A stretch of 64,000 nt of DNA from Opitutales bacterium (GTDB lineage: Bacteria; Verrucomicrobiota; Verrucomicrobiia; Opitutales; JABSRG01). Below are positions 1 through 64,000 of the stretch, piece after piece. The notes beneath the pieces were generated by a model. It was not told where the DNA came from. It saw nothing but the letters and a program-made list of their open reading frames with translations, and searched no databases. Location of the stretch: assembly GCA_028280845.1 (NCBI GenBank), contig JANQKZ010000007.1, positions 1-64,000 on the forward strand, written 5' to 3'. Made by a program: the position numbers and the translations under genes. Numbering within the stretch: the stretch's first letter is position 1; the number at the start of each line of letters is the position of its first letter.

Positions 1-3000
1 CCGATTGAGGAAACGCCCCATCCGCGAGTCGTAGAAGCGGTAGCCGTAGTGGTGCAGGTCCGTGTCCCGGATGCGGAACTTCGTGTTATAGCCGAGCAGC
101 TGGTTCCCCAGGTAGTACTCTGCCAACCAGTCTTCATAGGTTTCCCTAATTAGTTTGCCGTATGGGTCGTATTCAAACGTGGCCTGAATCTGATGGTCGG
201 TGGTGTTGATGTATCCATATACGTTACCCATGCCATCATAAATAGGCAGGTAAGATTCCCCATACGCTGAACCATAAACCGAAAGAAGGCCGCCTATTCC
301 CCCAGAACCATCGAGCGAATCCAGAATGTCCAATCCCCAAGAGTAAGTCCGGAGCATGGGACCTGAATAATTAATGGTTTCAATAGGTTTCCAGCCGTCA
401 TAAATGATGCGGTATTTGTAAAGTCTGTTATCATTATCTTCAACTAACCCCTCGTAGGCCGCGATCTCTGCTATTCTTCCCATGTAGTCATAGGTAAAGA
501 GGATGAGTCGTTTGGAGGAGGAACTAATCGGCATGCTTGAAATAGTCTTCATTTCAGTCACGCGGTTTTCGGCATCATAGGAATACTCCCACTGCCCGTC
601 AGTCAGAATATTCCCATCAGAATCATAGGTATAAATGTAATCATTTTCCCGATTAAACTCCCAGACATAGGCTGAGTCGACCTGAGTGCCTCCATTAAAA
701 ATATCAATATCGGCGTAATCCCAAATCGGGTTTGTGGCATTGCTGGCAGTTGTGGCAAAATCGTGAAAATACTTATGATATTTGTTGCCGCTGGGAATGG
801 TAATTCCATCTACCTTAACCGTGTAACTCGCATTATCGATGAACCCGGCCGCATCTATGGTGTTGTCCTGGCCGGTGATTGAGATCTGGTTGTTTTTATT
901 CCTTCCCCAGGCGTGGTTGGGGTAGGTGTCCACTTTAACGTTAGTGCGGTTGCCAATTTCATCGTATTGATAGCTGTGGTCGCGCCCACTGATATCGGTG
1001 GTGGTGGGATTGCCACTACTACTGGCCACAGAGGTTTCCGATCCCGTCAATTGTCCGCGTTTGTCGTAGGCATAATCCACCGCGATGCCATAACCACTGG
1101 ATTGATAATCATCAAAGAGTTCTCCTTCCTGGTGGACAAAATCGATCAAACCGCGATTTCCCGATTCGTAGGTGTAGTTGAACTTCGCCGCCTGCACCCC
1201 ATTGTTGTATTTCGTCTCAATAGCGCTGACAAGCCCCCGGTTGGGCTCCGACATGTAGCTTTTGGTCACCTGATAATCCGTTCCCCTGGTGACGGTCGCA
1301 ACCTTGGAGGAATTCGAGGCGTAGCCGTAGGTAAAAGATCCTGCCGGTGTCGAAATACTGGAAATCAGCCCCGTGGTGGCGTTGAAACTATGGGTGACAT
1401 TCAGCTCGGTTGTCGTTCCCCGCTTGACTCCGTAGCCTGCAAAACGCCCGGAGTTTCCTCCGGTACCATAGTTGTACGTAACATATCTTTTCGTGCCATA
1501 ATAGCTATAGTGGGAAGGAAGTTCCTCCTGATTAAGAGTAAGGTCGGAATTGTAGGTGAAGGTTCGAGTTCCCAAACCATCGACTACGGTATTCACTCCC
1601 CCGTGGCGGAGATAGGTGTAGGTCACATCAGGGGTGGTGTCGCTGTAATTGATATTGGTCAGTTCATTGAGGCTATTGTAGGTGTAAGTCGTGGTCACCC
1701 CTCTCCTCCAGGTCCGCACTTTGACATTCCCGTATTTGTCATAGGTGTACTGCGTGTAGTTGCTCGTCACCGGATATGTTTTTTTCTTCAGGAGCCCGTC
1801 AGCGGCATGATACTCAAAGGTGGTTTCATCAAGAAACTGGGTCGGGGCACTGTCGGATCCCGTATAAGCCTGCCGACTCGTTTGTATTTTCGTAAGATCC
1901 CCATAATTGGACTCGTAGGTATACCAGATGGGATTCGAACCCGCACCCCGTTTTTGGGTCACCTGGTTGCGCGTGTTATAGGTGATGTATGTTTTCCCAT
2001 TATCCGGACCGGTGATCTCGCTCACGCGGCCCACATCATCATATTGGTAGGTTGTGGTGTAATTATTGCCCCCTTCCTTCTCTCTGACCCAATTGACCAG
2101 GTTGGTCTTTGAAATGTAGCTCGTCTCGGTCCGGTTCCACCCCGTCCAATCGGTGGCATAGACGCGGCCATGATTGTCGTATTCCATGGTTTTCTCGGAC
2201 CCGTCGGGGTAATCTACCGTGTAGAGCTGACCGCCATCAAAGGTGTGGACCTCCGAAGCAGAGGCTTCAGGTACATCCACGGTGATAACCTTGTTATCAT
2301 TGCCGCCTGAGACCGTGACCTGGGTCTTCGTGGTTTGCCCATTGATATCCACCACGAGCGTTTCTTCCAATAGCGTGCTGGTTAAGCCGGTCATGCGCTC
2401 TTTTACCGTTTGGATCACCTTTTCCGTGCCACTGGAATTAGTCGGCCAGGTCGAATAGACCGATTTTTTCCACCAATACCCGCCCTCAAGGACGTAGCTA
2501 ACCTCCTGCCTGGAGATTCGGTCGGTCGAATTGGTGGTGAGGGAACCCGAACCATTGGTATCGACCCCGAAAATATCCAGCTCACCAAGGGAGTCATAAT
2601 TGTAGCGTAAATCGCTTAATCCGGTCCGCGTAGTCCGGTAGAGCTGGCCATCATTGTTGTAATAATGCGTTTCCGTATACCCCCCGTCCGATGTGGATTT
2701 GATCGTTGTTACGACTCGGCCCAGAAAGTCATAGCGCGTTTGCAGGCTCCGGATGGACGTGGTATTCCCCGTTCGCTCGACGACCTCAAATTTAGAGGAG
2801 GGAAAACTGTAGCCATAGGTTTTTTTAATGAGCCCGGTTCCGGAAATTTCCTTTATTTGACCATCGCGAAAACGAATGGTGGAAACGGTCCCTCCCCCGG
2901 TAACGGATTGGGTCACCGTTCTCCCCCCATTACTATGGGTAATCGTGGTAATGATTTTGTCGCTACTCGAGGTATTATTTTCCGTCACTTTTTCAACCAG

Positions 3001-5175
3001 CCCCCCGGTCGTATATTCCGTTTTCTTCACGACCTCGGAACCCGAGGGCCCAAGCTTCTCCTCGGTCACCCGGCCACTGCTGTCCCGGACAAATGTCGTG
3101 AGATAAGTGGTCGCCCCATAGGTGGCATTCGCTATCTTCGGTCGGGAAATTTGGGTTAACTGATTCAGGGTATCGTAACTATACGTAGTCCGGGCACCGG
3201 CTTCATCCTCCTCAGCCGTCTTGTTAAAGCCGGTATATTCCGCTTCATATAAAACCGCATTTCCGTTTTTGATATCCTTCTTCTCGGTAATGTATCCTTT
3301 TGAATTGTGGCTGAAGGCATACAACTTCACCTGGGTCGTGGTCTGGCCGGTACCCGATTTCACGGCGACCTCTTCCCGGATAGTCCGTCCGTAATCATCG
3401 ACTATGGTGGAGGACAGGAGAGACTTATTCGCCAGTGCGTAAACCGTGGCGATCACCCCCCGGTCAGTATATAACACACTCCCCGTCTGGGATGAATCCC
3501 ATCCATTTATTTTCGTGATTCGATAGTCTCCGGACCCCGAGGTAGAAAAGCTGTTGTTCGTGGTATTGTACGTCCCTTCCTGATAGCCATAGGCAATGAC
3601 ACGACCGTCAGGAAACTGGGTGGCGACAGGTATCCTGTCATAAAACCCATAACTGATATAGATGTATTCCCGGGTGGTCTCTTCATTGGACCCATCCCGG
3701 AAGTTTTCAATAGTCCTCTCTAATACGGCTCGGTTTCCCGTAGATGCATTATTGATGAACGTATTCGTAATGACTTGTTTTCCTACCATAACACTGATGG
3801 TCCCAGCCCGGACATAGCGCAGGACGTTGGTTTTCATAATATCCCGATAGGCCGCATCTGCTATATACGTGTATTCGGTATACTTGGAATTGCTTAAACT
3901 CGTTGTCGGCGTGCTGCCGGGCAGAGACGTATCTTTCCACGGGCCAAACTCCCGGTGTACTTTTCCCCTGCCCGACCAGGCGTTTTGATACACAAACCAC
4001 TGCCAGTCCCCATCCGGGTGCTCCACATTTTTCAGTTTATATTTCCCGGCCCCATCGCTGCTACTGGTGTAATAATCATACTTAGTCACAAAGGTGCTGC
4101 CATTGCCCGCCAGGGATACTTCGGTGAGCTCCTTTCCCCAGGTGTAGGAGGCAAATTTTCTGGTCTCCACAGTAGAATTATTCGTGTGGGTGCTCGAATC
4201 AGAAATAGACAGGGTTTCCGTATAGGGAAGGCTGGAAGCGCTGTAAGACTTCCGTATGCTTCGCAGCAGCGTCCCGCTGCTGTTTTTCAACTCAATCCGA
4301 TAGTCCGTGGAAGAGACTTTTCGATATAATGTATCCACAATACCTCCGCCACCGTCCTCCCGCCTGATATTCAATTGATCAGTGGCCGGCCTGGAGATCG
4401 TGTACTTAATAAATGCTGCGCCGGAGGGAATGTATTTCGTCCCGTCATAGGTCGCGCTCTGGCTGTCAAAGACTTCGATGGTGTATTGGGTTGTGGTAAC
4501 TTCATTGATATCAAACAGCCCATTGGGGGTCATGATTTGCTTACGGGTCGAGGTGGGGGTTCTGATAATGACCTCTCCGCTGTATGACTGGAATTTCAGG
4601 GCATTGAAGTCATAGATGGCGGAATTAATGGCTTCCTGCCGGATCATGATAGTCCCTGCCGAGTGGCCATTTTTCAGGTTACCCGCGCTGATCCCCCAGA
4701 TCACTTTATCGATGCCAAAGTCCTTTATCACTTCAGTGCCTACCGGCGCAGGTTCGGCCAAGGCAGTGGGATAGACATTGATGGCTATGGTGGTGAACCC
4801 CGGGGTCGGAGATATGATATTTCCATAGAAATCAAATAACTCAGCCGGTTCGCTATTGATGTAGACCTCAAATCCCGGGATGGTCTGAACAAAAATCTTC
4901 ATAGACGTAATACCCGTGTAGTCCAGATCCATGGTATAGGTTTTGTACGGCTCCAGAAAGGTAATGGCGGATGCCCCCGTATAAGTCGAGGAGTCCGGTT
5001 GGGCGGGATGGTTACTGATATCGTTAACCGATATCCTGAGGTATGAGGTTCCCGGATAGTCGGTATACGAACCATCAATATAAACCGGAACGTCAATCGG
5101 GTTATCCAGTTGTTGGCCAAACCCGATGGATGAAAAATATGCACATAGAATTACAAAACTAATTAATTTCTTCAT
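1..5175 (-). CDS. RHS/YD-repeat secreted protein, C-terminus beyond the window
   Basis: An open frame of 1725 codons runs from an ATG at 5175 to the left edge; I checked most of it codon by codon and saw no stop. A GGAGAGGG ribosome site precedes the ATG. The product starts with a Sec-type signal peptide (MKKLISFVILCAYFSS...). About 500 residues without recognisable family follow, then many tyrosine-aspartate type repeats (for example YNSLNELTNINYSD around 1625-1680). The last residues in the window read YGYRFYDSRMGRFLNR, the hallmark that closes an RHS core just before the variable C-terminal domain. That tip, which in this family often carries a toxin, adhesin or nothing, lies outside. It follows two small secreted-protein genes at short spacing, so all three are probably co-transcribed. 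Such shells are usually exported or surface-exposed; the substrate and role are unknown. Confidence 0.9.
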   Translation of the reverse strand, partial: MKKLISFVILCAYFSSIGFGQQLDNPIDVPVYIDGSYTDYPGTSYLRISVNDISNHPAQPDSSTYTGASAITFLEPYKTYTMDLDYTGITSMKIFVQTIPGFEVYINSEPAELFDFYGNIISPTPGFTTIAINVYPTALAEPAPVGTEVIKDFGIDKVIWGISAGNLKNGHSAGTIMIRQEAINSAIYDFNALKFQSYSGEVIIRTPTSTRKQIMTPNGLFDINEVTTTQYTIEVFDSQSATYDGTKYIPSGAAFIKYTISRPATDQLNIRREDGGGGIVDTLYRKVSSTDYRIELKNSSGTLLRSIRKSYSASSLPYTETLSISDSSTHTNNSTVETRKFASYTWGKELTEVSLAGNGSTFVTKYDYYTSSSDGAGKYKLKNVEHPDGDWQWFVYQNAWSGRGKVHREFGPWKDTSLPGSTPTTSLSNSKYTEYTYIADAAYRDIMKTNVLRYVRAGTISVMVGKQVITNTFINNASTGNRAVLERTIENFRDGSNEETTREYIYISYGFYDRIPVATQFPDGRVIAYGYQEGTYNTTNNSFSTSGSGDYRITKINGWDSSQTGSVLYTDRGVIATVYALANKSLLSSTIVDDYGRTIREEVAVKSGTGQTTTQVKLYAFSHNSKGYITEKKDIKNGNAVLYEAEYTGFNKTAEEDEAGARTTYSYDTLNQLTQISRPKIANATYGATTYLTTFVRDSSGRVTEEKLGPSGSEVVKKTEYTTGGLVEKVTENNTSSSDKIITTITHSNGGRTVTQSVTGGGTVSTIRFRDGQIKEISGTGLIKKTYGYSFPSSKFEVVERTGNTTSIRSLQTRYDFLGRVVTTIKSTSDGGYTETHYYNNDGQLYRTTRTGLSDLRYNYDSLGELDIFGVDTNGSGSLTTNSTDRISRQEVSYVLEGGYWWKKSVYSTWPTNSSGTEKVIQTVKERMTGLTSTLLEETLVVDINGQTTKTQVTVSGGNDNKVITVDVPEASASEVHTFDGGQLYTVDYPDGSEKTMEYDNHGRVYATDWTGWNRTETSYISKTNLVNWVREKEGGNNYTTTYQYDDVGRVSEITGPDNGKTYITYNTRNQVTQKRGAGSNPIWYTYESNYGDLTKIQTSRQAYTGSDSAPTQFLDETTFEYHAADGLLKKKTYPVTSNYTQYTYDKYGNVKVRTWRRGVTTTYTYNSLNELTNINYSDTTPDVTYTYLRHGGVNTVVDGLGTRTFTYNSDLTLNQEELPSHYSYYGTKRYVTYNYGTGGNSGRFAGYGVKRGTTTELNVTHSFNATTGLISSISTPAGSFTYGYASNSSKVATVTRGTDYQVTKSYMSEPNRGLVSAIETKYNNGVQAAKFNYTYESGNRGLIDFVHQEGELFDDYQSSGYGIAVDYAYDKRGQLTGSETSVASSSGNPTTTDISGRDHSYQYDEIGNRTNVKVDTYPNHAWGRNKNNQISITGQDNTIDAAGFIDNASYTVKVDGITIPSGNKYHKYFHDFATTASNATNPIWDYADIDIFNGGTQVDSAYVWEFNRENDYIYTYDSDGNILTDGQWEYSYDAENRVTEMKTISSMPISSSSKRLILFTYDYMGRIAEIAAYEGLVEDNDNRLYKYRIIYDGWKPIETINYSGPMLRTYSWGLDILDSLDGSGGIGGLLSVYGSAYGESYLPIYDGMGNVYGYINTTDHQIQATFEYDPYGKLIRETYEDWLAEYYLGNQLLGYNTKFRIRDTDLHHYGYRFYDSRMGRFLNR

Positions 5176-5199
5176 TTTATCCCTCTCCAAATTTAAATG

Positions 5200-5718
5200 T
5201 TATTGTCTTGCCCGCTCCTCGTTGGATTTCCGCTCCTGAATCAAAGCCACATAGCGCTTCGACACCTGTTCATTTTCATTTAACTCCAGCGCTTTATTGA
5301 AGTACCGCAGGGCCGCATCTTCATCCTTTAGCTGGTAGAAGTAAGCCTGGCCCAGTTGCCGGTACATATCCGCCGTTTCTACGCTCGAATGGTCGGGAAA
5401 GCGCCGCTCAAAGTCCGCAAGCCCGGATCCAAATTCCCGGATCAACCCAATGGTCAGCTCATCCTTCCCCTGTGTTTTCGCCTCCCTGGCCAAGGTCAGC
5501 ATATCCCGCAGGACAAACCGTTTCTGGTACTGCTCCTCCAATTGACCTTCATATTTTTTTGCGAGGAACTCCTTCGCCTGGCTTGGATTTTCTATTTCCT
5601 GGCTCAGGGCTACTTTTAAGGCCTCCCCACGGGGGAGGTCAGCGCTCACTTCCTCTTGGGAATAAGACGCGGCGGACAGACCGGTTATAAGCACAATGAC
5701 TGGAATAAAGCGTTTCAT
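5200..5718 (-). CDS. Secreted TPR-like protein of the RHS operon
   Basis: A 172-residue protein with a signal peptide of about 20 residues (MKRFIPVIVLITGLSAASYS). The rest is helical, with a TPR-like stretch near residues 110-150 (QLGQAYFYQLKDEDAALRYF) in which a repeat count and an alanine/leucine pattern fit one or two TPR units. It starts 4 bp after the stop of the upstream gene and ends 24 bp before the RHS start, so it sits in the middle of a three-gene operon. TPR proteins mediate protein contacts, so a periplasmic helper for export or assembly of the RHS protein is plausible, but this is inference from position only. Confidence 0.8.
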   Translation of the reverse strand: MKRFIPVIVLITGLSAASYSQEEVSADLPRGEALKVALSQEIENPSQAKEFLAKKYEGQLEEQYQKRFVLRDMLTLAREAKTQGKDELTIGLIREFGSGLADFERRFPDHSSVETADMYRQLGQAYFYQLKDEDAALRYFNKALELNENEQVSKRYVALIQERKSNEERARQ

Positions 5719-5722
5719 GGGT

Positions 5723-6439
5723 TTATTTGGCTAAAGTTAATCCTTTGGGGCGGTTGGCGTATTTATTGCGAAGGGCTTCCATTTTCTCCCGGCCCTCGAT
5801 TGCAACCAGGCGTTCAAATGCGATTTCCATTTTGTCTAACCAGACGATTTTAGTTTTCCCCCGGTCGGAAACGATCTCCCCTGTTTCGGGCGGAACGGAA
5901 GCAACGCCTGGCTTCTCCGGTTCAGCCCATGCGGCGTTGAAGGAATAATCGAACAACCGTTCTCCCTCATGGGGAAGCAGCACGTCGTTCGTAAAGGAGA
6001 ACGAGCTGATAACGGGCCTTATGGCCTTCGCGGATGCACTCGGCTCATCCGCAAAGTCAGCTGAAACCCGACCGCTCTCGGTGGAAACTGCCACCCAGAG
6101 CGGGAGCCCCTCTAACCCTGCATCAAGCACCCGTATCCATAATTTCGTACGATTCCCCTCGACCTCGCTGACGAAGCTTAAATCTGCCGCACCCCGGATT
6201 CCCGCAAGTTCGGTAAATACAGCCTCTCCGGTGTTCAGGATGTCGACTTGGAAAAACCCGGAAATGGTTTCCTCGGAAAGGGGATTTCCATAATATCCCC
6301 AAAGGGTGTCCGGGTAAGAAAATGCTCCTAAGGGAACATTGGATTCAACAGATAACTCATCAATCAGGATACCGTCCTGAGCAGCAGCGATGTGGATTAA
6401 TCCTCCCAGTATAACCAGGAGCAAGCGGGGTGTTTTCAT
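5723..6439 (-). CDS. Secreted protein of unknown function, first gene of the RHS operon
   Basis: A 238-residue protein with a signal peptide (MKTPRLLLVILGGLIHIAAA) and no family I recognise. The middle is beta-rich and acidic (SGFFQVDILNTGEAVFTELAG), which suggests an extracellular or periplasmic beta-sandwich. The last 40 residues turn basic and helical (KMEIAFERLVAIEGREKMEAL). It is the first gene of the operon with the TPR-like protein and the giant RHS protein, and its upstream region carries a perfect 12-bp inverted repeat at 6604-6632. Function unknown. Confidence 0.75.
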   Translation of the reverse strand: MKTPRLLLVILGGLIHIAAAQDGILIDELSVESNVPLGAFSYPDTLWGYYGNPLSEETISGFFQVDILNTGEAVFTELAGIRGAADLSFVSEVEGNRTKLWIRVLDAGLEGLPLWVAVSTESGRVSADFADEPSASAKAIRPVISSFSFTNDVLLPHEGERLFDYSFNAAWAEPEKPGVASVPPETGEIVSDRGKTKIVWLDKMEIAFERLVAIEGREKMEALRNKYANRPKGLTLAK

Positions 6440-6851
6440 TTTTGATCCTCCAGTTGTTGTTGCAGAGGATCGAAGCGAAATATTCTCCTTTCAACCACGT
6501 GTCCTCTAACCACCATATAAAATGATAAGCTTTTCTCAAAAAATCCAGCATAAGTTATTCACATTCCATGCGCGCCTCTCTATTAGCGGATCTAAAGTTG
6601 TTTGGCGATGAAATATCTCCTATTTCATCGCCGGAATTGTGTATCATTATTCTCGATACTTCCCCAAAAATAGGGGGTCTCCCCCAGAAAAATCCGTTGC
6701 CGTTCGGTTACACCTGAATCCTGGCTCTCGTTTAGAAAATACAGGAAAGGAGAAGCTCCCTATCGCGATCTCCAGGTGTAGGGTTCGGCCTGCCGGCCAA
6801 TAGGGCATCCGCTTGCAATAAGCATTGTCCATCAAGCATTAAGCCATAAGC
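6440..6851. other. Divergent intergenic region
   Basis: 412 bp between the RHS operon (minus) and the Nif3-like gene (plus). It must hold both promoters, though I cannot assign -35/-10 boxes with confidence. The only striking element is the perfect inverted repeat at 6604-6632. Small open frames here have no family features. Confidence 0.5.
6604..6632. promoter_or_regulatory. Perfect 12-bp inverted repeat between divergent genes
   Basis: GGCGATGAAATA, a 5-base spacer TCTCC, then TATTTCATCGCC: the arms are exact reverse complements. It lies about 165 bp upstream of the secreted-protein/RHS operon and about 220 bp upstream of the Nif3-like gene. No T-run follows on either strand, so an intrinsic terminator is unlikely. 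A regulator-binding site or an RNA hairpin in a long leader are the two readings. Confidence 0.5.
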
Positions 6852-7709
6852 ATGAGCCCCATGAAACGCTTCCTGTTCACCCTGCCCTTGCTCCTGCCGC
6901 TGTGCGCTGTTGCCGAATCCCCCACCGTCCAGGATGTGATCGACCGCATCCGGGCTGAAGCGGACCACCCGGTCCGTGAGACTACGGTGGACACGATCAA
7001 GATGGGATCTCCGGACGCGGAAGTTACCGGTATCGTGACGACCTTTATGCCAACCCTCGCTGTGCTCAAAAAGGCAGTCGAACTCAATTGCAACCTCATC
7101 ATTCCCCACGAGCCCCTGCTCTATAATCATTGGGACAGCCTGGACGGGTTTGAGAACGATGCGGTGGTAGCGGCCAAGCGGCAGTTTATCGAAGACCACA
7201 AGCTGACCATCTGGCGCTTCCATGACCTGATCCATGACATGCACCCGGATGGGATCTACGCGGGCATGGTCAGGCGACTCGAGTGGACCGCCTTCCAGAA
7301 CCCCGACCACAAAATGCTCTTCAAGCTGCCGGTCGAAACCCGCCTCCGGACCTTTGTCGACGTACTGGCCCGGAAGTACCCGGAGGCCGAGATCCGGGTG
7401 GTCGGTAACCCCGACATGCAATTCAGCGGTTTCGGCATGGCAGTGGGCGCCATGGGGTCGCGTATTCATTTTCCGCTCCTGCAAAAGGATGAAGTAGAGG
7501 TCCTGGTCATCGGCGAAGCCAATGAATGGGAAGCGATCGAATACGTGAGAGATGCCGGCGAAGCGGGCATCCGGAAAGCCCTCATCATTCTGGGACATGC
7601 CATCTCGGAAGAGGACGGCATGGCCTGGTGTGCGGAATGGATCCAGGGCATAGTCCCCGAGGTCCCGGTCCATCATGTGGAAGCCGGTGACCCGTTCTGG
7701 GCCCCTTAA
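6852..7709 (+). CDS. Secreted Nif3-like (DUF34) dinuclear-metal protein
   Basis: A 285-residue member of the NIF3/DUF34 family (GTP cyclohydrolase I type 2-like), whose members bind two metal ions with conserved His, Glu and Asp residues. Family motifs are visible: NLIIPHEPLLY near residue 87 (in place of the usual HHP), GHAISEEDGM near 251, and the C-terminal VHHVEAGDPFW. Unlike typical family members, which are cytoplasmic, it begins with a clear signal peptide (MKRFLFTLPLLLPLCAVAES). Start could be the ATG at 6852 or the one at 6861; no ribosome site decides it, and only the second gives a classical signal peptide start. It stands alone. A periplasmic metal-dependent hydrolase is the likely role; the substrate is unknown. 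Confidence 0.85.
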   Translation: MSPMKRFLFTLPLLLPLCAVAESPTVQDVIDRIRAEADHPVRETTVDTIKMGSPDAEVTGIVTTFMPTLAVLKKAVELNCNLIIPHEPLLYNHWDSLDGFENDAVVAAKRQFIEDHKLTIWRFHDLIHDMHPDGIYAGMVRRLEWTAFQNPDHKMLFKLPVETRLRTFVDVLARKYPEAEIRVVGNPDMQFSGFGMAVGAMGSRIHFPLLQKDEVEVLVIGEANEWEAIEYVRDAGEAGIRKALIILGHAISEEDGMAWCAEWIQGIVPEVPVHHVEAGDPFWAP

Positions 7710-7727
7710 CCCCATACATAAAGGATT

Positions 7728-7850
7728 GTAGGGCCCCCTGCTTGCAGGGTGGCCGAGCCACGGTCAAATAATGCTTACCCAGCTGCCTGTCTAAACTGGA
7801 TAGTCGATTAGAATTTAGTTTTCAGCCACGTTGCCAGCAACGGGCCCTAC
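7728..7850. repeat. Short element with 20-bp imperfect terminal inverted repeats
   Basis: The left end reads GTAGGGCCCCCTGCTTGCAG. The right end, reverse complemented, reads GTAGGGCCCGTTGCTGGCAA. The first nine bases of each end are identical. The 123-bp unit sits between convergent genes and has no coding capacity. A related half-site (ATAGGGCCCTGTTGCTAG, minus strand) lies at 16039-16056 between another convergent pair. This fits a dispersed non-autonomous or REP-like element. Confidence 0.5.
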
Positions 7851-7900
7851 CCGTAGAGAAGGGGGTTCCAATTTAATTTTTACCGTAGTTCAAGAACGCG

Positions 7901-10345
7901 CTACAGGTCCCGGATCGCCTCAGTCGGGTTGATTTTCGATGCCCGGAAGGCCGGGAAAAAGGCGGCCAGGAGCGACACGGTGGAAATCGCCACCAGGGGA
8001 AGGATGAACACGAGCGGGTGTCGGAAATCGATGTTCTGTAAGTTGGCTGCCAGACCCTGTAACAGCCCGAAGCCGATCAGGAGGCCGAGGGGAATGCCGA
8101 TGCCCAGTTGCCAGAAGCCACTCCGCATGACAAGCTGCATGATCTTGCGGGGAGACGCTCCCAAGGCCAGGCGTATACCGAATTCGCGCGTCCGCTGGGT
8201 CGCGGCGAAGGAAATCACTCCATAGATCCCGATCGACCCCAGGAGCAGGGCCACGAACCCGGAGGCGGCAAAAATCGTGGTAATGACCGTGAGGCCCCGC
8301 ATGTTTTTATCCATCCGCATGGCGACCGACATGGGTTCGCGGGCCACGATGTCGGGATTCACCTCACGGACAATCTTTTCCAAAGTAGGGATAAACGCCG
8401 CAGGGTCCCCCTGGACCTTCATAAAAATAGTCGCGCCTCGATCGGCCGCCTGGTTCGACACCCGGAAGAGGTGCGGCATATCGTTTTCCGTATCCATAGC
8501 GCTGAAATTCAAATTGGGGACCACACCGATGATGCGGACCCAGGGAGCATCCGAGCGCCAGGTATCGCGAATTCGGCGACCGATGGGCGAAACATCCGGC
8601 CAAAACTGCTTCGCCATCGCTTCATTGATGATACCGACCCACTCCTCGGTTTCAGAATCTGTTTCCCCCATCGATTCGCCATCGGTCTGCAGGAAATCAC
8701 GGCCTTCTACCGTTTTAATTTCGAGGGACCGGAAGTAATCCCAGGAAACCAGCTCCTGCCGGATCGTCTCATATTCGTCGGGCCGGGAGTAATCCTTGCC
8801 CTCGACCACCACCCGACTGGTCCAGGGGAAGACCATGGAGTGGGAACTGGTTTGAGCGGCAAACTCAACTCCGGGTTGTTCCTCGAGCCGGCGGTCCAGC
8901 TCAGTGTAAAAGGCGACCACATCCTTATCTCTCGGGATCTGTTCCTCGTTTATGCTGACCTGGGCTTGAAGAATGGTTTCCGGATCAAACGGGTAGTCAT
9001 TGGAGGTAGCCACCATCGAAGCCCACATCATACCGAAAGCCCCCACAAGAGCGGCCAGGGAAAGTGAGATCTGGAAGATAATCAGGCTCTTGTTAAATCG
9101 TCCGACTTTTAGCCCTGAGGAGGACCGGGTCTGGTCTGCCAGCAAATGGCTGATCTCCAGCCGGGACGCAGCCCAGGCCGGGTACAAGCCCGACAGGAGG
9201 GCCGTTCCACAGATCAGGACCGCCAGGAGGGCGATCGTCTTCATAGAAATCGTCAGATCAAACCAGAAGGGAAGATCCACATCACTGAATGACCCACCGA
9301 ACCAATCGAGCGCATACAGGGAGAGCAACAGCCCAAGGAGACCACCGGCAAAAGTGATCACCGCAGTCTCCGTGAGAATTTGGGTCATGAGCCGACCACG
9401 GGATGCCCCCACCGAACGCCGGATGGCTAACTCCTGAGTCCGGGCCACGGATTTCGCCAGGATCAGGTTGGCTACATTGGAACAGGCAATGAATAGCACC
9501 AGGACAACCGCGGCCAACATGGCCAACAGGACCTCCTCGCTCTCATCCATGAAAAAGTGGATGAAAGGGACCAGCTCGAAGTTGAGGTAGAGCTCGTTGG
9601 TATCTGGATTTTGCTCCGCCATGCGGGCTGCGATCTGGTCCAACTCCGCCAGAACTCCCGCTTCGGTCATTCCGTCCGGGATGAAGCCGAATGCCCATAC
9701 CGCCTCAGAGTCCGAGCGCTTATCTTTGTATCGGTCTTCCTGATACGGAATCCATACATCGTGGGCTACGGGAAACCGGAACCCTTCCTCCATCACACCA
9801 ACGATCGTGTGCGTTTGACCGTTTAAGCTGACATTCTGGCCGACCACATCCGGTTCTGAATCAAACTGTTCGACCCAAACCCGATAGCCAATGATGACTA
9901 CCTTCTCCGCCCCAAAAACATCTTCCCCCTTGTAGAACCCTCGCCCGAGAGTCGGGCTGTTCCCCAGGATGTCCAGCCAGTTGGCCGATACCTGGGCGGC
10001 ATTCCAGAGTCGGGTCGCATCTTCCGACCGTAGATTGGCCCCCGTTCCTGTCCAAAAACCAAGCTCATCAAAGACCGTCTGCTGCTCCGCGATATCATCA
10101 AAGTCCTGAATCCGGATGAACGGGAACATGTTTTCCACCGGCATCTGCCACCGCAGGATACGAAGGTCTTTCCCCCCCGCAAAGTTGGGCCCCTTGAGGA
10201 TGGTTCCGTCCACGATGGTGAACATCGCCGTGACCAGCCCAATCCCGATGGCCAGCGCCGCCATCGACATAAAGGTGAAGCCGGGATAACGCTTCAGGTG
10301 GCGGGAAACGTATTTTAAATCGAGCCAGAGGGTATGTAGATTCAT
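7901..10345 (-). CDS. ADOP-family MacB-like ABC transporter permease
   Basis: An 814-residue permease of the duplicated type: an N-terminal transmembrane helix (LAIGIGLVTAMFTIVDGTIL) and MacB-like periplasmic domain, a FtsX domain of three helices near residues 270-420 (LIACSNVANLILAKSVARTQE), then a second helix, periplasmic domain and FtsX domain near 690-814 (SFAATQRTREFGIRLALGAS). The ELAIRRSVGAS and EFGIRLALGAS loops are typical coupling regions for an ATPase. Family members act in export or lipoprotein/peptide handling at the inner membrane. No ATP-binding subunit is adjacent, as usual for these orphan permeases. 230 bp separate it from the anti-sigma gene upstream, so co-transcription is uncertain. 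Confidence 0.9.
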   Translation of the reverse strand: MNLHTLWLDLKYVSRHLKRYPGFTFMSMAALAIGIGLVTAMFTIVDGTILKGPNFAGGKDLRILRWQMPVENMFPFIRIQDFDDIAEQQTVFDELGFWTGTGANLRSEDATRLWNAAQVSANWLDILGNSPTLGRGFYKGEDVFGAEKVVIIGYRVWVEQFDSEPDVVGQNVSLNGQTHTIVGVMEEGFRFPVAHDVWIPYQEDRYKDKRSDSEAVWAFGFIPDGMTEAGVLAELDQIAARMAEQNPDTNELYLNFELVPFIHFFMDESEEVLLAMLAAVVLVLFIACSNVANLILAKSVARTQELAIRRSVGASRGRLMTQILTETAVITFAGGLLGLLLSLYALDWFGGSFSDVDLPFWFDLTISMKTIALLAVLICGTALLSGLYPAWAASRLEISHLLADQTRSSSGLKVGRFNKSLIIFQISLSLAALVGAFGMMWASMVATSNDYPFDPETILQAQVSINEEQIPRDKDVVAFYTELDRRLEEQPGVEFAAQTSSHSMVFPWTSRVVVEGKDYSRPDEYETIRQELVSWDYFRSLEIKTVEGRDFLQTDGESMGETDSETEEWVGIINEAMAKQFWPDVSPIGRRIRDTWRSDAPWVRIIGVVPNLNFSAMDTENDMPHLFRVSNQAADRGATIFMKVQGDPAAFIPTLEKIVREVNPDIVAREPMSVAMRMDKNMRGLTVITTIFAASGFVALLLGSIGIYGVISFAATQRTREFGIRLALGASPRKIMQLVMRSGFWQLGIGIPLGLLIGFGLLQGLAANLQNIDFRHPLVFILPLVAISTVSLLAAFFPAFRASKINPTEAIRDL

Positions 10346-10575
10346 GGAGTCAGTCGGCTATATGCGCCGAAAACCAGAACTACACACACGACCAAGCTTC
10401 GCAAACTGTGAGCCAGCGAAACAGGTATGTTGATGAAGGGATCCACGCGCACAAGTTAATCAGGGTGAGGGTGCTGCAATGGATACTGTTCGGGGGGATG
10501 TAAACGGAAGAAGCAGTTAAACAGTTGTTTGAATGGGGCCGCTGAGCAAGCAAAATCGGAACCCCGCCCAAACTT

Positions 10576-11304
10576 TTAATAGAAACCGACCATGGCCGGG
10601 GATGCGTTGCGGGACTTGACGACACCACCCGGCTTCTCCGTCGTGATGGCAAATGCCTGCGGAAGTAACACGGGCAAACGCGGCTCAAATTCAATCCTAA
10701 GCTCATCCCCTTCAGCGCCTTGAGTAACATTGAACACTCCGGCATCAATGGGAAAATCGGCATCTCTCAGGGGATCGATGACCCAGAGTTGATACTGGAA
10801 ATCGGTCGGGTCATTGGCAGGGAAGTTGGAAAGCACCAGAACACCCTCCTGCGTGGTCGTATTCCATTCCACATAACCGCTGGCATCCTCGAAATCACTG
10901 CGTCCCGGGGCAAGATCGACCCTGACCCATTCACCTCCGGCTTGAAGCGAAGGCTCCACGATCCGATCCGAGGAGGTCGAATCAGGACGGGTTACCAGGG
11001 ACACCAGGGCGAATACAAAGCAAGCTGCCGCCACTCCCCAGGCCGGCAGGGGGGAACGGAACCAGTCCACCCGGCTCGACTGGCTAGCTACCGCGGGCTC
11101 AAAGGAATCAATATCGGATTGCAGCTGCTGTTTCAAATCATCTGGAAGTTTCGCATTGGGGGAGCCTGCTAAGGAAGCTTGCAGCTCAGCGATCAGGGCT
11201 TCCTCTTCCTCGTATGAATCCAGGGGTGGGTATTCCCTGGAGCCAGGCTCGAGAAGCTTGTCGAACACGTCTTTTCTCGGTTTGGATGATTCTGGGGATT
11301 TCAT
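10576..11304 (-). CDS. Anti-sigma factor, RskA/anti-sigma-K type
   Basis: Inferred 242-residue single-pass membrane protein. The ATG at 11304 overlaps the sigma-factor stop as ATGA, so I prefer it to the earlier start at 11352, which lies inside the sigma gene. The N-terminal ~90 residues are acidic and helical and should hold the sigma factor. A transmembrane helix follows (AWGVAAACFVFALVSLV), then a periplasmic RskA-C domain with the characteristic GYVEWNTTTQEGVLVLSNFP and YQLWVID stretches and an AGVF segment. It would hold the preceding ECF sigma at the membrane until regulated proteolysis. It is third in the operon FAS1 - sigma - anti-sigma. Confidence 0.88.
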   Translation of the reverse strand: MKSPESSKPRKDVFDKLLEPGSREYPPLDSYEEEEALIAELQASLAGSPNAKLPDDLKQQLQSDIDSFEPAVASQSSRVDWFRSPLPAWGVAAACFVFALVSLVTRPDSTSSDRIVEPSLQAGGEWVRVDLAPGRSDFEDASGYVEWNTTTQEGVLVLSNFPANDPTDFQYQLWVIDPLRDADFPIDAGVFNVTQGAEGDELRIEFEPRLPVLLPQAFAITTEKPGGVVKSRNASPAMVGFY

Positions 11305-11876
11305 GACGAAAACGAAGGAGTTGGGGATTGTTTCAGGTTTTGCCTCAGGCATTCCAGGCCACGCCGGACATGTGACTTTAGCGTTCCCAGGGGAATCGAC
11401 ATCAACTGAGCCGCCTCGACTTGGGTATAGCCTTTTCCGATGACCAGCTCGATCGCCTGCTGTTGGTCTTTAGACAGGGATCGCAACTCGGTTTCCACCC
11501 GGTCGAGCCGGTCAGAAATAACACCCTGACCGGAAAAGGCTGCTGCCTCCGGGATGGACGCCAGGGTCCTTGAAGCATCCAACGGCTCCGGATCCCGTCG
11601 TCGGCTTACCTGGCGGAGCCGGTCCAGAATTCTACGCCGGGCCAGAATCGCGATAAAGGTGACAGGTTTGCCCCGTGCGGGGTCAAACCTGTCGGCCTTA
11701 TGCCAAAGCTCTAAAAAAATATCCTGAACGGTTTCTTCCGCATCTTCTCTTCGCAGGTATTTTAGGGCCATCGACCAGACCAGGTCACCGAACAGGTCGA
11801 GGCATTCTCGCATGGCGGACTTGTCACCGGCAGCGATGCGCTGCATGACAATAACAGACTGAGAGTCAGGATCCAT
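11301..11876 (-). CDS. ECF RNA polymerase sigma factor, SigK-like
   Basis: A 191-residue group 4 sigma factor. Region 2 covers about residues 15-85 (DLVWSMALKYLRREDAEE, then DIFLELWHKADRFDP). Region 4 covers about 125-178 (LSKDQQQAIELVIGKGYTQ, then IPLGTLKSHVRRGLECLR, the DNA-recognition helix). The QDIFLELW and TLKSHVRRGL motifs are typical of ECF sigmas paired with RskA anti-sigmas. It lies 21 bp after the FAS1-protein gene and its stop overlaps the anti-sigma start, which implies coupled synthesis of the pair. Its regulon probably includes this operon, by analogy with other ECF systems. Confidence 0.92.
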   Translation of the reverse strand: MDPDSQSVIVMQRIAAGDKSAMRECLDLFGDLVWSMALKYLRREDAEETVQDIFLELWHKADRFDPARGKPVTFIAILARRRILDRLRQVSRRRDPEPLDASRTLASIPEAAAFSGQGVISDRLDRVETELRSLSKDQQQAIELVIGKGYTQVEAAQLMSIPLGTLKSHVRRGLECLRQNLKQSPTPSFSS

Positions 11877-11897
11877 TGGCCTGGAGAATACCTTGCC

Positions 11898-13091
11898 CTA
11901 GTTCAGCATGGCCAAAGCGTCATCCAGGGCGTAACGCATCTCCCAGGCACGCTGGCCGGAATTGTGCATCTGCCTGGCAGCTTGCAGTCCCTGGCGGAGG
12001 CGCTGCCTGACTTCCATAGGGACATTGGCGGAATCCATGTTCAGCACCGCAAAGGCGGCCAATTCATACATATCCGCACAGGCCCCATGTTGGCCCATGT
12101 TGAACAGGGGGACGCCCTTCTCGATCGCCATCTCGATGACCGAGGCGGAGGCCTGTCGCTTACTCGAGGATTTGCTCGGCAGGAGCACGGAATCGACGAT
12201 ATGGATGACTCCATTGGAGGCTTCGATATCAGCCGTCACGACGGAACCATTGGCAACTTGGAGTCGACCGTTTGCCATTTCAACGGGGAGAAAAATGGAA
12301 GCCAGGGTGTCGAGGTCGGACTGGGTGAACAGCTCATCCGAATAGACCCGCTCCGGAATGACGTGATAGGATAGTATTTCTACCAGGGTTCCACGATTCT
12401 CCGGCTTGAGCAGCGACTCTATCGTCCCTGCAGGCAGGGCGGCAAAGGCTTCGTCTGTGGGGGCAAACACTGTGATGTTGTCAGTCGCACTCAGCGCATC
12501 GGCGAGGCCGGCTTCGGTGGCCGCCTGAAGCAAAGTATTGAAAACTCCGGCTTCTCCTGCGGTTTCGACGATATTGTTCGACCGTGGGAGCAAGACCTGG
12601 TCGATCACATGAACAACGCCATTTTGCAGGAAGAGGTCAGCCTGGATGATTTTGGATTCGTCCACGGTTAGTTGGCCGTTCTCGAAGTTTATATCCAGGC
12701 GCTGTCCGTTGAGGGTGCTCGCACTGCGAACTTGAGTCGCCTGCCGGGCTCCCACTTCGCCTGAAACGACGTGATAGGTGAGGATTGCCGTCAGTTGATC
12801 TTTACTTTCCGGCTTGAGCAGCGATTCGACCGTTCCCTTCGGAAGCTTGGCAAATGCCGCATTGGTTGGCGCAAACACGGTGAACGGTCCCTCTCCGGTA
12901 AAGACATCCACCAGGTCTGCTGCATCCAGAGCAGCCAGGAGGGTGGAAAAGGTGTCCGTGGCGGCTACCGCCTGGGCAATCGTCTGGTCTTGACGTGGCG
13001 GGTTTGCCCCTTGGGCGAGAACATCAGGGAGCAGGCCCAGCGCGAGGATCAGTGTGACAGTCGATTTTAATGGAGTCAGTTTCATGGTCAT
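11898..13091 (-). CDS. Secreted protein with two fasciclin (FAS1) domains
   Basis: Start chosen at the ATG at 13091 (MTMKLTPLKS) because it begins a good signal peptide ending ...LGLLPDVLAQ; the open frame extends further upstream only by running antisense into the divergent gene's leader. The 397-residue product has FAS1 domain 1 at about residues 40-170 (FTVFAPTNAAFAKLP, TYHVVSGEV, GVVHVIDQVLLP) and domain 2 at about 175-310 (ITVFAPTDEAFAALP, SYHVIPERV, GVIHIVDSVLLP). A helical tail of ~80 residues follows, with one Cys in QHGACADMYELA. FAS1 domains act in adhesion and matrix binding. The operon with an ECF sigma and RskA-type anti-sigma recalls the SigK-RskA control of FAS1 antigens MPT70/MPT83 in mycobacteria. 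Confidence 0.92.
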   Translation of the reverse strand: MTMKLTPLKSTVTLILALGLLPDVLAQGANPPRQDQTIAQAVAATDTFSTLLAALDAADLVDVFTGEGPFTVFAPTNAAFAKLPKGTVESLLKPESKDQLTAILTYHVVSGEVGARQATQVRSASTLNGQRLDINFENGQLTVDESKIIQADLFLQNGVVHVIDQVLLPRSNNIVETAGEAGVFNTLLQAATEAGLADALSATDNITVFAPTDEAFAALPAGTIESLLKPENRGTLVEILSYHVIPERVYSDELFTQSDLDTLASIFLPVEMANGRLQVANGSVVTADIEASNGVIHIVDSVLLPSKSSSKRQASASVIEMAIEKGVPLFNMGQHGACADMYELAAFAVLNMDSANVPMEVRQRLRQGLQAARQMHNSGQRAWEMRYALDDALAMLN

Positions 13092-13254
13092 ATTCTTGGG
13101 TTCGCCATGGTATTCGAAAAAAGGATCCCATATGGATGCACGAAATTGCATTTTTTTCAAAATACCGGCCTCAACGCTCAGCCACCGCGCCTTGTCCGAC
13201 ATGGGCCGCCTCTTCCTAATACCAACTGAATTACCCCATCCCTTGCTGTTAGAC

Positions 13255-15960
13255 ATGTTACCCCGATTCCTGACTATTCTGATATGTTTCTGGCTTCCCG
13301 GGCTCCTCGCGCAGGACACCTGGGAGTTTACTCCCACCGGAGATCCTTTCTCCGAAAACTCGCTCCTGGATATCAGCTTCCTCAATGAGGATATCGCAGG
13401 CCAGACCGGTTGGATCTCAACCAACGCGGAGGGCGCGTTTGTCGATGGAGCGGGAAACCCGATTCGCTTTTGGGCCGCGGTCGCCGATGTGGAGCGGCAG
13501 AAACCCTACCCTACCCACCACTCCGATGTAGGCGGTTACCAACCCGAGCCGCTGCTGTCCAACCTGTCACGGTGGTTTGCCAAGCGCGGGGTAAACCTGG
13601 TCCGCTGCCATAGCCATATCAACCCGAATGATCCGGACACCGAGAATATGACCGATGTCAACATGGGGGAAATCGAATGGATCTGGCGCACCGTCGGAGC
13701 GATGAAGGCGGAAGGCATTTACACCGTGGTCTCCCCCTACTGGGCCAACACCATGAACAGCAACGACAACCGCTGGGGAACGGACTGGAACGGCCAACAC
13801 CACGCCCTCTTGTTTTTCGAAGAAGATTTAATTTCCGCATATAAGGAGTGGCTCCGCGTTCTATTTACAACGCCCACCGACTACCTCGATGGCCGCACCT
13901 TGGCCGAGGAACCCGCCATGGCCGTATTTCAAATACAAAACGAAGACAGCTTCCTGTTCTGGACGATCAACAATCTGAACAGCGGGCAGAAGGCACGCCT
14001 CGGGAAACAGTTTGGGGACTGGGCGATTGCCAAGTATGAATCCCTGGACCATGCCCTGGCTCAATGGGGATCCTCTTTCGGCCAGGACGATGACCTCGAG
14101 AACGGTATTCTCGGATTTGCTAACATCTATGAAATGACAGCCGCCCGGAAAGAGGCGAACGCAGACAATCTGCGGCTTCAGGATCAACTCCAATTCTGGG
14201 TGGAGACCATGATGGCTTTTAACCGTGAAATCGCTCGGTTTGTCCGGGAAGACTTGAACTGCCCGGTCCTGGTGAATGCCGGTAACTGGAAAACTTCAGA
14301 TGATGTATACCTTAACGATGCCGAACGCTACAGCTACACCGCCAATGAGGTGTTGGCCGTTAATCGCTATTTCAACTTTGGCAAACGACACCAGACCGCT
14401 GGGGGAAGCTCCAACGATGGATGGTCGATCAACATCGGGGAACGCTACGTGAACATGTCAGTGTTAAAAGACCATCCCCTGAGTTTCCCCTTAAACCTGA
14501 AACAGGCGACGGGCCACCCGATGATGATCACCGAAAGCACCTGGGTCTACCCCACCGAAACCGCCTTTGAAAGCCCCATGCTGGTGTCCGCCTACTCGTC
14601 CTTAAACGGAATTGATAGCTTCTTCTGGTTTGCCGTCGGCACCGATGACTTTGAAAAACCTCGCTCTGCCAATGGCTGGAGAGCTTCCCAGCGTATGTGG
14701 ATGTGCATGACCCCTGAAATGGCCGGGCAGTGGCCCGCTGCAGCTCTGGCCTATCGAGCCAATTATATACAAGAGGGTTCCCCAAGCCTGAACGAACACC
14801 GCTCCCTCAAATCGATCTATGCCCGAAAATCACCCCTCATCGCCGAGACTTCCACCTTCGACCCCAACCGCGACACATCCGACCTGCCTTCGAATTCTCC
14901 TTTTGAATCCGGAGTGAACCCCCTGGCCTATTTTGTCGGCCCGGTCCACGTCACCTATGACAGCAACGAGTCGAATTCTACGGTTCAGGAAAATCTCGAC
15001 GATTTCCTGCAGGAGACCGATGAGGGAGTCCGGGTTCAGAGTAACACCGAAGAACTCCTCCTCGATACCATCAACCACACCTTCACCATTGACGCTCCAA
15101 AGGTACAAAGCCTGGTCACCTATGAGCCCCACTCCGCCGTTTTGTCAGATGTATCGATTTCCACCGGGCAGGGCGAATGCGCGGTCACTGTGATCAGCCT
15201 GGATGGCCTGCCCCTGAACCTGTCTCAAAGCATTCTCATCCAGGTAGGATCCCGGACCGTCCGCGCGGATTGGGAAACCCGGGATTTAACGGTGGAGACA
15301 GATGAAGGTCCCTTTCCCGGGAAAGAGATCCTGACCACTTTTTCCAATGACACCAATCCGCCCTGGAAAATCCTCAACCCCGGTGTCTCGATTACTTTGG
15401 CCAATGCCACCATCGATACTGTGACCGCCGTGGATATGTATGGCGAACCCATCGGAGCGGTGGAATTCAGCCGAACCCAGGACGGGGTCGATTTTGATTT
15501 CCCCGCGAACACCATGTATGTGATCGCCACCGGGCATCAATCTTATGAAGCCTGGTGGAAATCCTACGATCCGGAAGGGAGGTATTCCAGTGTTTCAGCC
15601 TATCAGGCTGATCCCGACCGGGACGGCCGGGTCAACCTGATCGAATACGCTCAGGGTTCCCATCCGCTCGGGTCTGAGCCGGGCACAACGATTCAAACCG
15701 GAATCGAAAACCAGGGAATGGAAGAGGAGGCAGTGTTCCACTACATGCGAAATGCCCAGGCGGTGGACCTCGAGTATCATATCGAGACCTCTGCTGACCT
15801 CGAAACCTGGACCCCTCTGGTTTTTGACGGAGTCCAGGCGTCCGAAGAGATTGTTCCCGCTTCCGACATAACCAATGAGGTCACCGTTCGCATCCGTTGG
15901 GGACAGAATGAAGCCGTCAAATATATTCGCCTGAGAGTCATGAATGCTTCGACTTCCTGA
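13255..15960 (+). CDS. Secreted clan GH-A-like glycoside hydrolase
   Basis: The frame is open from 13054, but the ATG at 13255 gives a clean signal peptide (MLPRFLTILICFWLPGLLAQ), so I use it (901 residues). A TIM-barrel catalytic region covers about residues 60-500, with RGVNLVRCHSHINPN near the third strand. The probable acid/base is Glu230 in QIQNEDS and the probable nucleophile Glu427 in MMITESTW, the strand-4/strand-7 glutamates of clan GH-A. Beta-sandwich sequence follows, then a DPDRDGRVNLIEYAQGS calcium-repeat segment typical of secreted PVC-phylum proteins, and a final beta domain. It is divergent from the FAS1 operon. Substrate unknown: a polysaccharide, probably marine; family number not assignable by eye. 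Confidence 0.82.
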   Translation: MLPRFLTILICFWLPGLLAQDTWEFTPTGDPFSENSLLDISFLNEDIAGQTGWISTNAEGAFVDGAGNPIRFWAAVADVERQKPYPTHHSDVGGYQPEPLLSNLSRWFAKRGVNLVRCHSHINPNDPDTENMTDVNMGEIEWIWRTVGAMKAEGIYTVVSPYWANTMNSNDNRWGTDWNGQHHALLFFEEDLISAYKEWLRVLFTTPTDYLDGRTLAEEPAMAVFQIQNEDSFLFWTINNLNSGQKARLGKQFGDWAIAKYESLDHALAQWGSSFGQDDDLENGILGFANIYEMTAARKEANADNLRLQDQLQFWVETMMAFNREIARFVREDLNCPVLVNAGNWKTSDDVYLNDAERYSYTANEVLAVNRYFNFGKRHQTAGGSSNDGWSINIGERYVNMSVLKDHPLSFPLNLKQATGHPMMITESTWVYPTETAFESPMLVSAYSSLNGIDSFFWFAVGTDDFEKPRSANGWRASQRMWMCMTPEMAGQWPAAALAYRANYIQEGSPSLNEHRSLKSIYARKSPLIAETSTFDPNRDTSDLPSNSPFESGVNPLAYFVGPVHVTYDSNESNSTVQENLDDFLQETDEGVRVQSNTEELLLDTINHTFTIDAPKVQSLVTYEPHSAVLSDVSISTGQGECAVTVISLDGLPLNLSQSILIQVGSRTVRADWETRDLTVETDEGPFPGKEILTTFSNDTNPPWKILNPGVSITLANATIDTVTAVDMYGEPIGAVEFSRTQDGVDFDFPANTMYVIATGHQSYEAWWKSYDPEGRYSSVSAYQADPDRDGRVNLIEYAQGSHPLGSEPGTTIQTGIENQGMEEEAVFHYMRNAQAVDLEYHIETSADLETWTPLVFDGVQASEEIVPASDITNEVTVRIRWGQNEAVKYIRLRVMNASTS

Positions 15961-16038
15961 AGAAACGGGCAACCTGAGACGCCAAATGGCCGGGTTGCTT
16001 GAGAATCCCCAATGGCCCGGCTCCTGATCCCAAAGCCC

Positions 16039-16056
16039 CTAGCAACAGGGCCCTAT
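16039..16056. repeat. Half-site of the GTAGGGCCC element
   Basis: CTAGCAACAGGGCCCTAT matches the end of the inverted-repeat element at 7728-7850, again between convergent genes. A weak GCAACC...GGTTGC hairpin at 15969-15998 lies beside it and could serve as a terminator for the hydrolase gene. Confidence 0.35.
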
Positions 16057-16062
16057 GCGGAT

Positions 16063-16839
16063 TCAGGCATCATGAATTCTCTGGATCCGCGCAGGATCTA
16101 TTTTCAGGAGCAGGAGTCCGCACTGGGATTCTACCTCTCCGGTGATCTCCACCGGCTCGGCCACATAGGGCAAGACCCGCTCATTTACGGGCTGCCCCTC
16201 CAGATCTGTTAAAAAGAAATAAAGCGGGGCACGCCCGTTCTGCCTGACCAGCAGCACCGGGGGGATTCCGCCCTGAATACAAGCAATAGCGCAGGCACGG
16301 TGAGTTTTCAGCTTCCCTGGATTCATGGCGCCGTAGTAACACTTGGAATCCACAATTTCTCCCACAAGAGTCTGCCTGCCGAGTGATTCCAGGTCGGGCA
16401 TTTCCGGAAAATGCACCGGAGTATCCAATACTTCGATACTCTGATCCGGGTTTCCCTCAAACATAGCCACGTCACCCCGGTAAATGGTCCCCACCTGGAG
16501 GCGCACAAACCGTCCGTCATGCCGACGCACGACCGCTTCGGGCCAGGACTCTTTAAACTCGTCCACCAACATGAAATTCTGACATTGATTCGTGTTTGGA
16601 ATATGAACGGATAAATGCGGGTAGGGATCAGCCCGAAACACACCTTCAACCGGCCTCAGGTCGGTCCAGGCGTAACGGCTGATTCCAAAGTTCTTTTGTA
16701 GCATGGCCATAATTGCCCCCACGCCTATACTTAAGGCAAGAAGAGCAAAGACATAGAGGCGGACTCGCCTTTTGAGAAGCGGGGGCATTTTCGGCTCCCA
16801 TCCGATAAAAAAATCTCGGTCTTCTTTTGGTTCGCTCAT
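16063..16839 (-). CDS. Membrane-anchored protein of the Rieske operon, function unknown
   Basis: A 258-residue protein with a cytoplasmic N-terminus, one transmembrane helix at about residues 28-46 (VFALLALSIGVGAIMAML) and a periplasmic remainder. Two similar beta-rich halves are suggested: one near residues 60-140 with a FRADPYPHLSVHIP segment, one near 160-255 that opens LVGEIVDSKCYYG. Four Cys lie in that second half before residue 200 (SKCYYG, HRACAIACIQGG) and another in VESQCGLLLL, so metal binding or disulfides are possible. It is the last gene of the operon, 3 bp after the Rieske gene. I do not recognise a named family. An accessory electron-transfer or maturation subunit is inferred from position. 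Confidence 0.7.
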   Translation of the reverse strand: MSEPKEDRDFFIGWEPKMPPLLKRRVRLYVFALLALSIGVGAIMAMLQKNFGISRYAWTDLRPVEGVFRADPYPHLSVHIPNTNQCQNFMLVDEFKESWPEAVVRRHDGRFVRLQVGTIYRGDVAMFEGNPDQSIEVLDTPVHFPEMPDLESLGRQTLVGEIVDSKCYYGAMNPGKLKTHRACAIACIQGGIPPVLLVRQNGRAPLYFFLTDLEGQPVNERVLPYVAEPVEITGEVESQCGLLLLKIDPARIQRIHDA

Positions 16840-16842
16840 CGG

Positions 16843-17907
16843 CTATGAAAGGATTACGGGCCGGGTAGAGGTCCCGGGTGGATTCGGTTGAGGATCCACA
16901 AATATTTCGTCTCCGACTACCCGCACATTGAAGGTGGGAATCTTCTCCGTAAACGGTGCGGGCGCAGCTCCATCATGCGGCTTATATTGGAAACCATGCC
17001 AGGGACACGTGATGCAGCCATAGGCATATTTCCCCTCCCCGAGTGGGCCGTTCTGGTGCTGGCATACATTGGAGACCACAGAAATCTTCCTTCGATTATT
17101 GTCGTCCTCGTCCAGGTATTTGAAAACCGCCACCCGTTCCCCGGACAAACTTACGATTTTGGCGCGATTGTCTTCGATTTCATCAACCCGTCCAACTTTC
17201 ACATAGCCATCTTTTTCTGGATCGGGCAAAGCCGCCATCGCTGTCTCCAACTTACTTTCTTTGCATGCTGACAGGACATGGAGGCCGCCAATGGAGGCCG
17301 CCCCCAGGAAAGTAAGCCCGACATAGGCAGGAGATAACTCACTTTGCAGAATGCCCAGTGCGACATGTATGACCAGGGCCCCGTAGGCCACGTAGACGAG
17401 CATGTGCAGCGCTTTCCAAACCGGCGCAGTCAGATTGGCGAGCCAGAAGTCATGACTGGTGGCCGCCATGAGAAAGAGGATGAAGAGGGCGATCGCTCCG
17501 AAAGCCTGAAAAGGAATCCAGGCCAGATCCCCGGTGAACGGGCTATGGAGAAAAATATTGGTAATCGGGTTCACCACGCCCCCCATGTGGTAATAGAATA
17601 GGACTAAAGCGGCATGCCCCAACCCGAGGAGGAACATGGTGACTCCCATGTGGCGGCGATTATACAGGAGCGGAAGAAAAACAGGGTTAAGCCGGGCGAG
17701 TGGGCCTGTCGCCAGGATCACATGCAGAAGTAGAAAGGCAGCCGTGCCGAAAGCTCGAATCAATACGATCGTGTCATCGGCGAAAGGAGCAATCAGCTTA
17801 GATAAGGCAAAAAAGAGGATGAGGTAAACGGCTACACTGATCCAGAGGATGGCATCATAGGCCTTCTTCACCGGAACCCACTGTATGGCCTGATAGGTCG
17901 AACTCAT
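16843..17907 (-). CDS. Membrane cytochrome-b-like protein fused to a Rieske [2Fe-2S] domain
   Basis: A 354-residue fusion. The N-terminal ~215 residues form about six membrane helices resembling the ferric-reductase-like/MsrQ heme-b domain, with candidate ligands His62, His86, His98, His168 and His181. A Cys-containing linker (VLSACKESK) leads to a Rieske domain at about 235-345. Its ligands are Cys282-Gln-His284 and Cys301-Pro-Trp-His304 (NVCQHQNGPLG, TCPWHGFQY). The enzyme would move electrons between a heme b pair and a [2Fe-2S] cluster at the membrane. Overlapping ATGA junctions tie it to the gene before; the next starts 3 bp on. Electron donor and acceptor are unknown. Confidence 0.87.
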   Translation of the reverse strand: MSSTYQAIQWVPVKKAYDAILWISVAVYLILFFALSKLIAPFADDTIVLIRAFGTAAFLLLHVILATGPLARLNPVFLPLLYNRRHMGVTMFLLGLGHAALVLFYYHMGGVVNPITNIFLHSPFTGDLAWIPFQAFGAIALFILFLMAATSHDFWLANLTAPVWKALHMLVYVAYGALVIHVALGILQSELSPAYVGLTFLGAASIGGLHVLSACKESKLETAMAALPDPEKDGYVKVGRVDEIEDNRAKIVSLSGERVAVFKYLDEDDNNRRKISVVSNVCQHQNGPLGEGKYAYGCITCPWHGFQYKPHDGAAPAPFTEKIPTFNVRVVGDEIFVDPQPNPPGTSTRPVILS

Positions 17908-18335
17908 CGGCGACCCCCCACGGAAACCGGTCCAGATACATCGACAACCTGCTGGCTGACCAGGCTGTAGAGCACCAATCGCCCCTCGCCCCCCTTGAAT
18001 CCTTCCGGGAGGGTGATCTCGGTGACCTCAGTCTGCATAAAGGAGCCAAGGAAAACACAGGTATCGGGAAGCGGTGCTTCCAGCTTCACAGTGTCCGGGC
18101 CTTCAGCCCAATACAAAAGAAGACTGGCTCCCAAAAGGGTATCAATCGGTTGAATCCTCAATGTATCCGTCTCCCATTCGACCTCAGCCTCCCAGGACGA
18201 AGCACTTTCCCTTGGCTCACCCGTGGGCATAGACGTCGGGGGTCGAACCAGATATGCGGCAATAACCACCGCCGGACAAAAAATGGCCAGCAGGCCAGCC
18301 ATCCACCGATGCCGCTTCCGCAACTTGATATTCAC
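17904..18335 (-). CDS. Membrane-anchored small protein of the Rieske operon
   Basis: A 143-residue protein, GTG start, with a basic N-terminus (MNIKLRKRHRW), one transmembrane helix (MAGLLAIFCPAVVIAAYLV) and a periplasmic beta-rich domain of about 105 residues (TLLGASLLLYWAEGPDTVKL). Both ends overlap neighbours by 4 bp (GTGA and ATGA), indicating translational coupling in the operon. It has no Cys or His pattern that suggests a cofactor. Family not recognised. Confidence 0.7.
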   Translation of the reverse strand: MNIKLRKRHRWMAGLLAIFCPAVVIAAYLVRPPTSMPTGEPRESASSWEAEVEWETDTLRIQPIDTLLGASLLLYWAEGPDTVKLEAPLPDTCVFLGSFMQTEVTEITLPEGFKGGEGRLVLYSLVSQQVVDVSGPVSVGGRR

Positions 18336-18601
18336 TGCGGAGCTCCTTCCCGCAAGACAGCCTGGCGCCGGTGTTCATTGGTTTCCACAGGTGGTTGGGT
18401 TCCGGATACCCAGCGCTTCAGCAAAAGAGGCCAAAAGGCCATTACGCCAGGAATAATCAACACCTTGAAGCGCCACTTGGCTCCCTTCGCTGCGGGATCC
18501 ACGCGCTCTACCCCTTTCAGGACAAAGGGTCCTGCAAAAATGAGTCCCAGGGCAAAATAAAGACCGAGGAGCAGGGTAATCAGCTCAACGACAAAGGTCA
18601 T
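18332..18601 (-). CDS. Small membrane protein, first gene of the Rieske operon
   Basis: An 89-residue protein with an N-terminal membrane helix (VELITLLLGLYFALGLIFAG) and a second near residues 47-60 (VLIIPGVMAFWPLLL), ending in a charged tail. It overlaps the next gene by 4 bp. Two-helix proteins of this type often accompany respiratory membrane complexes. Function unknown; reality supported by tight overlap and hydrophobicity pattern. Confidence 0.65.
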   Translation of the reverse strand: MTFVVELITLLLGLYFALGLIFAGPFVLKGVERVDPAAKGAKWRFKVLIIPGVMAFWPLLLKRWVSGTQPPVETNEHRRQAVLREGAPQ

Positions 18602-19263
18602 AATGGCAGTGGGCAGCGGTCAATCATAAGGTAGGAGCTGGCGGCATAGAAAAAATTCCAAAGAACTCCGGGAATGTTGTGAACAGCCTTAGCACATTGA
18701 GCGAGGGAAAGCCATAATCAACGACCCGCTAGCAGTTTTGAGTAAAACAGGCAAAGACCCGGTGAAATCATAAGGACATCCGCCAACGCATCCCAAAGCT
18801 CCCTTACGTATTCAGACAAGATGCTCTCCATGATGAAACTTGGGGGTAGCCCCCAACTGTAACCGCTACCGACTTCGCGTCATCGCTCAGTGTGGGTAAA
18901 CCAACATGAATCCTCTAATTTATGCCCTGTCCCCAATCCTTGGGGTAGATCATTCGAGATTCTCAAAAAAAATCGGACTGAAATAAGAGACGAGATTACT
19001 TTTAGGGCCGTATCTTAAAAGCAATTGATCGGTTGCGATTTCTCTCTATGACAATAACTCAGCTATCTAAATCCTTAGAGATCAGAACCCTGTAGAATAA
19101 GACTACTTTCCAACCTTTAAAGAAAAACAGTAATTGGAAGAAAAAATAACGCATATTAGAGTAAGTTTTATACGGGAAACTAATCAGGAATATATTTGAT
19201 ATTGGTATCTCAATACCTTAAACGGGAACTGCTTCCACAATAAAAACTTCTTGAAAGGGAAAA
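18602..19263. other. Long intergenic region bearing a dispersed repeat
   Basis: 662 bp with no credible gene. It holds a 7-bp hairpin (TTGGGGG-TAG-CCCCCAA at 18840-18856), then the left copy of the direct repeat at 18866-18945, and after about 18950 the sequence becomes markedly AT-rich up to the next gene. The composition change begins right after the repeat, so the repeat marks one edge of the foreign-looking segment. Confidence 0.5.
18866..18945. repeat. Left copy of ~80-bp direct repeat
   Basis: The stretch starting CTACCGACTTCGCGTCATCG is matched at 23418-23497, starting CTACCGCCTTCGCATTATCG, in the same orientation with roughly 85% identity. The shared core includes TCGCTCAGTG, GGGTAAACCAACATGAA and TTATGCCCTGTCCCCAATC. 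The two copies bracket the AT-rich genes and a decayed nuclease gene. Confidence 0.7.
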
Positions 19264-19692
19264 ATGGGAAAAAAATACATAATTCTGATGCTTATGATCC
19301 TAGCATCATCGGCATTACAATCAACCACTACGACAAATGTAACAGCATTCTCTCAGGTAAACTATAACAATGGAAATCCTGAAATAAAAAATGCATCAAT
19401 CGACGTAGCTGTAGACGTGACTGCTTTTGGGCAGGCATGTCCATACGGTCCCCACGACAAGTGTACAGTGAGTGTTAGATATCAGGATGCGGGCGGAGGT
19501 GGAATTACTTATATTCTTAGCGAGAGTAGAGTTTACGGTGGAGGATCGTTTGACAATCATAGCAGCGGAGGGGTCACAGATACTGTTCCTAGCTTTAATG
19601 TAGTGACAGTAGCCGCATGGACAAGAGATCTCCATGGAGGCGAAATTACGGTGTCCTCCCAATCATTTACCCGTGCGACATGGTCATATTAA
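19264..19692 (+). CDS. Small secreted protein in AT-rich segment
   Basis: A 142-residue protein with a signal peptide (MGKKYIILMLMILASSALQS), preceded by GAAAGGGA eight bases before the ATG. The mature part is beta-rich, Gly/Ser/Thr-rich, with two Cys (QACPYGPHDKCTVSV) that could form a disulfide. It resembles small extracellular proteins but no family is recognised. Codon use is AT-rich like the two genes after it and unlike the rest of the window, suggesting acquisition by transfer. Confidence 0.7.
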   Translation: MGKKYIILMLMILASSALQSTTTTNVTAFSQVNYNNGNPEIKNASIDVAVDVTAFGQACPYGPHDKCTVSVRYQDAGGGGITYILSESRVYGGGSFDNHSSGGVTDTVPSFNVVTVAAWTRDLHGGEITVSSQSFTRATWSY

Positions 19693-21080
19693 AGAAAGTA
19701 CTATTCTTTAATAAAATCAAGGCCCGGCATTTAATTGTGTCGGGCTTTTTGTATTATTTATTCCAACAAACTATGGCTTCAGAATTAAATCAATTCATAA
19801 GCTCAACAATAATATTAGATCAAAAGTGTGCAATAAAAATAGGAGAAATTGAGGTCCCCGAATACATTTTAATTCAAAAATACAGGCAGGATTTGAAAAG
19901 TGATCTTTTTAAGGTTCAAAGTGAAATTGAAGTTAAGTGGTTTAAGGATTTAATTGCTAAATATGTAAGAATAAATAATTCATATAAAAATGATACTTTC
20001 TCTGATATAGAAATAAAACGTGGTTTTGAAAAGTTTGCTAACTATGTAGTCCTTTACAATATAGATAAATTTGTAGAAGTAGATGAATTAGAACCCGAAC
20101 TCAAGCTCCAATATGATTGGATTAAGGATAGTATCAATGGAAACAAAAAATTCGATTATGACACAATCCTCAATCCAGTGGTAGCAGATGATTTAGTTGA
20201 TTCTTTCTTGAAAGTAACTTCCATGAGAGAGAATATATTGAACAGCTCAAAAAAGGATTTCTTAGACAAGGATTTGTGCGCTTTTAAGGGGGAAATCCCA
20301 AACCCATCTATTAGAACTTTGACGGTGGGAGAATTCTTAGAACTTTATTATTTAAATGTAGAGAAAGTATTCATAACAGACACTAATTCTTTATTAAAAG
20401 CTATTCATGATTCTCTTATTTTCAAATATCAACTAAAATGTATGGGTATGTTAAAGAGCAAATTTAATGATGTGTATTTCATGGAGAAAGAGAATTCTTA
20501 TTTTAATACCCTTGATACTGAATATACGATTTTTAGATTATTGAAAACACCTGAAGGTAACGAACTCTTAAGAGATCTTTATAAGAAAAACTTAAAAGAA
20601 TTTATGATTCCAAATAGCTACTCGGGCTTGCTTATCTGGAGCAATGAAAAAGACGAACTCATCGAGTTGTATTCAATATTTAAAACAAATCCATTATTAG
20701 ATGAGCTGTCGGATGTGCTCAAATTATGTGAGAAATACAAAACTGTTAAAGTTTTAGATTTAGATTTTTCCAACTATCCCGAGGAAATTAAATACCACCT
20801 GAAACAGAGAGCCGGAAACTTTGAAATAGGCGTTATGAATCGACCTATTTTGACAGAAAACTACTATTACACTATCTTCCCAATAGGCATAAAATCTAAA
20901 AAAACATTAGCCTTTGAAGAATCTCTAGGCAAATTCTATCATTATATAAACCATTTTGGCCTAGAATACTTAAAGGAACTAGTCTTAAATTTGGATAAGA
21001 ATTATTATAATTTATTTTTAAGCAATACAACATTTAAGAAATCAAATTTTAAATTTCATGAACAATATAAAAAAAAGTAA
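19680..21080 (+). CDS. AT-rich exported protein, possibly PPIase/SurA-like
   Basis: Start is uncertain. The frame is open from 19617. The ATG at 19680 gives a basic N-region followed by a hydrophobic stretch (RHLIVSGFLYYLFQQ) that looks like a signal peptide, and I prefer it (466 residues). An ATG at 19773 would remove it. The body is helical and very Lys/Asn/Ile-rich. GEIEVPEYILIQKY near the start and YKKNLKEFMIPNSYSG in the middle recall the chaperone and parvulin regions of SurA-type periplasmic folding factors, but no clear catalytic parvulin signature is seen, so this is weak. Codons 14-23 are formed by a strong hairpin (19719-19751). It overlaps the next gene by 23 bp. Confidence 0.6.
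   Translation: MVILKKVLFFNKIKARHLIVSGFLYYLFQQTMASELNQFISSTIILDQKCAIKIGEIEVPEYILIQKYRQDLKSDLFKVQSEIEVKWFKDLIAKYVRINNSYKNDTFSDIEIKRGFEKFANYVVLYNIDKFVEVDELEPELKLQYDWIKDSINGNKKFDYDTILNPVVADDLVDSFLKVTSMRENILNSSKKDFLDKDLCAFKGEIPNPSIRTLTVGEFLELYYLNVEKVFITDTNSLLKAIHDSLIFKYQLKCMGMLKSKFNDVYFMEKENSYFNTLDTEYTIFRLLKTPEGNELLRDLYKKNLKEFMIPNSYSGLLIWSNEKDELIELYSIFKTNPLLDELSDVLKLCEKYKTVKVLDLDFSNYPEEIKYHLKQRAGNFEIGVMNRPILTENYYYTIFPIGIKSKKTLAFEESLGKFYHYINHFGLEYLKELVLNLDKNYYNLFLSNTTFKKSNFKFHEQYKKK
19719..19751 (+). terminator. Intrinsic-terminator-like hairpin overlapping a start region
   Basis: AAGGCCCGGCA pairs over 11 bp (two G-U) with TGTCGGGCTTT around an 8-base loop and is followed by a T-run. It lies 27 bp after the stop of the small secreted protein gene, as expected of its terminator, yet it also falls inside the frame of the following gene. 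It may act as an attenuator between the two. Confidence 0.65.
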
Positions 21081-21888
21081 TGTTCTTGTTCTCCTAGTTA
21101 TAATAGTGATTTCCTATTTCACGGGCTTTTGCACGACTCATTTTTTAAATTTGGATTCACCGCGACCCAACACAGGATTAAATCAAGTACCGCCTGAAGC
21201 TCCTAACATAGCAACCTCTACTGATGATTCCAAAGAGACTAAAATTCAAGCTCACACGCCTGAATTACTAGAATCAGTTGCCAAAATTGAAACGCTTGAG
21301 GAAGAAATCCAAGCTCTTAAAAATGCAAGCTCGGAATTTGAAGTCAAAAATTCCATTATTGAAAACCACTTCATGGAAATGGGCACCCTGGGTAGATTAA
21401 CATTGTTCTACGGTAACGAATTTTCTCTTTCGAAAGATGCTGCATTTTTATTTGGAATTGAGGAATCGGATATTGATAAAATAAATGATCTCGGAAAAAT
21501 TACCCATACGCATTTGGCCGAACTAGAGGTTAAAGGAGTTTCCAATGTAGAGGTTTTGTCTGGAGATAATATTCGGCTGACAATACAATTGGATCAAAAC
21601 GACATTAAAGAAATTAGAACCACTTACCTTAAACAATTAAGCTCAATTGTAGCCGATCAGAAAAAAGTTGAAGTGCTCAGCTCATTGTTTAATCAAAAAT
21701 TAAATCCTCACTCTCTTCAGAAAAATATTATTATTGAGAATTCCGGCTCCGACAACATTCGTTATCCAGTTATGCATGTAACTTTAACGGATGAATCCGG
21801 AATGGCTCTAAGCGAATCAACCTTTTCTGGAAACGTACCCGAAGAGTATCAGCACTTGCTTGAATTTGATCCGGATTCCAACCCCTAA
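21058..21888 (+). CDS. Membrane-anchored coiled-coil protein in AT-rich segment
   Basis: A 276-residue protein: one N-terminal transmembrane helix (VLVLLVIIVISYFTGFC), a Pro/Thr-rich linker, a coiled coil at about residues 75-100 (ESVAKIETLEEEIQALKN), then a mixed alpha/beta domain of about 170 residues (EVLSGDNIRLTIQLDQNDIKE). It overlaps the preceding gene by 23 bp, so the two are probably co-translated. AT-rich composition matches the two upstream genes. No family recognised. Confidence 0.65.
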   Translation: MNNIKKSNVLVLLVIIVISYFTGFCTTHFLNLDSPRPNTGLNQVPPEAPNIATSTDDSKETKIQAHTPELLESVAKIETLEEEIQALKNASSEFEVKNSIIENHFMEMGTLGRLTLFYGNEFSLSKDAAFLFGIEESDIDKINDLGKITHTHLAELEVKGVSNVEVLSGDNIRLTIQLDQNDIKEIRTTYLKQLSSIVADQKKVEVLSSLFNQKLNPHSLQKNIIIENSGSDNIRYPVMHVTLTDESGMALSESTFSGNVPEEYQHLLEFDPDSNP

Positions 21889-22486
21889 GATTTTTTGAAA
21901 TTTATCCTATATAATAACACTTTTTCCCTGCGATATACTTTATTAGGGTCTCGACTAAGGGAAAGTGTAGGAGTGGAAATGGCGGACGTGTTAAAAGATG
22001 ATTGATCACCAGCCTCGAAACTTGAATTAATCCAGGATTTCATAGGCCCTGAAGTGTTTTAATTCTTACTTCCACAGATGCTGTTTAATCAACACCCCGA
22101 GTGGGCCACTCCGAACCGCAAGGAAAGCGCAATCCCATATTACTTTCTGAGTGCTCGTCGGACTGCGCACTGAAGGTCTCAACTTGAGCAAGGTAATGTC
22201 CTTCGTCCTTCTATCCAATTTTCTAGTCGCCCTTAGCAGACTCCTGGAAAAGATGTCCATGGATTACAAGAGGCCGTGGGGGTAACCTTTCCTCTATTTA
22301 GTAAGGGCTAAAATCCTTAGACTTTTTAACCAGAAAAATCCGTGCCCCTTTACGCTAAGGCGGAAATCGAAATTCCCCCCCTTGGGGGTCTGGTTATCTT
22401 GTGCCCGTCGCCCTTCTTTTGAAGCCAACAAAAGAAAAAGCCCCAGACCAAGGAGGCCTGAAACTTAAGGAGGGTTTTGGGGGAAA
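21889..22486. other. Gene-free stretch with hairpin repeat
   Basis: About 600 bp without a credible gene. GC content returns to the window's norm. It holds a perfect 8-bp hairpin at 22414-22436 (TTCTTTTG, 7-base loop, CAAAAGAA) flanked by GGTCTGG/CCAGACC arms (about 22387-22393 and 22444-22450), a nested inverted repeat that may end the decayed nuclease gene's transcript or be a dispersed repeat. A 64-residue minus-strand frame at 22066-22260 has no family signal. Confidence 0.4.
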
Positions 22487-23341
22487 TTACCAATCAGATT
22501 TCTTTCCTTCCTTTGACTTTAATGCAGACTGCTTAGCGGGGGAAAGGGCTGTAAGGAATTTGAGCCCGATCAAGCTCTCTAGCCGATCAATCGTTGTTGT
22601 ATAATCCCAAAAGTCGTCCTCTTCCTTTGGTAAAACATTGGGAAGAATAAAGGCCACTGTTTTCAGCGAGCTGTCGTCCTCCCTAATTACAACCTTGAAA
22701 GCGCGTCAGGGACAGCGGCTGGAACTTCCCCCCACTGTCCTAGCCATACAGCGGGTTCATTCCCAAAGAAAACTAGTCCAGAAACCACCCAGGCTCTGCT
22801 ATACTTACCCACCCAATCTACAGTTTTGTACTCTAGATCCAACCAGATACCCACGTTTTGTCACTGTAACCAAGGGACTGCATTTATCATGGTGTGAGTG
22901 TTGTAGGAAGCGTCCTGCCTAATCCTCTCCGCAATAAACTTCGCGCACATATGCCCCCGAACGTATCTGTACTCCGTTTTTACCTCCTTTAGGTCGCGCG
23001 TCCCAGAGACGGCGTATGTTGAATCCACTGGGGCTGTTCCATCTGAATTCAGAGTAGGACCAGTGGACCATCGAGGGCGCTCCTCCAGTTTGTCCCCAAC
23101 CTTATTACCCTTGATTTCATAGGCCACCCATTCGGGGGTTCCCCAAGCTTCTCCGTCGCCGTCTGAATCGTTGTCGTCTTTGCCGTTAAGGGAGGAGGAG
23201 AAAGCTGCATACTCGAATATATGGTCCTTTGGCTTGATCCCCCATTTAGTATACTACTAAGAGGGATCTAGGACGATTGGTTTCTGGGCAGGCTATCCCC
23301 AAAGGTAGGAGCAGCCCCACCAGTAGTATTGTATTTTTCAT
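22487..23341 (-). pseudogene. Decayed DNA/RNA non-specific endonuclease (NUC1 family)
   Basis: Reading three frames in order rebuilds a secreted nuclease. An ATG at 23341 starts a lipoprotein-like signal (MKNTILLVGLLLPLGIAC). Stops (TAG TAG) interrupt near 23250 and the frame must shift. The next frame reads GEAWGTPEWVAYEIKGN, then YVRGHMCAKFIAERI and NAVPWLQ, the NUC1 active-site region, before a TGA at 22861-22863. The same frame continues QNVGIWLDLEY, then AWVVSGLVFF. Another shift near 22690 is needed to reach FKVVIRED, AFILPN and LESLIGLKF. In the family the motif is DRGH; here Asp is Val (GTT for GAT). At least three lesions plus loss of the active-site Asp show it is dead. It lies inside the direct-repeat-bounded segment. 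Confidence 0.85.
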
Positions 23342-23417
23342 TTGATTGGTAGTATTGAGTTTAGAGAGAGGAGGATTTGATAGCCCCATGACACCCTTAA
23401 GTCAGGAACTTTATTAA

Positions 23418-23497
23418 CTACCGCCTTCGCATTATCGCTCAGTGCGGGTAAACCAACATGAACCCCCAAGTTTATGCCCTGTCCCCAATCTTTGGTG
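23418..23497. repeat. Right copy of ~80-bp direct repeat
   Basis: Same orientation as the copy at 18866-18945 with roughly 85% identity. It lies about 80 bp from the 3' end of the tRNA-Thr gene, which points toward it. It is not a copy of the tRNA itself, so it is not a classical tRNA attachment duplication. Confidence 0.7.
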
Positions 23498-23578
23498 GAG
23501 ACCCGACCCGCTTTGGGGTAGACCCGAAATGGGTGACCTGCCGAGGCGTAGGGAGGGGCTCCCCCGATCGAAGCCTGG

Positions 23579-23651
23579 AGCCACCTGTCGGATTCGAACC
23601 GACGACCTATTCATTACGAGTGAATCGCTCTACCAACTGAGCTAAGGTGGC
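23579..23651 (-). tRNA. tRNA-Thr (CGT)
   Basis: A full cloverleaf on the minus strand: acceptor GCCACCT/AGGTGGC, D-arm GCTCAGTTGGTAGAGC, anticodon loop CTCGTAA with CGT at its centre, and T-arm with TTCGAAT. Discriminator base is T and no CCA is encoded. Its 3' end faces the direct repeat and the AT-rich segment. Confidence 0.95.
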
Positions 23652-24254
23652 ACCCCAGAGAAGTAGAAAGGAATAATACCTCCTTATCCAATAACAAGCA
23701 AAAAGCATGAAGGCCCAGCGGGAGCAGGGCCAGCCCTCAGTCCACTCTCCCAATGTAGACCTTCTCTCTGCTCCCTCGGTGTCCTCTGGGGTGGGCTCCC
23801 AGATTAGGTCTATCCGTCATAAGGAAGATGGATTCAGAATCCAGATTCCAGACACCAGAGCCCAGACCTCAAAAGACCTATGATCTTACCCTTCAACCCA
23901 GGGTATCACGGTGAATCGCGACAGGGCGCCAGGACGTGGCGGTGTCAGAGATACCCTCGACCAAAAGCCGAGTCCACGCACACACGTACAAGAGCCATGC
24001 CGTTGGTAAAGGCGGTAAAGCTTGGCCTGCCTCTTATCTGAAGTTTGCCGCGGACTGGTACAACAAGGAAGTCGGCCACTGAGAAACTACACCCAACCCC
24101 GTCATCCATTTACTCAAACCAGGTGGCGCACCATGCGCTAACTGGCTGACCAGTTAAGGCTGATGGGAAGACGGATATTCACAAATTCCGCTTGACGCCC
24201 AAGGGACCTATTTTCATGGTCTTCTGCTTTCCCAAGTGGGAATCTCCATCGGTC
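23652..24254. other. tRNA-flanking gene-free stretch with a possible gene remnant
   Basis: About 600 bp between two tRNA genes. Most shows nothing. A plus-strand frame ending in TGA at 24080-24082 reads SRVHAHTYKSHAVG and then AWPASYLKFAADWY, which looks like a genuine protein C-terminus. The HTY...H...WP layout recalls the end of alpha/beta-hydrolase esterases, but it has no start or body here. A 6-bp hairpin (AACTGG-CTGA-CCAGTT) lies near 24140. Confidence 0.35.
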
Positions 24255-24330
<76 letters not shown>

Positions 24331-24342
24331 TCCTTCGCTGAA

Positions 24343-24438
24343 GCCTGCGAAACGCGAGGGATGCCCCTCGTAGCTTTCTGAAACGAAAGCGTAGTGGGGC
24401 CTCTGCTTCGGATGGCACGCCATACGAGTGCCGCGCCG
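24343..24438. repeat. 96-bp direct repeat, copy 1
   Basis: Begins GCCTGCGAAACGCGAGGGAT and ends GCCGCGCCG. It matches 24555-24650 over the same length with only a few substitutions. It contains internal hairpins (CGAGGGATGCCCCTCG and GCTTTCTGAAACGAAAGC) and starts 13 bp after the tRNA-Met CCA. Confidence 0.75.
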
Positions 24439-24554
24439 AAGCCGTGCCTGCGCGAGCGAAGGCGGGCTCCTTTGTCTTGACCTGCCTCCATGTAAGCTGT
24501 GCTTGTGTCGACAGTGAGGATATGGGCTAAGCCCATAATCAAGTCTACCTTTCC

Positions 24555-24650
24555 GCCTGCGAAACGCGAGGGATGCCCCTCGTAGCTTTCTGAAACGAAA
24601 GCGCAGTGGGGCTTCTGCTACGGATGGCACGCCATACGGGTGCTGCGCCG
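24555..24650. repeat. 96-bp direct repeat, copy 2
   Basis: Second copy of the hairpin-bearing repeat at 24343-24438, same orientation, about 210 bp downstream. The spacer between copies (24439-24554) has no credible gene. Confidence 0.75.
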
Positions 24651-24664
24651 GGCCCGACCTTCAC

Positions 24665-24770
24665 CCTCTGACTTCCGACTCCCGACTTCCGCCCTCCGAC
24701 TTCCGATTTCTGACTTCCGATTTCTGACTTCCGACTTCCGCCCTCCGCCTTCCGCCCTCCGGCGGGAGTT
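24665..24770. repeat. Tandem CTTCCGA/CCCTCCG short repeat
   Basis: About 105 bp made of alternating CTGACTTCCGA, TTTCTGACTTCCGA and CCGCCCTCCG units. The units vary and have no unique spacers, so this is not a CRISPR array. It lies just beyond the stop of the ABC-F gene and may be a replication-slippage repeat. Confidence 0.7.
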
Positions 24771-24808
24771 GTCTTATAGCTAAAACAACCGCACGGGCTG
24801 AAACTCAA

Positions 24809-26740
24809 CTAATCCCCCTGTGCCTCATCAAGGGCAGCCTGTGCCGATTCCCACACCTCCATCGCGCGTTCCAGTTTTCGCTTCGTGCTATCATAGGCCT
24901 GCATATCCGCTTTCTGTCCAGGACGGTTGGAGAAAAAGGCGGGATCTCTCATCTTGTCTTCCCAGGCGGCAATTTCAGCTTCCAATTTCGCCATCTTGGT
25001 TTCTGCCGCCTCCACCCGTTTCTTGAGCGGGGCAAGTCGGCGGCGCTCTTCCTCCCTTCGCCGGCGCTCCTCCTTGGGGTTGAGCGCTTTTCCCTTTGAA
25101 ACCGGTCTTTTCGATGGCCCGGAAAGGTGCTCCTCCCGCTCTACCTTGTCGAGGTACTCCGAAACATTGCACCAGAACATACGATGGCTCTGCGGGTTGA
25201 TCTCCAGGGTTCGATCGACCAGCGGATCCAGGAAATCTCTATCGTGAGAAATGATCATGAGAGCCCCATCATAGTTTTGAAGCGCTTCCCGCAGGATGGT
25301 TTTGCTTTGAATATCCAGGTGATTGGTAGGTTCATCCAGGATCAGGAGGTTGGCAGGCTGAAGCAGAATGCGGGCAAGCGCCAAGCGGTTCTTCTCTCCC
25401 CCGCTTAACACCTGGACAGGTTTAAACACATCGTCCCCCCGAAACAGGAAAGATCCCAGAATATCGCGTGCGGCCTGCTCCCCTGCCCCGGACATCTGGA
25501 CCGCCGACTCCAGGGCAGTGTGCTCCGAGTTCAAGTAAGCGGTCTGATGCTGGGCAAAATAGGACAGACGTGTATTTTGCCCGACCATCCGTTGACCATT
25601 TTGGAAGGGCTCTTCACCGGCCAGGATTTTTGCCAAGGTAGATTTTCCTGCCCCATTAACCCCAACCACGGCCAGGCGTTGCCCTTTTTCTATTTTCAGG
25701 TCGAAGCTGTTAAAGAGAACTAAATCCCCGTAGGCTTTATCCAATCCTTCCACGCTGATGAGGACCTGGCCGCTTCGGGGGGCAGGTGGAAAGGAAAAGG
25801 AGACACTGGCCTCTTCAGAATCGATCTCGATCCGTTCCAACTTATCCAGTTGTTTGATCCGGCTTTGTACCTGGGTGGCCTTGGTATTCTTGGCCCGGAA
25901 CCGATCGATGAAGCGCTGGGTCTGCTCAATCTTTTTGTCCTGTGAGGCCTTTCTTGCAATCTGCAGGGCCTTCTGTTTTGCACTCTCCACCTCGAAGTAG
26001 GTGAAATTTCCTGCGAACACTTTTAATGCACCTTGCCCTAAGGCGAAGGTCTTCCGCGTCAGCTCATCAAGGAATGCGCGGTCGTGGGAAATCAATACTA
26101 ACCCGCCTTGGTATTTTGCCAGGTATTGCTCGAGCCACCGCTGGGACGGAAGATCCAAGTGATTCGTGGGCTCGTCCAACAGCAGGTAGTCTGGCTGGCG
26201 AAGAAGCAACTTGGCCAAGGCGATACGCATCTGCCAGCCCCCGCTGAACTCTCCGGTATCCCGACCAAAATCTGTTTCTTTAAACCCCAACCCGGATAAC
26301 ACTTTCTCCGCCCGCATCGTCAACTTATGGGCCTCCCTTAACTGAAGTTCTCCCTCAATTTTATGAATACTGTCCCATGCTTCTACAGCTTCAGGAGACC
26401 CTGGGTCCGAAGCATGCCGATCTACGCGGTCGTGGGCCGCTTCAAGCGCAGCATTCAATTCCTGAATCTGCATCTCAGCCTGCTTCACTGCTTCCAGTAA
26501 AGGGGTCCCATAGGACTGGATTCCATCTTGGGGCAAATATCCCAAAGTCATGCCTTTGCCCACGATGATGTCCCCACCATCGGTTTCCATTTCGCCCAAC
26601 AGGCATTTCAAGAATGTCGTCTTCCCGGCTCCATTTCGACCGGCCAGACCAATTCGATCCCGCGTCGATATATTCGCGTTGATCTTCTCGAAAACAATTT
26701 GAGGACCAAAACGCAGGGACATGTTACGGATTTCGATCAT
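24809..26740 (-). CDS. ABC-F family ATPase
   Basis: A 643-residue protein with two ABC ATPase domains and no membrane segment. ABC1 covers about residues 3-255 (Walker A GRNGAGKTT, signature FSGGWQMR, Walker B LLLDEPTNHLD). A charged linker follows. ABC2 covers about 315-535 (GVNGAGKST, LSGGEKNR, LILDEPTNHLD). The basic C-terminal extension is a predicted coiled coil (EERRRREEERRRLAPLKKR). This is the layout of YheS/Uup-type ABC-F proteins, which act on the ribosome exit site or on stalled translation. ATG at 26740 chosen; a TTG four codons upstream is also possible. Confidence 0.93.
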   Translation of the reverse strand: MIEIRNMSLRFGPQIVFEKINANISTRDRIGLAGRNGAGKTTFLKCLLGEMETDGGDIIVGKGMTLGYLPQDGIQSYGTPLLEAVKQAEMQIQELNAALEAAHDRVDRHASDPGSPEAVEAWDSIHKIEGELQLREAHKLTMRAEKVLSGLGFKETDFGRDTGEFSGGWQMRIALAKLLLRQPDYLLLDEPTNHLDLPSQRWLEQYLAKYQGGLVLISHDRAFLDELTRKTFALGQGALKVFAGNFTYFEVESAKQKALQIARKASQDKKIEQTQRFIDRFRAKNTKATQVQSRIKQLDKLERIEIDSEEASVSFSFPPAPRSGQVLISVEGLDKAYGDLVLFNSFDLKIEKGQRLAVVGVNGAGKSTLAKILAGEEPFQNGQRMVGQNTRLSYFAQHQTAYLNSEHTALESAVQMSGAGEQAARDILGSFLFRGDDVFKPVQVLSGGEKNRLALARILLQPANLLILDEPTNHLDIQSKTILREALQNYDGALMIISHDRDFLDPLVDRTLEINPQSHRMFWCNVSEYLDKVEREEHLSGPSKRPVSKGKALNPKEERRRREEERRRLAPLKKRVEAAETKMAKLEAEIAAWEDKMRDPAFFSNRPGQKADMQAYDSTKRKLERAMEVWESAQAALDEAQGD

Positions 26741-26946
26741 AGGGATTATCAAATGAACAAGAGATGGTCGGCCTGTCTATTGTTTAGCACATTTAAAACA
26801 CCTGTTGCCCATCCTGCAGGAACTCAAAATCGCCGCAACCCACACAACAATAGACATTAAAATGAGCTACCATGCACATTCCCGGGGTCACCCGAATCTT
26901 AAGAAGACACTTGCCACCCCTTAAACGCGTTTGAAAATTACTCTTA

Positions 26947-27186
26947 ATGCCAGAAAAGGATAAGTTTTTACCTACCTTGAGTCAGGTTCAGGAAGCCACG
27001 GAAATGCTCCCCGATCCTGAAACATACCGGAAAGATACTTACGAAGCAGCACCGGAGGAATGGAATAACAAATACTCGATTACCTTTCACAAGGTTAAGT
27101 TCAGAACGCGCAGTGGTAAGCGTTTCTACCGCTGGACTTATGAGGGGAAAATCCTCGTAAGGAAACGATCGGAATGGAGAGATTAG
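26947..27186 (+). CDS. Small conserved-looking hypothetical protein
   Basis: A 79-residue protein, charged and soluble: PEKDKFLPTLSQVQEATEM, then a WTYEGKILVRKRSEW end. The aromatic/basic C-terminal half (ITFHKVKFRTRSGKRFYRW) could bind nucleic acid. It stands between the ABC-F gene (divergent) and the deacetylase-family gene (convergent). No family recognised; I accept it because its composition is protein-like and nothing overlaps it. Confidence 0.55.
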   Translation: MPEKDKFLPTLSQVQEATEMLPDPETYRKDTYEAAPEEWNNKYSITFHKVKFRTRSGKRFYRWTYEGKILVRKRSEWRD

Positions 27187-27207
27187 AGCGGACTGCTCTA
27201 GTAACCC

Positions 27208-28152
27208 TTACTCGTTTAAAGCCAGAAGATGCCGTTCTACACTCTGGGGCATAGCCATTAAGTTATAGCCACCTTCCAGAAAGGATACCACCCGCCCCTC
27301 GGAATAGGTTTCCGCCCAGTCACGCACCATTCGGGTTAACGTGCCAAAGTCTTGTGTCTCTAATTGTATGCCACCTAGCGGATCTTCCAAATGAGCATCG
27401 AAGCCGGCCGAAATCAGAATGAGCTCCGGCTGAAAGGCCTCTACACGCGGACGGATTATTTTGTAGAACAGCTCTTCATAACGTCCAATCCGGGTTCCGG
27501 AAGGAAGCGGAACATTCAAGGTATAGTCCTTCCCATCGCCTTCGCCGGTCTCACCACTATCGCCTGAAAACGGCCAATGCGGAGACTGATGCAGCGAACA
27601 GAAAAACACTCCGGAATCGCCGTAAAACAATTCCTGGGTACCGTTTCCATGGTGCACATCCCAATCCAGAACCAGAATCCGTCGAACTCCATGTTTCTCA
27701 CGGGCATACGCGGCGGCTACAGCCACATTGCCGAATAAACAAAACCCCATCGCGGAGGCCTTCCTGGCATGGTGGCCGGGGGGCCGCATCATGACAAAGG
27801 TTTGGTTATCCCCGTTTCCCATCACCTGGTCGACCGCTTCCAGCCCCGCCCCTGCTGCAACCAGTGCGGCACTGTAAGAAGACCGTACTGCCCAGGTATC
27901 TCCGCCATCCAGAAGCTGGCTGCTGTCCCCTTTAAGCCCTTGGCACACATCCCGAATATGATGGATATAGTCGAGATCATGAACCCGAGCAATATCTTCA
28001 ACAGTAGCGGGAGCGGGCAAGCGCCATTCAAGCTCGGCTCCAATGGGTCGGTTCTTTAAATACCCCTCCAGGCGAGAAATACGGTCCGCGCATTCAGGAT
28101 GGCCCGACGGTGTACGATGCTCAAGGGAGATGGGGTGGAAGTAGATTTTCAC
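27208..28152 (-). CDS. Histone-deacetylase-family metal hydrolase
   Basis: A 314-residue protein of the arginase/deacetylase superfamily, class of bacterial HDAC-like amidohydrolases (AcuC, acetylpolyamine amidohydrolase). Signature segments in order: HRTPSGHPECADR, RPPGHHARKASAMGFCLF (catalytic His pair), VLDWDVHHGNGTQ (zinc Asp and His), SAGFDAHLEDPLGG (zinc Asp), and LEGGYNL. Length is normal for the family. It removes acyl groups from lysine or small amines in the cytoplasm; the substrate cannot be told. Start is GTG at 28152. It stands alone. Confidence 0.93.
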   Translation of the reverse strand: MKIYFHPISLEHRTPSGHPECADRISRLEGYLKNRPIGAELEWRLPAPATVEDIARVHDLDYIHHIRDVCQGLKGDSSQLLDGGDTWAVRSSYSAALVAAGAGLEAVDQVMGNGDNQTFVMMRPPGHHARKASAMGFCLFGNVAVAAAYAREKHGVRRILVLDWDVHHGNGTQELFYGDSGVFFCSLHQSPHWPFSGDSGETGEGDGKDYTLNVPLPSGTRIGRYEELFYKIIRPRVEAFQPELILISAGFDAHLEDPLGGIQLETQDFGTLTRMVRDWAETYSEGRVVSFLEGGYNLMAMPQSVERHLLALNE

Positions 28153-28451
28153 GTCTATTCGTGAGCTTAGGTTGAATTCGTGGCTGGGGGGGTATCACCA
28201 CAATCTATTAGTCATAAACAATCCGACGGAGATCTCACAACTACATTTCGCAGATTTCAGGGATCATGCGGTGAATTTGCCTGGTTTTCGGGATGCTCAT
28301 TGAGCCGGATCGTATAGTAGCTCCCACCCCCCCCAGCCAGGGAGAACTGGATAAAGTAACAAGGGCAAAAAGAAAGACCCCGGACCCCCCGCGAGTACTA
28401 TCCCAAAGGGGGTCTTACCCAATATGGCAAGAATCACGGAAGGGGACAGGA
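28153..28451. other. Intergenic stretch downstream of a truncated gene
   Basis: About 300 bp with no credible gene. It contains C-rich and G-rich runs (GGACCCCCC, AAAGGGGGTC) and the sequence replacing the lost 3' part of the DUF983 gene, starting GGGGACAGGACTACACGAC at about 28442. I see no inverted-repeat boundary that would identify an insertion. Confidence 0.35.
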
Positions 28452-28643
28452 CTACACGACATGCATGACATATCCGATCGAGGTCGTCCCTAAAATAAAG
28501 CCTTCCTCTTTTGTATAAGTCATCGGACAGGTCCCACAGGCCTCCCTGAATTCAAACCAACCCGCAAGGATTCCGGACTTTCCACAGTTGGGACAGCGCA
28601 GCTGCAGGCAACGAGTCAAAACCGTGTGACGGGCCAGCCTCAT
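28452..28643 (-). pseudogene. Truncated DUF983 family zinc-ribbon membrane protein
   Basis: A 63-residue frame starting ATG at 28643, whose start overlaps the stop of the gene before by 4 bp. It has the DUF983 opening: LQLRCPNCGKSGILAGWF, a second Cys pair (EACGTCPM) and KEEGFILGTTSIGYVMHV, where the first membrane helix should begin. Full-length members are about 120-140 residues with two helices; here a stop follows the start of helix one, and no continuation is visible in other frames. Either a 3' truncation by rearrangement or a functional short form; I favour truncation. Confidence 0.65.
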
Positions 28644-29260
28644 TCCTTATGGGATGATTTCTTCTTTGCTGTATCCATTTGCTTCACGATCAGCTTCTGG
28701 CAGAAGAAAGCGACGAAGGTCATCCCCAGCCAGATCGCCACGATGGCAGGTGTGACATGATCGAGCCAGTAATTCTCTTGAATAGGATTTTCCCCCGGCA
28801 ACAATCCCAGCCCTCGCTGGAAAAACATATAGGCCGCCAGAGCATACCAGGATCCCAATGCGCTGGTAATCAGGATAAGGAAATACTTTTGCAGGGTAAA
28901 GGTAAGGATCCCAAATCCGACCACCATCCCCGCGATGATCAGGTAGGGATACTCAAACTCAATATTGTTCACCACCAGGCGAGCTACAATGGCTCCCAGC
29001 AACCCACCCGCAGCAAAAACACCGACTTTGTATAGCCAGAAGCCCAGGGCAAAGCCCACCAGGCCACCCGCAATGCCAGCGGCAATCTCAGGCCAGATCT
29101 CTACCCCGGTATAATAGGCATCGGTTATCAGGAATGCGTAGATCGCCCCGCTCAGCAGACCGGCAATCGAGATAGCAATTTTGAATAAACGGTAGCCAAA
29201 AAAGGCTCCAAACACCCCTACAATGCCTATGGTGGCATAATATGCTTCGACGAAAGTCAT
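28640..29260 (-). CDS. Multi-pass membrane protein, DUF4203/TMEM198-like
   Basis: About 206 residues with seven hydrophobic segments, Gly/Ala-rich (EIAAGIAGGLVGFALGFWLY, AAGGLLGAIVARLVV), the pattern of the DUF4203 family. The C-terminal tail is basic (DTAKKKSSHKE). ATG at 29260 chosen over a TTG at 29293. It follows the RND permease by 56 bp and overlaps the DUF983 remnant. Role unknown; the family is found as small integral membrane proteins in many phyla. Confidence 0.75.
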   Translation of the reverse strand: MTFVEAYYATIGIVGVFGAFFGYRLFKIAISIAGLLSGAIYAFLITDAYYTGVEIWPEIAAGIAGGLVGFALGFWLYKVGVFAAGGLLGAIVARLVVNNIEFEYPYLIIAGMVVGFGILTFTLQKYFLILITSALGSWYALAAYMFFQRGLGLLPGENPIQENYWLDHVTPAIVAIWLGMTFVAFFCQKLIVKQMDTAKKKSSHKE

Positions 29261-29316
29261 CTTAAGAGAAGGGTTCGTGAGGTGGACCCCCAAAATTGCT
29301 TTGGCATCTATCCATG

Positions 29317-32300
29317 TTAATTCTCCGAGACCACACCAGGTTGGTCTCTGAAATCAATCCTATATAGTATGGAATATGCCAGTGGGACGATAAAGAGGAT
29401 GAGGATCGTGGCAAATGATAGCCCGAAAATGAGGGCTGTTGTCATGGGTCTCCAGAATGGTCCTCCAAAGAAAAAGAGCGGCAGCATCCCCCCAACCGTG
29501 GTGACGGTGGTCAATACGATGGCCCGATATCGCTGGTCGGCTGCTTCCAAAATACACTCCCGCTCAGATAAATCACCGGATTCTACATTTAGCCGGATAC
29601 GATTCAGGAGGAGAATGGCGCTGTTCACCACAATTCCCGATAAGGAAACTACCCCCACCAGCGACATAAACCCAAAGGGTTGCTGAAGCACGACCATACC
29701 CGCAATCGCTCCGATTAATCCAAGGGGCACCGCCAGCAAGACGATGAAGGTCCGGCGGAAGGAGCGCGTCTGCTTTAAGAGCAGAACCAGGATAATGAGC
29801 AGCGCGATTGGGATCTTGTTGATCAGGGATTCGTTCGCCACCACCGCCTGACGGCCCTCCCCCCAGACTTCAAAATCAACACCATACGTTTCAAGCCAGG
29901 ATGCCTGCCTCGCTTCCAGCCAGGGACGAAGTCGGTCATCCATCGATTGCGAGCTGACATCTCCCTCCAGATCCGCCCAGATCGTCAGCGATCGCTGCCC
30001 CGTGTGCCGGGCAATTGTCGTCAACACCTCGATCTCCTCCAGGTCAGCCAAATCCCCCAAAGTGATGACTTCATGGGTTTCCGGGGAGACAAGGTTCCAC
30101 TCCAGAATCGATCTCGGCTCAACCTCAACCGTTTCGGGAAGCGTCAATACGATGGGAAAGGTTCCATCTTCGGTCAGAAATTTCCCGATCTCCAATCCGT
30201 TCACTTTTACCTGTATCGCCGCCGCCAGATCCGACTGCGTAAACCCATATTCTGCGGCTCGCTCGTAGTCGACATCGAGCTGAAAATGAGGAACGGGCTC
30301 GCCCCACTCACTTCCCACATGGGTCAATCCTTCCACTCCGCGAAAATAATCCATGACCTCCTCCGAGACGGTGCGTAGTCCATCAATAGAAGAGCCCTTC
30401 AGACGAACCTGTATGGGAAACCCAATCGCAGGCCCGACTTCCAACGGCCGTACGCGAAAGGAAACACCGGTCAAGACCCGATCACCAAATGCTTCCAGCT
30501 CAGCCTGCAAGGCCTCAAGCTGCCTCAAGTCCTTCAAATCAAAAAGAATGTAGCCGTAGTCCGGGCTCGCCAGCTTGGCCCGGTGATTCAACACGAACCG
30601 CGGAGCGTTCCGCCCGGCAAAGGTCGCCCAGGATTGAATATTAAAGTCGGGGCGAAGCTTCTCAGAAATAAAAGCATCAATCTGCCTCCCAACCTGCGCC
30701 GTCTCCTCAATCCCCGTCCCGGGAGGAAGATAGAATTCGGCGGCCAGGATGGGGCGATCACTCGGCGGGAAGAAATTTTTGGGAAGCAGGATGAATCCGA
30801 CTGCCGAAAGTACCACCAGGATACATACCAAAACCACCCCGGTCCTCGGTCGACTTAAGATAGCTTGCAGCCAACGCCGGTAATGCTTGTGCGACTTCAC
30901 GTTTCCGTGGATCTGGCTTAAAGCCTCCGGGGATCTGAAGAAATGACAGGACATCAGGGGTGTCACCGTAAACACAATGATCTCCGCGGACACCAATCCG
31001 ATAGCAACCACCAGAAACAGAGGAGAGGCATATTCACCGGCTGCCGTCTCTGCCAGGAAAATGGGAAGAAAGGCCACCATCGTGGTAAGCGCAGATGTGA
31101 TGAGCGGCATATGCAGCTCCCCGGTCGCCATGGTGGCCGATCGCACCGGATCCAGACCTTCATGCCGATGACGCACAATTCGTTCGGCCACCACAATGTT
31201 GTTATCCACCAACATGCCCAACACTACAATAAACCCGCCGACTGCGACATAGTTCACCGTCAACCCCAGGAGAGCCATGATGCAGAAAGACAGGAGGATC
31301 GCCAGGGGAATCAGGGCCGCCACCACGATGCCTTCTCGCAGTCCAAGAACCAGGACCAGGATAAGCAGGACAATACAGAGGCTTTGTATAAGATTTTTTA
31401 ACAGCCCTCCCAGGGTGGCATCGATACGCCCGGGCTCAAAGGTGACGATCTCGAAATCAACCGTCTTCCCGTATTCGGTTTCCCAATACGCAATTTGCTG
31501 TTTAATTTCGCGCCCCAGCAGGCGAATATTACCTTTTTTTTGCAGGGACACGCCCAGGAGGAGTCCGGGTTGCCCTTCAATACTGACCATCTCGGTTGGC
31601 GGATCTTCCAACACCTTGCTTACCTGGGCCACATCGGAAAGCGGTAGGGTTACCACTTCATCAACGAGGGGGATTGGCGTATCCCGCAAGTCGTCCAGGT
31701 CTCTTATGTCCCCGGAGGGATTGAGGAGCATCGTCTCTCCGGACCCCAGGGGCACTCGCCCTCCTGGAATGATCTGGCTCCGACCTGCAATGGCAGGAGC
31801 AATAGCAAAGGGCGACACCCCCGAAATCGACATCGACTCCAGGTCCAGTTCCACCTGGATCTGTTCCTCGCGCTGCCCGACCATTGTAACCTGGCTTACC
31901 TGGCTCAATAAGAGGAGATCCTCCTGCATGGCCTGCGCCTGCGCCTGTAAGGCTTCAAAACTCAAAGTGGAGCTTGAAACCCCTATCAGGATGCCGAAAA
32001 TCTCGCCAAACTCCGCGTCCACCACGGGGCCGATATGGCCTGGCGGTAACTCCGGCTGGACGCCTTCTATCTTACGCCGGAGCTCTTCCCATATCGGGAT
32101 AACATTATCATAACGATCGTCCAGCTTTACACTGATCAAGGAGATCCCCTCTCGGGAAAAGCTTTCCGTATACTCCAATTCAGGCAATTCCAGGATCACT
32201 TCCTCAAGCGGCCCGGTCACCAGGCGATCCACCTGCTCGGGGGAAGCTCCGGGAAGCAAGGTATAGACCAGGGCAAAACGGAATATAAAGGGTGGATCTT

Positions 32301-32406
32301 CCGTGATGGACATACTTCGAAATCCCAATATCCCCCCAATGAGGATGCATAGGATGAAAAACCAGGTAAGTCTGCTTTCTCTAATGGCAAATGCCGACCA
32401 CTTCAT
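29317..32406 (-). CDS. RND-family efflux permease
   Basis: A 1029-residue inner-membrane permease with the RND layout: helix 1 near residues 15-32, a large periplasmic loop, helices 2-6, helix 7 near 530, a second loop and helices 8-12. In helix 4 the sequence is GMLVDNNIVVAERIVR; AcrB-like pumps have two adjacent Asp at the proton relay, so here Asp-Asn replaces Asp-Asp. The lower helix 10/11 motif SLSGIVVNSAILLLNR is present. ATG at 32406 follows a strong AAGGGGAT ribosome site, so the longer TTG/ATG frame to 32448 is not used. No membrane-fusion protein or outer-membrane channel gene is adjacent, so partners must be elsewhere. It pumps unidentified substrates, driven by protons if the relay works. 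Confidence 0.9.
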   Translation of the reverse strand: MKWSAFAIRESRLTWFFILCILIGGILGFRSMSITEDPPFIFRFALVYTLLPGASPEQVDRLVTGPLEEVILELPELEYTESFSREGISLISVKLDDRYDNVIPIWEELRRKIEGVQPELPPGHIGPVVDAEFGEIFGILIGVSSSTLSFEALQAQAQAMQEDLLLLSQVSQVTMVGQREEQIQVELDLESMSISGVSPFAIAPAIAGRSQIIPGGRVPLGSGETMLLNPSGDIRDLDDLRDTPIPLVDEVVTLPLSDVAQVSKVLEDPPTEMVSIEGQPGLLLGVSLQKKGNIRLLGREIKQQIAYWETEYGKTVDFEIVTFEPGRIDATLGGLLKNLIQSLCIVLLILVLVLGLREGIVVAALIPLAILLSFCIMALLGLTVNYVAVGGFIVVLGMLVDNNIVVAERIVRHRHEGLDPVRSATMATGELHMPLITSALTTMVAFLPIFLAETAAGEYASPLFLVVAIGLVSAEIIVFTVTPLMSCHFFRSPEALSQIHGNVKSHKHYRRWLQAILSRPRTGVVLVCILVVLSAVGFILLPKNFFPPSDRPILAAEFYLPPGTGIEETAQVGRQIDAFISEKLRPDFNIQSWATFAGRNAPRFVLNHRAKLASPDYGYILFDLKDLRQLEALQAELEAFGDRVLTGVSFRVRPLEVGPAIGFPIQVRLKGSSIDGLRTVSEEVMDYFRGVEGLTHVGSEWGEPVPHFQLDVDYERAAEYGFTQSDLAAAIQVKVNGLEIGKFLTEDGTFPIVLTLPETVEVEPRSILEWNLVSPETHEVITLGDLADLEEIEVLTTIARHTGQRSLTIWADLEGDVSSQSMDDRLRPWLEARQASWLETYGVDFEVWGEGRQAVVANESLINKIPIALLIILVLLLKQTRSFRRTFIVLLAVPLGLIGAIAGMVVLQQPFGFMSLVGVVSLSGIVVNSAILLLNRIRLNVESGDLSERECILEAADQRYRAIVLTTVTTVGGMLPLFFFGGPFWRPMTTALIFGLSFATILILFIVPLAYSILYRIDFRDQPGVVSEN

Positions 32407-32540
32407 GATTAACGATCCCCTTAAGCAAACCGCCAGCTGGATAGACATTCAACCGAAATCCCTATCTGAAATTCCTTGCGACTCCTTTTTGATTTTCACG
32501 AAATAGGGAAACGTCACCTCAAAATTTTCCGTCAGACATT

Positions 32541-33290
32541 ATGGTGCAGATCGGCACATGGCTCCTTCTTCTGTTTAATCTCATCTGTGTGATTCACATT
32601 ATTCGTCGGGGAAAGGAAATCTGGTGGATCTTGATTATCCTGTTCTTTCCCGGGTTGGGATCCCTCTTTTACTTTTTTATGGAGATGCTGCCTGACTTGC
32701 GCCGGGGAGACCTGCGTCGGGATATGGTCGACATGAAAGATCGCTTCCGGACGGCAGAAGGTCGCATCGCTGCCCTCAAAAAAGAACTCCAATCCGTCGA
32801 AACCGTGGAAAAACGAGTCGAACTGGCTGAGGCCTACGCCGAAGCTGAGCGCTGGGATGATGCCGTTGAGACCTATCTTCCCTGTATTGAAGGCCCCCTT
32901 GGGGATGACCCCTTCCTCCTCTACGGCTATGCCCGGGTCCGGTTCAACCAGGGCTCCCTTGATTTCGCCAGGGAAGCCTTAGACAAAATAGATCAATCGG
33001 GTTCACGCGATAAGATCAATGAGCGCAAACTCCTGAAGGCCCGCCTGCTCCACCGCAACGGGAAATCCCAGGAAGCGCTTCCCCTGTTTGAGGAGGTCGT
33101 TGAGATTTCACAGGGCGAAGAAGCACGCTTCTATTTTGCTGAATACCTTATCGACCAGGGAAAACCAGACGAGGGACGCGCCATTCTGGAAGACATGCTC
33201 GACAACCAGTCCCAGCACTCCGGCCTCTACCGCAAAACCAATCGGGAATGGTTTGGCCGGGCCCGCCAGATTCTGGAGCGATTAAAATGA
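32541..33290 (+). CDS. PLDc_N membrane anchor fused to TPR domain
   Basis: A 249-residue protein. Two membrane helices at about residues 5-24 and 28-50 (GKEIWWILIILFFPGLGSLFYFF) match the N-terminal PLDc_N module of phospholipase-D/cardiolipin synthases without any catalytic HKD domain. A coiled coil follows (FRTAEGRIAALKKELQSVET) and then about four TPR-type repeats from residue 100 to the end (EAYAEAERWDDAVETYL, ARVRFNQGSLDFAREAL). A membrane-tethered scaffold is likely. Its 3' end overlaps the convergent neighbour by 9 bp. Confidence 0.8.
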   Translation: MVQIGTWLLLLFNLICVIHIIRRGKEIWWILIILFFPGLGSLFYFFMEMLPDLRRGDLRRDMVDMKDRFRTAEGRIAALKKELQSVETVEKRVELAEAYAEAERWDDAVETYLPCIEGPLGDDPFLLYGYARVRFNQGSLDFAREALDKIDQSGSRDKINERKLLKARLLHRNGKSQEALPLFEEVVEISQGEEARFYFAEYLIDQGKPDEGRAILEDMLDNQSQHSGLYRKTNREWFGRARQILERLK

Positions 33291-34253
33291 TGTGGTGGGA
33301 TTCAGCAGGTAAGCAATCATCACGCTGACCAGCAAGCCAACCAGGAGCTTGCTGCCATCTTTTATCACCAGGATTCCAACATCTTTTACACTCCGGTTGT
33401 GAGACATCAGGGCAATGGCAAGCTCACGTCCAGCCAGCAGACCAACAAAAACCCAGGTCGTGCTCATGGGCCAGCTGCTGTGGATCTTGAAATACCAAAG
33501 GATGAGGCCGTAGAGAAAGTCGACAATGGTGGCAGCCCGAATATCACCCGTTCCGGTCTTGGATTTTACGATCCGTTGAATCCGCCCTCCACCGATCTTG
33601 TAGATGACAATTTGAATGATCACCATCCAGGAAATGCCCATGAGTAGCCAGGTAAAGGGAATCGCATCCCGCTCTCCGGGGAAATAGACGAAGATATTAG
33701 CCACATCCTGCATCAACCACATGCTCCAAAGGAAGCCGGTGGATAACCACTGTCCAACGACCCAACCCACGGGGGGATTCTCCTTTTCAGTCTTCAGAAA
33801 GTGATCGGTCAACTTCTTCGTTGACAGGTAAACCAGCATTGCCAGCACGAAAGCGACACCATAGCCGGCCGCTGACTTTATCAGCATAGGCTCCAGGGCT
33901 CCTGGAGAGAATGTGATCAGGATCAAGAAGGAGGTGCTGACCGGAAATCCCAACTGAGTCAGGACCAACAGTGCAATGGGAGGGAGTAAAAAGCGCCAGT
34001 CGAGCAGGCCATTGGGATCGAATCGACTCAAACGCCCAAAGGACGGATCGCCCCCAGTCTCCAAGCTGCCTCCACTGGTAAAAAACCCGACCAGCAGCAC
34101 CACCACGAGGATGGAGGAGGAGTAGGCGCATAACAACCACCAAGGGCGGTTTCGGTTTGAATAAAGAAACGTCCCCAGAGTCTGGATCGAATCATTTGCA
34201 ATGATGGAATAAGCCGCCAGCATAAAGCCTACGACAATAACAAACTCATTCAT
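33282..34253 (-). CDS. PiT-like (inorganic phosphate transporter-related) membrane protein
   Basis: A 323-residue protein with about nine hydrophobic helices. Two segments recall the repeated signature of PiT phosphate permeases: ANDSIQTLGTFLYS near residue 19 and WPMSTTWVFVGLLAGRELAI near 258. It is shorter and lacks the large central domain. Likely a transporter, substrate not certain. It ends 9 bp inside the convergent PLDc_N-TPR gene. Upstream 104 bp separate it from the aminotransferase gene. Confidence 0.7.
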   Translation of the reverse strand: MNEFVIVVGFMLAAYSIIANDSIQTLGTFLYSNRNRPWWLLCAYSSSILVVVLLVGFFTSGGSLETGGDPSFGRLSRFDPNGLLDWRFLLPPIALLVLTQLGFPVSTSFLILITFSPGALEPMLIKSAAGYGVAFVLAMLVYLSTKKLTDHFLKTEKENPPVGWVVGQWLSTGFLWSMWLMQDVANIFVYFPGERDAIPFTWLLMGISWMVIIQIVIYKIGGGRIQRIVKSKTGTGDIRAATIVDFLYGLILWYFKIHSSWPMSTTWVFVGLLAGRELAIALMSHNRSVKDVGILVIKDGSKLLVGLLVSVMIAYLLNPTTSF

Positions 34254-34357
34254 AAGTTAGGTTGGGATTTCGGGACGATATTTCCAATCAAGACACCCGG
34301 ACCTTATAGAAGGTGTATTCAAAACATCCAGTTCTTTTTCAGGATTTTCCGGTCTTT

Positions 34358-35596
34358 TTATCCGTTTTGAAGCGAGCGGAATACATCACCTGCCACTTCA
34401 ATTGCCAGGTCGATTTCTTTTTCTTTGTGAGCTTGGGATAAGAACCAATTATGGTGGGGATGGAAAAAAACACCTCTATCCAGTGATTTGGCCGCGAACT
34501 CCTGGATTAAATACAGGTTGGGGTCGTCCCTTATCGACAGGTACGGCATGCTGGGCGGACCGCTCCACCGGACATCGACCCCCGCCGCCTTCGCCACCGC
34601 GGAAATACCACTCTGCAGGCGTAGCCCCATCTGTTCGAGGTGCTCGGGAACCGACTCGCGGGCAATGATCTCCAGACATGCCAGGGAGGCTGCCATCGGC
34701 ACCGGATTATTCCAATAGCTCCCCGTTAAAAATACGCGGGTAGCTGCTTTCCGGAACTCCTCCTTCCCTGCGGTAGCGGAGATGGAATACCCATTGGCCA
34801 GGGCTTTGCAATAGCAAGAAAGATCGGGCTCAAATCCGTAGGGTCGATGTGAGCCTCCGGCATGGAGCCGAAACCCCGCCCGAATATCATCCAGAACCAG
34901 CAACACTCCTTCCCGGTGACAAAGCTGTTCCAAATCATCCAGAAACCCTTCATGAGGAAGCTCGGACTCACCAAACGCAGGATGGTGGAAAGGCGTCACT
35001 ACCACCGCCGCAAATTGCTTGGCGTAATCGGAAAATAGCGATTGCAGGGAGTCGAGGTTGTTCCATTCAAAGGTATGAATGTGAACGCGATCTTCCAGGA
35101 TTAGTCCTCCTTTTCCGGGTGTGCACCAGGCATCCACGCCGTGATAGGCTCCGGATACAACCGCAATTTTGGATCGCTTGGTATGCTCTCGGGCGACCTG
35201 GATAGCCCAGGTCGTCATGTCTGATCCATTTTTCCCGAAAACCGTCCAATCGGCAAATCCGACCCGGTCGACCAGCTTCTCCGCCAGTTCCACACTCAGG
35301 CTTGCCGGATGGTTGAAGACCAATCCCTTGGCCCGCTGAATCGCGGCGGCTTCTTCGATCTCCTGATGGTGGTAGCCCAGGATCAGGGGTCCGTAGCCAC
35401 ACATCAGATCCAGTATCTTTCGTCCGTCGACATCCCAGTAGTAGCCCCCCTCCCCGCGCTCAGCAAAATAGGGAAAGACCCCCGGAATCGTGGCGGAGGG
35501 CTGAACATGCCCGTATATCCCACCGGGAATAACCTGACGGGCACGCTCAAACAGTGCCTTTGATTTGGGAATCGACGCTCCAAAGCCTTCGCTCAT
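34358..35596 (-). CDS. Class III PLP aminotransferase (GSA-aminomutase-like)
   Basis: A 412-residue enzyme of the glutamate-1-semialdehyde aminomutase subgroup. Visible features: the cofactor-binding KNGSDMTTWAIQVAR segment, DDIRAGFRLHAGG (PLP Asp) and YCKALANGYSISA with the Schiff-base Lys near residue 267. It is too far from a tetrapyrrole context to call hemL, and its context is lipid/glycolipid genes, so a dedicated amino-sugar or amino-lipid step is plausible. It is the last gene of a six-gene operon and its ATG overlaps the preceding stop as ATGA. Confidence 0.85.
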   Translation of the reverse strand: MSEGFGASIPKSKALFERARQVIPGGIYGHVQPSATIPGVFPYFAERGEGGYYWDVDGRKILDLMCGYGPLILGYHHQEIEEAAAIQRAKGLVFNHPASLSVELAEKLVDRVGFADWTVFGKNGSDMTTWAIQVAREHTKRSKIAVVSGAYHGVDAWCTPGKGGLILEDRVHIHTFEWNNLDSLQSLFSDYAKQFAAVVVTPFHHPAFGESELPHEGFLDDLEQLCHREGVLLVLDDIRAGFRLHAGGSHRPYGFEPDLSCYCKALANGYSISATAGKEEFRKAATRVFLTGSYWNNPVPMAASLACLEIIARESVPEHLEQMGLRLQSGISAVAKAAGVDVRWSGPPSMPYLSIRDDPNLYLIQEFAAKSLDRGVFFHPHHNWFLSQAHKEKEIDLAIEVAGDVFRSLQNG

Positions 35597-36405
35597 ATCA
35601 GGGGTGGGGTATATCTTGGAATTTGATCAAAAACAAGATTGAGCGCATCGGCCAGCGGGATAAAACCCCGAACTTCTACCTGGCCAAGAGCCGTTCCACT
35701 GGAGGAATCCGTGGCTTGGGAGATCAGGGAGATAGCCGCCTCTGGTGTGGGAAAAATCAGGGACACCGCCGCCCCAGCCTCCGGTTCAGATCGGCATACC
35801 TTTAGTACTCCCTCGACCGATCGATAAATCCAACGGTCAATCTGTTCTCCGGATAGCCCCCTCAGCCCGAAGTGGGCCCACCCCGCTGGGCCAGTCGATC
35901 CCATGGACTTCAACCAGGGGTCTTGGGCAGCAACATGGATAGCGGCATCTAAGGTCAAATCGAGGAGGAGCCGGGCCTGGAACAGACAATCCTTGATTTC
36001 TTTTTTGCCTAAGGTCCCCATGCGGAGAAAGGTTTGAAAGCGGTTGGCGAAGGTCTGGAATTTCAACAATCCCGCCACATGCCAGATCCCATATCCAGGC
36101 CGGATTGCAACCGCATCCCCCTGCAGAAGGTCGACCAAATCGCGATCATCCTTCAGGTGAAGATGAACTCGACCCGACCCGGTCCATTCCTCGGCGGATC
36201 CGATCCACCGGTAGGGAGCCCTTCGAAAGTCCAGCCCAGCCCGAAAGGTTCGCCCGGCAAAAAACCCTACCGCAATTTTTGGCACCCACAGCCTGGTGAT
36301 CGGAGACCCTTCCGCGAATTCCAACATACGAGGCAGAATGGATTGCAACGCAATCGTTGCCTCCAGATCGAGAGTATGCCGGGTATCGTCCACAAGCAGT
36401 TTCAT
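35593..36405 (-). CDS. Unknown protein between glycosyltransferase and aminotransferase
   Basis: About 270 residues, soluble, with no membrane segment or signal peptide and no family I recognise. It begins MKLLVDDTRHTLDLEATIAL and has a Trp/Gly-rich region (RPGYGIWHVAGLLKFQTF) and a stretch of three conserved-looking His (DAAIHVAAQDPW, GWAHFGLRG). ATG at 36405 chosen; a TTG at 36420 overlapping the previous stop is an alternative. Tight coupling on both sides means it works in the same pathway. It could be a small enzyme or carrier. Confidence 0.75.
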   Translation of the reverse strand: MKLLVDDTRHTLDLEATIALQSILPRMLEFAEGSPITRLWVPKIAVGFFAGRTFRAGLDFRRAPYRWIGSAEEWTGSGRVHLHLKDDRDLVDLLQGDAVAIRPGYGIWHVAGLLKFQTFANRFQTFLRMGTLGKKEIKDCLFQARLLLDLTLDAAIHVAAQDPWLKSMGSTGPAGWAHFGLRGLSGEQIDRWIYRSVEGVLKVCRSEPEAGAAVSLIFPTPEAAISLISQATDSSSGTALGQVEVRGFIPLADALNLVFDQIPRYTPPLI

Positions 36406-36416
36406 TATATACGGGC

Positions 36417-37610
36417 TCAATCCCCAGTTCGATTGTCTTCTACCAGAGAGCGCAGCTTCTTCAATATAATGATCGGCTCCCCTTCGGGATTCAAGGCGCG
36501 CATCGCTCTCCGAGCCCGGGAATGATGCTCTGGATGGGCCATGAAGTACGAAACCCGGTTTGGCAGGCTCCGGGCACGTCCCACTGGTTTCGGCCAGTTG
36601 TGGTCCTGAAAGTAGCGCATCGTAATCATTTCCTGAGGCATCGCCCCCCCAATCGTGTTAAAAATGATCGGACATCCCGTTAAGATCGCCTCACTCGTCG
36701 TCCCCGTGCCGGGCCGGGCCACCACCGCATCGGCACATTGCAGTAAAATGTGCATATCCTGGAAATATCCCAGGGCGCGCACGGTCATTTCCGGATGCTC
36801 GGCCGCCCAGTGTAAAACATCCATCTGAATTTGAGGATTACGACCGCAAAGCGCAATAATCTGGGGGCGCACCCCATTCCGGTTCAGGGAATTGAGCAGC
36901 CTGACATGGTTGTTCGCACCATTAGCCCCGGTGGCCAGAACCAGGGTGAACTGATCAGGATCCAGGCGCAACTGTTCCACCAGGTATCGCCGGCGCTTCT
37001 CAACCGACATCAGGTCAGAATAAAACACCGGCTTGAGCAGGAATCCCCCTGTCCAGATCTTAGCCGGATTCATCCCCAGGTTAGCGGCCGCCTGACTCGT
37101 ATCTTTCACCGCCCCGATGAAGAGATCAATACTCTCGTTGACCCAGTGACTGCTAAAACCGTAGGTAAAATGAAGCTCCCCGCAATAGGTCACACACACC
37201 GGAGGTGTTTCCATCCCAGCTGACTTGGCAAGTTTCATGAAACCGTGATTGAGATGGGGGTGAGTACTGAGAACGATATCTGGCTGGCTCCCCCTCACCA
37301 GTTCCTGAAAACCACTCCGCCCCTTGATCATGGTGGACACCTTCAACAAAGACGCCCACTCGAGGAACCAGAAATAGATGTGGTGCAAACGAGGCCAGAC
37401 CCGCTGGATAAAATTATATAACCAGACTCCGAAATTATAGAGACGGCTCGTAGTCTCTAAGGCCCGGTGCACCTCAACATCGATGGCTAGACTCTTGGCC
37501 TGATCACTCTCTGCCCACGCCCTCAGTGCATTCGCCCGCATGTCATGCCCGCCTCCGGTACTGGAGGTCAAGATCAGGATTTTTATCCGTCTGGGTTTAG
37601 ACGCACTCAC
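36417..37610 (-). CDS. MGDG-synthase/diacylglycerol-glycosyltransferase-like GT28 protein
   Basis: A 397-residue GT-B glycosyltransferase. The N-terminal domain begins KILILTSSTGGGHDMRANAL, the GGGH loop of MGDG synthase and UgtP-type enzymes. The C-terminal donor domain has TLVLATGANGANNHVRLLNS, a DMHILLQCADAVVARPGTGTTSEA donor-site motif (Pro-Gly-rich) and IIFNTIGGAMPQE. Length fits the family. It would add a sugar to a diacylglycerol or related lipid at the membrane. Start is GTG at 37610. Upstream is the SET gene (17 bp), downstream overlaps the unknown gene. Confidence 0.85.
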   Translation of the reverse strand: MSASKPRRIKILILTSSTGGGHDMRANALRAWAESDQAKSLAIDVEVHRALETTSRLYNFGVWLYNFIQRVWPRLHHIYFWFLEWASLLKVSTMIKGRSGFQELVRGSQPDIVLSTHPHLNHGFMKLAKSAGMETPPVCVTYCGELHFTYGFSSHWVNESIDLFIGAVKDTSQAAANLGMNPAKIWTGGFLLKPVFYSDLMSVEKRRRYLVEQLRLDPDQFTLVLATGANGANNHVRLLNSLNRNGVRPQIIALCGRNPQIQMDVLHWAAEHPEMTVRALGYFQDMHILLQCADAVVARPGTGTTSEAILTGCPIIFNTIGGAMPQEMITMRYFQDHNWPKPVGRARSLPNRVSYFMAHPEHHSRARRAMRALNPEGEPIIILKKLRSLVEDNRTGD

Positions 37611-37627
37611 TCAAAGATTCCAAACCG

Positions 37628-38149
37628 TCAAGCATCGGGGTTTATCTTATTGATCCGCAATGCTTTTTTTCCTTCACGGGATCCCCGGGCTAATCGACTT
37701 TTCAGTTTAAGGAACTCAGCCTTCCATTCCTTACCCACCATGTAGCCAAAGCAGCTTGGCTTCCCACAACGACAGGGGTGGTTTAGGGCTTCCAGAGGTT
37801 TCAATTGATAATGAAACGTCAACTCCTCCCCGGCCTCGACCATCCGTGTCGTATAAATCCTCAAAACGCCATCCTCATAATCCACCTCACAGTTCGGTTC
37901 ACAGCTGTGGTTGATAAACCGGGCAGGGTTCTCGAACCCACTCCCGTCCATGATCATTCCCTCCTCAAGCTGAAACAAAAATGGCTTTTGTGCATCACCC
38001 AACACGTCCAGCGCTGCTATGTCTAAGAGCTTACCCCGGTACGACAGGCAATACGTTCTTGCCGAAAGCTCGGCCAAAACAAATACCCCTAATCCGTGAA
38101 TACTGGAAGCTCGCACCTCCAGGAAAGGATTTTCCTCAATCTTATACAT
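37628..38149 (-). CDS. SET-domain protein methyltransferase
   Basis: A 173-residue SET protein starting MYKIEENPF; a TTG at 38182 would extend it. The SET core covers about residues 10-125: IHGLGVFVLAELS (SAM site), FENPARFINHSCEPNCEV (the pseudoknot NHSC motif) and AGEELTFHYQL with the catalytic-type Tyr. A post-SET zinc cluster follows (CRCGKPSCFGY). Eukaryotic homologs methylate lysine; a bacterial target is unknown. It sits between gpsA and a lipid glycosyltransferase in a single operon. The basic tail (SRLARGSREGKKALR) may bind nucleic acid or an acidic partner. Confidence 0.87.
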   Translation of the reverse strand: MYKIEENPFLEVRASSIHGLGVFVLAELSARTYCLSYRGKLLDIAALDVLGDAQKPFLFQLEEGMIMDGSGFENPARFINHSCEPNCEVDYEDGVLRIYTTRMVEAGEELTFHYQLKPLEALNHPCRCGKPSCFGYMVGKEWKAEFLKLKSRLARGSREGKKALRINKINPDA

Positions 38150-38171
38150 ACCGTCTAAACCCGTCCCACGG

Positions 38172-38447
38172 CTATCGAACAAGCTCTACCTTGGAATCAT
38201 CCGAAAACTCAAGGGATTCCTTGAAGTAGCGTTCAGCTCGGGCAATCCACCCACTGTATTTGTGGTAATCCCCCGCCCAGGAATTCGGAAAACGAATAGA
38301 CTTAATGGTCCCCCCACGCAGGCTTCCGTCCTTATAATACTCAGGAGTCAATTGGAGTGAAAATTGTGGGCTATTCTTATGGATGAGATGGATCTCTCGA
38401 CCGTCTGGGCTGGACCGCTCGACCGTTACAAAGTGATCCAGACCCAT
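38172..38447 (-). CDS. Small hypothetical protein between gpsA and the SET gene
   Basis: A 91-residue soluble protein, MGLDHFVTVERSSPDGREIH..., Trp- and Tyr-rich in its second half (SWAGDYHKYSGWIARAERYF). Its ATG overlaps the gpsA stop as TAATG and its end abuts the SET gene. No family recognised. Confidence 0.65.
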   Translation of the reverse strand: MGLDHFVTVERSSPDGREIHLIHKNSPQFSLQLTPEYYKDGSLRGGTIKSIRFPNSWAGDYHKYSGWIARAERYFKESLEFSDDSKVELVR

Positions 38448-39541
38448 TACGCACCCCCCCCATCCTTATTTTCCCCGGAGACAAGGTCCGTTCTTATAAT
38501 AGACAGGTCCGTAATATGACCTTCCTCTTTGAGTTGTCGCATCATGAGATCGCTCAAGCCTTTTTCAGGAGATTTATTGTCGTAAAGCACAAAAAATAAT
38601 TGTTCGAGGATGGGAGACACCACGCCATGGCGGCGACCCAGATCATGAAAACTCTGACAGGCCCAATAGCCCTCGACCACCGTCTTGCGGTTTTCGAGGA
38701 GTGCTCGGAGCGTTTCCCCCTTCCCCAGACGCTCGCCCAGATCGCGATTACGGCTCAGCCGGCCAAAGCAAGTCGCCACAAGATCTCCGAATCCACTCAA
38801 CCCATAGACGGACTCCACTTGCCCCCCAAGCCGGTTGACGAGCCGTACCATTTCATGAAGGCTGCGAGTGATCAGGGCGGCTTTGGCATTATCTCCCAGG
38901 CCCAATCCATCACAAATACCCGCTCCGATGGCATAAATGTTTTTCAGGCACCCGCCGAGTTCTACCCCAATAACATCCTGAGAGCGATAGACACGGAACA
39001 TGGAGCCGCTGATATGAGCCTGAATGTATTCCAGGAGCCCGGTAGTGTCCGGACTGGCTAATACCCCTGCGGTGGGTTTTCCTTCCGCGACTTCGCGCGC
39101 AAAGTTGGGCCCGGACAAGACCCCAGATGCCAGTTTAGGCAGGGTTTCGTTCAGAACATCAGAGGGCAATTTCAGGCTTTCCGGCTCTAACCCTTTACTG
39201 AGCGAAATGATGAACGGCTTCAGGCCGGCTAACTCTTCATGCTCCAATATTCTGGCTAACGAGGTACACCAGGCTCGTAGCGCAAACGAGGGGCAGGCCA
39301 TCAGCCCAAGATCCATACCGGCCAGGGCTTCCGTCCCAAGGGCTTCTACCCGAATAGAGGCCGGAATAGGGATCCCCGGAAGGTAGTCAGGATTTTCTCC
39401 TCTGTGACGGATCGTCATGACCTGGCTTTCACGACGGGGAATCAAACATACACGGTGTCCACGACGGTCTAAGTGAAGCGCCATGGCGGTGCCCCAGGCG
39501 CCAGCCCCAAAAACACAAATTGTTAAGGAATCCTGATTCAC
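38447..39541 (-). CDS. gpsA: NAD(P)-dependent glycerol-3-phosphate dehydrogenase
   Basis: A 364-residue GpsA homolog that reduces dihydroxyacetone phosphate to sn-glycerol-3-phosphate for membrane lipid synthesis. Motifs: CVFGAGAWGTAMAL (Rossmann), SLSKGLEPESLKLP, SGPNFAREVAEGKPT, VIGVELGGCLKNIYAIGAG (catalytic Lys) and DNAKAALITR. GTG start at 39541. First gene of a six-gene operon with the SET, glycosyltransferase and aminotransferase genes. Confidence 0.95.
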   Translation of the reverse strand: MNQDSLTICVFGAGAWGTAMALHLDRRGHRVCLIPRRESQVMTIRHRGENPDYLPGIPIPASIRVEALGTEALAGMDLGLMACPSFALRAWCTSLARILEHEELAGLKPFIISLSKGLEPESLKLPSDVLNETLPKLASGVLSGPNFAREVAEGKPTAGVLASPDTTGLLEYIQAHISGSMFRVYRSQDVIGVELGGCLKNIYAIGAGICDGLGLGDNAKAALITRSLHEMVRLVNRLGGQVESVYGLSGFGDLVATCFGRLSRNRDLGERLGKGETLRALLENRKTVVEGYWACQSFHDLGRRHGVVSPILEQLFFVLYDNKSPEKGLSDLMMRQLKEEGHITDLSIIRTDLVSGENKDGGGA

Positions 39542-39741
39542 ACCGTTAATTCTTCAAAAGTGTGTCACGGACAAGTTCCACTTTGCAAAGATTTTTATCT
39601 TCGCGTCCTAAGAGGTTGCCCACCCCTCCGGAAATCCACTATATCTTATTCCAGCCCTTCTTATGCGTGACAGCTTTCCCTTAAGCGGGAGCTTGACCCA
39701 TTCACTCCTGAGGGCTGGATACAGACTGACTAACCACCACA

Positions 39742-40002
39742 ATGCTGAGGACTTACTATCATTGGCGCTATAGCCGTAAAGAGCGGCGCCCCAATTATAC
39801 TTTTCACAACCGAGACAATGAAAACTTCGGCCCAGCCTTCGGCCATTACTTGTCTCAGCATTCCGCCCACGCTGACGCTTCCAACCCCGTAGAGCGACGG
39901 AAGCGCTTTAAGTGGTGGGGAAGGAGTATCCTGGCCGTATTGGGTATTTCCCTTACCGCTTGGCTAATTATCCAGGTGTTTTATTCCCTTCAGTTCTTCT
40001 AG
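39742..40002 (+). CDS. Small membrane protein with basic N-terminus
   Basis: An 86-residue protein: a highly basic/aromatic N-terminal half (YYHWRYSRKERRPNYTF), then one transmembrane helix at the C-terminus (ILAVLGISLTAWLIIQVFY). Tail-anchor-like topology. It lies in a 650-bp gap between gpsA and the exosortase gene. No family recognised. Confidence 0.55.
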   Translation: MLRTYYHWRYSRKERRPNYTFHNRDNENFGPAFGHYLSQHSAHADASNPVERRKRFKWWGRSILAVLGISLTAWLIIQVFYSLQFF

Positions 40003-40191
40003 TAGGGCTCCCCAGAACCATATTCCACTGCGGGGCACATCTTTTTACAGGATGCAGCGGGAGGTATGCTGTCCTCACCCCAAGCGAATATGGCTTTCGG
40101 TTGATATCCGTCCGACTTCACTCCATGATGCTGCTAGCCCACTATTAGTTTCGGGGATAAACTGCCGATATGCTAGAGGGAATTCTAACCT

Positions 40192-41781
40192 ATGGTTGAA
40201 TCCGTTTCACCACACACACGCACTCCTTATAAGACCTTTCCCCCATGGAGGTCTCAGGATCGGTCTGCCTTTTTCTGGGTCGCCGGGCTGCTGGGACTGT
40301 TGTGGGCAGATCTGTTTGTGGCCCTGAGTGTGGAATGGGAAATCAATGAGCAGTACAGCTATGGATACCTGGTCCCCTTTCTTGGTGGATACCTCCTCTA
40401 CCTCAGGTGGGAGGATCGACCCATTGTACATCCCCCCTCGGGACCATTGCCCTTTTACATAGCTACCGGTCTCTTCCTGCTGGCCCTCCTGCCCATCCGG
40501 ATTGTTTTCCAGGCCAATCCCGATTGGCGCCTCATGATGTGGGCCCACGCGATTCTGGTATGGGGCCTATCCTGCTTCGCCCTGTTTCAAATCGGCGGGA
40601 AAAAGTGGATTTTTCACTTCCTCCCGGCGATTACATTCTTCCTTCTTGCGGTGCCATGGCCCTCCCGTATCGAGCTTCCCTTGATTCAGGGCCTCATGCG
40701 TATGGTCGCCCTGGTTGCGGTGGAATTCCTCAACCTCCTCGGAATCCACGCCGTCCAATATGGCAATTTGATCAAACTTCCCAATGCCCTGGTTGGTGTG
40801 GAGGAGGCATGTAGTGGTGTCCGTAGTATACAATCCGCCATCATGGCTTCATTCTTTTTCGGGGAGTGGTTTCGGTTTAAACTGCCCTTTCGGATGACCC
40901 TGATTGTGATCGGACTCGCTCTCTCTATCCTCCTCAATCTTGTGAGGACCATTACCCTGACACTGATCTCCCACTATGGCAGTGCAGAGACTATGGAACG
41001 GTGGCATGATCCTGTCGGGTACTTTGTATACTTCGGCAGCTTCATTCTCATTATGGGGGTTGCCTTGCTCGTTAAAAAATGGGCGCGGGACCATCGCAGT
41101 GCACCAGCCCCCAAAGGCGGACTTTTGCGCGGCTCGACCCAGGGCTGTCCCAAGCCCCGTCTCACGCAGATTTTCATGGCTGCGTGGCTCGTTTCTATTG
41201 GCCTCACCTACGGGTATTACGCCACGGGAAAGCCACCTGTCGAATATGAAGTCCGGGTTCAACCCAAGTGGGACCAACTATCCTCTTCTGCCAGGTTTCC
41301 TGAGCTCTCTCCTACCGTAGAATCCATGCTCCGATACAATGAGGGTAAGCAGGCAGCTTGGCGAGCAGGCAATAGTTTCTGGACCCTCTTCTTTTTCACT
41401 TGGGAAGCCGGAGGCGTATCCTCCTTCGCCGGCGTTCACCGTCCGGAAATCTGTTTGCAGGCCGCCGGCCTCATACTGAAAGAACGGGGACCCCGGCTCA
41501 ATTGGGATAAAGGCCCCTTCCAAATGCAAATGGAGACCTATACCTTCGCTTCGGGAGAGGTCCAATACCATGTCTTCTTCGCGGTATGGGAAACCATCAA
41601 TGGCCGACCAGTTCCGGTCAACCAGTCCCCCGAAGATCGTCTGACCAACGTCGTGAACCGCAACCGGAGTGGAGCGCGTCAATCCCTTCAAATTGTGATC
41701 AATGGAATGCGAGATCTTGAAACCGCTACCGCAGCAACCGTCCAGTTTTTGAACGAAAAAGTGACCCTCGAGTTGCGTTAG
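40192..41781 (+). CDS. Exosortase fused to EpsI-type domain
   Basis: A 529-residue fusion. The first ~300 residues form eight membrane helices with the exosortase triad: Cys207 in GVEEACSGVRS, Arg252 in NLVRTITLT and His272 in ERWHDPVGYF. The C-terminal ~200 residues match the EpsI (DUF3485) module with HRPEICLQAAG. Exosortases cleave C-terminal PEP-CTERM-type anchors of exported proteins and are usually paired with extracellular polysaccharide genes. No protein in this window carries a PEP-CTERM tail, so substrates are elsewhere. Convergent with the Wzy-like gene, overlapping by 4 bp. Confidence 0.92.
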   Translation: MVESVSPHTRTPYKTFPPWRSQDRSAFFWVAGLLGLLWADLFVALSVEWEINEQYSYGYLVPFLGGYLLYLRWEDRPIVHPPSGPLPFYIATGLFLLALLPIRIVFQANPDWRLMMWAHAILVWGLSCFALFQIGGKKWIFHFLPAITFFLLAVPWPSRIELPLIQGLMRMVALVAVEFLNLLGIHAVQYGNLIKLPNALVGVEEACSGVRSIQSAIMASFFFGEWFRFKLPFRMTLIVIGLALSILLNLVRTITLTLISHYGSAETMERWHDPVGYFVYFGSFILIMGVALLVKKWARDHRSAPAPKGGLLRGSTQGCPKPRLTQIFMAAWLVSIGLTYGYYATGKPPVEYEVRVQPKWDQLSSSARFPELSPTVESMLRYNEGKQAAWRAGNSFWTLFFFTWEAGGVSSFAGVHRPEICLQAAGLILKERGPRLNWDKGPFQMQMETYTFASGEVQYHVFFAVWETINGRPVPVNQSPEDRLTNVVNRNRSGARQSLQIVINGMRDLETATAATVQFLNEKVTLELR

Positions 41782-44177
41782 TTTAGATCTCGCATCTGCA
41801 AATAACGCCGGAAGGCGGCCCAGCTGCGCGCTAAATCATCCTGCATATAGTAGATCTCACCCATCCAGAAATAAGTATAGGAGGGGGCCTCGGGATAGCG
41901 ACTCATGCTTTGTGCAGTTTGCAGCGCCTGGGGCCATCGCCGCTCCTCAATCTGTCGCTTGAGCAAAGTCGATCCTTGGAGCAGATCCCCCGGATTGGCC
42001 CGGTATTTACGCTCCAACCGAATGACATTGGTATCCAGGTCCAGACCCGGGATGGCTGGCTGGACTAATTCTTTGCGGATAGTCCGGATTGCGGATTCCA
42101 AGTCCCCTCGTCGCGCAAAGTTGAGCGCGGACAACTCCCATGAATCGAGAATAATATCAGGCTGTTCCTTCAGCAGTTGCTCCAGACGTTTGCTTTGCCC
42201 GATCTCCGCCCATCGCCGGAGCAGGGTCCTTCGCTCTGCTTCCGTATACAGGGAGAGGTCGGGATAGCTCATCAGGTCACGCTCCATGGCAAGATCGAGA
42301 TAGGGCCCTCGGGCCTGCTGCAGGAACAGATACCGCAGCCGGGTATCTGCCTCTGATAATTGAATCATGGCCGGCTGGAGTTCGGGATTCTCCCTGAACT
42401 GGAGATTCAACTCAGACCGAAAATCGAAGATGGCATCATTCGGACGGATGATGGCCTCGCGCCAGGCAGCGAGTGCACGGACCGGGCTTATCGGAAGCCA
42501 ACTTAGGCCCTCGAAGTATGCCACTTGCGGGCTGTTCGGAACCAGGAAACGCACCGCCCGAAAGTCCTCTACGGCACCCTGCAGGTTTTCACGAAAATCC
42601 AATCGATTCGTGGCCCGAAAAAAATAGGCTTCCCACGACAGGGGAAAGGCTGCAATACGAGCACTGGTTAAGGCCTCCATCTGCTCCGCGTCGCGTTCAG
42701 CAGGGGCGAGCGGAATCTGGGCGACCATGGCATCGGCGTAAATTCGCTCATGAGTGGGCCACTTAAAGACCAGGCCACTCCCCCACCACAAGCCAGTGAG
42801 AAATAGACACGCACCCAGCCCCTGGAACCCTCTACGCACCCAAAAGGAATCCAGCCTGGCCTGCCTGCCCCTTCCATGACGATGCGCTAACCCAAGGAGT
42901 AAGCACACAAAAAAGAGGGTGCTCATATTATGGGTGGGGACGTCGACCGCGCTATGAATCAGGAAGAGAGTCACCCCAATGAACAGAATCATCCGGTAGG
43001 GATTGGCCTGCCTGAGATCCCCTAACCAGAGAATCTGGTAGACCCCAACGAGTAGAACGATACCAGCGAATAAGCCAAACACCCCAAATTCCGATAACAC
43101 CCACAGCCAATCGCTATCCGGATGGGCCGCAACCGCCCCCGTCAAACTATGATCCCGATACTGCGCGAAGACGGGCTCAAAATTGCCCATACCCACCCCA
43201 TATACCCCATGGTCTTTCAGCATCGCCCACACATCCCGAAACAGGAGTATCCGAAATTCAGATTCTCCATCCATAAGCCCGGAAAACTCACCAAACAACC
43301 GGTCTCGGGTTTCCTTACCAAAAAACAGAAAGCCACTGAATAACAAGAAAACGACCGGCAACCCCACTTTTAGAAAACTGGTTCGGCCGGACGACTTGGC
43401 TTTGAGCAGGATCCAGAGAACGATCCCGATGAAAAACAAAAAGATCCCTCCTCGTGAGAGCAAATTAAACAGGGCTGCAAAGATAATGAGAGTCGCTACC
43501 AAGCCGAGGTAAACCCAATCACGGCGAGCTCTAAAGTACTCTGCCGTCAGGGTACCGCACAAAATCCCGCCGATAGCCATAAGATTTGCCGTATGGTTTC
43601 GGTTGGGGAAGAAGCTCGTGGTTCCCGCATCATCTGCAAAAAGTGTAGTAACGCCCGCCGCATTCACAATGAGGATGACAAGCCCCAAGAGGCAGATCCC
43701 CATCGAAATCCACTGTAAACCCGATTTCCGCAGCTCATGGTCAACCCGAAGATCGAGCAGAAGACACAGCCAGGCACATCCCAGAAGCAAAAGGGGTAAC
43801 ACCTGGAGCGTGACCATCGGTTGCAGCGATATGGTAGATGGAACAGCAATCCCATAGGTTTCCACCGCGACTTGCTTCCACTGCGGGTCTGGAAGGAAAT
43901 CAGGCACGATGACCGAGAGGAGCGATAGCAAAATAAACCCTCCCATCCCCATGAGAAGCCACCGGTTCCCCGGTAGAGAAGGCGGACGTATCACTAACCA
44001 CACCCCCACACTACACATCGCGATGATATGCGGGATGAGGGGATGGATCCCGGCTGTCAGCACCATTGCCAGGAAAATAAAAAAGGCACCTCTAAACCGT
44101 TCCTGTTCTCCGAGCTTCGAGAAGGAAAGCTTGAACCGAATTATACGCCTTCTACGCCTCTTTCTACGCTTCTCCAT
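41778..44177 (-). CDS. O-antigen-ligase/Wzy-like polymerase with C-terminal TPRs
   Basis: A 799-residue protein: a very basic N-terminus (MEKRRKRRRRR), about 12 membrane helices over residues 25-490, then a helical repeat domain that continues to the end (TPR-like; AALNFARRGDLESAIRTI type). The Wzy_C signature appears as SRGGIFLFFIG and the large-loop stretch YGVGMGNFEPVFAQYRDHS followed by HPDSDWLWVLSEFG. It polymerises or ligates repeat-unit oligosaccharides at the periplasmic face. It is the last gene of the exopolysaccharide operon, 54 bp after the BY-kinase gene. Confidence 0.87.
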   Translation of the reverse strand: MEKRRKRRRRRIIRFKLSFSKLGEQERFRGAFFIFLAMVLTAGIHPLIPHIIAMCSVGVWLVIRPPSLPGNRWLLMGMGGFILLSLLSVIVPDFLPDPQWKQVAVETYGIAVPSTISLQPMVTLQVLPLLLLGCAWLCLLLDLRVDHELRKSGLQWISMGICLLGLVILIVNAAGVTTLFADDAGTTSFFPNRNHTANLMAIGGILCGTLTAEYFRARRDWVYLGLVATLIIFAALFNLLSRGGIFLFFIGIVLWILLKAKSSGRTSFLKVGLPVVFLLFSGFLFFGKETRDRLFGEFSGLMDGESEFRILLFRDVWAMLKDHGVYGVGMGNFEPVFAQYRDHSLTGAVAAHPDSDWLWVLSEFGVFGLFAGIVLLVGVYQILWLGDLRQANPYRMILFIGVTLFLIHSAVDVPTHNMSTLFFVCLLLGLAHRHGRGRQARLDSFWVRRGFQGLGACLFLTGLWWGSGLVFKWPTHERIYADAMVAQIPLAPAERDAEQMEALTSARIAAFPLSWEAYFFRATNRLDFRENLQGAVEDFRAVRFLVPNSPQVAYFEGLSWLPISPVRALAAWREAIIRPNDAIFDFRSELNLQFRENPELQPAMIQLSEADTRLRYLFLQQARGPYLDLAMERDLMSYPDLSLYTEAERRTLLRRWAEIGQSKRLEQLLKEQPDIILDSWELSALNFARRGDLESAIRTIRKELVQPAIPGLDLDTNVIRLERKYRANPGDLLQGSTLLKRQIEERRWPQALQTAQSMSRYPEAPSYTYFWMGEIYYMQDDLARSWAAFRRYLQMRDLN

Positions 44178-44231
44178 AATTTACGCCCCGCACCTAAACC
44201 CCATACGGGCGCAGCTTGGTTTGGACAAGGA

Positions 44232-46352
44232 TTATACCTCGGCCGGTTCCCGTTTAGAACGTCCGTCTTTCTTTCTCGACGAGGAGGAAGAATAATAATC
44301 GTTGTATTTATAGTAGTAGTAGTTGGGTCCACGGGAATCGACAAAGTTCAAAACCAAGCCGGTTATTTCGCGATTGCGAAGCTTTAATCGTTCCATCGCG
44401 GGACGGATCTGACGGAGGCGTGAATATCCGCTACGAATGGTGAAAAGAATGTCATCGACCTTGCTCATGAAGGTAGTCGTATCATCGGTGGCGAGAACCG
44501 GGGCAGAGTCAATAATGATATATTTATATTGCTCCTTGGCTCTCTGCAGGATCTCGACCATGTAGTCATCCAGAAGGAGCTCTCCCGGTCGATCAGGATA
44601 TTCACCCGTAGGCACAAAATCCAAGCCCGGCAAATGGGTCGCCTGTTTGACATCGTCCAGGGCAAGCCGGTCGAGTAACAAGTCAGCGAGCCCCGGTGAT
44701 TTCTCCCTTCCCAATGTTTTTGCGAGGTGGCCACGTCGTAAGTCCGCGTCAATCAGAAGCGTGGGGTATTTGGCAATCGCCAGCGCTATCGCCAGATTAG
44801 CCGCTACCGTGGATTTCCCTTCCCCCGGAATGGCGCTTGTAACCAGAACCGCTTTGGGTCCCTTCTGGTCCTTATCTTTAAACAGCAACGAAGACCGAAG
44901 ATTCCGGCAAGCCTCGGCAAAGGTGTGGCGATCGTCCTCGGCACTCAGCAATTCCAGTTTCCCATTTCGCTGAACGCGTTCAAAGGGAAGGACACCGAGC
45001 ACCGGTTCATCAAAATGATCCGCCAGATCCTCCATGCTGAAAACCCGATTATCAATCACTCCGATCACCACCAGGATTCCCCCTCCAGCGATCACCCCAA
45101 GTACAAGCCCACTCAATACCTGTTTGAGGACATTGCCCCCAATCATGATAGCCGGGCTCGCCCGTTCCAGAATTCCCACCGTCTCCTGTTCCAAAGTCGT
45201 GTTGATGTCGATGGAGTTGAGGCGTTGCTGCAAGCGCTGGTATGACGATTTCAGCAATTCCAGTTTTGAGCTCAACTGCTGGTAATCTGCGAGGCGTGCC
45301 TGATAATCCAACGCTTCCACTTCCAATTGCCCAATCTCAGACACTTTGTCGTCAATCCGTATCCTCAGAATCGCCAGAGACTCCTCCAGCCGGCCGGCAC
45401 TTTGCTCACGAATCGCCTTGAGGCGATTCTCCATCCGCTCAATATCCAGTTCCAGTTGAATTATTTTAGGATGTTTCGGCTTTAAATATTGGGAAAATTC
45501 CCGCAGCTCGGCCTCGAGCTTATTCAGCACCTGTTTGGCTTCGATGAAGTCAGGGTTTCCGCTTATGGCCGCCATCGCGTTTCCACCTCCAGAAGCATCT
45601 GCTACGTCTACTTCTCCACCAACGCCTTCCAGCTGTTGCTCAAGAGGAAGCGTAGAAATCAACCGAAACTCGCTTCGCAGATCCGAGAGCTGGTTATTGA
45701 GGAGAATCAGGCGCTTGCCAATATTGTCGACCCGATCCTGGATAAACGCCACGTTGTTCAACTTTTGAAAATCGACAATGGCGGCCTCCTGCTCCTCCAT
45801 TTCTTCTTCCAAATCAATCAACTCTTCCGTAATCGCAAGATAAGCCCCTTCGGAGGATTGGGAACGCATCTCTTTCCGGAAGTTGATGTACTCATCCATC
45901 AGTGCATTCAGGTAGTTCTGAGTATACTGCGGCTCTTTACTGGAGGCTCGCAGAATGAAGATAGATGTATCTGGACGTACCATCGCACTGATGGACACCT
46001 CCTGCCGGGTTAAGTTGGGATACAGGGCATCCATCCGTGTATATGCTCCAGACCGTACGCGACCGCTCCGCATCAGGTTGATCTGGGTTTCATAAAACCG
46101 ATTAAACTCTTCCCGATAAATTTGCCCTTCCGGAATAACGATCTGCCCACTCACCATCAGCTGGGCAACGGACTGGTACACCGGATCCCGCCGCAGCTCT
46201 TTGAATCCCTGGTAAGTCATCCCCAGGCTGATCGTAGCCAGCAGGATCCACCAAAACTTTTTGAGCAGATTGCGACCCCGGAACCACCAAGTGTGGATGA
46301 ATTCCCCCCAATCAAATTTCTTCTCGAGTTCAGCTGAAAATGGATCGTCCAT
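44232..46352 (-). CDS. Wzz/BY-kinase (polysaccharide co-polymerase, tyrosine autokinase)
   Basis: A 706-residue protein fusing a Wzz chain-length domain (two membrane helices near residues 30-50 and 405-430 with a long coiled coil between) to a cytoplasmic BY-kinase. Kinase motifs: Walker A AIPGEGKSTVAANLAIALA, Walker A' LLIDADLRRG, Walker B YIIIDSAPVL. The C-terminus has the autophosphorylated Tyr cluster (NYYYYKYNDYYSSSSS). It controls polymer length and export with the Wza-like protein encoded just upstream. ATG overlaps that gene's stop as TAATG. Confidence 0.93.
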   Translation of the reverse strand: MDDPFSAELEKKFDWGEFIHTWWFRGRNLLKKFWWILLATISLGMTYQGFKELRRDPVYQSVAQLMVSGQIVIPEGQIYREEFNRFYETQINLMRSGRVRSGAYTRMDALYPNLTRQEVSISAMVRPDTSIFILRASSKEPQYTQNYLNALMDEYINFRKEMRSQSSEGAYLAITEELIDLEEEMEEQEAAIVDFQKLNNVAFIQDRVDNIGKRLILLNNQLSDLRSEFRLISTLPLEQQLEGVGGEVDVADASGGGNAMAAISGNPDFIEAKQVLNKLEAELREFSQYLKPKHPKIIQLELDIERMENRLKAIREQSAGRLEESLAILRIRIDDKVSEIGQLEVEALDYQARLADYQQLSSKLELLKSSYQRLQQRLNSIDINTTLEQETVGILERASPAIMIGGNVLKQVLSGLVLGVIAGGGILVVIGVIDNRVFSMEDLADHFDEPVLGVLPFERVQRNGKLELLSAEDDRHTFAEACRNLRSSLLFKDKDQKGPKAVLVTSAIPGEGKSTVAANLAIALAIAKYPTLLIDADLRRGHLAKTLGREKSPGLADLLLDRLALDDVKQATHLPGLDFVPTGEYPDRPGELLLDDYMVEILQRAKEQYKYIIIDSAPVLATDDTTTFMSKVDDILFTIRSGYSRLRQIRPAMERLKLRNREITGLVLNFVDSRGPNYYYYKYNDYYSSSSSRKKDGRSKREPAEV

Positions 46353-47332
46353 TAAAAATTAATCGTTCGTTCATCCACTTGGATGATGTCACCTTCACGA
46401 ACATTCATATCCAGGGATCGATTGCCATCTTCAAGAATGGATTTTACATTGATGGTAAAGGTCTCTTTCTCGCCTGACTCCAAATCGGTCCGCACCACCT
46501 TCACCCTATTGTCCTGAGCGAACCGGGCAAACCCTCCAGCTGCCAGGATCGCCCGGCTCACGGTGAGGCCCTCCCGTTGAATCGGGTAGGCTCCCGGGGC
46601 CAGCACGGCTCCCAGAACAAAGATTTCACCCCCGATATCCTCGTGTTTTGGCACGAGAATTAAGTCATTCGGCATCAGAACGGGGTCATTTTCAAATTGT
46701 CCGGTTTCCAGCATCAGCTCCACATCGTGTTCGGTGCGCCCGGGAGCAATGGCATCGCCGTTTGCATCCAGCCCTCCTTCGCGCACCAGCACCACCCGGG
46801 ATTCATCTGCCTGATCGGTAAATCCACCACTTCTCAGGATCATTTCACTCAGCCGCACACTGGCATCGGCCGGAAGGGGTTGCGATCCATTGGTGCGTAC
46901 CTCCCCAATGAGACTGACCCGGCCCCGGTAGGGATTATCACTGCGGGCGTCGATAATAACCGTGGCTTGATAGAAATAATCCTTCTCAAGCTCAAATTTG
47001 ACTTCCATAGCCAGGCTAAAGGCCGTTTTTCCCTCTGCCACAACCCTTCCGATCAAAGGGATGTTCACCCTGCCCTCTCCGTCAACAAACAGCGTCATGG
47101 CAGCTTCCTGTTCTTCCAATACCCGGTAATTAAAACGGTCACCAATCGTGAGCCGCCTCGAATTGTCCAGTGCCTGCATACGGGGAGGCACTGACAATTC
47201 CTCACCTCCATCCGAGACCTGGCTAAAGGCCGGAATCTGAGGAAACAGGACAAACACCAGGGAGAGCCAGGGGAGAGCCATCCCCCTCCTCCAACCTGTG
47301 TCTGTGGAAACGGACCTTTGTTTAAAAATCAT
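46352..47332 (-). CDS. Wza-like polysaccharide export protein
   Basis: About 326 residues, ATG at 47332 chosen because an 11-bp overlap with the beta-barrel gene then results; ATG at 47281 is also possible. A signal sequence (ALPWLSLVFVLFPQIPAFS) leads to a Poly_export domain (RLTIGDRFNYRVLEEQE, INIPLIGRVVAEGK) and at least one SLBB domain (SLIGEVRTNGSQPLPADAS; FVLGAVLAPGAYPIQREGL). It forms the outer-membrane channel with the BY-kinase. The last residues read REGDIIQVDERTINF. Confidence 0.9.
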   Translation of the reverse strand: MIFKQRSVSTDTGWRRGMALPWLSLVFVLFPQIPAFSQVSDGGEELSVPPRMQALDNSRRLTIGDRFNYRVLEEQEAAMTLFVDGEGRVNIPLIGRVVAEGKTAFSLAMEVKFELEKDYFYQATVIIDARSDNPYRGRVSLIGEVRTNGSQPLPADASVRLSEMILRSGGFTDQADESRVVLVREGGLDANGDAIAPGRTEHDVELMLETGQFENDPVLMPNDLILVPKHEDIGGEIFVLGAVLAPGAYPIQREGLTVSRAILAAGGFARFAQDNRVKVVRTDLESGEKETFTINVKSILEDGNRSLDMNVREGDIIQVDERTINF

Positions 47333-48620
47333 ATTCAAGTTCAATACCGGCCAGAAATTGTTGATAGCTCCGTTCAGGAAGCTTGGAAATTTTATCGGAC
47401 CAGGCGACATAAAAGCGACTTACAAATTTTGGCCCCCAGGCCTTGCCTGTACGCAACCGGGCCGTCCATCGCTCATATTCTTCAGCAAATTGACCACCAC
47501 TGTCCCTGCCCTCTTCCCAACCGACTTCCCCGTTGAATCGAAATTCTTTCAGGGGCTGCACATCAAATCGGTAAACAATACTGTCGATTTCCTGACTATT
47601 GGTCACAAAACCGTAGTTTTGGTTCCGGGCCAGGATCAGGCTATGATTGTAGTATTTGTTAAGGTCATGGAAGACTTCCATGTTAAAGGCCCAGCCATTC
47701 AGACTGGTGGTATCTTCATTCAATCCACCCGTTTCAAATGTCCGCCAGACATGGGATACCCCGCCTTGGAAAACCATATATTTACTGATACTCCAGTTCA
47801 GGAAAGGCCCAACCGAAAAAGACTGCCCATTGTTATTGATCGATTCAGCATAATTGGTATCCGAAAAGGTGACGCCCAACCCGCCATTCATATTCGCAGC
47901 AAAATCCCGTTCCGCACTCACTCGAAAAATATACTCATGGTGACGCCGAAAATTGAAACGCTCGTCGTCATCCGGAATTTCGTCCATCCGTGCAGCTTCA
48001 AAACGGAGATCTACGATATTAAGAGGATAAGCTCCTCTAACCCCGAAGCGGTTGATAAAACGACCATAGCGTCCGGCGGAAGGAATCGACTCCCCTCCCG
48101 GTCCTATACCCACCGTGTTGGTCGCATCGGTCAAGTAACCAAACCCATCAAAAACCTGCAAAGACAGGTTGCCTGCGGAGACTGAAAACGCCAACTCGGA
48201 GTCGGGTGTCAGGCTTAAGAAGCCTCGGTTAGAATCCAGCTGGCTATTCTCCAAGAATTTCTCATACCCGATCCCGACGTTCAGGGTCAGGGAGTTCACC
48301 ATCGAATACTCCCACATGGCCGATACATTGATGGAAGGATAAAAGATGATATCGTCGATCGGGTTCTCCGGGATGCGGGTGATATTGCTGTCGTAGGTCA
48401 CCGCCAAGCGGCCCTTAATGTCAAAATACACCGGACCCGCCTTAAAATTGTAATCCCTGTACAATTGAGGGCGGCGAATCTCCCAGGCCTGGTAGCGATA
48501 CTGATCCAGATCCGCATGGGCTGAAAATTGGGAAATAGCACCCAAAATGAGGGTGATTTTGGCCAATTTTATAGCAGAAGGGAATTTCCAACCACGTAGC
48601 ATTTCAACGATTTGTAGCAT
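47322..48620 (-). CDS. Outer-membrane beta-barrel protein of the exopolysaccharide operon
   Basis: A 432-residue protein with a signal peptide (ITLILGAISQFSAHA) and alternating amphipathic strands throughout, ending in Phe (FLAGIELEYDF). Features such as VTYDSNITRIPENP and the strand-rich ending match the outer-membrane beta-barrel family found beside EPS genes (BBP2_2-like). It may form or line an outer-membrane exit path with the Wza-like protein. First gene of the operon; the 158-bp gap before it is AT-rich and should hold divergent promoters. Confidence 0.85.
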   Translation of the reverse strand: MLQIVEMLRGWKFPSAIKLAKITLILGAISQFSAHADLDQYRYQAWEIRRPQLYRDYNFKAGPVYFDIKGRLAVTYDSNITRIPENPIDDIIFYPSINVSAMWEYSMVNSLTLNVGIGYEKFLENSQLDSNRGFLSLTPDSELAFSVSAGNLSLQVFDGFGYLTDATNTVGIGPGGESIPSAGRYGRFINRFGVRGAYPLNIVDLRFEAARMDEIPDDDERFNFRRHHEYIFRVSAERDFAANMNGGLGVTFSDTNYAESINNNGQSFSVGPFLNWSISKYMVFQGGVSHVWRTFETGGLNEDTTSLNGWAFNMEVFHDLNKYYNHSLILARNQNYGFVTNSQEIDSIVYRFDVQPLKEFRFNGEVGWEEGRDSGGQFAEEYERWTARLRTGKAWGPKFVSRFYVAWSDKISKLPERSYQQFLAGIELEYDF

Positions 48621-48778
48621 ATTCGGGCTAAATAACGTCGCTTATTCGCTTGAGTATAAAGAAATCAGTCATTTTTAAAAACTTTTTAAAAAAGAGAATT
48701 TGTTATAAGCTATTGGAGTAAAAGTCTTAATACGGCATCTATAAAGTCGATTTACAGGCAACATCCCATTTCAGGTAT
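48621..48778. promoter_or_regulatory. AT-rich divergent promoter region of the exopolysaccharide genes
   Basis: 158 bp between two divergent genes of the polysaccharide block. It contains A/T tracts (CTTTTTAAAAAAGAGAA near 48685) and several TATAA-like hexamers, but no -35/-10 pair at good spacing that I can defend. Confidence 0.45.
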
Positions 48779-50284
48779 ATGTCACTAATAAATCATTTTC
48801 GACGCATCGTCTTGTGTTGGACCCTCGGATTCGCTCTGGGTTTCGGGCCTGTTATCCTCACTGCCCAGGAACGCCTGGGCCTCATGGAGATATCCGACCC
48901 CTCGGAAGAAGAACTCGACCTCCTCCCCAAAAACTTAACCCGCTGGCATCTGGGGGCCCGGCTTCTGGTTCCCACCGGCAATGGCGGTTACCTGACCTAC
49001 AATTACGAGACCCAGGAGAAAACACCGCTCGGTAAATTTCTCGACGACGATGAAACGGAAACCGTGGAGCTCTCAGCAGGCACGCACGAGTTGGTGGTGG
49101 ATATGGGCGACATTCTTTCGGTCAGCCGCTTTTTCTGCCTCAGTTTCAATGCCGGAGGCCAAATCAGCCTCTTCGGGTCAAATACTCTCCTTGACATTGA
49201 CAGTGACAAGTGGACGCCCCTCGGCCGTACTGTTCCATTTCAGCCCGAAACGACCATGGATGTCCGCTTTCCGCTCGCGGATCTCCGTTTCCTCCGGGTG
49301 AAATTTGACATCACTCAACCCGGGGGACTCGGCAGTATTGGAGCCATGGGACTCCTGGCAACCTCTCAGATCGAATTTGTCGGAATTCCGGCCGCCAAGT
49401 CGTCCGCAAGCGATATTGGCACCGGTAGCTATCAAAAGGAAAGAGAAGAGGACATCGCCGACGGCGCGGATCCCGGTGAAGAGGACGCAACATTTACCGA
49501 AAATGCCGCTGGAGCGCTCCGCTTCGACTACGGCAAACTCTATTCTGGATCCCGCGTCACTCACTTGAGTACGGGGGACCCGCGCCTGGCGAATTTCCTC
49601 ATTGATGATGACGTCCTGACTTATTACGAAGTACCTCCTCAGGAAAACACTGCGCTCTTTATCATCAGACTCCCGGTCGATTCCCAGGTCGATTACGTCA
49701 GCATGGTTTTAGAATCTGGCGACGCCACCATGGAGCTTTGGTTTTTGAACGACCTTCCGGAAGGACTTCAGGAAGACCCCAACTTACCAGACACTGAACT
49801 CACCCGCTTCTGGAAGAACCCCGGATCTGGAGATCCTCTCCTCTTTGCCTCCAACGACCCAGAATCCCTTCGACAAGCGATGTTATATGCGCAGACCTCT
49901 GACTTCCGCATGGTTGAGGTGGAATCGGATTTCGTAGATTCTTTCGGAGATCCCGTGGTGAAGACGGTGGAATTGGGTGAGCCCCGGGTCCAAATTCCCG
50001 TTCCCCTGGCAGAGGCCAATTATATGGTCATTCGCTGGATTTCCGCGAGTCCCATTCCTATGGGTTTACGCGTCTTTGAGATAAGTGTCATGGGCATGGT
50101 GGAAACCGTGGAAGGCCGGACCATCGCCTATTCCGAAGCCCCGGTCGCCGCCGCTTCCGAAATCGCCGCCTTGCAACCAACCACACCTCCACCGATACAG
50201 AGCACCCCGCCCGCTGAAACACCCGGCCCGCCTAAGGATCCTCGACTGCCTCCCCTTCAGTCGGTCACGTCTCCCGAGCCTTGA
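48779..50284 (+). CDS. Secreted protein of the polysaccharide block, function unknown
   Basis: A 501-residue protein with a signal peptide (IVLCWTLGFALGFGPVILTAQ) and about four beta-rich segments; the second half, near residue 260, resembles discoidin-like beta-sandwich repeats (RLANFLIDDDVLTYYEVPP). It ends in a Pro-rich tail. No catalytic residues are evident. Possibly an exopolysaccharide-binding or anchoring protein. Faces the TPR gene, whose stop is 5 bp away on the other strand. Confidence 0.7.
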   Translation: MSLINHFRRIVLCWTLGFALGFGPVILTAQERLGLMEISDPSEEELDLLPKNLTRWHLGARLLVPTGNGGYLTYNYETQEKTPLGKFLDDDETETVELSAGTHELVVDMGDILSVSRFFCLSFNAGGQISLFGSNTLLDIDSDKWTPLGRTVPFQPETTMDVRFPLADLRFLRVKFDITQPGGLGSIGAMGLLATSQIEFVGIPAAKSSASDIGTGSYQKEREEDIADGADPGEEDATFTENAAGALRFDYGKLYSGSRVTHLSTGDPRLANFLIDDDVLTYYEVPPQENTALFIIRLPVDSQVDYVSMVLESGDATMELWFLNDLPEGLQEDPNLPDTELTRFWKNPGSGDPLLFASNDPESLRQAMLYAQTSDFRMVEVESDFVDSFGDPVVKTVELGEPRVQIPVPLAEANYMVIRWISASPIPMGLRVFEISVMGMVETVEGRTIAYSEAPVAAASEIAALQPTTPPPIQSTPPAETPGPPKDPRLPPLQSVTSPEP

Positions 50285-50289
50285 TCGGA

Positions 50290-51969
50290 TCAGGACGGTC
50301 GCGGACCGTATGATTCAAAGAGGGCTAACTCTTCTGGCAGCAGAAGCCGGGCGTCGATTCCCCGAAACACGGCATCCGCCAAATCATCTTGAGCATTGGC
50401 ACGCAACACGGTGCCAAAGACCACACGCCACGATGCGGAAAGAGACTGGTAAGGCACCGAAAAGCCGTCAAACACACGGAGTGCCTCCTCGATTTGATCA
50501 CTCCGGAAATAGCCGAGGGCGAGCGTAATCTTGTGAGCGAAAAAAGTAGGTTCCTTTTCAATCAATTCCCGGGCGCGGACTACCGAGTTATCAATATCTT
50601 CCCCGCGCAGCAGGTTGACATAGGCCAAGTCATTTTTCACTGCATCATTCAGCGGATAGGCAAACATCATGGCCTCCAGGGTCTCTTGAATACCTTCCGT
50701 ATTCTTAAGCTGCCGCTCCATTTCCAGGCGTTGTTGGAGGCCGTAGCCCTGACTGATCGGGAGTTCGGCCAGCCGCTCGTAGGCCAATCGGGCCTCATCA
50801 TACAGTCCAAGCTGCCGGGTGTATTGAGCATACAATTGAAGCTTCGCCGGATCGTTCGCCACCTCGAGCCGCACCTTTTGCCAGCCGAGCTTAGCGCGCC
50901 GCTCTGATCCCGTTTCCAGAAAAGTACGGGCCATAAAAATATGCTTCAGGTAATTCTCCAACGGGATACGTTTCCCCTCCATAACTTCCTGGATGGCTTC
51001 CCATTTACCCTGGTACGCGTAGGCATCCATCAGAATAAGAAACAGATCCTTGCGCGTGAGGGCTAACTCCAAAGGAATCACACCTTCGACCTGGGAGGGT
51101 TGGCGAATCCGATTCAGCCACCGCGAATAAGCCGCCAACTCATCGGGATCCTGCAAGTTAAATTGCGATCCGATGTCTTGAACAATCGCTGCCGGCTCAT
51201 CCAGGCCAAGGACCAGTTTCTGCTCGGCCCACTGGATCCGATCATCCCGTTCCACCAACGGATGTTTCTCCATGCGTTGATTAACAAACTCCTGTTGGGC
51301 CGGTGTCTTGTCCGGGAGTGGAATGAGCAGCCGAAGGGACTTGATGCCGATAGCATCCCCGCGCTTCGCCAGCTCCATGACATGTCCCAGCCCACGTTGG
51401 TAGAGCACCGGGTCTCGGGAGGCCTGGCTCAGGGCGAGGTACAGCGCATGTAGCGACTCCTCCACATCAATTTGCTGGATCACCGGGTCCAGCATCTCCA
51501 TCGCCTCCCCGTATCGGCCATCGGCCCCAAGGAAACGACCATAGAGTTCCAGCACGTCCAAGTCGCGAGTCGCCTCCGGGTTGAGCGGGGCCAGATAATC
51601 CCGTGCCACATCCAGTTGATTTGAAAGTATAGCATTATTGATTATTGCCAACCGGTCCTCGCGGGCACCCTCGGACAACTCAAAGGCGTGTTCCCAATAT
51701 TCTATCGCCTGGGCGGGATCTCCCTTTTCTAAAACTTCCGCCATTGCCCGGACCACATCAAGATTCCCGGGAGCCAGAAAGTAGGCGCTATTGGCCTTTT
51801 GCCAAGCCTCCCCGAGCTGGTCGGCATGCTCCAACAGACTTACCGCCTCCGCAGCGAGATTCTGAGCACGCCATGCCTTAAACATCCGGTAACCGGGAAT
51901 GGCCAATACCCCCATCAACAGGATGCTTCCGGTGATAATAGAAAGGATGATGATGCGACGTCGGGACAT
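50290..51969 (-). CDS. Membrane-anchored TPR protein of the polysaccharide block
   Basis: A 559-residue protein with an N-terminal membrane helix (IIILSIITGSILLMGVLAI) and helical TPR-like repeats to the end (AQAIEYWEHAFELSEG; ARLAYERLAELPISQGYG). Such large TPR proteins accompany exosortase-polysaccharide loci. It likely organises the export machinery in the periplasm. No enzymatic motif. Confidence 0.8.
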   Translation of the reverse strand: MSRRRIIILSIITGSILLMGVLAIPGYRMFKAWRAQNLAAEAVSLLEHADQLGEAWQKANSAYFLAPGNLDVVRAMAEVLEKGDPAQAIEYWEHAFELSEGAREDRLAIINNAILSNQLDVARDYLAPLNPEATRDLDVLELYGRFLGADGRYGEAMEMLDPVIQQIDVEESLHALYLALSQASRDPVLYQRGLGHVMELAKRGDAIGIKSLRLLIPLPDKTPAQQEFVNQRMEKHPLVERDDRIQWAEQKLVLGLDEPAAIVQDIGSQFNLQDPDELAAYSRWLNRIRQPSQVEGVIPLELALTRKDLFLILMDAYAYQGKWEAIQEVMEGKRIPLENYLKHIFMARTFLETGSERRAKLGWQKVRLEVANDPAKLQLYAQYTRQLGLYDEARLAYERLAELPISQGYGLQQRLEMERQLKNTEGIQETLEAMMFAYPLNDAVKNDLAYVNLLRGEDIDNSVVRARELIEKEPTFFAHKITLALGYFRSDQIEEALRVFDGFSVPYQSLSASWRVVFGTVLRANAQDDLADAVFRGIDARLLLPEELALFESYGPRPS

Positions 51970-52112
51970 TGAGGGAAAGATTTAGTATAGGACAGCTTGG
52001 AGTTACCAAAGGTTCAAGCCGCGATATGGAAGTAAGATTGACAATTATCAGCCCTTCATCGATGTCCTTATCATCCGATCTATAAATGAGATAGACCGGA
52101 TTTGCTTATTGG

Positions 52113-52188
52113 GCGGGCGTAGCTCAGTGGATAGAGCAGGGGTTTTCTAAACCCTTGGTCGGGGGTTCAAATCCCTCCGCCCGTGCCA
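52113..52188 (+). tRNA. tRNA-Arg (TCT), with encoded CCA
   Basis: Cloverleaf: acceptor GCGGGCG/CGCCCGT (first pair G-U), D-arm GCTCAGTGGATAGAGC, anticodon loop TTTCTAA with TCT, T-arm with TTCAAAT, then GCCA. Immediately followed by a hairpin repeat that starts within its CCA. Confidence 0.93.
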
Positions 52189-52253
52189 GTCTCGCTCGAG
52201 TGAAAGGAGAGCGAAGACTGTCGCGTCGTAGGTTTGAAAAAACGAAGACGGAC
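52187..52253. repeat. Hairpin repeat copy A, after tRNA-Arg
   Basis: Begins CAGTCTCGCTCGAGTGAA, continues through GAGAGCGAAGACTG (nearly perfect inverted arms) and TCGTAGGTTTGAAAAAACG. Matches copy B near 52679-52746 with few differences. Its first bases are the last two of the tRNA CCA. Confidence 0.7.
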
Positions 52254-52389
52254 CCGGTTCGACCAGTCGAGCTACGACCCGGCACAGCCAGTTCTTAGTA
52301 GCATAGCGCATAGGACAATCGTAGGTTTGAAGGAAAAACGAAGACGAACCCCTGGTTCTAACCATTCGAGTTTCGACTCGGCACAGCCA
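52226..52389. repeat. Two related units ending GGCACAGCCA
   Basis: Unit 1 (52226-52290) and unit 2 (52319-52389) both start TCGTAGGTTTGAA, contain AAAACGAAGACG and a GGTTC...CGAG segment, and end GGCACAGCCA. Unit 2 holds a CGAGT-TTCG-ACTCG hairpin with a UUCG loop. The endings look like a tRNA T-arm plus CCA, suggesting tRNA-derived degenerate copies. They lie between tRNA-Arg and the GIY-YIG gene. Confidence 0.55.
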
Positions 52390-52408
52390 ACAGTCTCTAA
52401 TTGCATAA

Positions 52409-52657
52409 ATGGAGAAGGAACATGTTGTCTACATCCTGGAATCCCTGGAACAACCAGGTCACTATTACACCGGTTACACCCAGGATCTTCCTACACAATT
52501 AAGGCATCACAATGAGGGGAAGATGCAAAACACTTCCCGCTATAAGCCGTGGAGAGTGAAATCTTACCACGTATTTTTTAACAAAAAGAAAGCCTTAGAC
52601 TTTGAAAAATATCTGAAGACCTCCTCGGGGAGAGCATTCGCCAAAAAGCGATTATAG
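52409..52657 (+). CDS. Single-domain GIY-YIG endonuclease
   Basis: An 82-residue GIY-YIG domain of the short UvrC-N/YhbQ-like type. Motifs: HVVYILESLEQ and YYTGYTQDLPTQLRHHN (GIY-YIG strands and the catalytic-type Arg region), then SRYKPWRVKSYHVFF and FEKYLKTSSGRAFAKKRL, the usual closing helix of standalone members. Such proteins are candidate homing-type or repair endonucleases. It lies between a tRNA-Arg with two repeat units and a second repeat copy, an arrangement that suggests a mobile element. Confidence 0.85.
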   Translation: MEKEHVVYILESLEQPGHYYTGYTQDLPTQLRHHNEGKMQNTSRYKPWRVKSYHVFFNKKKALDFEKYLKTSSGRAFAKKRL

Positions 52658-52678
52658 CAAATTAGGAATGATCTCGGA

Positions 52679-52746
52679 CAGTCTTCGCTCGAGTGAAAGG
52701 AGAGCAAAGACTGTCGCGTCGTAGGTTTGGAAAAACGAAGACGGAC
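52679..52746. repeat. Hairpin repeat copy B, after GIY-YIG gene
   Basis: CAGTCTTCGCTCGAGTG...GAGAGCAAAGACTG then TCGTAGGTTTGGAAAAACG. Same orientation as copy A at 52187, so the two form direct repeats enclosing the GIY-YIG gene. End coordinates are approximate by a base or two. Confidence 0.7.
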
Positions 52747-52819
52747 AAGGACCCAAATCTTCCATGAGGATTCAATGGTTGCATCATCCCCTGGGCACCA
52801 GACAGGTGTCACTATCCTC

Positions 52820-53725
52820 TTAATCCTTAATCGTTCCCTTAAACCCATTCAGGGTATTGCGCATGAGCATACAAATAGTCATGGGGCCCACACCACCCGG
52901 GACGGGTGTGATCCAACCCGCAATTTCCTTAGCTTTATCGAAATCTACATCCCCGCGGAGAATGGGGAGAGTCCGCCCTGTTTTCTCACTTACCCGCTCT
53001 CCCACCCGGTTGACTCCAACGTCGATTACGCAGGCACCTGGCTTAATCCATTCCGGTTTTACCAGGTTCGGCACGCCGGCGGCAACTACCAGGATATCCG
53101 CGCGTAAACAGTGAGCCGCCATGTCCTGGGTCCGGGTATGCACAATCGTCACGGTGGCATTCGCGTGAGGAGCCTTTTGGGCCATCATCACGGCTATTGG
53201 TTTACCTACGATGTTCGACCGCCCAACAACGACGACTTCCGCCCCGCTCGTGGGAACTCCCGCCCGCGCAATCATTTCTTGAATACCGGCAGGCGTGCAG
53301 GGGGGGAACCGAACAGCATCTCCCCCGATCAGAAGTCGCCCGGCATTCACCGGGTGAAAACCATCCACATCCTTGTCAGGATCAATAGCCATGATGACCT
53401 TGTTTTCATCAATATGCTTCGGTAGCGGCAGCTGAACCAGAATACCATGGATACGGTCATCCTCGTTGTATGACTGGATGAGCGCCAGTAGCTCAGCTTC
53501 GCTGATGTCCTCTGGTTGATTATCCTGCACCTCGTGATAGCCAAGCCGGTGGGCCGTCTTGATTTTTAACGCGACATAAGACTTCGATGCAGGATGCTCT
53601 CCGACCAGAATCGTGACCAGCCCTGGAACCTTGCCATGCAGCTCCTTCAGTCGTTTTACTTCCATCTCAATTTCATCGAGGATGGTGGCTGAAATTTCTT
53701 TTCCCGAAATGATTGCTGCACTCAT
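52820..53725 (-). CDS. folD: Bifunctional methylenetetrahydrofolate dehydrogenase/cyclohydrolase
   Basis: A 301-residue FolD. Family motifs in order: SYVALKIKTAHRLGYHE (active-site Tyr and Lys), GILVQLPLPKHID, RFPPCTPAGIQEM, VVVGRSNIVGKP and PVPGGVGPMTICMLMRNT. It interconverts 5,10-methylene-, methenyl- and 10-formyl-THF for purine and formyl-Met synthesis. It starts 37 bp after the TonB-receptor gene, whose product is not functionally related. Confidence 0.96.
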   Translation of the reverse strand: MSAAIISGKEISATILDEIEMEVKRLKELHGKVPGLVTILVGEHPASKSYVALKIKTAHRLGYHEVQDNQPEDISEAELLALIQSYNEDDRIHGILVQLPLPKHIDENKVIMAIDPDKDVDGFHPVNAGRLLIGGDAVRFPPCTPAGIQEMIARAGVPTSGAEVVVVGRSNIVGKPIAVMMAQKAPHANATVTIVHTRTQDMAAHCLRADILVVAAGVPNLVKPEWIKPGACVIDVGVNRVGERVSEKTGRTLPILRGDVDFDKAKEIAGWITPVPGGVGPMTICMLMRNTLNGFKGTIKD

Positions 53726-53762
53726 TGTGGATCAGCTTATGGAGGGCCGGGATTTCCTTCCA

Positions 53763-55880
53763 CTAAAAACTCCCGACAAAGCCAATTCGCCATGAAAAAC
53801 GTTCGGCCAGGGTAACCAGACCGGTCGCGGATACGGAATTCTCGATTGCAGCGTCTGTCAGGTTAATTCCACTGATATACAGGGTTCTCCCAGGCTTCCA
53901 TGTATAATCGATTCGCGCATCCACCCGAATATACCCATCCAAGACCCGGCGATTCAGGTCATCCTCGAATTGAGTGTCACTCCAAATCCCATCCAACCGG
54001 AGGTTCACCGAATCGATGGGAGTCCAGATGCCTGATACCCTGGCGAGGTGATCCGGGGTTTGGGCGGGGGATCTTCCATCCAAGCTACTCTGCCCTGCAC
54101 CGGCAGAGAATTCCATTTGAGAGAACTGGTAGGCCAGGTCGACCTGAAATTGAGGATGCAAGCTTCTGTTCCAATTCACACCCAAACCCCATCCCTCCAA
54201 AGCATCTACGTTTTGACGCTCCCGGCAACTTCCTCCTCCAGGGACAAAGCCGCATGGAGAAACAAACTGCCCCGAATCCACTTCTTCAAGGGTCACATTT
54301 GTCACCGCATCATTCAGGCGGTTGAAAAAGAGCTGGATCTGCAACCCACCCCGTTCATCATCATGAGGAAAATATAAACCAAAATCCACCCCGTAGAGGG
54401 TCTCCGCGTCCAGATTTGGGTTGGCCTCCGTTATATCGTTCCCCACCCGGAAGGGCCGGTAGAGTTCGTTAAAAGTCGGTAAGCGATAACTCTGGTAGGC
54501 CGACACGACCGCAAACCGTCCTCGCCCCAGACCCCGCTCCAGGTCCACCCGGAAGGTCCCGGTTAAATCATCCCGATCCGCGAAACGATCCTCTCGGATG
54601 AGGTCCCCCGTTTCCAGGTTTCGCTCGATTCGCCGACCGTTCACGAGCGACCACTGCTCCAGCCGGGCACCTACTTTCAGTTGCCAGACTTCGGCCATCG
54701 GGATAGCGAGCTCCGTCCAGCCCCCGACAAAGCGCTGTTCTCCCCCGGCCTCGCGATCCCGCGTAAATCCCGCCCCGAGGTTACGAAATTCCTCGTTGGT
54801 TTCACCTTCCAACCAACGGGCGTCCACCCCCCCGCGGATCTGCCAGTCCGAGTCCAGGACCCAATCCCCCATCCAGCTCATCCCCCACCCTTGTGCCGGA
54901 ACGGAGTACTGGTTCAATACCGGACGCTCAGCCTCGCGGCCAAGCTGGATCGAAGTAAATTGGTTCGCGAAAGCCCGGTCCTGAAAGTAAACTGCGCCCT
55001 CCCAACGAAATGGATCGCTCATCCCTCCCTGACCCAGTTTGGCCGACACATCCCACCCCTCTGTTTCATTCAGGGCTTCAGGACTTCCGTTGCGCCGCTT
55101 CTCCTTATACCAACTACCGCGGGTCTCCAGGCGAAGCGTGGAAGTAAGCTCAAAGCCAAGCGTCCCCCCCACCCGGAAATTCTCGGACTTCATCGAGCTG
55201 TCAATGCTGCCGCGATCGTCGATCGGAATACGATCGAACCCGGCACTCGTAAACCCGTGGATAACCCCCGAGCCGGATATCCGGTCCGTAATGGCCCCGC
55301 CTCCCACAAAGGTAGCCTCATACGTATCGTAATTCCCGGCAGAGAGATGCAGTCGGCCCTCCCCCGTGTCCTGGGCTTGAAATTCTGTGAGGTGCACCAC
55401 GCCAGACAGCGCTTGGCTCCCATACTGCCCCGGAGCCCCACCAACCACCACACCGGCCTGCTCTAACCACAGCGCGGGAGTCACACTCCAGGGGACGTAG
55501 CCCCCAAAGGGATCATTGAGCGGGATTCCTTGCAGAAGTACCAGGGCGCGCCCAGCCGCATTGGGTCCGAGATTGCGCAGGCTTACCCCTTGGGTTGCCG
55601 GATGTGCCGTCAGGCTCCCCGCTCGCCGGAACAACTGAAATCCCGGATAGGATTTCAGAACCATATCTACCGGCTGACCTAACTGGGTTTCCAATAGATC
55701 GCGATCCCAGAGAACCCGCTGGGGTCCCGGGGGCAAGGTCTCTCCCATCAACAGGCGATATCCGACCTCATAAGCCGGCAGGGTTTCAATTTCTTCCTCC
55801 GCTTGCGCCACCAACAGCAAAGGAGAGATCAGGAGCAGGAGGGATCCCTGCGAGACGAGTGAAAAAGGCTTGCCAGTCAT
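53763..55880 (-). CDS. TonB-dependent outer-membrane receptor
   Basis: A 705-residue receptor with a signal peptide (LLLLISPLLLVAQAEEEIE), a plug domain at about residues 35-160 (VDMVLKSYPGFQLFRR, LVLLQGIPLNDPFGG, GQYGSQALSGVVHL) and a 22-strand barrel ending in Phe (WRIGFVGSF). The start overlaps the sugar-dehydrogenase stop as TAATG, so the two genes are translated together; the ligand may therefore be a sugar, vitamin cofactor (such as PQQ) or a metal. Not identifiable further. Confidence 0.92.
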   Translation of the reverse strand: MTGKPFSLVSQGSLLLLISPLLLVAQAEEEIETLPAYEVGYRLLMGETLPPGPQRVLWDRDLLETQLGQPVDMVLKSYPGFQLFRRAGSLTAHPATQGVSLRNLGPNAAGRALVLLQGIPLNDPFGGYVPWSVTPALWLEQAGVVVGGAPGQYGSQALSGVVHLTEFQAQDTGEGRLHLSAGNYDTYEATFVGGGAITDRISGSGVIHGFTSAGFDRIPIDDRGSIDSSMKSENFRVGGTLGFELTSTLRLETRGSWYKEKRRNGSPEALNETEGWDVSAKLGQGGMSDPFRWEGAVYFQDRAFANQFTSIQLGREAERPVLNQYSVPAQGWGMSWMGDWVLDSDWQIRGGVDARWLEGETNEEFRNLGAGFTRDREAGGEQRFVGGWTELAIPMAEVWQLKVGARLEQWSLVNGRRIERNLETGDLIREDRFADRDDLTGTFRVDLERGLGRGRFAVVSAYQSYRLPTFNELYRPFRVGNDITEANPNLDAETLYGVDFGLYFPHDDERGGLQIQLFFNRLNDAVTNVTLEEVDSGQFVSPCGFVPGGGSCRERQNVDALEGWGLGVNWNRSLHPQFQVDLAYQFSQMEFSAGAGQSSLDGRSPAQTPDHLARVSGIWTPIDSVNLRLDGIWSDTQFEDDLNRRVLDGYIRVDARIDYTWKPGRTLYISGINLTDAAIENSVSATGLVTLAERFSWRIGFVGSF

Positions 55881-57541
55881 TAAAGTCCGATAGATTTCCG
55901 CATCGCGGCCACGTCCGCCGCAGTGATGTTGCCCGCCTGTTGGGCGAACTTGATTTTCGAGTAATTCAGAAGTCCGGCTATATCTTCATCCGCTAAATAG
56001 AAAAAACCAGTCATCGCATTGTCCCAGGGAGACCCTTCTATCCAGGCACTCCCCTTCAGCATCAGCGTAATGATGTGTTCGGGACTATCTGCTGCCAATG
56101 CCTCCGAGCCGAGCAACGGAGGTTGCAGGCCTGGCACTCCACTACCATCCGACTGATGGCAGGCAAGACATAGTGCTGTATAGAGCCGCTCATACTTCGG
56201 GTCCAGGGAAGCCAGACTTACGGGGGGTGCCGCCACGATGGCTTCCTCTACGGACTCTGCCTCCTTGCCAGCAACTCCTGCACCTTCCCCTGTATACATG
56301 ACCCGCCAGATTCTTCCCTTTCGGGAATCCGAAATATACAGGCTGCCATCTGGTCCTACGGCTAATCCAGTAGGCCGGTAAACCGCGTCGTTCGGCCGAT
56401 TGAGGACCTCGCTCCCTTTAAAGCCATCGGCAAAAACCTCATATTCACCAGAGGGATACTTTCCTTCAAAAGGAAGAAACACCACGTTATATCCCTGTTG
56501 TGGCAGGGGAGCTCGGTTCCAGGAACCATGGAAGGCGACAAAGGCTCCCCCTCGATACCGCTCAGGAAACAGATCCCCGTAATAAAACAAAAGATCATTG
56601 GGTGCCCAATGTCCGGGAAAGGAATAGATCGGATCATCAAAGCGCCCATCCTCCACCGGGGTCATCCCATCTCCTCCATATTCAGGAGCCAGCATGCGCT
56701 TATTCTCAAAGTGATCCCAATAGGTATAAGGCCACCCAAAATCCGACCCCTCACGCACGAGTTGGAATTCTTCTGCGGGTAGCTCAGCCCCACGCTCCGC
56801 AGTATACCCCCAAAGCTGGTGAAGCTGGTCACGTCCATGCTGAACAATATACAGCTCCTCCTTTTTCGAATCGAAATAAATGGCGATCGCATTCCTGATC
56901 CCGGTTGCAAAATGGTCACCATGCTCCATCTGAGTCATCCCAATTTGATCTGCTGGAAACTTCCAGACTCCAGCCGCACGGATTAATTGCGGACATGGAT
57001 CCAGACCCATAGACCCTTTGGTTCGGGCTTGTTCCTGACAGGCATTGCTGGGAGCTCCAACATCAACATATAAGTTCCCCTCGTTATCCCAGGTAAACAG
57101 CTTGTCCCGGTGTGACCGCTGATCGGGGAACCCGGAGACCACAACTTCAAAAGGTCCTGTAGGGAGAAGCTTGTCCGCGTCCATTGGAAAGCGGACGACC
57201 TTCTTCGAGTCCGAGGCATAAAGCCAGTCCCCCCTCAATCGTAATCCTTTAGTCCGATCGGCCATCTCCCCAAAATACTCCGTTCTATCCATCACCCCGT
57301 CCCCGTCCTCATCGCGCAGGGCAACGAGGTAATCCATGCCCTTGGGTTGCATCAGGGATACATACATATCCCCATTCTCCCGCAGTGCAATCTGGCGCGC
57401 TTGCCCCAGATTGTCCGCCACGACTTGGGCCTGGAACCCATCAGGTAACGCAATTCCTCCATTTCCAGGTGTGGGAGAAAAGCCACAAGTAGCTGCAGCT
57501 CCAATAATCAGAGCACTGCCAATAAGAGTGAATCGTAACAT
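55880..57541 (-). CDS. PQQ-dependent sugar dehydrogenase-like protein fused to cytochrome c
   Basis: 553 residues, ATG at 57541 chosen because it begins a signal sequence (MLRFTLIGSALIIGAAATC, possibly a lipoprotein lipobox). The first ~420 residues form a six-bladed propeller of the glucose/sorbosone dehydrogenase (GSDH) type (RQIALRENGDMYVS, PDGSLYISDSRKGRIWRVMY). The C-terminal ~90 residues are a cytochrome c domain with CLACH heme motif. Electrons from a sugar or alcohol would pass to heme c in the periplasm. Paired with the TonB receptor in an operon. Confidence 0.87.
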   Translation of the reverse strand: MLRFTLIGSALIIGAAATCGFSPTPGNGGIALPDGFQAQVVADNLGQARQIALRENGDMYVSLMQPKGMDYLVALRDEDGDGVMDRTEYFGEMADRTKGLRLRGDWLYASDSKKVVRFPMDADKLLPTGPFEVVVSGFPDQRSHRDKLFTWDNEGNLYVDVGAPSNACQEQARTKGSMGLDPCPQLIRAAGVWKFPADQIGMTQMEHGDHFATGIRNAIAIYFDSKKEELYIVQHGRDQLHQLWGYTAERGAELPAEEFQLVREGSDFGWPYTYWDHFENKRMLAPEYGGDGMTPVEDGRFDDPIYSFPGHWAPNDLLFYYGDLFPERYRGGAFVAFHGSWNRAPLPQQGYNVVFLPFEGKYPSGEYEVFADGFKGSEVLNRPNDAVYRPTGLAVGPDGSLYISDSRKGRIWRVMYTGEGAGVAGKEAESVEEAIVAAPPVSLASLDPKYERLYTALCLACHQSDGSGVPGLQPPLLGSEALAADSPEHIITLMLKGSAWIEGSPWDNAMTGFFYLADEDIAGLLNYSKIKFAQQAGNITAADVAAMRKSIGL

Positions 57542-57675
57542 GATGCTGGACTGTAAAGATTCACCTTTGGAATACAAGTTCCACTCTCCCTTTCTCTTAA
57601 TTTCCCTCCCCTTCCGGTTACGCTTTGTCTTTTCCCCAATCCTTATCCTTCCCCATGCGCCCCTAAAGGGAAAGA

Positions 57676-57702
57676 GCCGGAAGCACCCCTTACGCTTCCG
57701 GC
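57676..57702. terminator. Hairpin between sugar-dehydrogenase and small-protein genes
   Basis: GCCGGAAGC, a 9-base loop, then GCTTCCGGC: nine perfect base pairs followed by ATCTTTCTTATT on the plus strand and a pyrimidine-rich run on the minus strand. It lies just after the stop of the small minus-strand gene at 57764, so it probably terminates that gene. Confidence 0.6.
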
Positions 57703-57763
57703 ATCTTTCTTATTCTCCAATAGATGGAATCTACACGTTGTTTGGATCCCCTATTAACAAAGA

Positions 57764-57964
57764 CTATCCCATGAGAACGAATCTTTCCTCCTTGCGACGA
57801 GCCTCTCGCCAATCATCTCGATGGCACCGTATCCATGTCATGAGCGCTTTCTCAAATCCAATATCTTCCCCCATTTTTTCCGATTCCAACCACTTGAGGC
57901 GGAGGATTTCATCGCGCTCCGCGAGGAACTCCTGATAGACGGAGGACTGCTCAAAACCAGGCAT
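57764..57964 (-). CDS. Small acidic/basic hypothetical protein
   Basis: A 66-residue protein, MPGFEQSSVYQEFLAERDEI..., amphipathic and helical with KWLESEKMGEDIGFEKALMT and WIRCHRDDWREARRKEE. The alternating charge and W/L/F spacing look like a real small protein of a type seen in PVC genomes, though no family name is certain. Followed by a perfect hairpin terminator. Confidence 0.6.
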   Translation of the reverse strand: MPGFEQSSVYQEFLAERDEILRLKWLESEKMGEDIGFEKALMTWIRCHRDDWREARRKEERFVLMG

Positions 57965-58064
57965 TGAAGGGGTTGATGGTGAGGCGGTTAAGGAATGACA
58001 AACCTGGGTCTAAGTATGGCTTTCAGGCTCCATAAGTAAAACCGGTCCGAACATTACAGTCATC

Positions 58065-60167
58065 CTAACGGAAGACCTGAACGGATCCCTGCCGCTTCAT
58101 TTTGAAATAGAGCATGCGCATCAACACCCCCCCCACTACGGAACGGGCTTTGAAGATATGTCCTTGTCCGGTAGGGGTCCAATACCAATCCGTTAAGGGC
58201 ATGCGGTTTGGGGTTTCATCGACAAACCGGTAGACGGGCAAAAAGAGCGCATCAAATTCAACCGGATCCTCCAGGATGCCCGCCATCCAGAGGATCCAAT
58301 CCAGCTTGGCATATGGCATGCGGTTATCCAGGGGAAGCCCGTAGGGCTGCGTAACCGTCTTGTAGAAAGCCAGTTCTTTTTTGAGGATCGCCTCCGTCCC
58401 GAGCCCAAGATTCAGAAGCGGATCCCAGACAAGGTTATACTTCAGAGACCATGTATCTTCCTGGTCGAAGGCGAGGCGGTAATGGGTACCGTTATCGGCC
58501 GCCTCCAACCACTGGGCCATCATGGACTGAGCCTCTTTGCTGTAGACCGCAGCCCGTTTGGCCTCACCACGCATGGCACACATTTTCCCATAGGCGCCCA
58601 CCGCCATGATGGCCTTAAGGGAGAGGTTCGCATTCGAGGCAAGATGTCCGGCGAAATCATCGGTGCAGAGCTGGTTTTCCGGGTCGTATCCCTTCTCAAC
58701 AAGATAATCCGCCCACTGAGTAATCAGGTCCCAGTACGTATCGGCATAATCGGTATTTCCCTCCACTGCGGAAATCGCAGCGGCCATCAACACCATATTC
58801 CCCGATTCTTCAATGGGCATCTGGCGATCCTCGGAGACTTCCCCTCCCCCATAGGTTTGGCCATTGGCAAGCGGGTATTTTCCGATATCGTGAGGTGCGT
58901 AAGGCCAGGGCCAGCGTTCCATGGCGGCGTACTCAAAAATGGGGGTGGTCTGCGCCTTCATCAGCTCTGGATTCTGGTGCAAGAAGAACGGGGATGCCGG
59001 GTAAAACACATCGACCGTGCCCATAGAGCCATTGCTGGCATTCTCCTTGGAAAAGCATAAGGGTCTACCCTTTTGGTCAACCACAACGATATGGGCCGCC
59101 ATACATTGGCGAAACACAAGCGCACACAATTTGGCGTAACGCCAACCCCCCACCATCTTGGCTTCAGCATAAAAGGTATGATCAAAGTCAATACAACGCC
59201 TGCGGATAGCCTCAAACTCATTGCCCGCAGATTGCAGCAATTCCAGGAAATCCTTCGCCTCTGTACGCCAGTAAGGCAGTAACCGCTCATTAAACAACTC
59301 AACCGCGTAGCGCTCATCATAGCCGAGCATGACCCAGCGGTTAAATGGCTTGCCTGTGCTCACCGTTCCGGCGAATCGGGCTGCGAGTGCGGTTTGGCCG
59401 TCTCGCAAGCGATCCTGCGTGTACGAAGGATCCATCGGCGGCAGAGCTCCCGTTTCGGCAAATTCAGGCAAAGCCTGCTGGCTCGAGCCGGACCATACCC
59501 TCCCGCCTGAACTCGAATCCACTGCGAGGTGTAAATAGCCCCAATCGATCCGGACGTCATCCCCCGCCTTTCCCAGGATGGGTTGATCCACGGTGCCCAC
59601 TTTAACCACCTCCAGTCCCTCCGCAGCCGGATAGTCCCATTCAACCATTTGCCGCCTGGAATCGGCTGCGATATGGGCCGACGCCTCAAAGTAGAGTTCT
59701 ATCGCACGCTCCTGACCGTTCATAGACTCGATCTCCCAGGTCACGTAAGTAATTGGCCGAGAGACCAGGATCATATCCGCAGGCAGGCAAGGGGTCAGGA
59801 AAGTTAAGGTGACCAGAAGATGATCGACTTCAAAACTATAAATGGTTCGTGTGGCGGTAACCTCTACGCCCAGCTGGGTCGCCGCCGGAATCTGAGCCGG
59901 AACCGCTCCCATTAAGCGATAGGCCTGTCCATCTACTCGAAGCATGGAACGCAGGGGCATGGGGACCTCCGTCCAGTGATGCACCTCACTCTCAGTTAGA
60001 TCATCTGTAGATGACCACAAACTATAATAGGGGTTGTGGGCCACGATGGGATATGCCGGTGGGCGTAAACGCTCACTTGGGTTTGCCAGAGCAGTGTCCA
60101 GGTTGACCATAATAGTAGAGCCAAAGATAAGAAGGATGGAGAGAAGGGGTCGCATGGGGTGCATCAT
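58065..60167 (-). CDS. Secreted DUF4965/glutaminase-A-like glycosidase
   Basis: A 700-residue protein; the start ATG at 60167 overlaps the previous stop by one base (TGATG) and a signal sequence follows (LLSILLIFGSTIMVNLDTAL). The domains match the DUF5127/DUF4964, DUF4965 and DUF1793 modules of glutaminase-A-type proteins, including the (alpha/alpha)6 barrel region (IEESGNMVLMAAAISAVEG, LCTDDFAGHLASNANLSLKA, YNLVWDPLLNLGLG). Fungal homologs are called glutaminases, but bacterial versions in sugar operons are probably glycosidases. Last gene of the sugar operon. Confidence 0.85.
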   Translation of the reverse strand: MMHPMRPLLSILLIFGSTIMVNLDTALANPSERLRPPAYPIVAHNPYYSLWSSTDDLTESEVHHWTEVPMPLRSMLRVDGQAYRLMGAVPAQIPAATQLGVEVTATRTIYSFEVDHLLVTLTFLTPCLPADMILVSRPITYVTWEIESMNGQERAIELYFEASAHIAADSRRQMVEWDYPAAEGLEVVKVGTVDQPILGKAGDDVRIDWGYLHLAVDSSSGGRVWSGSSQQALPEFAETGALPPMDPSYTQDRLRDGQTALAARFAGTVSTGKPFNRWVMLGYDERYAVELFNERLLPYWRTEAKDFLELLQSAGNEFEAIRRRCIDFDHTFYAEAKMVGGWRYAKLCALVFRQCMAAHIVVVDQKGRPLCFSKENASNGSMGTVDVFYPASPFFLHQNPELMKAQTTPIFEYAAMERWPWPYAPHDIGKYPLANGQTYGGGEVSEDRQMPIEESGNMVLMAAAISAVEGNTDYADTYWDLITQWADYLVEKGYDPENQLCTDDFAGHLASNANLSLKAIMAVGAYGKMCAMRGEAKRAAVYSKEAQSMMAQWLEAADNGTHYRLAFDQEDTWSLKYNLVWDPLLNLGLGTEAILKKELAFYKTVTQPYGLPLDNRMPYAKLDWILWMAGILEDPVEFDALFLPVYRFVDETPNRMPLTDWYWTPTGQGHIFKARSVVGGVLMRMLYFKMKRQGSVQVFR

Positions 60168-61126
60168 CAAATTCGGTAAATTTCCTGATTAACCAGGGCC
60201 ATCAACTCACTCCAGTTTTCCTCTGCCATCAGTTTGAGGTATTTTGCACGATCCAATTTAGCCGCCAGGGTGTAGACCCCGCGGGTTACCTCCGAATGTC
60301 GGTTGTAGAAATCGACCATATTGAAGATGCGTGGCGACGCATCGGTGGTAAAATACTTATCGTAACCGATTTCCTGAGCCCAAAACATCAACTCTACATA
60401 GTGGAGAAAATGCCGGCTTGCCCCCCCGAGGTCCCAGTCGGCCTTAGTATCATTGTCGTTGGTGTGAATATACACATCGAATCCGGATTCCAGGGTGGTT
60501 ACCATCATCTGGGCCGGGTTTTCCTGGCTTTGCATAGAATGGCCAAAGTCCAGGGTGACCCCGGTACGCGGATTCCCAATTTCTTTCAGTAGCAGCAGAG
60601 CTTTCGCGGTGCTGTCGATCTGACAATGGACCCGTGTTTCCGAATACTTTGGCTCAATAAACAAGGGAATCTCCGGCTTGTAGTCAGCGGCCTCGCCAAA
60701 GGTCTCCACCAGGTAACGCCAACTGGCCCGGTAATCGATTTGGAACAGCACATCATATCCATCGCTCAGCGGGCAGCAGGTCACATGGGGGGCCCCCACG
60801 GCCTCTGCATAGTCCTTTCCCTGCTTGATCATAGCAACGGCCCGTTCCCTCACCTGCTTATCCGCCCGGGATAGCGCACCGGGCACCCATTCGGTCTCCT
60901 TTTTCACATTTACATTCACTGCAGCAAAGGTCAGCCCACGGTCATCCAGCAATTGCTTGGTCTTCACTGGATCTCCCGTTTCATAGGGGAAAACAATTTC
61001 TACGCCGTCAAAGCCTTCAATCTGTGTAACGATATCCAGCTTTTGCTCGGTATTGGCGGGCTGTTGATACTCAGAAAAACGATCCTGTGTTTTACCTAAA
61101 AAACCGATGATGACACCTTGTTTCAT
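60167..61126 (-). CDS. Sugar phosphate isomerase/epimerase (TIM barrel)
   Basis: A 319-residue xylose-isomerase-like TIM barrel (AP_endonuc_2 superfamily). Metal-ligand regions: FIEPKYSETRVHCQIDS, GVTLDFGHSMQSQENP, VYIHTNDNDTKADWDLGG. No signal peptide, so cytoplasmic. Reaction is an isomerisation or epimerisation of a ketose or inosose; the exact sugar is unclear. Translationally coupled to the DUF4965 gene. Confidence 0.85.
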   Translation of the reverse strand: MKQGVIIGFLGKTQDRFSEYQQPANTEQKLDIVTQIEGFDGVEIVFPYETGDPVKTKQLLDDRGLTFAAVNVNVKKETEWVPGALSRADKQVRERAVAMIKQGKDYAEAVGAPHVTCCPLSDGYDVLFQIDYRASWRYLVETFGEAADYKPEIPLFIEPKYSETRVHCQIDSTAKALLLLKEIGNPRTGVTLDFGHSMQSQENPAQMMVTTLESGFDVYIHTNDNDTKADWDLGGASRHFLHYVELMFWAQEIGYDKYFTTDASPRIFNMVDFYNRHSEVTRGVYTLAAKLDRAKYLKLMAEENWSELMALVNQEIYRI

Positions 61127-61157
61127 ACTGTTGCGGGAGTAGGGGGTTAGAGTTAAG

Positions 61158-61466
61158 TTAGAATAAAGGGGACAGGACTTTCACCGTCACGTTTTCTACG
61201 ATGCCTTGAATCTGCTCACGAAAAGAAAGGACATGGGAGGCCTGCAGGTGGGCTTTGAAAGCCTCCATACTTTCCCAAATCTCAGTAACCGTGATCACGG
61301 CCGGATGCATGGACTGATTGGGAAGCCCGGCCTCCAAGTTCCGAGTAGGAACGTACTGTATGCAACCCGCTTCCTCCCGCACCCTGGGGACAAAATCTTG
61401 ATATATGCCCAGCAAGTCCGCTTCACGCTCGGCTTTGTATTGAATAGTAGCGATGACGTGAACCAT
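61158..61466 (-). CDS. ABM-type (YgiN-like) monooxygenase
   Basis: A 102-residue ferredoxin-like ABM domain protein: MVHVIATIQYKAEREADLLG, IYQDFVPRVREEAGC, ITVTEIWESMEAFKAHLQAS. Members are dimeric, often quinol monooxygenases or small detoxifying enzymes, and frequently sit in sugar operons with unknown function. Three bp from the cupin gene and 31 bp from the isomerase gene. Confidence 0.87.
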   Translation of the reverse strand: MVHVIATIQYKAEREADLLGIYQDFVPRVREEAGCIQYVPTRNLEAGLPNQSMHPAVITVTEIWESMEAFKAHLQASHVLSFREQIQGIVENVTVKVLSPLF

Positions 61467-61469
61467 AGA

Positions 61470-62003
61470 TCAGGTGTTTACATTGGGAATCTTACATCCG
61501 GTACTTTCAGGGTCGTAAAAAATATTATGATCCTCATTCACCCGGTTCTGGGCAATGAAGGCGATAGCGCCCTCTGGACCGGCCTGAAACCAGTGCCTGA
61601 TATCGATCGGCACCGTAAACTGGTCTCCGGGGGAAAGAGAGTGCTCTTTCCGGGCAGTGTAGTACGCATCTTTGCCGGGCGGTATCAATAGGTCCTTGGA
61701 CTCAGCTTCACCTTCAACATAGACCTTAAAGGTTCCCCACAGGCAGCGCACGGTTTCCTCTTTTCCAGGTGATCCGTCATAAGGAGGGTGCTTGTGTTCA
61801 GGAAGCGTCTGATGTGGCAGCAGGACAATGACCGTGGTTCTGACCAGGTCTGTTCGTAGTAAATCAATAAAGGCAAAGCCCTCCACTTCGAGTTGCCCTA
61901 AACCGAAATCATCGGTTTTAAATCGCTCCAGCTCGGCCGGGGATAAAGGAAGGGGACACCGGTCAAGCAGCCGCCTGGCTTTTTGGAAAACCTTATCGTT
62001 CAT
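61470..62003 (-). CDS. D-lyxose-isomerase-like cupin sugar isomerase
   Basis: A 177-residue cupin of the D-lyxose ketol-isomerase (YdaE) family. Metal-site motif: LPEHKHPPYDGSPGKEETVRCL (two His and a Glu) and the second half PGDQFTVPIDIRHWFQAG with a His. It interconverts D-lyxose/D-xylulose or D-mannose/D-fructose. With AraD-type epimerase and a sugar transporter in the operon it fits a pentose or hexose pathway. Its ATG immediately follows the MFS stop. Confidence 0.87.
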   Translation of the reverse strand: MNDKVFQKARRLLDRCPLPLSPAELERFKTDDFGLGQLEVEGFAFIDLLRTDLVRTTVIVLLPHQTLPEHKHPPYDGSPGKEETVRCLWGTFKVYVEGEAESKDLLIPPGKDAYYTARKEHSLSPGDQFTVPIDIRHWFQAGPEGAIAFIAQNRVNEDHNIFYDPESTGCKIPNVNT

Positions 62004-63323
62004 TTACTTTCCCCCCTGGGCAGCAGCCTCGGCAACGAGACTTTTATTCGGATTCATCAACAGCCACAGCCCAATGGCCACAGCATTTAAACAACCGCAA
62101 ATAACAAAAAAAGTGGTATTGCCCGCAATCGCTTCCGTCGGGGATGCTCCCGCCTGGATGAGCGAGTCGGCAAGATACCCGAAGACGAGGATGGAAGAGA
62201 AGGCCCCGAGATTACCCGCCATATTCATGGTTCCTGATACTGACCCGGAATGCTCTTTCCCAATGTCGATGCAGAATGCCCAGGACGGGCTTAAGGTCAT
62301 ATCCGCCCCAAAAATGGCTATGGTAAGAAAAATCACCCGCATAACCGGGTCCATCGTCGTGGTCACCAGCAACATCCCTGCCGTGGCCAGGACGAATCCG
62401 ACAATAGCAGGGATCCTGCGGGACAAGGTAAGACTCCCCGATGATTTATAAATCCCGTCGACCATGAAACCGGAAACCCAGTTTCCTATAGCTCCCCCGA
62501 TGAGCGGGGCCATCGCATAGAAACTGGCCAGGGTGCCTGCTCCCTGCAATCCCTCTTTCAAGTAGGGAAACATCCAGGTCAGGGTAAAGTAGAAGGTGAA
62601 ATTACTGGCTACGTATTGAACCATCGCCAACCCCATATTGGGATTGCTGATGATCCTCAGGAACGGCAACGGCGCCACCTGGCTCCGGTCCGTCTGTGCC
62701 CGTTGCCGATTCTCCATGATATACCGCTTCTCCTCCTCAGACACATAGCGGGTCTCCTCGGGTTTATCACGAAATACCAACCACCAGGCTCCCGCAAAGA
62801 GCAATCCCACCAGGCCAAACACGACGAAGGTCATTTTCCATCCCAAGGCAGCAATGAGCACAACCACGATGGGATAGGCAATCGCCCCGCCAAGACGTGA
62901 CCCCGAAAAATTAATCCCCTGGATGATTCCACGCTCTTTTATGGGATACCAGTTAAATGTCACCTTGGACAGGGTCGGAAATCCCCCTGCCTCCGCCGCA
63001 CCGAAAAGGAAGCGCACAACAAGCATGGAGGCTGTATTCCACGCAGCACCAGTCAGGGCCGTAAGGGCTGACCAGGCAGTGATAATCGCTGCCATTATCA
63101 CCCGGGGCCCTCGGGCATCAGCCAGCTTCCCCGATGGGGTTTGAAAAAGCGCATAACCCAGGGTGAAGGCCGCCATGACCCAGGCCCATTGAATGTTGGT
63201 GAGGTTGAAATCTGAACTGATATCATCCTTCGCCGCGCCGATACAGGCTCGATCAACATACATAAGGACTGATATCAGAAAAGTAGAAGCCGCGAGCAGA
63301 AACCGAGTGGGGACGTTTTTCAT
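62004..63323 (-). CDS. MFS sugar-acid/hexuronate transporter (ACS family)
   Basis: A 439-residue transporter with 12 helices of the anion:cation symporter family (glucarate/galactarate/hexuronate). Features: MYVDRACIGAAKDDISSDF, LADARGPRV loop motif, FGAAEAGGFPTLSKV, and the long central loop (VFRDKPEETRYVSEEEKRY). Substrate is probably a sugar acid or a related hexose derivative taken up with H+ or Na+. 86 bp downstream of the AraD-like gene. Confidence 0.92.
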   Translation of the reverse strand: MKNVPTRFLLAASTFLISVLMYVDRACIGAAKDDISSDFNLTNIQWAWVMAAFTLGYALFQTPSGKLADARGPRVIMAAIITAWSALTALTGAAWNTASMLVVRFLFGAAEAGGFPTLSKVTFNWYPIKERGIIQGINFSGSRLGGAIAYPIVVVLIAALGWKMTFVVFGLVGLLFAGAWWLVFRDKPEETRYVSEEEKRYIMENRQRAQTDRSQVAPLPFLRIISNPNMGLAMVQYVASNFTFYFTLTWMFPYLKEGLQGAGTLASFYAMAPLIGGAIGNWVSGFMVDGIYKSSGSLTLSRRIPAIVGFVLATAGMLLVTTTMDPVMRVIFLTIAIFGADMTLSPSWAFCIDIGKEHSGSVSGTMNMAGNLGAFSSILVFGYLADSLIQAGASPTEAIAGNTTFFVICGCLNAVAIGLWLLMNPNKSLVAEAAAQGGK

Positions 63324-63409
63324 TCAGTGGGGGGTATGTTAAGTATCGGTATGGACACCGGTATGGAACAATTCAGAGGGGTGGAACAGAAGTCGTAGAA
63401 ATCCCGCAA

Positions 63410-64000
63410 TCAGGAGGGTTGCCCGTAATAGGCACTCCTGCCATGTTTGCGTAAATAGTGCTTGTCGAGCAAGTGCCGGGGAAGTCGGTAACCTGGTTCG
63501 GCCAGGGAAAGGGACTTCAGGGTCATCTCCGCAATGACTTCCAGAGCAAAGGCTATCTCGACCGCCTTGGCCCCGGTTTTTCCCCAGACGAAGGGAGCGT
63601 GCCCCCGAACGAGAACGGCGTTGACCTGATCGGGATCGAGGGGCTCCAGGCACTCCACAATGACATTGCCGGTTTCCCATTCATAATGCCGGGATACTTC
63701 CTCGCGGGTCATTTCCCGGGTTACCGGGACCTCGCCATAAAAATAATCTGCGTGGGTCGTTCCCATACAAGGGATGGCCCGTCCCGCTTGGGCAAAGGCT
63801 GTTGCGTTACGGGAGTGAGTGTGGACCACCGATCCGATATGGGGAAAAGCCTGGAACAAGCGCAGGTGGGTCGGCGTATCCGAGGAAGGCCTCAGGTCCC
63901 CCTCCACCGTGGCTGCCTTGAGATCCATGGAAAAATCGGCTTCCGGTTTGGCGTCCAGGCGAAGGATCACCATGTCTTCTGGTGTCAGGGCGGTATAATC
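63410..64000 (-). CDS. araD: L-ribulose-5-phosphate 4-epimerase/class II aldolase, 5' end beyond the window
   Basis: The open frame enters from the right edge (DYTALTPEDMVIL...) and ends at 63410 (198 residues seen). Class II aldolase/AraD features: VVHTHSRNATAFAQAGRAIP (zinc His pair), MGTTHADYFYGEVPVTRE, VRGHAPFVWGKTGAKAVEIA (third His). It interconverts L-ribulose-5-phosphate and D-xylulose-5-phosphate; the missing start prevents distinguishing AraD from UlaF/SgbE. First gene visible of the sugar operon. Confidence 0.9.
   Translation of the reverse strand, partial: DYTALTPEDMVILRLDAKPEADFSMDLKAATVEGDLRPSSDTPTHLRLFQAFPHIGSVVHTHSRNATAFAQAGRAIPCMGTTHADYFYGEVPVTREMTREEVSRHYEWETGNVIVECLEPLDPDQVNAVLVRGHAPFVWGKTGAKAVEIAFALEVIAEMTLKSLSLAEPGYRLPRHLLDKHYLRKHGRSAYYGQPS

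Follow-up and report, generated by a model that had tools for sequence, protein, structure and literature searches.

How a membrane heme protein that carries its own Rieske domain receives electrons, and where it delivers them, is the question raised by a tight four-gene operon, designated here A-B-C-D, of an Opitutales bacterium (contig JANQKZ010000007.1 of assembly GCA_028280845.1). The operon lies in a stretch of 64,000 nucleotides that was analysed as a whole and is referred to as the window. An earlier note made from the sequence had described such an operon with three of its four genes overlapping by 4 bp, and this layout is confirmed: all four open reading frames are on the minus strand, with gene A at 18601-18332 (89 aa, a small hydrophobic protein), gene B at 18335-17904 (143 aa, GTG start), gene C at 17907-16843 (354 aa) and gene D at 16839-16063 (258 aa). 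The overlapping genes are A, B and C, which share 4 bp at the A/B junction (18332-18335) and 4 bp at the B/C junction (17904-17907), these being of the GTGA and ATGA type, and C and D do not overlap, being separated by a 3-bp gap.

The same gene order extends far beyond the Opitutales. A scan of GTDB with one genome per species yielded 332 relatives of C, and in the loci of the best 80 of these 332, which were the ones kept, the order A-B-C-D is conserved in more than ten bacterial groups, comprising by locus titles Verrucomicrobia, Acidobacteria, Planctomycetes, Gemmatimonadetes, Calditrichia, Balneola, Saprospiraceae, Cyanobacteria, Alpha-, Gamma- and Deltaproteobacteria, and others. In these 80 loci, fetched with C alone, homologs of A, B and D were found in 75, 63 and 79 cases, respectively, and all three together in 59; neighbouring genes are often separated by -4 to a few bases. 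The recurrence of A, B and D beside C is far beyond chance. Since B is short and variable (50-225 aa among loci, poorly conserved, and only about 50-66 aa in many Alphaproteobacteria), it may have been under-called and its count should be read as at least 63/80. Three of the best 80 loci (L023, L071 and L073) present C and D as one open reading frame. A relative of C is also found on five Rhizobium plasmid records, with the same gene order in both records examined, in which the annotation goes no further than “Rieske 2Fe-2S domain-containing protein” and “hypothetical protein”. One of the two is plasmid NZ_CP007050.1 of Rhizobium leguminosarum bv. trifolii WSM1689, where the operon occupies 33668-35912 and a gene for a TPP-binding protein is located not far from it. 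A search of viral contigs found no C relatives. OlsB/OlsA-like acyltransferases also recur as neighbours of the operon. No oxidative-stress gene was seen among the commonest neighbour clusters, one of which (c1) was dropped as it looks like spurious antisense open reading frames.

The central protein, C, is indeed the fusion that had been recognized beforehand, with a ferric-reductase-type heme-b domain (PF01794; residues 54-178, at 17374-17748) scoring 40.4 bits against a cut-off of 28, and a Rieske domain (PF00355; residues 236-326, at 16930-17202) scoring 51.9 bits against a cut-off of 20.3. In its AlphaFold2 model (mean pLDDT 89.8; C and D were modelled as separate chains) six helices, at residues 12-39, 45-73, 84-107, 133-149, 161-189 and 194-224, precede the Rieske domain. 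Four or more histidines had been named as candidate heme ligands, and four of the helix histidines, H86 and H98 on helix 3 and H168 and H181 on helix 5, are in fact invariant in 69 aligned sequences, as is H152, with H210 being present in 94%. Their arrangement is the pattern of two-heme FRD proteins, and the profile score above the curated cut-off together with six helices bearing histidines in the third and fifth places C in PF01794; two hemes, as well as the other cofactors, are predicted for the protein. In NOX, the helix-3 histidines are spaced by more than the 12 residues observed in C, and the C-terminal FAD/NAD(P)H domain stands where C has a Rieske domain.

The C-X-H/C-X2-H ligands of this Rieske domain (C282/H284 and C301/H304) are intact and likewise invariant in the 69 sequences. 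Its best Foldseek matches are the ferredoxins of carbazole, biphenyl and toluene dioxygenases, and by modelled fold and ligand pattern it is of the dioxygenase-ferredoxin type, as are CarAc, BphA3 and T4moC, with the difference that in C the domain is attached to a membrane heme-b domain instead of being free. Lysine and arginine are concentrated in those loops that lie on the same side as the N-terminus and the Rieske domain in 49/49 aligned sequences, in all of which they are more numerous in inside-type than in outside-type loops (means of 7.7 and 1.2), a charge bias from which the Rieske domain is predicted to face the cytoplasm.

The neighbours of C had been regarded as two unknown membrane proteins and one protein with a Cys-rich domain. 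The first part of this description stands insofar as A, B and D matched no Pfam or NCBIfam family, and it can be refined with regard to the membrane: A is mostly hydrophobic, with a clear hydrophobic segment near residues 1-31 and conserved Y15, G19, G30, D35, W57 and P58, and hydropathy gives B one N-terminal hydrophobic segment, its conserved residues being R6, H9 and P41. The Cys-rich protein is D, in which the cysteine set proved invariant and which also has one N-terminal hydrophobic segment, its soluble part consisting of two OB barrels. The D model (mean pLDDT 90.2) places the membrane helix at residues 20-47, and the second barrel (residues 151-247, at 16099-16389) holds C167, H180, C183 and C187, invariant in 59 sequences, along with M172, which belongs to the same invariant set. 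A C-x3-C motif with His and Met resembles copper sites; the Cys/His/Met site could be structural rather than redox. In the three loci where both proteins form a single open reading frame, the Rieske end of C is joined to the start of D, which suggests that this start is inside and the barrels outside, so that the soluble part of D with its Cys/His OB domain would probably be periplasmic. The function of D cannot be read from its fold because only generic OB folds were matched by Foldseek, none of them at an E-value of 0.001 or below. D had no match among PDB sequences, and in a further fold comparison the best Z-score was 7.4 (Potempin A), which may reflect merely a common fold. Shorter standalone proteins with the D-type Cys/His domain occur in class-mates of the organism; these relatives belong to no Pfam family and inspection by eye revealed no informative neighbours.

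The best functional clue for the operon comes from Rieske-tagged flavoenzymes, and their recognition as its soluble partners is what is new here. The commonest neighbour in the best 80 of 332 loci is a protein of about 540 aa with an N-terminal Rieske domain followed by a glutamate-synthase FMN domain (Rieske-GltS), found in 28 of them (25 as one open reading frame, two split, L049 and L071, and one, L051, cut by the contig end). A protein of about 660 aa in which an N-terminal Rieske domain precedes a pyruvate-oxidase core (Rieske-oxidase) lies beside the operon in 22 of the same 80 loci, and one or the other in 31. In the GltS-like part, the similarity to glutamate synthase is confined to the FMN region (large-chain residues ~855-1160); the glutaminase part is missing, and the three cluster cysteines (C-x5-C-x4-C) are kept. 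The Rieske-oxidase, as represented by that of locus L099, in which the genes of the two Rieske flavoenzymes span 6840-10544, is closest to E. coli PoxB (3EY9/3EYA, E-value 4e-68), with which it has a TPP/FAD core in common, differing by the added N-terminal Rieske domain and the missing membrane-binding peptide: the alignment runs up to PoxB residue 530 of 572, where the protein ends, before the C-terminal peptide by which PoxB binds the membrane. It keeps RHE and GDGGF...N, with the catalytic Glu and the TPP-binding motif of PoxB. In the window genome the two Rieske flavoenzymes are encoded side by side on another contig, behind a LysR regulator, and a search for Rieske proteins returned exactly three, namely C and these two enzymes. 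The LysR regulator was not called an OxyR, having no cysteine in its translation.

Taken together, these features led us to consider A-B-C-D as an electron conduit in the membrane, with its Rieske port on the cytoplasmic side, fed by the Rieske flavoenzymes and passing electrons through heme b to D, a model to which we would give roughly an even chance. The idea of a membrane electron-transfer complex without a name, already present in the earlier note, is thus the one favoured by the evidence, and no named complex with such subunits was found in Pfam, NCBIfam, PDB sequences or the open-licence literature. According to the model, the cytoplasmic enzymes, one FAD/TPP pyruvate-oxidase-like and the other FMN/3Fe-4S glutamate-synthase-like, would take electrons from their substrates and hand them on, one at a time, from their N-terminal Rieske domains to that of C; electrons from pyruvate oxidation are far below the potential of a ferredoxin-type Rieske. 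In the oxidase, the Rieske domain would substitute for PoxB's own membrane contact. C would then carry the electrons through its b heme(s), with H86/H98 and H168/H181 as putative ligands, to the periplasmic side of the membrane; the likely acceptor there, or else a metal/redox relay, is the Cys3/His/Met site of D. A and B may be small structural subunits. The four proteins may form one physical complex, with gene fusion backing one contact, that of C with D. The direction of electron flow, the role of D as acceptor and a role of the system in redox or oxidative-stress balance are what we infer. Several findings weigh against the model: Rieske-oxidase genes in genomes devoid of C, operon genomes in which one or both soluble partners are missing (counts of both are given below), the lack of oxidative-stress genes among the commonest neighbour clusters, the possibly structural nature of the D site, and the poor electron donation by a related C. 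difficile protein, CD0828, to rubrerythrin.

The main rival to D as acceptor is quinone. The Rieske flavoenzymes could reduce C and C could in turn reduce quinone, in the manner of ETF-quinone oxidoreductase or PoxB, leaving to A, B and D a function in assembly or stability. PoxB, the closest relative of the oxidase, reduces ubiquinone, and only its membrane-binding end is absent from the Rieske-oxidase; moreover, quinol or flavin has been linked to MsrQ-like proteins of the ferric-reductase type. Against this, D is commoner than A or B (79/80 in the best 80 of 332 loci), has an invariant Cys/His/Met set and is made in one open reading frame with C in three loci, and on these grounds D looks more like a redox partner than an accessory protein. 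The quinone route is considered unlikely, although by no means negligible.

Electrons could also flow in the reverse direction, from quinol or the periplasm through C to the cytoplasmic Rieske enzymes, for instance to let the GltS-like protein synthesise glutamate reductively. Some ordinary glutamate synthases do take electrons from a [2Fe-2S] ferredoxin, and the 3Fe-4S cysteines of the GltS-like protein are kept. Nevertheless, as an unaided donor quinol is too oxidising for a ferredoxin-type Rieske cluster, the partner oxidase is an enzyme that releases electrons, and the GltS-like protein is without the glutaminase part, which makes such a flow rather improbable.

Little credence is likewise given to the view that A-B-C-D serves a different partner and that the Rieske flavoenzymes only share its neighbourhoods. 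What speaks for it is that many operon genomes are without one or both soluble enzymes, and that the operon has other recurring neighbours, such as the acyltransferases mentioned above. Among 49 operon genomes with neither gene nearby, 21 have a Rieske-GltS elsewhere (full or split) and 18 a Rieske-oxidase, which leaves 28 of the 49 without Rieske-GltS, perhaps partly because many of the genomes are MAGs. Adding these 21 to the 28 with an adjacent gene gives the total for Rieske-GltS in 77 genomes, with loci L025, L059 and L094 left out, alignments starting before query residue 20 counted and split genes scored as present (G059, which is the same place as G245; G121; and G269).

This view is opposed by the association found in two unselected samples. 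A sample of 240 genomes from the phylum of the window genome includes five with full-length C, which are also the five with full-length D; among the matches listed, Rieske-GltS was found in four of these five (two of them split) and in 0/235 C-negative genomes, and Rieske-oxidase in only 1/5 versus 0/235. In 142 alphaproteobacteria, C is present in seven, with Rieske-GltS in 4/7 compared to 1/135 C-negative genomes and Rieske-oxidase in 4/7 compared to 4/135. In three of these four C-negative alphaproteobacteria, the Rieske-oxidase has extra CDGSH domains ahead of its Rieske domain, and three of the seven C-positive ones have neither soluble partner. Fisher tests, which ignore kinship, give 4e-8 for GltS in the phylum and, in the alphaproteobacteria, 1e-5 for GltS and 1e-4 for the oxidase. 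In addition, C and the two flavoenzymes all match the Rieske family, and no further Rieske protein is found in the window genome. Finally, a quinol-oxidising complex of the bc1/b6f kind, suggested by the joining of Rieske and heme b and by the lack of Cytochrome_B (PF00033) matches in the window genome (zero matches at 97.7% completeness; controls positive in 8/14), is given practically no weight, and a replacement for bc1 was rejected, since the Rieske domain is of the ferredoxin type and predicted to be cytoplasmic, a sidedness that largely refutes such a complex, there is no Cytochrome_B match and the operon has no cytochrome c gene.

Among the closest known counterparts of the proposed conduit are the FRD/MsrQ-type proteins, which share with C the six-helix heme-b membrane domain, the Ferric_reduct match and the histidines in helices 3 and 5, and which move electrons across the membrane, as proposed here for C. 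Unlike MsrQ, C has a C-terminal Rieske domain as its cytoplasmic port and subunits of its own (A, B and D); it scores 31.5 bits against the MsrQ model (NF003831), whose cut-off is 130, and no MsrP-type molybdoenzyme was found among the four operon genes with Pfam and NCBIfam. Zhang et al. 2013 (PMC3591440) list a Rieske-FRD fusion in a figure legend, as an architecture without a function (model M4, where FMN is also named). It is probably the same domain pair as that of C, and no operon, partners or function are given with it in the available text of that paper. As far as the open-licence literature could be covered, nothing besides this listing was found on the fusion, its partners or the operon. 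With the bare fusion already listed and nothing else found, A-B-C-D is best described as a conduit of the FRD type in which the subunits are new, as is the kind of port on the cytoplasmic side.

The flavoenzymes themselves appear in other settings with a different iron domain. In three genomes (G159, G227 and G035) both are encoded in one cluster adjoining Fur and rubrerythrin, with N-terminal rubredoxin-like domains (confirmed by Pfam for G227) replacing the Rieske domain; in another (G055) a double-rubredoxin GltS-like protein adjoins rubrerythrin, and in four more (G119, G015, G157 and G310) CDGSH domains are attached to the GltS-like protein. Full-length C is absent from all these genomes. 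The rubredoxin form matches, by description, the published features of C. difficile CD0828, a rubredoxin-GltS protein with a GltS-like FMN/3Fe-4S domain of about 500 aa that is encoded in a peroxide-defence operon, and mutation of which raises the sensitivity to H2O2 by 3-5 logs; according to the available text, electron transfer from CD0828 to rubrerythrin is very slow in vitro and the authors doubt that it is the physiological donor (PMC11980386). Compared again by description, Rieske-GltS and CD0828 both join an N-terminal iron domain to a GltS-like FMN domain, the C-x5-C-x4-C cysteines being present in Rieske-GltS and the N-terminal rubredoxin absent; the iron domain and partner are rubredoxin and an operon-encoded rubrerythrin in CD0828, and Rieske and a membrane heme protein in Rieske-GltS. 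A broader and more tentative scheme, which we regard as somewhat doubtful, can be drawn as a “Rieske bus”, in which the flavoenzymes would be wired to their acceptors by an exchangeable N-terminal plug, Rieske leading to A-B-C-D, rubredoxin to rubrerythrin and CDGSH to some further acceptor. A-B-C-D would then be a transmembrane complex by which metabolic electrons are exported, their recipient in the periplasm being a new redox protein of the Cys3His OB-fold kind.

If the conduit exists as proposed, many phyla, with culturable rhizobia among them, would possess an unnamed route that takes electrons into or across the membrane, and this would account for the way in which a PoxB-like enzyme that lacks an anchor makes contact with the membrane. 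In the same scenario, one flavoenzyme pair would be re-plugged to different acceptors by swapping its iron domain, which may also bear on the role of the rubredoxin-GltS protein CD0828 in peroxide defence.

Immediately upstream of gene A, the first gene of the minus-strand operon A-B-C-D, begins an AT-rich island (19000-22000 of the window) carrying three ORFs on the plus strand, with a GC content of about 0.33 vs 0.5-0.57 in its flanks, and this island looks like acquired DNA. Elsewhere in the window, as judged by eye from the translation, the gene at 40192-41781 encodes an exosortase-like membrane protein and adjoins polysaccharide export genes.

Among the fetched genomic loci (L numbers, with coordinates local to each), about 10 carry an OlsB-like acyltransferase gene of the ornithine-lipid type 3' of gene D (L027 7807-12395, L038, L091 and others). 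Some of these loci also encode an OlsA-like acyltransferase of the same type after D, and in some D is followed by genes for a TANGO2/NRDE protein plus a DedA-ATP-grasp fusion. In the Rhizobium leguminosarum WSM1689 plasmid (L139, 10915-13385), the genes 3' of the operon are annotated as an ECF-like sigma factor, DUF1109, NrsF and a chlorite dismutase family member. A DUF1622 membrane protein is encoded close to the Rieske-fused GltS-like and pyruvate-oxidase enzymes in nine loci (e.g., L046 5635-6000 and L070 3426-3863).

Other iron domains are also found on such enzymes. Pyruvate-oxidase-like proteins of about 900 aa (L131 6488-9148, L132 4942-7719) combine in a single chain two CDGSH stretches, a divergent 4Fe-4S domain and a Rieske domain. 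At L117 2497-7374, a CDGSH-GltS-like gene comes after two genes that by eye resemble sufB/sufD, together with one for a small Rieske ferredoxin. Finally, rubredoxin-fused pyruvate oxidase and GltS-like genes occur with Fur and rubrerythrin genes in L119 (2094-9481), L110 and L120, the first of which also includes a peroxidase gene, KatG-like by eye; these rubredoxin-fused clusters apparently serve in peroxide defence.

Follow-up and report, generated by a model that had tools for sequence, protein, structure and literature searches.

Background

One of the closest known systems to the arrangement studied here is found in phages. SegB, a free-standing GIY-YIG homing endonuclease of the T-even phages, is encoded by a gene that is enriched beside tRNA genes, within 1 kb of them, and its nuclease activity is required for the tandem amplification of a tRNA segment, according to the portion of the report available (PMC13096335). 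Our locus resembles this system in that a GIY-YIG gene adjoins tRNAs, and SegB provides a precedent for a tandem-amplification step. However, SegB is a phage gene for which the same portion of that report describes no start exactly at the CCA, no hairpin leader, no tmRNA sites and no gene-less copies, whereas the genes considered here are chromosomal and encode Slx1-like proteins of about 80 aa.

A second comparison is with the REP/RAYT systems (REPtrons), which likewise consist of palindromic repeats that also occur in pairs, with most copies gene-less and a few carrying a gene (PMC3733652). The RAYTs are tyrosine transposases and the REPs are spread over intergenic regions (PMC3733652), whereas the element described here starts at the CCA of tRNAs and carries a GIY-YIG nuclease. 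No tyrosine (Y1) transposase is present at our locus, where the GIY-YIG ORF stands alone. The CGTC-tagged REPs, for which no transposase is known (PMC3733652), are by their description a partial analogue.

Stand-alone GIY-YIG proteins of small size occur widely, and their usual annotation is as UvrC-like or repair proteins. In the available parts of a GIY-YIG survey (PMC1564403) and a Caulobacter repair survey (PMC1839093), the Slx1-like/UPF0213/COG2827 proteins are treated as Slx1- or UvrC-like, and as repair-related or ancestral housekeeping functions. Our nuclease is of this same family, with a minimal GIY-YIG domain and an Slx1-like fold; a location at tRNA ends goes unmentioned in those parts of the two surveys. 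Integrative elements that use tRNA 3' ends also target the 3' end of tRNA or tmRNA genes and leave the tRNA functional, but the element here has no integrase, is shorter than 1 kb and is built of tandem hairpin units. With free-standing homing endonuclease genes it shares the GIY-YIG domain and the occurrence of the same locus in empty and occupied form in relatives; unlike typical homing endonucleases, the nuclease has no DNA-binding domain beyond its catalytic 80 aa. No paper in the literature searched, from which most subscription papers and all bioRxiv preprints were missing, was found to describe GIY-YIG genes located at the ends of bacterial tRNAs.

The reading that we prefer, to which we give a probability of roughly 0.6, is that the locus is one copy of a small selfish mobile element specific for tRNA tails, whose nuclease would cut these tails and which repair would then copy in.

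Results and discussion

The tRNA-Arg locus

The window, i.e. the whole stretch of 64,000 nt that was analysed, contains a tRNA-Arg(TCT) gene at 52113..52188 on the plus strand (ARAGORN; Rfam tRNA, 69 bits), which is the host site. The proximal copy of leader hairpin P1 (CAGTCTCGCTC...GAGCGAAGACTG; 52187..52220, plus strand), assigned from its fold and the P1 statistics of the family, begins within the tRNA: the first bases of its 5' arm, CAGTCTCGCTC (52187-52197), lie inside the CCA of tRNA-Arg, exactly as a sequence-only reading had proposed for the start of hairpin copy A, and the arm pairs with GAGCGAAGACTG (52209-52220). This arm has one T fewer than the family consensus; correspondingly, CAGTCTTCGCTCGAGTG has a single exact occurrence, the tRNA-proximal copy being short of one T. 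Hairpin P2, with its paired CGTAG...CGAAG motif, was assigned from the fold at 52221..52253 (plus strand).

The first leader unit ends in GTCGAGCTACGACCCGGCACAGCCA (52262..52290, plus strand), which comprises the conserved CTACG and the GGC-N-GCCA motif and recurs almost unchanged in a Planctomycetota locus (L034) whose leader as a whole is closely similar to that of the window. The second unit, which is decayed and was delimited by the direct repeats D2-D4, lies at 52318..52389 (plus strand) and ends in TCGGCACAGCCA. The two units had been read as having ends like a tRNA tail. The shared end does exist, with GGCACAGCCA at 52281-52290 and 52380-52389, but its identification as a tRNA tail was rejected, since it matches a variant of the conserved mini-hairpin motif GGC-N-GCCA of the element itself.

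The ORF for an 82-aa Slx1-like GIY-YIG nuclease carrying the replacement R30Q occupies 52409..52657 (plus strand), and the distal copy of the leader hairpins P1 and P2, copy B, follows at 52677..52746 (plus strand; repeat match and fold). Over 62 nt, copy B (52685-52746) is 97% identical to copy A (52192-52253), 493 nt apart and, as first noted, in the same orientation. The fold of copy B is more stable than that of shuffled sequences, with z of -4.2 as RNA and -4.0 as DNA.

An exact search of the 4.79-Mb genome and 52 relatives for the repeat version of the window returned essentially this locus alone, while related tails are found at many other tRNAs. Since the repeat families are subfamily-specific, motif and structure searches were needed. 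No integrase-sized ORF is present between tRNA-Arg and folD. Rfam recognised only the tRNA in the window stretch and only tRNA or tmRNA in 20 related loci, with no family for the tails and no match to a group I intron or another catalogued RNA.

The nuclease

The 82-residue product, the completeness of which had been recognised from the sequence, matches the Pfam GIY-YIG family with an E value of 6.5e-14. The Y, Y, R, H and E columns are near-invariant across 98 loci, and the spacing of Tyr8, Tyr20, Arg30, His34 and Glu66 is one that we take to fit the GIY-YIG active site. Arg30 is present at 97 of the 98 loci; the sole exception is the window protein, which has Gln. With the catalytic Arg replaced and the proximal P1 arm short of one base, the window copy is probably inactive, that is, to judge from its sequence, nuclease-dead and decaying. 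For the pairs of copies for which dN/dS could be computed, the values range from 0.02 to 0.22, and by this measure the nuclease is under purifying selection.

The structure of the nuclease was predicted with high confidence (pLDDT of 94.5). A profile search of the PDB gave 1zg2 (2.4e-11) and SLX1 (2.1e-8), and Foldseek with the predicted fold again returned SLX1 and 1zg2 as the best matches; the nearest solved structures are SLX1 and the uncharacterised UPF0213 protein BH0048. The modelled fold is thus Slx1-like. No separate sequence-specific DNA-binding domain is present, the protein being the 80-aa catalytic domain alone.

The window protein is 59-61% identical to Planctomycetota homologues; its identity to homologues of its own order reaches 51% over most of the length and 56% for one fragment. 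The protein tree by phylum is too poorly resolved for dated transfers, and it is from position and patchiness that we infer horizontal transfer.

Genomic position of the homologues

The 80 best homologues of a collection-wide search, in named organisms from many phyla, were examined for their surroundings. They include Alphaproteobacteria, Acidobacteriota, Planctomycetota, Desulfobacteria, Desulfuromonadia and Bacteroidota as well as Ignavibacteriota, Marinimicrobia, Lentisphaerota, Kiritimatiellota, Omnitrophota, Elusimicrobiota, Cloacimonadota and CPR lineages. In 68 of them (67 by distance scan, plus L061), the nuclease gene follows a tRNA or tmRNA gene of the same orientation at a distance of 35-323 nt; by our own estimate, the chance of such a placement is about 0.2% for a random same-strand gene. 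Homologues lying away from tRNAs would have spoken against a tRNA-targeting element; the great majority proved to sit just 3' of a tRNA or tmRNA. Among the remaining 12, seven are less than 500 nt from a contig start. Three (L085, L088 and L102) start with a 3' fragment of a tRNA or tmRNA, as expected if an island parts the tail from its tRNA. In one (L104), a decayed copy separates the nuclease gene from tRNA-His, and only one of the 80 (L090) lacks an explanation for the missing upstream tRNA or tmRNA. By comparison, none of 12 UvrC-type GIY-YIG genes of relatives has a tRNA nearby.

The close homologues in relatives of the same order are also mostly 3' of a co-oriented tRNA or tmRNA. Within the phylum, the family is present in 107 of 289 genomes (E <= 1e-12). 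The host genes are of 17 kinds; the most frequent is tmRNA, with 27 of 107. The host genome has two further GIY-YIG copies of the family, one at a contig end and the other directly 3' of tRNA-Lys with a second copy in tandem, so that other GIY-YIG genes beside tRNAs, which the sequence-only reading had suggested looking for, do occur in the same genome. Taken over all loci, the same package is found in no fewer than a dozen bacterial phyla, 3' of tRNA genes of many isotypes and of tmRNA genes.

Other stand-alone GIY-YIG proteins of small size, which fall outside this clade (L264/L013, L268 and L280), are likewise encoded directly 3' of tRNA-Asp, tRNA-Asn and tRNA-Ser. At L268, about 35 nt from the 3' end of tRNA-Asn are repeated 3' of the gene. 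A preference for tRNA tails may therefore not be confined to this GIY-YIG family. Two homologues in viral contigs (L113 and L114) are preceded by tRNA or tmRNA 3' fragments, as could result from prophage integration that separated an element tail from its tRNA.

The conserved leader

The order of the unit is constant: the CCA of a tRNA or tmRNA, the hairpins P1 and P2, an Slx1-like GIY-YIG gene of about 80 codons and, sometimes, more leader copies. The leader begins exactly at the CCA, with the consensus CCA-NCCTTCGC, and the start logo CCA|N-C-C-T-T-C-G-C is seen in most loci. The 5' arm of P1 is formed by these start bases together with the CA of the tRNA end. In 81 of 102 loci the two P1 arms pair at no fewer than 10 of 12 positions, a level reached by 1.2% of shuffles. 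Mean pairing is 10.5 with the arm of the own locus and 8.8 with the equivalent stretch from other loci; own-locus pairing thus exceeds cross-locus pairing, so that the arms covary. P2 follows directly after P1 with its paired CGTAG...CGAAG motifs, and the P1 loop often contains an inverted counterpart, TTCG...CTACG, with the GGC-N-GCCA mini-hairpin.

In one genus, the P1 loop is an intrinsic-terminator sequence (GCCGTCAGA...TCTGACGGCTTTTTTT). An intrinsic-terminator hairpin with a T-run was observed within P1 at three loci (L213, L181 and L182), where it apparently stands in for the terminator lost with the tRNA trailer.

The direct repeats flanking the gene, which had been considered part of the design of the element, are present in the window but turn out to be tandem leader units, and a leader copy is found 3' of the gene in just 21 of 98 loci; among the control comparisons, 4 of 291 gave one. 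The tRNA-Ala site of Bradyrhizobium carries two distinct leader/nuclease subfamilies, CCAGCCTTCGC and CCACGCTTCGC (L038 and L103 versus L071, L084, L091 and L109), which suggests repeated replacement at a single site.

Gene-less copies

A pattern composed of T-loop, acceptor strand, CCA and NNCTTCG was found in 78 of 195 genomes of the phylum, with 12 sites in the host genome, and its reversed form gave almost no matches. A 19-nt motif of the element has 20 copies in the host genome, of which 18 lie 11-540 nt 3' of a tRNA gene in the same orientation, 12 different tRNA genes being involved. The tRNA-Met of the window accounts for two of the 18: directly after this tRNA (24255-24330), a related tail that lacks the gene is present twice in tandem at 24331..24634 (plus strand). 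An element-like tail, GGCTTCG...CTACGCCTCGGCAGG, was recognised by eye directly 3' of tRNA-Thr (23576-23651, minus strand) at 23526..23575 (minus strand). All three tRNAs of the window (Arg, Met and, by eye, Thr) thus have element-like tails. Repeats that occur without the gene had been named as a possible objection to a mobile element. Such copies are indeed common, but they too are at tRNA ends, as expected of non-autonomous copies.

Empty sites, jumps and tandem copies

Empty and filled sites were compared in two genera of Verrucomicrobiota. The tRNA-Leu(GAG) locus of the first was compared in 20 genomes with matches: the gene is present in eight (L146-L151, L155 and L158) and frameshifted in one (L153), three have only the hairpins (L152, L154 and L157), one has a short remnant (L156), and the site is empty in five (L159-L163), the few remaining genomes being left unclassified. 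At the tRNA-Ala(GGC) of the second genus, two genomes (G142 and G345) are empty and have a trailer of about 85 nt with a terminator after the CCA; in a third (G118) the trailer is replaced by the element, and the native sequence is back just past the gene. At filled sites the tRNA is kept and the native trailer and its terminator are gone, a loss that could also be due to later divergence.

Copies on different tRNAs were found within single genomes. One genome (G238) has near-identical elements at tRNA-Ser(TGA) and tRNA-Ser(GGA), extending from the CCA to beyond the stop codon, while the tRNA bodies differ; the identity is only tRNA-like until GCCA and is then high to a few dozen nt beyond the conserved domain. 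Other such pairs are on Ala and Gly tRNAs (85% aa identity) and on Leu and Met tRNAs (72% aa). Whole units stand in tandem at tmRNA, tRNA-Ala, tRNA-Ser and tRNA-Lys, and some tandem units, at tRNA-Tyr and tRNA-Ser of the host genome, contain some 15-20 nt from the 3' end of the tRNA. A search for a general target-site duplication revealed one in a few loci only: a clear downstream copy of the host tRNA 3' end was seen at about 4-5 of 98 loci.

We consider the mobility and the site specificity of the element well supported. The sequence-only reading had ended with the proposal of a mobile element directed at tRNA 3' ends, and this proposal gains strong support from the position in many phyla, the empty and filled sites, the jumps from tRNA to tRNA and the tandem copies.

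Proposed mechanism and alternatives

In the mechanism that we propose, the nuclease would recognise the DNA at a tRNA 3' end, through the T-arm, acceptor and CCA, the hairpin structure, or both, and would cut or nick it there. Recombination-based repair would then copy the element in, with the tRNA end serving as the left homology; the right side would be joined loosely, so that the native trailer would be lost. As this process rebuilds a complete tRNA, the host gene would survive, transcription from the tRNA promoter could extend into the ORF, and the site would stay open to another cut, from which the tandem arrays are proposed to arise. Several points count against this preferred reading: the protein lacks the additional DNA-binding domain of typical homing endonucleases, an insertion that leaves the whole tRNA intact leaves the self-protection of the element unexplained, clear downstream copies of the tRNA 3' end are scarce, the trailer may have been lost by later divergence, and the protein tree has poor resolution.

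The strongest competitor is a transposon-like process, in which the nuclease acts on the hairpins of its own element in single-stranded or cruciform form, excising or copying it in the manner of REP/RAYT or IS200/IS605, and the tRNA tail is merely a preferred landing site. The leader hairpins are conserved and covarying and form an inverted pair (TTCG...CTACG and CGTAG...CGAAG), gene-less hairpin copies are plentiful, and branched DNA is, according to PDB titles, a substrate of Slx1-type enzymes. We nevertheless regard this process as unlikely, though a serious contender: GIY-YIG enzymes hydrolyse DNA and, to our knowledge, are not known to rejoin strands, the right end of the element lacks a clear definition, and near-all copies are at tRNA ends, so that the target counts as much as the hairpins.

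The purifying selection, the same-strand position and the intrinsic terminator in the P1 loop of some leaders would also be expected if nuclease and hairpins served the host in the processing or quality control of tRNA and tmRNA 3' ends. Such a function is very improbable in view of the patchy distribution (107 of 289 genomes in the phylum), the variation in the tRNA used from genome to genome, the empty sites within the same genus, the decayed and gene-less copies, the tandem arrays, and a window copy that lacks the catalytic arginine.

Least credible of all is that the loci are debris of integrase-type islands or prophages with tRNA 3' ends as attachment sites and the nuclease as cargo, for, although some loci have a tRNA or tmRNA 3' fragment in place of the whole tRNA and three homologues are in viral contigs, the unit is only about 0.3-0.8 kb, has no integrase and keeps the same start and order in many phyla, 50,697 phage records gave no match and 72,556 plasmid records a single weak one, and the fragment cases look like islands separating an existing tail from its tRNA.

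Significance

Beyond the preferred reading of this locus, we put forward, tentatively and at a little less than even odds, that tRNA-anchored hairpins and an Slx1-like GIY-YIG nuclease together make up a new class of bacterial mobile element, one that would spread itself, colonise tRNA and tmRNA tails in many phyla, replace their trailers and leave gene-less families behind, so that a supposed repair family would be largely selfish. If true, the systematic link to tRNA and tmRNA tails would move much of the GIY-YIG family to the mobile elements, and the strategy of targeting tRNA ends would be new and integrase-free. The element supplies a nuclease that can be assayed directly for specific action on tRNA-tail or hairpin DNA. 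It also accounts for a common class of hairpin repeats 3' of tRNA genes, which implies that many tRNA trailers and terminators may be of selfish origin.
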